From contig KQ482028.1 of assembly GCA_001430745.1 (NCBI GenBank), positions 14,901 to 25,167 of the forward strand: DNA of 10,267 nt. Reading direction: 5' to 3'. This document shows positions 1 to 10,267 of the stretch, one piece after another; positions within the stretch are counted from its first letter, which is position 1; every line of letters begins with the position of its first letter. The stretch comes from Auxenochlorella pyrenoidosa. Taxonomy: Eukaryota > Chlorophyta > Trebouxiophyceae > Chlorellales > Chlorellaceae. The notes below the pieces were generated by a model, which saw only the letters and a program-made list of their open reading frames with translations, did no database searches and was not told the origin of the DNA. The position numbers and the translations under genes are program-made.

Positions 1-1
1 G

Positions 2-658
2 CAACCAGCGGGCGCCGCCGCGACCGGCGGCAACTCTGCGCCCCTGGGCGGCGGCAGCGGCGGCAGCGGCAGGGGCGGCCAGCCTCCCAGCAGCCAGCAG
101 GGCCGGCAGCAGCAGGGCCGGCAGCAGGGCCGCGGCGCGCCTGGGCATGGGCCCGCCGCGCCCGCGGCAGGGCAGGCGCAGCCCCATGCTCGGGACCTCA
201 CCTCGCATGAGGAAATGCTGCGGCAGGCGCGGGGGCCGGACAGGGGCCCCCTGGACATTGACGGCTGGGTGCCGCCGACGCTGCCCCAGCCTGCAGCGCC
301 CGCCGCCGCTCTGCAGCAGGGCCAGCAGACGGCGCAGCAGCAGACAGCTGCGCCTCCCGCCGCCCAGCCTGAGCAGAACGAGGGCGCGGAGCCTGGCCTG
401 CTTGGTGGCCTTGTGTCATACAGCGAAGACGAGGAGGACGACGAGGGCGGCGCCGGCAGCGGGAGCAGCAGCCAGGAGGGCGCCCCCGCTGTGGCCGCCC
501 CGCAGGCGGCTGGCCAGGGGGAGGGGGAGCAGCAGCTGGGGCAGCAGCACCCAGCCCCCGCACCTGGGGCCAGCGCCGACTCTGACGACGACGGCAGCAG
601 CAGCGGCGGGTCTGAGGGCGAGGGCGGGCACGCCCCTGTCAGCTTCTTCACCTTCTGA
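2..658 (+). CDS. 3' terminal exon of an unrecognised gene, low-complexity acidic tail (partial)
   Basis: The frame beginning at base 2 is open without a stop to the TGA at 656-658, so this is read as the last coding exon (about 218 codons visible) of a gene that starts left of the window. The visible protein begins with a Gly/Gln/Ser/Arg-rich stretch (residues 1-55) and then a short ordered-looking segment around HEEMLRQARGPDRG and DIDGWVPPTL (about 67-90). An Ala/Gln/Pro-rich linker follows, then the motif GLVSYSEDEEDDE, a Gly/Ser/Gln-rich region, the acidic run DSDDDGSSS and a hydrophobic end in SFFTF. A short LV-S/A-Y motif followed by an acidic cluster near the C-terminus recalls tails of some RNA-processing proteins. 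That is a resemblance only, and no family is assigned. Other frames over the same DNA are open only because of composition. The exon could begin inside the window at an unseen acceptor; none is needed. Confidence 0.6.
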   Translation, partial: QPAGAAATGGNSAPLGGGSGGSGRGGQPPSSQQGRQQQGRQQGRGAPGHGPAAPAAGQAQPHARDLTSHEEMLRQARGPDRGPLDIDGWVPPTLPQPAAPAAALQQGQQTAQQQTAAPPAAQPEQNEGAEPGLLGGLVSYSEDEEDDEGGAGSGSSSQEGAPAVAAPQAAGQGEGEQQLGQQHPAPAPGASADSDDDGSSSGGSEGEGGHAPVSFFTF

Positions 659-1056
659 GCCTCGCTCTCTGTTAGGAGTTCGTCACCCTGACATCAGCTT
701 GCATCAAAGGCATGACTCCACACCCAACTGCTTGACACCCCAGTTTTCAATTCCTGACCCTCCCAGGTGCCCAACTCTGTGCACTATCTCTTTGGACTGT
801 TTAGATTCTCAGACCTCTTCTGGTGCGGTTCTCGCAAGAATGCAACCTCGATTAATGAACAACTGGTGTGGGCCCTCACAGGCACCCTGAGTGTGTCAAC
901 AATGTTGGCAATCACACGTACGAAATAGTAGCGAAACACTGTTCTCGTGCTGGATTCAAATAGGAGAAATGACCGGCAGGCCTACGGCCACGAGCTGCCA
1001 AGCAGGCTTCAAAGGACTGGGGAAGCCGACGGCAGCCGCTGCTGCAGGTGAGCCGC
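659..1056. other. Convergent intergenic region, presumably two facing 3' UTRs
   Basis: The 398 bases lie between the stop of the left plus-strand gene and the stop of the minus-strand GT61 gene. The stretch is clearly lower in GC than the flanking exons, which fits untranslated sequence. No TGTAA, the usual green-algal polyadenylation signal, was found on the plus strand, and no TTACA on the minus-sense reading. No RNA gene or repeat was recognised. The short open frames here have no coding signature. Confidence 0.5.
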
Positions 1057-4000
1057 TCACAGCGGCGATGCGCGGCCCAGCTTGGCGGCGCTTCCGGCCC
1101 CGCTGGAGTTGGAGGCGGCATCCTCGGCGTCGTACGCCGGGTTGAAGGTGGCGCGCAGGCCGGGCGCGAGGGGGCTCGGTGCGGCGGCGGCCGTGCCGGC
1201 ACGGGCCTGCACGTTGGGTGGACATGACAGTGCATGATCAATGAACAAAGCGCAGGCACGCCCAGCCAGCAGGTGTTGGCATTCCCCTTGCGCGGGCCTG
1301 CAAGGACGACGCAGCGGTGCCCGCCCGCCCACCCTGCGGTGCTGGCGGGCGAGGTAGCAGCGGCGCAGGAGCCAGGCCAGCAGGGGCAGCACCACCAGGG
1401 AGCCCAGCACGCACGCCAGGATAATGACCTGCGGGGCGTGGGCAGGTGTGGACAAGGGTGGTGTAGTGGTGTGGTGGTGGGTGGGGGGGGGGGGGTTGGG
1501 GGGCTTGTGTGGTGGGTGGTTTTTTTTTGGGGGGGGGGGGGGCGGGGGAGCCTGTCAGGGGCGCTGTGCAGAGATAGCCCTGGAAGTGACGAGGGACGGC
1601 ATGCAGGGCCAGGGGATGGGGGGAAGCAGACCGGGCGCGCAGCAGGTGGGAGGAGCGATGCCTTAAACCATACACTCTGAGATTGCATGGCACGGCACGC
1701 GGGCGGCTGCGCTCACATAGTCGTCCACCACCTTCTTCTTCTCGGGGTAGACAGAGGGCCCAGGAGAGGGCGGCGGGGTGGCCGCCACCTGCGGCGTTTG
1801 TGGCAGCAGCCTGCTCCTCAACGGCAGCCAGGCGCCTGATGCATTGTGCGCTTGGCTGAGCGTGGCAGGCACAGGGAGGGCTGGCCAGCACAGGACACTC
1901 GGGCGCAGCAGGAGATGCCAGCAGCGCAAAGCACACAGCGGGGCTGCCTACCGGCGGATCCACCACAGTGACTGGCACGGTGTCGAGGTCGACGGGCACG
2001 GCGGGCGGGGAGGGCACATCGACAGGCAGCAGGGCAGGGGGCAGGGCCGGCACCGTGACCGGCGGCAGCTCCACCGGTGCTGCAGCAGCAGGAGGGGGGG
2101 CAAGAACCGTGACGGTGCCTCTCCTTGCCGACCCTGGGGAATCGACAGTCCCGGGTCCAGTGCAGCTGCAGCATGCAGCAGTTCCCGGGCACGCCGCCCA
2201 GCGGGCTCGCTGGGTTTGCGCCCATGCTGGATTGCGGCAACTGGCTATAAGCTGCAGCATGCCAGCACACAAGCCGGCACAGGCTGCGCCAGGCTGTGGC
2301 GCCTCACCGGGCGGCGGGGCCAGCGCCACGACCACTGCCGGTGGGCTGGTCAGCCCCGAGCAGTTGACCAGGGGGCCTGTGCTCATGGCCGCCAGATAGG
2401 GCCCTCTATAAGGGTCGTTGAAGCCGCCAGCCATGGCGCCCTGGGCAGCGCACAGCTCTTCCTGCGACATCTGGCCGGCCGGGCCGGCAGCGCCCTACAG
2501 GAGGGTTGCTTGTGTGGAGGGTGGTAGAGCGGCACTGCCAGATGGCGCCCTTGCTGAAACCATGTGCCTAGCTCAGCTCACGCCACAGCCAACACGGCGT
2601 GCATGGCGGGAACAAATGTTGGGCAACTGCCGCTTGGCAAACCGACCGCCGCCCTGCTGTGCCTCCGCTGCGCACCTGCTCAATCAGGCGGCGACGCTGC
2701 TCCGCAAACACCGGGCTGAGCTTGCTGCAGCAGGGCGCGGTGCACAAGCAGGGTTCTGGCGGTTTGAAGCAACAAACAAAGCGGATGTGTTCTTTGAGGC
2801 GCACCAACTGCTGCTGCTAAATTCGCCCGCCCCGCTCGCTCGCCGCCCGCGCAGCCCGGCCCAGGCTGCCCCGCCCCCACCTGAGCATGGCCACACTGAG
2901 GGCCTGGTCCTCCTGTGCCTTGCGTCGCTCCTCTGCGGTGGCACACTGCAGGGAGCTCCACGCGCCGGGCAGCATGCTGAAGGTGCCTGCCGAGGGAGGC
3001 GGGCCAGAGGGGTGGGCAGCGGCTGGCAGGGAAGAACCCTCGCAGTGCGGCATGCAGGGCATGCCCGGCGATAAGCAGAAGGGATGGTGGCAGAGAGGAG
3101 CGCTAAGCACGCTGGCCCGAAATGAGAGGCGCAACCCAGGAGTGCCTAGCCTCACCAGCCGGGCAGGGCAGGCAAGAGGTGCCGTCTGCTGCCGAGTAGC
3201 TCCCGGGCTGGCAGGTGCGGCAGGCGGCAGCGCCCGGGACGTCCGCAAAGCGGCCGGGGGCGCACGCCTTGCAGGCCGGGCTGCCGGCTGCAAAGGCATA
3301 GCTGCCCAGTGGGCAGACGGTGCAGCGCAGGGCGCCAGAGGCGGCGTCGCGGCTGGCGTAGCTGCCCGGGAAGCAGAACAGCGCGTCCTGGGGTGCCGGG
3401 CTGCCAGTGGCGGAGGGGGGCAGAGCGGCAGCCAGGATGTCCAAGACCTCGTCAACAGGCACCTGCGGGGAGATGGAGGAGCAGGGGGGCAGAGATCCTG
3501 GCGGGAGAGGCCGGGCTGACGTGCACGCCGGCCGGCATGCCAGGACAGATTTCCGCAACAACTTCAGCTGCACGCTGCAATGGGCGTGCATCTCCTCCTG
3601 TGTCTGCACCAGGCCACACAAAATCCACGAGGGGCATCAGGTACTGAAAGTGCCAGCAGGGAGGCAGCGCAGCCTGCCTGCATCTCCTCCTGCATCCAGA
3701 AGGCCTGCGGCACCGGCAGCAGCCAGTAGGGCTGGCCCAGCGCGGCTGCGGTGTGCCAGAACATGAGGGGCGGGTCGGCGAGGAAAAGGAACTCCACCAC
3801 TGCAGGGGTGGGGTGGGGGTGGGGTGGGGTGGGGGTGAGGGTGAGGTCCGGGGCTTTCAGGCGCGTGGCCCGGGTTGGCAAGAGCAGGGAGAAGCGGCAC
3901 GCGGGCGTGACAAGGGGCTGACAGGGCAGGCCCTGCACAGCGGGGTGCCCGAGAAGTGGCAGCTCACTGCAGCACCCGCAGTTTCCCGCTGCCAGGCTTC

Positions 4001-6459
4001 CCCACCTGCTGTGGCCGGCGCCGAGAAGACGATGTGGGAGAGGCCGGCGCCGTGGGGCCCCATCACCAGCCGTGCCCGCTGGAACAGCACAACAGTGTCG
4101 GAGGGGGACAGGTCGCCCTTGAAAACCACCACCTGCTGCCCCGGAAAGGCGCCGCTGATGGCTGCGGGGCAGGCGGGGCAGCAAGGCAGGCGGCAACGCG
4201 TTTGGGTTTCAGCAAGCGGGTCGGTATGGGCAACATAGCGAGGTGATCGGGGCGCCAACAGTGCAGGCGATCTAGCTGTTTCAGATGGTGGTCCTCCCAT
4301 CGCCCACACACAGCGTGGCACCAGCACACTGCAGCTCAGGAGCTCACCTGCCAGCAGGGCCTCCTCGTTTGCAACACGCCGGCTCGGCTCGTCGGCACGA
4401 GACACATAGATGAGCAGGTCACGCTCGGCCTGCACTTGGACAGCCAACAGTCCAGCCAAAGCAGTTGAAAGCAACGAGTGCATTGCGGGTGGTCAACTGT
4501 TGCGCTAGGGCCAGCAGCCCAGCATGGCGAGCGCTTGCCTCTGGCAGCGTCTGCACCCCCAGGCCGGTGCGGACCAGGCCCAGCGCCTCGCGGGGCGGGG
4601 TGATGCGGGGGGTCGGGGTGGGCACCAGCAGACGGTCTGCAGGCAGGGCAGCAGGCGGGCAGGCGAGCAGGCATGATTGGCAGCAGCGCCTTCATCAATG
4701 TAATGTTCAACTGCCAGCACAGGCATAAGCGCTGGCTGGCAGGCCCCTTGCGGCGGGACAGCTGGCAAGCAGGAGCAGCACGGCGGGTACCTGCGCAGTA
4801 CACGAGGGAGGCGTTGTAGGGCACCACCTGGGTGCGGGGGATGCCCAGCAGCTCCAGGTACTGCAGACAGGGTGGTGGTGGTGTGTGTGTGTGTGTGTGG
4901 TGTGGGGTGGTTTGGGGGGCCGGGGCGGCGGGTGTAAGCTCCGACGGGTGGGAGAACCCCACCCCCGCCCAGGCAGCAAACCTCTCCGTCCCCACGCACA
5001 CAGGAGCGGGCTGCGCGCAGCGGCTATGGGGCGTGTGCACGCGCACAGATACGGCAGCACCTGCACGCAGCGCGGTGCACACCCAGGGGCAGCATGCGAT
5101 GCCTGCCTCCCCACCCAGCCGCACGACTTGCCTCGTACTCGTACGGCTGGCCCCAGGTGAGCAGCTTGACATCAGAGGTCAGCAGCCCGCTGGACTGCAG
5201 CAGCGCCACCCTGCGATTTGGCAGCATGGACGACGGCGTGCATCAGCAGCGGCGGCACGCATCAGCCGGGATTGCGTGGCCGGAGCTTGAGTGTGCTGCG
5301 GCTTCGTGACCGGCGGCATGCCGGCCGGAGCGCAGACCACCTCAGAACTGTGCCCCACTGCCTGTCGGGATCCACCCTCCCCCCTATCCATCTGTCTGCG
5401 GCGAACAACTCCTTACATACCGCCGCCCTATCCCCACCTGGGCAGCGCCTCCTCCAAAAAGTGGTAGTACATGGCACCAAAGCGCTGCACCACGGTGGCA
5501 AGCGTGGAGTAGTGCTCGCAGAACGCCGCAGCCTGCAGGGTGGGGGGTGGGTGGGGGTTAAACCTGGGGTGGGGAGGGCAGGTGGGCGGGCAAGTGGGTG
5601 GGTGGGTGGTGTCCGGGCCACACTGTGGGGCGTTGAGCGGGGGAAAGGGGAAGGGACCGGGAGGCGTGAGCATGGGGTTCAGCGAAGCCTGCCCCAGCAG
5701 CAGGGCGGGGGCCTTGTTTCAGCTGGTGTCGGGCTGACAGGTGCCTGGACGGCATGCACCGCCGGAGATAGGTCCGGCTCAAGAAGGCAGGCGCTGCAGA
5801 AGGCCTGCGCGCACCTGGGGCGGCGTGCGCTGCGGCATGGGCGCCAGCGGCGAGGTGCGGTTGAAGTGGAAGTTGGGTGGGTGGAAGACGCGGCCGGCGG
5901 CGTCATACACCAGCCCCGCCTCGCCCTCCACAAAGGCAGAGTGCAGGGTGGCCACGTACTGCGCCAGGACGGGGGGGGGGGGGGGGGGGGGGGAGGCGGG
6001 TGCGCGGCAGACACGGTGGGCAGCACAGCGAGCAACACCCCTGAGCAAAGCACGCACGAGGAGCCTGCGAGAAAGCGGTCGATGCAGACCCGTGTTAACT
6101 CGGTCCCCCGGCCCCCATCTTGCCTGCTCGCTCGTGGCGGTGAACAGGTTCTCCCCTGTGGCAGACACGTCTTGCAGCAGGTTGAGCTGCGGGGCAAAGT
6201 CGTCCAGCAGGAGATGGTCGAGGGTCTTGGGTGACGGCCGGGCAAACGGCTGCTGCGGCGGGCCGACAATGCCGTACTGCCAGCCCTGGGCCGCCGACAT
6301 GTCTGTCACAATCTGCCAGTCCCATGGGGCGCCCAGCTGCTGTGCGGCAGTGATGGAAGGGCCCAGCAGGCAGGCCGCTAGCAGCGCTGCGAGCGCCAGG
6401 GGTGGCGCACGCGGCGGCCAGGGGCGGCGGCGTGCTGGGCCGCCCATCGGTGGCGCCAT
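1057..6459 (-). CDS. GT61 glycosyltransferase fused to ephrin-receptor-like Cys-rich repeats and a C-terminal transmembrane anchor
   Basis: Exons, 5' to 3' on the minus strand: 6459-6124, 5958-5815, 5532-5438, 5210-5132, 4860-4791, 4636-4539, 4429-4348, 4161-4006, 3799-3678, 3462-3156, 2986-2881, 2724-2676, 2470-2308, 2133-1952, 1788-1717, 1428-1333, 1206-1057. They sum to 2307 nt (768 aa plus stop) with every phase agreeing. Residues 10-39 are a basic n-region and hydrophobic core ending TAA-QQ, a signal peptide or anchor. The GT61 domain (about 113-410) carries YYHFLEE (182-188), the split D-RLLVP (242-247), SRADEPSRRVANE (basic segment followed by NE) and MGPHGAGL (335-342), the hallmark HGAGL. 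Residues 424-511 hold ten Cys in CxxC-spaced ephrin-receptor-like (GCC2/GCC3) repeats. A helical linker, a Pro/Val-rich stalk (about 596-680), a TM helix (688-708) and a tail with FNPAYD follow. GT61 enzymes transfer sugars such as xylose, arabinose or GlcNAc in the ER/Golgi; acceptor and donor here are unknown. A longer start at 6522 is possible. Least certain: the 3' end of exon 9. Confidence 0.85.
1207..1716 (-). other. Last two introns flanking the transmembrane exon
   Basis: Intron 16 (1207-1332) and intron 15 (1429-1716) bracket exon 16 (1333-1428), which encodes exactly the transmembrane helix and its basic stop-transfer residues RRCYLARQHRR. Both flanking introns are phase 0. Skipping this 96-nt exon would therefore keep the frame and remove the membrane anchor. 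Donors are TAT|GTGAGC and AGG|GTGGGC; acceptors are CGCAG|GTC and GTGCAG|GCC. The alternative donor two bases upstream within CGCAGGGTGG would break the FNPAYD tail frame, so AGG|GTGGGC was chosen. Confidence 0.7.
1453..1552. repeat. G/GT-rich low-complexity tract with G13, T9 and G14 runs (intron 15)
   Basis: Plus-strand sequence inside intron 15 is almost entirely G and T. It has a run of 13 G at 1483-1495, a run of 9 T at 1520-1528 and a run of 14 G at 1529-1542. Read in the transcript direction it is C/A-rich and lies upstream of the exon 16 acceptor, so part of it can serve as the polypyrimidine tract. Runs of this kind are prone to slippage and sequencing error. Confidence 0.8.
2134..2307 (-). 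other. Intron 13: frame-neutral, stop-free intron
   Basis: The intron is 174 nt (3n), with donor CCCG|GTGAGG and acceptor CCCCAG|GG. The exon 13 reading frame stays open through it into exon 14, so retention would insert 58 residues, notably rich in Cys and Ala, between the linker and the Pro/Val-rich stalk. The splice model is preferred because both signals are good and the inserted sequence looks unlike the flanking stalk, but retention cannot be excluded from sequence. Confidence 0.55.
3587..3692. repeat. 14-bp direct repeat at the exon 9/intron 9 border (TGCATCTCCTCCTG)
   Basis: The 14-mer TGCATCTCCTCCTG occurs at 3679-3692, at the 3' end of exon 9 where it encodes QEEMQ, and again at 3587-3600 inside intron 9, 92 bases away. 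The intronic copy reads QEEMH in the frame continuous with exon 10. This makes the position of the exon 9 donor less certain than the others. Confidence 0.6.
3676..3677 (-). other. Putative GC splice donor of intron 9
   Basis: Exon 9 ends ATGCAG|GCAGGC and exon 10 begins VPVDEVLDIL in phase 0, giving EEMQ-VPVDEV. No GT occurs immediately after the exon. A GT further on (CTTTCA|GTACCT, 11 codons later, also phase 0) is an alternative that would insert AGCAASLLALS. This is the weakest of the four GC calls because position +4 is G rather than A. Confidence 0.45.
3808..3845. repeat. GGGGT-type G-rich tract in intron 8 (potential G-quadruplex)
   Basis: The plus strand carries at least seven G-runs of four or five separated by single T bases, just upstream (in transcript sense) of the exon 9 acceptor CCTGCAG|TGG. 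The transcript carries the C-rich complement, which acts as the polypyrimidine tract. The DNA plus strand could fold as a G-quadruplex. Confidence 0.7.
4537..4538 (-). other. GC splice donor of intron 6
   Basis: Exon 6 ends CCAGAG|GCAAGC and exon 7 begins after GTGCAG at GCCGAGCGTGAC in phase 0, giving VQTLPE-AERDLLIYVSR, as expected for GT61. The next GT downstream (CAACA|GTTGAC) has the wrong phase. GCAAG matches the GC-AG donor consensus. Confidence 0.75.
4871..4919. repeat. GT microsatellite and G-rich tract in intron 4
   Basis: GGT triplets lead into nine GT dinucleotide units (4881-4898), then TGGGG and GGGGGG runs. The tract sits next to the exon 5 acceptor (CTGTCTGCAG|TAC on the minus strand) and is probably length-polymorphic. 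Confidence 0.85.
5130..5131 (-). other. GC splice donor of intron 4
   Basis: Exon 4 ends TACGAG|GCAAGT, a perfect GC-AG donor consensus. Exon 5 begins TACCTGGAGCTG in phase 0, giving QPYEYE-YLELLGIPRTQVV, in keeping with the GT61 fold. No in-phase GT lies at the boundary. Confidence 0.8.
5538..5616. repeat. GGGT/GGTG-rich tract in intron 2
   Basis: A plus-strand tract of repeated GGGTGGG-like units abuts the exon 3 acceptor (CCCTGCAG|GCT on the minus strand). It is C-rich in the transcript and has several possible four-run G-quadruplex groupings on the plus strand. Confidence 0.7.
5971..5993. repeat. Run of 23 consecutive G (C23 in the transcript) in intron 1
   Basis: Twenty-three uninterrupted G bases on the plus strand, followed by A and more G. 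On the minus strand this is C23 ending 12 bases before the exon 2 acceptor TGGCGCAG|TAC, so it occupies the polypyrimidine-tract position. The exact length is likely unreliable. Confidence 0.9.
6122..6123 (-). other. GC splice donor of intron 1
   Basis: Exon 1 ends GAGCAG|GCAAGA in phase 0 and exon 2 starts TACGTGGCCACC, giving FTATSEQ-YVATLHSAFVEG. The nearest downstream GT (ACCGA|GTTAAC) would leave about 9 unrelated codons and the wrong phase. GCAAG matches the GC donor consensus. Confidence 0.75.
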
Positions 6460-7089
6460 GGAGAGCACCCGCGGCGTCAGATCGTTTGTGACAGACGCGA
6501 GCTGCGATGTGGCCGTCTGCAAGTGCGAGGGCCTCTGCCTCGAGGGTTTCGCTGAGCGGGCGGTGCGCCCGGGGACCTCTCTGGCTCCTCTGAGCGTCTA
6601 TTCAATACTACAACCGTCTAACCAGATCATGAAAGCAGACGAGAGCCTCTCCAAGGGCGTGGGCAGATTGTGCAGCGCCGGCCAGGTTGGCCGCAGCATG
6701 AGGCACACTCCCACGAGCTCAGCCTGGCGCAGCGTATTTCGCTCCGATCACGCTTCGGACAGCGTGTGGGAAGCCACAGACTCCCAGTCTGCTCCTGGCG
6801 CTGTGCTGCCGCCACTCCTGCTCTCTGTTGCGCCGGTTCTGTTTTTCAAACGCACTCGATAGCAGTGTAAAGAAATCGGTGTGCACATCACCCGCTTCCC
6901 TTGTGTCGCCAGCAACTTCCCTCTCGGCTCTTCTCGCCTAGTGCTGCTGGACTCACCAACAGCCTCTGAATAACTCTTGAGTATCGGCTAAGCTGTTAGG
7001 AGCGCAGCCTGCTTCACCCCTCTGTCCTTCTTGCTGCCGCCGCTGCTGCCGCCTACCGAGTACACACCAGGACTGCAGGGGCAGCAGCG
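6460..7089. promoter_or_regulatory. Divergent intergenic region, shared promoter and 5' UTRs
   Basis: The 630 bases separate two divergently read starts: the GT61 gene (minus, ATG at 6459 or 6522) and the BCL7-like gene (plus, ATG at 7090). It probably holds both promoters. No TATA box, initiator or known motif was recognised with confidence. The last 60 bases before 7090 contain CTGCCG-type repeats typical of a 5' UTR here. The frame from 6522 adds 21 codons upstream of the signal sequence. The 6459 ATG is preferred because it places the Arg-rich n-region and hydrophobic core right at the N-terminus. Confidence 0.5.
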
Positions 7090-8638
7090 ATGGCCACGCG
7101 CGGCCGCCATGCTCGTGATGACGGGCAGAAGGAGTTCACTGGTCGGGTGCACCACTGGTCGTACGCCTGGGTCACCTCCAAGCAGCCCAAAACAAAGGAG
7201 CTCAAGTTCCGTCGTTGGCAGCAGACAGGTGGGGCGGGACATGGAGGCTGAGAAATGCCAGTGGCTTGCTGGCTTTGCTGATGCGCTCACAGTCCTCCTC
7301 ATCGAATCGCTGGCAGCCTGCCAGGTTGCCTTGATGTTGCTCACCCCTTCCAGCCACATGACGGTGCAGTCGCCATCTGCCGGCTAGGTTGACAGTCCTT
7401 TCACCTCGTCGTTCCCTTCCCGATGCTGTTGAGCATCAAGCCGACAGCGGGTAGTCAGGCGGTCTGGCCTGTCTGCGCCGTGCCGCTTGTGCAACAACAG
7501 CCGGGTGACGTCTGTGTCCCAGGCCCTCAACTTGCAGACGAGCGGCTACCAGAGCTGGCGGGGCCACGGCACTCATACATTGAGCCGGTGCGGTGCAGGG
7601 GCTGCTCCCCCTTGCTGGCAACCGGCTGTGGTGGCTGGCGGCTCTGCCTGCAAAAGAGGCGCTCCGATCTCAGGGCGGATTGTTCATCTCAGGTCTCTGC
7701 ACAGACGCGGTCGGCTACTGCTCCCAACGCTGCCACTCGTCATTCGCTTCTCTCACTCCATGCCCCTGCAGGTGAAGGACCCCGATGCCAAGCCGTACCC
7801 GCGCATGGTGGCGCCGGTGTCGGGCGGCGGAGCCATGCCGGTGTCGGCCGCCATGGGCATGAAGCGCGGCAAGTCGCAGGTGCGTCCCGTGTGCCCTTGC
7901 CCTCATTTCTGTGCTTTGTCATTTCTGCGTCACCGCGCTCCGCTGCGCTTGCCCCTGGTCAGGCAGGATAATCAGGGTCAGGTATGCTTTGGGTCCTGCC
8001 TGCAAGTCCCTCTGTTGTGGCGCTGCAAGGGAGGGCAGTGTTGCTGTGTATGAGGGGTGGCGGCATGGTACTGCGGCACAGGAATCGCGGCAGCGGGAGC
8101 ATGGTCGGCACAGCCGGCGGTCATGCCACCATGTTGTGCCCCGCCATCGTGCAGCGCCCCACCCTGCCTTGCCCCTCTGCATGCGCAGGCCGCACTCAAC
8201 GGCACCGGCGGGGCGGCTCCAGCAGCGCAGGCGCCGGCTGCGCCAGCGCCGCCGGCCCCCAAAATTAAGCTCAAGTTCACTCTGGGCCAGCGGCTGGACC
8301 AGGCCACGGCTGGCGTGGATGCCATCAGCGGCTTTGTGGCCAACCCCGCGGGGCAGGCACCGGCAGCAGCAGGGGCAGCAGCAGCAGGGAACCGGGCAGC
8401 CGCTGCACCAGCAGCGGTGGCAGGGGCGCCGCCGCAGGGCCCAGCGGCGGGAGCAGCAGCATTGCAGTCGGTGGCGCCACCGCCCGGAGTTGCGGCTGCT
8501 CCGCTGCAGCAACATCAAACGCAACCGCAAGGGCAGCCAGGCTGGCCTCATGGGGTCGCAGCAGCTCCACAGCAGCAAGGGCCGCCAGCGGGAGGGGCGC
8601 CCCTTCAAGGGCAGCCCTACTCGCGGCCCCCTGTCTGA
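7090..8638 (+). CDS. Small nuclear-type protein with possible BCL7-like N-terminal motif (SWI/SNF subunit candidate)
   Basis: Four exons are proposed: 7090-7228, 7523-7587 (acceptor possibly 7538), 7772-7879 and 8189-8638. They total 762 nt (253 aa plus stop) in consistent phase. The N-terminus is basic, with RHARDDGQKE (6-15), and then a Trp motif: HHWSYAWVTS (21-30), eight residues later LKFRRWQQT (38-46). BCL7 proteins of animal SWI/SNF complexes and their plant homologues (BDH1/2) share R-x-R-x-K-D-D, W-x3-W-V-T and L-x-I/F-x-K-W in the same order and similar spacing, so a BCL7-like chromatin role is proposed tentatively. Residues 69-104 contain KPYPRMVAP and KRGKSQ. PKIKLKFTLGQ (about 128-138) is a short basic motif common in chromatin proteins. 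The rest (about 150-253) is Ala/Gln/Pro/Gly-rich and disordered. Exon 2 is the least certain part. A plain nuclear protein of unknown family remains the alternative. Confidence 0.65.
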
Positions 8639-9028
8639 ACGCATGCAGCCTTCGCCCTCACGCCCCACTTACTGGATGCTACCGTTGCATTCTCGTGATC
8701 TGCAATGGCAAGCAAGCACAACAGGGGCCGAACAGGCTCACAAATGCGATGCCATCAGGTCATCATGTCCTAGCGGTGGCTTGCGTACTCCGTACTTGGG
8801 CAGAGAAAGCGAGGGAGCTTTGACTGCAGTTGCCCAAACCATGGCGAACTGGATGCTGTACAGATGCTGGAGCAGCTGGTCGCTGCAGGTGGCACAAGGT
8901 AGTGGCATCTCGAAGCTGGCTGCCTGCGCTCTGCGTGTCCCGCCACTGCCGCCGCCGCAGCGCGCCGCTGTCCTGAGGCCTACAGCGCCCGCCTGCTACA
9001 ACGTAGACACTACTTCTGTCACGAAACC
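8639..9028. promoter_or_regulatory. Head-to-tail intergenic region: 3' UTR then NUP85 promoter/5' UTR
   Basis: The 390 bases lie between the stop of the BCL7-like gene and the NUP85 start. No TGTAA polyadenylation signal, TATA box or repeat was recognised. Open frames crossing it are composition-driven and match no family. Confidence 0.45.
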
Positions 9029-10267
9029 ATGGATGGCGAGCCTGTGACGCTGGCTGCCGTGCCAGCGGCCAAGGGCGCCCGTCTGGCCATCAGCTGGGGC
9101 CTCGGCAACGAGCTGCATGTTGTGGATCTGCATGAAATGGCGGCATCGGCTTCCCAGACCGAGTCCACGGCCTCGGTTGTGCAGTGGTGAGCTTTGAGCG
9201 CGCGCCATCACCGCCCAGAGCGCCTTCTTCGCTTTTGTGATACTTTTCTTCTCACATCGGATGCTCGCATTGCGATATTGCTGTCTTCATCCCTTCTGCA
9301 GGGGCTCCCTGTCCGCCGGACAACGCCGTATCGCCTACGACTCTCTGGGCGCCTACCAGCAGCTGCAGCAGACGGCACTTGAGCCCTTGACGCCCGATGC
9401 TTGGGCCCAGGCCGCCCGGTACAGCAAGACGGTCGGTGCGGTGCTGGCGGCAGACGGCGTCAGGTGGGGCGGGGAGAGCTTGGCTTGCTTTCTTTGCTGT
9501 GGTTTTAGGTTGTGTTGATATTGTGTGACGACGGCGCAGCAGGATTGCGCCCAAAAGAATCCAAAGTCGCTGTACGGCGCTGGCTTCTGCCCTCCAGCCA
9601 CACCTGCTAGCTGTCTCCCTCTCCCTGTGCAGGGGCGCTGAGGCCACTGCCGAGGAGCTGGCCACCCTCCAAGAGCGCGCCCTGTGGGAGCTGCTGGCGC
9701 TCTTCTTCCTGGAATCATCCAGTGGCGGCGGCATGCAGGGCTGGGCGGCACAGGCGAGGCTGGGCGGCGGCTGGGCGGGCTTTTTGGTGGCGGTGAATTT
9801 GACACAGTCGGTGTGCCGGCTTGCTCTCCAGGGCGCTGTCAGCCTCTGCACCCTCAGCTGCCCTGTCAACTGCGCGCGCCCTGTGGTTTGGTCAACCCGT
9901 CTGTGCCCATGAGAGAGGCCCTCCCTGCTGGGTGCCCACCTGGTGGCAAGCCCTGAAGATGCTCCACTGCCACCTCCCTTGCGCAGGACCTGGCGGGCTG
10001 GCTGCGCGGCAACGCCGCCGCGGTGGCGTGCGGCGTGGGCGCCGCGCCGCTGCCGCCGCAGCTCGCAGCGGCGCTGCGAGAGGCGGCCCTCCCCGAGGCA
10101 GACCCCCAGTACTGGCCCACCCTGGCCCGCCTGGTGGCCCTGGGCTGGATTGAGGACGCGGTAGAGCTGCTGGGCCTGCATTCGGCATGGCTGCGGTACG
10201 ACGGAGGCGCCGCGGGCGAGGGCGCCGCCGGCGACGAGGCCGCGCGCGCCGCGGTGGCGGCGCTGGA
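9029..10267 (+). CDS. NUP85: Nucleoporin NUP85 (Nup107-160 Y-complex scaffold), 5' part
   Basis: Exons: 9029-9186, 9302-9463, 9633-9792 and 9987 to beyond the window edge, about 253 codons visible. The start MDGEPVTLAAVP followed by ISWGLGNELHVVD mirrors the N-terminus of animal NUP85, which has an LDGEP...VTL segment and then a WGPG-type turn. Exon 2 gives ARYSKTVGAVLAAD, the SKNYRSVI-like segment. Exon 3 gives LQERALWELLALFFLE, the W-x-L-x-x-LFF helix typical of plant and animal NUP85. Exon 4 gives DLAGWLRGN and PQYWPTLARLVALGWIEDAVELL, the alpha-solenoid region closest to plant NUP85. The protein is a structural member of the nuclear pore outer ring (Y-complex, ACE1 fold). The ATG at 9029 fits the family start. 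Exon 3's end is uncertain: GCG|GTGAAT at 9792 keeps phase 0 with exon 4, while CCA|GTGGCG at 9721 would require another exon. Confidence 0.85.

What the first reader, a model, noticed from the sequence alone, without database searches (positions are those of the whole stretch)
1057..6459. Receptor-like fusion of a GT61 glycosyltransferase with ephrin-receptor-like repeats and a C-terminal membrane anchor
Seen: in one phase-consistent 17-exon model, GT61 hallmarks (YYHFLEE, SRADEPSRR, GPHGAGL) are followed by ten Cys in CxxC-spaced repeats (residues 424-511), a Pro-rich stalk, a 21-residue TM helix and a tail with FNPAYD. Known: GT61 enzymes (plant xylosyl/arabinosyl transferases, EOGT, POMGNT2) are normally single catalytic domains with an N-terminal signal or anchor. 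GCC2/GCC3-type repeats are usually found in extracellular or receptor proteins. Inference: with a cleaved signal peptide this would be a type I protein with the enzyme and Cys-rich module outside or lumenal, perhaps a wall-glycan modifying or glycan-sensing protein of algae.
Basis: partly seen in the sequence, partly recalled or inferred. Interest (0 to 1): 0.75.

Follow-up and report, generated by a model that had tools for sequence, protein, structure and literature searches.

The report
Algal membrane-anchored GT61 with receptor-like repeats
A green alga encodes a sugar-transferase-like protein joined to a cysteine-rich, receptor-like module and probably held in a membrane by its tail; the pairing is old and found in several algal groups, and one key residue of its nucleotide-binding pocket is swapped across the family.

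Summary
The minus strand carries a phase-consistent 17-exon gene (6459 to 1057; 758 aa, not 768): signal-peptide-like start, GT61 domain (E 5e-19), ephrin-receptor-like Cys module (E 7e-12; ten Cys at 424-511), Pro-rich stalk, one hydrophobic helix, tail with FNPAYD. The window is from a Micractinium-like alga. The same domain order recurs in Micractinium, Chlorella vulgaris, Chloropicon, Pycnococcus, Chlamydomonas sp. UWO 241 and the haptophyte Pavlova; two transcriptome-named ORFs span both domains. The 46 family rows put in a tree form one clade (98/97).

(2) The Asn of the published GT61 'N-R-R' UDP-binding triad is Met in 54 of 55 family rows, while both Arg and the proposed catalytic His are kept almost without exception.

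I read it as a membrane-tethered, atypical GT61 acting in the late secretory pathway or at the cell surface. Whether it transfers sugar or senses glycans is open. New variant of a known kind.

The parts
1057..6459 (-). whole coding region, 17 exons, 758 aa plus stop
   Evidence: no gap near 15 of 16 junctions against P0001
6124..6459 (-). exon 1, with signal peptide-like start (hydrophobic segment 6399-6343, then QQ)
   Evidence: hydropathy only, no signal-peptide predictor run
5815..5958 (-). exon 2
5438..5532 (-). exon 3: M181 codon 5472-5470 (position of the Asn of N-R-R), H184 codon 5463-5461 (proposed catalytic His)
   Evidence: residue roles from PMC13123520
5132..5210 (-). exon 4
4791..4860 (-). 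exon 5
4539..4636 (-). exon 6
4348..4429 (-). exon 7: YVSR...SRRVANE; R285 codon 4399-4397 and R291 codon 4381-4379 (the two Arg of the triad by alignment)
4006..4161 (-). exon 8: GPHGAGL at 4060-4040
3678..3799 (-). exon 9: end of the GT domain
3797..5472 (-). Pfam GT61 match region (residues 182-355 plus M181), exons 3-9
3156..3462 (-). exon 10: Cys-rich ephrin-receptor-like module, C424 (codon from 3375) to C494 (codon to 3163)
   Evidence: Mst1/ELAPOR1 matches
2881..2986 (-). exon 11: last Cys of the module (C511, codon 2945-2943) and start of conserved helices
2676..2724 (-). exon 12: conserved KLSPVFA segment (2723-2703)
2308..2494 (-). exon 13: stalk, with nearly invariant Cys563
1952..2079 (-). 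exon 14: Pro-rich stalk
   Evidence: low pLDDT in the P0001 model
1717..1788 (-). exon 15: Pro-rich stalk up to the membrane
1333..1428 (-). exon 16: predicted transmembrane helix 1428-1366
1057..1206 (-). exon 17: predicted cytosolic tail; NPAYD at 1143-1129, the NPx[F/Y] motif conserved in Chlorella/Micractinium-type rows

Best explanation
It is a membrane-tethered GT61-type protein whose GT-B domain and Cys-rich module face the lumen or outside. Shown by sequence: a single gene, domain order, conservation as one old clade, C-terminal hydrophobic anchors of several kinds, kept Arg-Arg-His-HGAGL pocket, Asn replaced by Met. Inferred: it binds a nucleotide sugar in a modified pocket and transfers the sugar to wall or surface glycoconjugates in the late secretory pathway or at the cell surface. 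The ephrin-receptor-like module would be a rigid disulfide-linked spacer or contact surface that holds the catalytic domain away from the membrane. In Chlorella relatives the NPx[F/Y] tail would control trafficking or recycling.
Against: The Asn-to-Met change hits a residue whose N245D and N245Q mutants are inactive in EOGT (PMC13123520, Results read). No nucleotide-sugar supply outside the cell is established. Location, activity and the GPI nature of the ends are untested. The tail motif is absent in P0031, P0032 and P0038 and in P0017. Four of four scored rows of the Chlamydomonas group show no clear C-terminal anchor (P0023, P0024, P0025, P0097; best window 1.52, in P0023).
Confidence: 0.45

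Rival explanations
1. A pseudo-glycosyltransferase: the GT61 fold has lost catalysis and serves as a glycan- or nucleotide-sugar-binding ectodomain of a receptor or adhesion protein, with the Cys module as in receptors and mastigoneme proteins.
For: Asn of the UDP triad is Met in 54 of 55 covering family rows versus Asn in 10 of 15 other GT61 rows; anchors and NPx[F/Y] tail suit a surface protein; Cys module closest to Mst1 and ELAPOR1. [quoted passage not shown]
Against: His and both Arg are kept almost without exception; the same paper reports Gly at the site in proteobacterial GT61, and one such row is here (P0081), so Asn is not kept everywhere; Pfam finds no signalling domain in the model.
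Confidence: 0.3
2. An ordinary ER/Golgi GT61 enzyme (for example a core N-glycan pentosyltransferase) that happens to have a type I anchor and an accessory domain.
For: Microalgal core beta-1,2-xylosyltransferases belong to GT61 (PMC12507850, passages); the fold is POMGNT2-like.
Against: Met in place of the triad Asn; GPI-like ends in several rows; at least three other GT61 loci, with no listed Cys-module match near them, could do this job in the same genome.
Confidence: 0.2
3. Gene-model artefact: two neighbouring genes wrongly joined.
For: Exon 9 ends with a weak GC donor (GCAGGC); a TRINITY isoform of a relative stops near this junction (P0036).
Against: Matching residues across this junction in P0001-P0004; two transcriptome-named ORFs span it; 49 of 52 family rows have both parts.
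Confidence: 0.03

Closest known systems
POMGNT2 (GT61, protein O-mannose beta-1,4-GlcNAc transferase)
   Same: GT61 sequence match and best structural match; two Arg and His kept by alignment
   Different: Asn163 corresponds to Met here; the Cys module, stalk and C-terminal anchor are additions (POMGNT2's own C-terminal FnIII domain and N-terminal anchor are recalled, not tested)
EOGT (GT61, EGF-specific O-GlcNAc transferase)
   Same: weak sequence match (E 0.67, 2.2e-6 by profile); Arg-Arg-His pocket
   Different: ER protein with signal sequence, HDEL and N-R-R (PMC13123520); no Cys repeats described in the parts I read
Plant GT61 and core beta-1,2-xylosyltransferases of plants and microalgae
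   Same: same CAZy family (PMC12507850, PMC13123520)
   Different: plant enzymes are N-R-R by PMC13123520; absence of an ephrin-receptor-like module is recalled; not aligned here
Chlamydomonas mastigoneme protein Mst1 and ELAPOR1 (ephrin-receptor-like repeats)
   Same: Cys-module sequence and fold
   Different: more repeats (for Mst1); no glycosyltransferase domain (recalled)
Y-R-R GT61 proteins of Chlorella sorokiniana and Chloropicon primus noted in PMC13123520
   Same: same or close lineages, non-Asn variants; possibly the same family
   Different: described there as Tyr; here Met three before the His in 54 of 55 covering rows (one Gln), including C. primus P0095; the paper's gene table could not be opened, so identity is unresolved

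Membership tests
GT61 (PF04577) | profile match over cut-off and GT-B fold | tested here: met
GT61 (PF04577) | two UDP-phosphate-binding Arg | tested here: met
   R285 58 of 58, R291 58 of 59 covering family rows; assigned by sequence alignment only
GT61 (PF04577) | proposed catalytic His (EOGT H248, POMGNT2 H166) | tested here: met
   H184 55 of 55 covering family rows; numbering from PMC13123520
Canonical N-R-R GT61 enzymes (EOGT, POMGNT2, plant enzymes) | Asn three residues before the His | tested here: not met
   Met in 54 of 55, Gln in 1; Met set against Asn also by profile comparison
GT61 enzymes | sugar transfer activity | not testable with these tools
   needs an assay
Ephrin_rec_like (PF07699) | profile match over cut-off and Cys-ladder fold | tested here: met
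Type I membrane protein | cleaved signal peptide plus single C-terminal TM | tested here: inconclusive
   hydropathy only; modelled helix 676-717 in P0001; no topology predictor or experiment
NPxY-type sorted cargo | NPx[F/Y] in a cytosolic tail | tested here: met
   sequence only: 18 of 19 rows; that the tail is cytosolic is inferred
NPxY-type sorted cargo | PTB or SNX17 adaptor in the same cell | tested here: inconclusive
   PF18116 and PF00640 found nothing here but rang in no control genome either; one EH-domain exon found

The most novel reading that the evidence does not exclude
An ancient algal family of surface-displayed GT61 ectodomains (GPI-like or TM-anchored) in which the UDP-binding Asn was replaced by Met once, before the family radiated. 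That would convert a Golgi-type glycosyltransferase into either an extracellular enzyme with a different donor or a glycan receptor, with an endocytic NPx[F/Y] tail added in the Chlorella lineage.
Probability: 0.3. Interest if true: 0.75.

Novelty: new variant of a known kind. Interest (0 to 1): 0.5.

Why it matters
Few enzymes of Chlorella-type walls and their unusual glycans are assigned (recalled; PMC12507850 passages say arabinosyltransferases of microalgal N-glycans are still to be found). A conserved, anchored GT61 variant is a concrete candidate for wall or surface glycan modification or sensing. Its family-wide Asn-to-Met change gives a direct test of the recent proposal that the N-R-R triad marks catalytically active GT61 proteins.

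Tried and rejected
Rejected: two-gene artefact (relatives span the junction); recent strain-specific fusion (46 family rows in one clade); bacterial contamination of the GT part (16 introns, nearest named relatives algal). Tried with little result: SNX17-type and PTB adaptor domains (nothing found, but no control rang, so no evidence of absence); EH domain gave one exon, not followed. The three other GT61 loci of this genome were read only by tblastn and as raw frames, whose output was cut; no gene models were built. In the VIA-align listing EOGT does not appear; this says nothing about its fold. GC-AG introns in green algae: four papers listed, none read. A search for Micractinium tetrahymenae listed 8 papers, none read. 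Literature searches bearing on the domain pair or on algal GT61: 1 unrelated paper; 15 listed; 0; 0; 1 unrelated; 1; 4. Papers: PMC13123520, abstract, found passages and both parts of the Results section; PMC12507850 and PMC3797821, found passages only; the rest seen as listings. PMC3797821 says that GT61 orthologues of the plant N-glycan enzyme were not found in the green and red algal genomes it examined.

Caveats. The 62 'family' rows were chosen by me from the search hits and include fragments; 46 family rows were in the tree. The four tail-motif rows P0007, P0008, P0013 and P0015 were not in the tree; the branch holding the tail clade has only 87/71 support. P0102 and P0103 fill under half of the tree columns, several outgroup branches are long, and P0077 was dropped because my script missed its motif. 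Rows P0038 and P0040 begin at the Met of the motif, so that Met may be only a start codon. The tail shuffle test treats related rows separately. GPI-like ends were judged by hydropathy, not by a predictor. P0037's C-terminus was not scored because my pattern missed its HGACL.

Full report
WHAT IS THERE. The window is G000:C39:14901-25167 of a 51.6 Mb, 65-contig genome. The best matches of the protein are Micractinium, so it is a Micractinium-like alga. Pfam finds GT61 (69.3 bits, cut-off 27) at 182-355 and Ephrin_rec_like (45.4 bits, cut-off 23.1) in two stretches. Ten Cys lie at 424-511, in four CxxC plus two single ones. The 19-residue window starting at 678 has mean hydropathy 2.68. Introns 1, 4, 6 and 9 begin with GC.

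IS THE GENE MODEL RIGHT. P0001 (Micractinium sp. CCAP 211/92) and P0002 (M. tetrahymenae) are identical at 672 and 662 of 758 positions, with no gap within three residues of 15 of the 16 junctions; the exception is junction 14/15, with one and two extra residues. P0003 and P0004 show no gap at the four GC junctions either. The GC donors are therefore supported at protein level, though those gene models are predictions too. P0018 (a TRINITY ORF by name) and P0023 (MMETSP1392 by name) carry both domains in one ORF, which speaks against two separate transcripts. Against this, P0036 (TRINITY isoform i8 of a related sequence) diverges and stops within about a residue of where exon 9 would end; it may be intron retention or a real short form.

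HOW WIDE IS THE FAMILY. Three protein searches returned relatives in Micractinium, Chlorella vulgaris, Chlamydomonas sp. UWO 241, Chloropicon primus, Pycnococcus provasolii and Pavlova lutheri (a haptophyte), plus many unnamed sources. Each search scored only about 8000 candidates, so absence from other organisms is not shown. Of 38 aligned members, 38 match GT61 and 33 match PF07699 at E 0.001. Of 52 family rows long enough to tell, 49 have at least three CxxC after the GT domain; the rest are P0017, P0043 and P0101, of which P0017 still carries a PF07699 match. In a tree of 54 GT domains the 46 family rows group together with support 98/97, apart from eight bacterial, amoebal and other GT61 rows; long branches make the outgroup order unsure. 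In this genome the family profile finds four GT61 loci, one being this gene (a lower bound). None of the 26 listed Ephrin_rec_like matches lies near the other three; the nearest on the same contig is over 600 kb away. A further weak match to residues 322-382 (C47:904795, E 0.0011) was not followed; the Cys-module matches listed on C47 begin about 41 kb from it.

THE ANCHOR CHANGES. Eighteen rows of Chlorella/Micractinium type (the window's model, P0001-P0016, P0022) have a TM helix and a tail with NPx[F/Y]; the shuffled-tail probability is 0.001-0.02 each. Fourteen of them are in the tree and fall in one group with P0017 (87/71). P0017 lacks the motif, and P0031, P0032 and P0038 have a TM but no motif; P0031 and P0032 are in the neighbouring branch. 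Thirteen rows (P0018, P0020, P0021, P0030, P0034, P0035 Pavlova, P0039, P0091-P0096 including Chloropicon P0095) end in a hydrophobic stretch 0-2 residues from the C-terminus, as a GPI signal would. Rows P0099, P0100, P0102 and P0103 have a hydrophobic helix and a short tail of 12-17 residues. Four scored rows of the Chlamydomonas group (P0023, P0024, P0025, P0097) have no clear C-terminal anchor. What is constant is GT61 plus Cys module; what varies is how it is held.

HOW IT MOST LIKELY WORKS. Shown by sequence: gene, order, conservation, pocket residues. Inferred: an N-terminal signal peptide sends the GT61 domain and Cys module into the lumen or outside; the C-terminal anchor keeps it on a membrane; the conserved pocket binds a nucleotide sugar or glycan; the Cys module is a stiff spacer or contact surface; in the Chlorella lineage the NPx[F/Y] tail steers trafficking. 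I favour an atypical enzyme (0.45) over a pseudo-enzyme receptor (0.30) because the Arg, Arg and His are kept so strictly. An ordinary Golgi GT61 enzyme remains possible (0.20).

NOVELTY. GT61 and ephrin-receptor-like domains are both known. My literature searches listed no paper whose title or shown abstract is about this pairing, within an open-access library only; most listed papers were not opened. The tool's precomputed Pfam labels already show both domains on many of these proteins, so the architecture is visible in databases. A Met variant is not among the classes named in the parts of PMC13123520 that I read. I call it a new variant of a known kind.

Noticed in passing
introns 1, 4, 6 and 9 (donors at 6123-6122, 5131-5130, 4538-4537, 3677-3676): Four of 16 introns begin with GC rather than GT, far above the usual share (about 1%, recalled). 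The rate in the rest of the genome was not measured.
   Followed up: partly
window 9028-10267, + strand: Multi-exon gene running off the window; a hand-joined part matches Pfam Nup85 nucleoporin (E 7.9e-8).
   Followed up: partly
window 7091-8638, + strand: Head-to-head neighbour gene starting MATRGRHARDDGQKEFTGRV; the two raw pieces tested had no Pfam match at E 0.01.
   Followed up: partly
window 2-658, + strand: Low-complexity C-terminal coding end (Gln/Pro/Ala-rich, then acidic) without a Pfam match at E 0.01.
   Followed up: no
P0036 (379 aa): TRINITY-named isoform stopping within about a residue of the exon 9/10 junction: possible GT61-only, soluble form in a relative.
   Followed up: partly
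P0063 (1417 aa, residue 1403): Another protein with ephrin-receptor-like repeats and an NPMF motif near its C-terminus; may be chance.
   Followed up: no
G000 contigs C59, C16, C10, C47, C2, C64, C3: Loci with clustered ephrin-receptor-like repeats, likely large surface proteins.
   Followed up: no
G000:C47:904795-904977, + strand: Weak further match to the GT domain (residues 322-382, E 0.0011), possibly another GT61-like exon.
   Followed up: no
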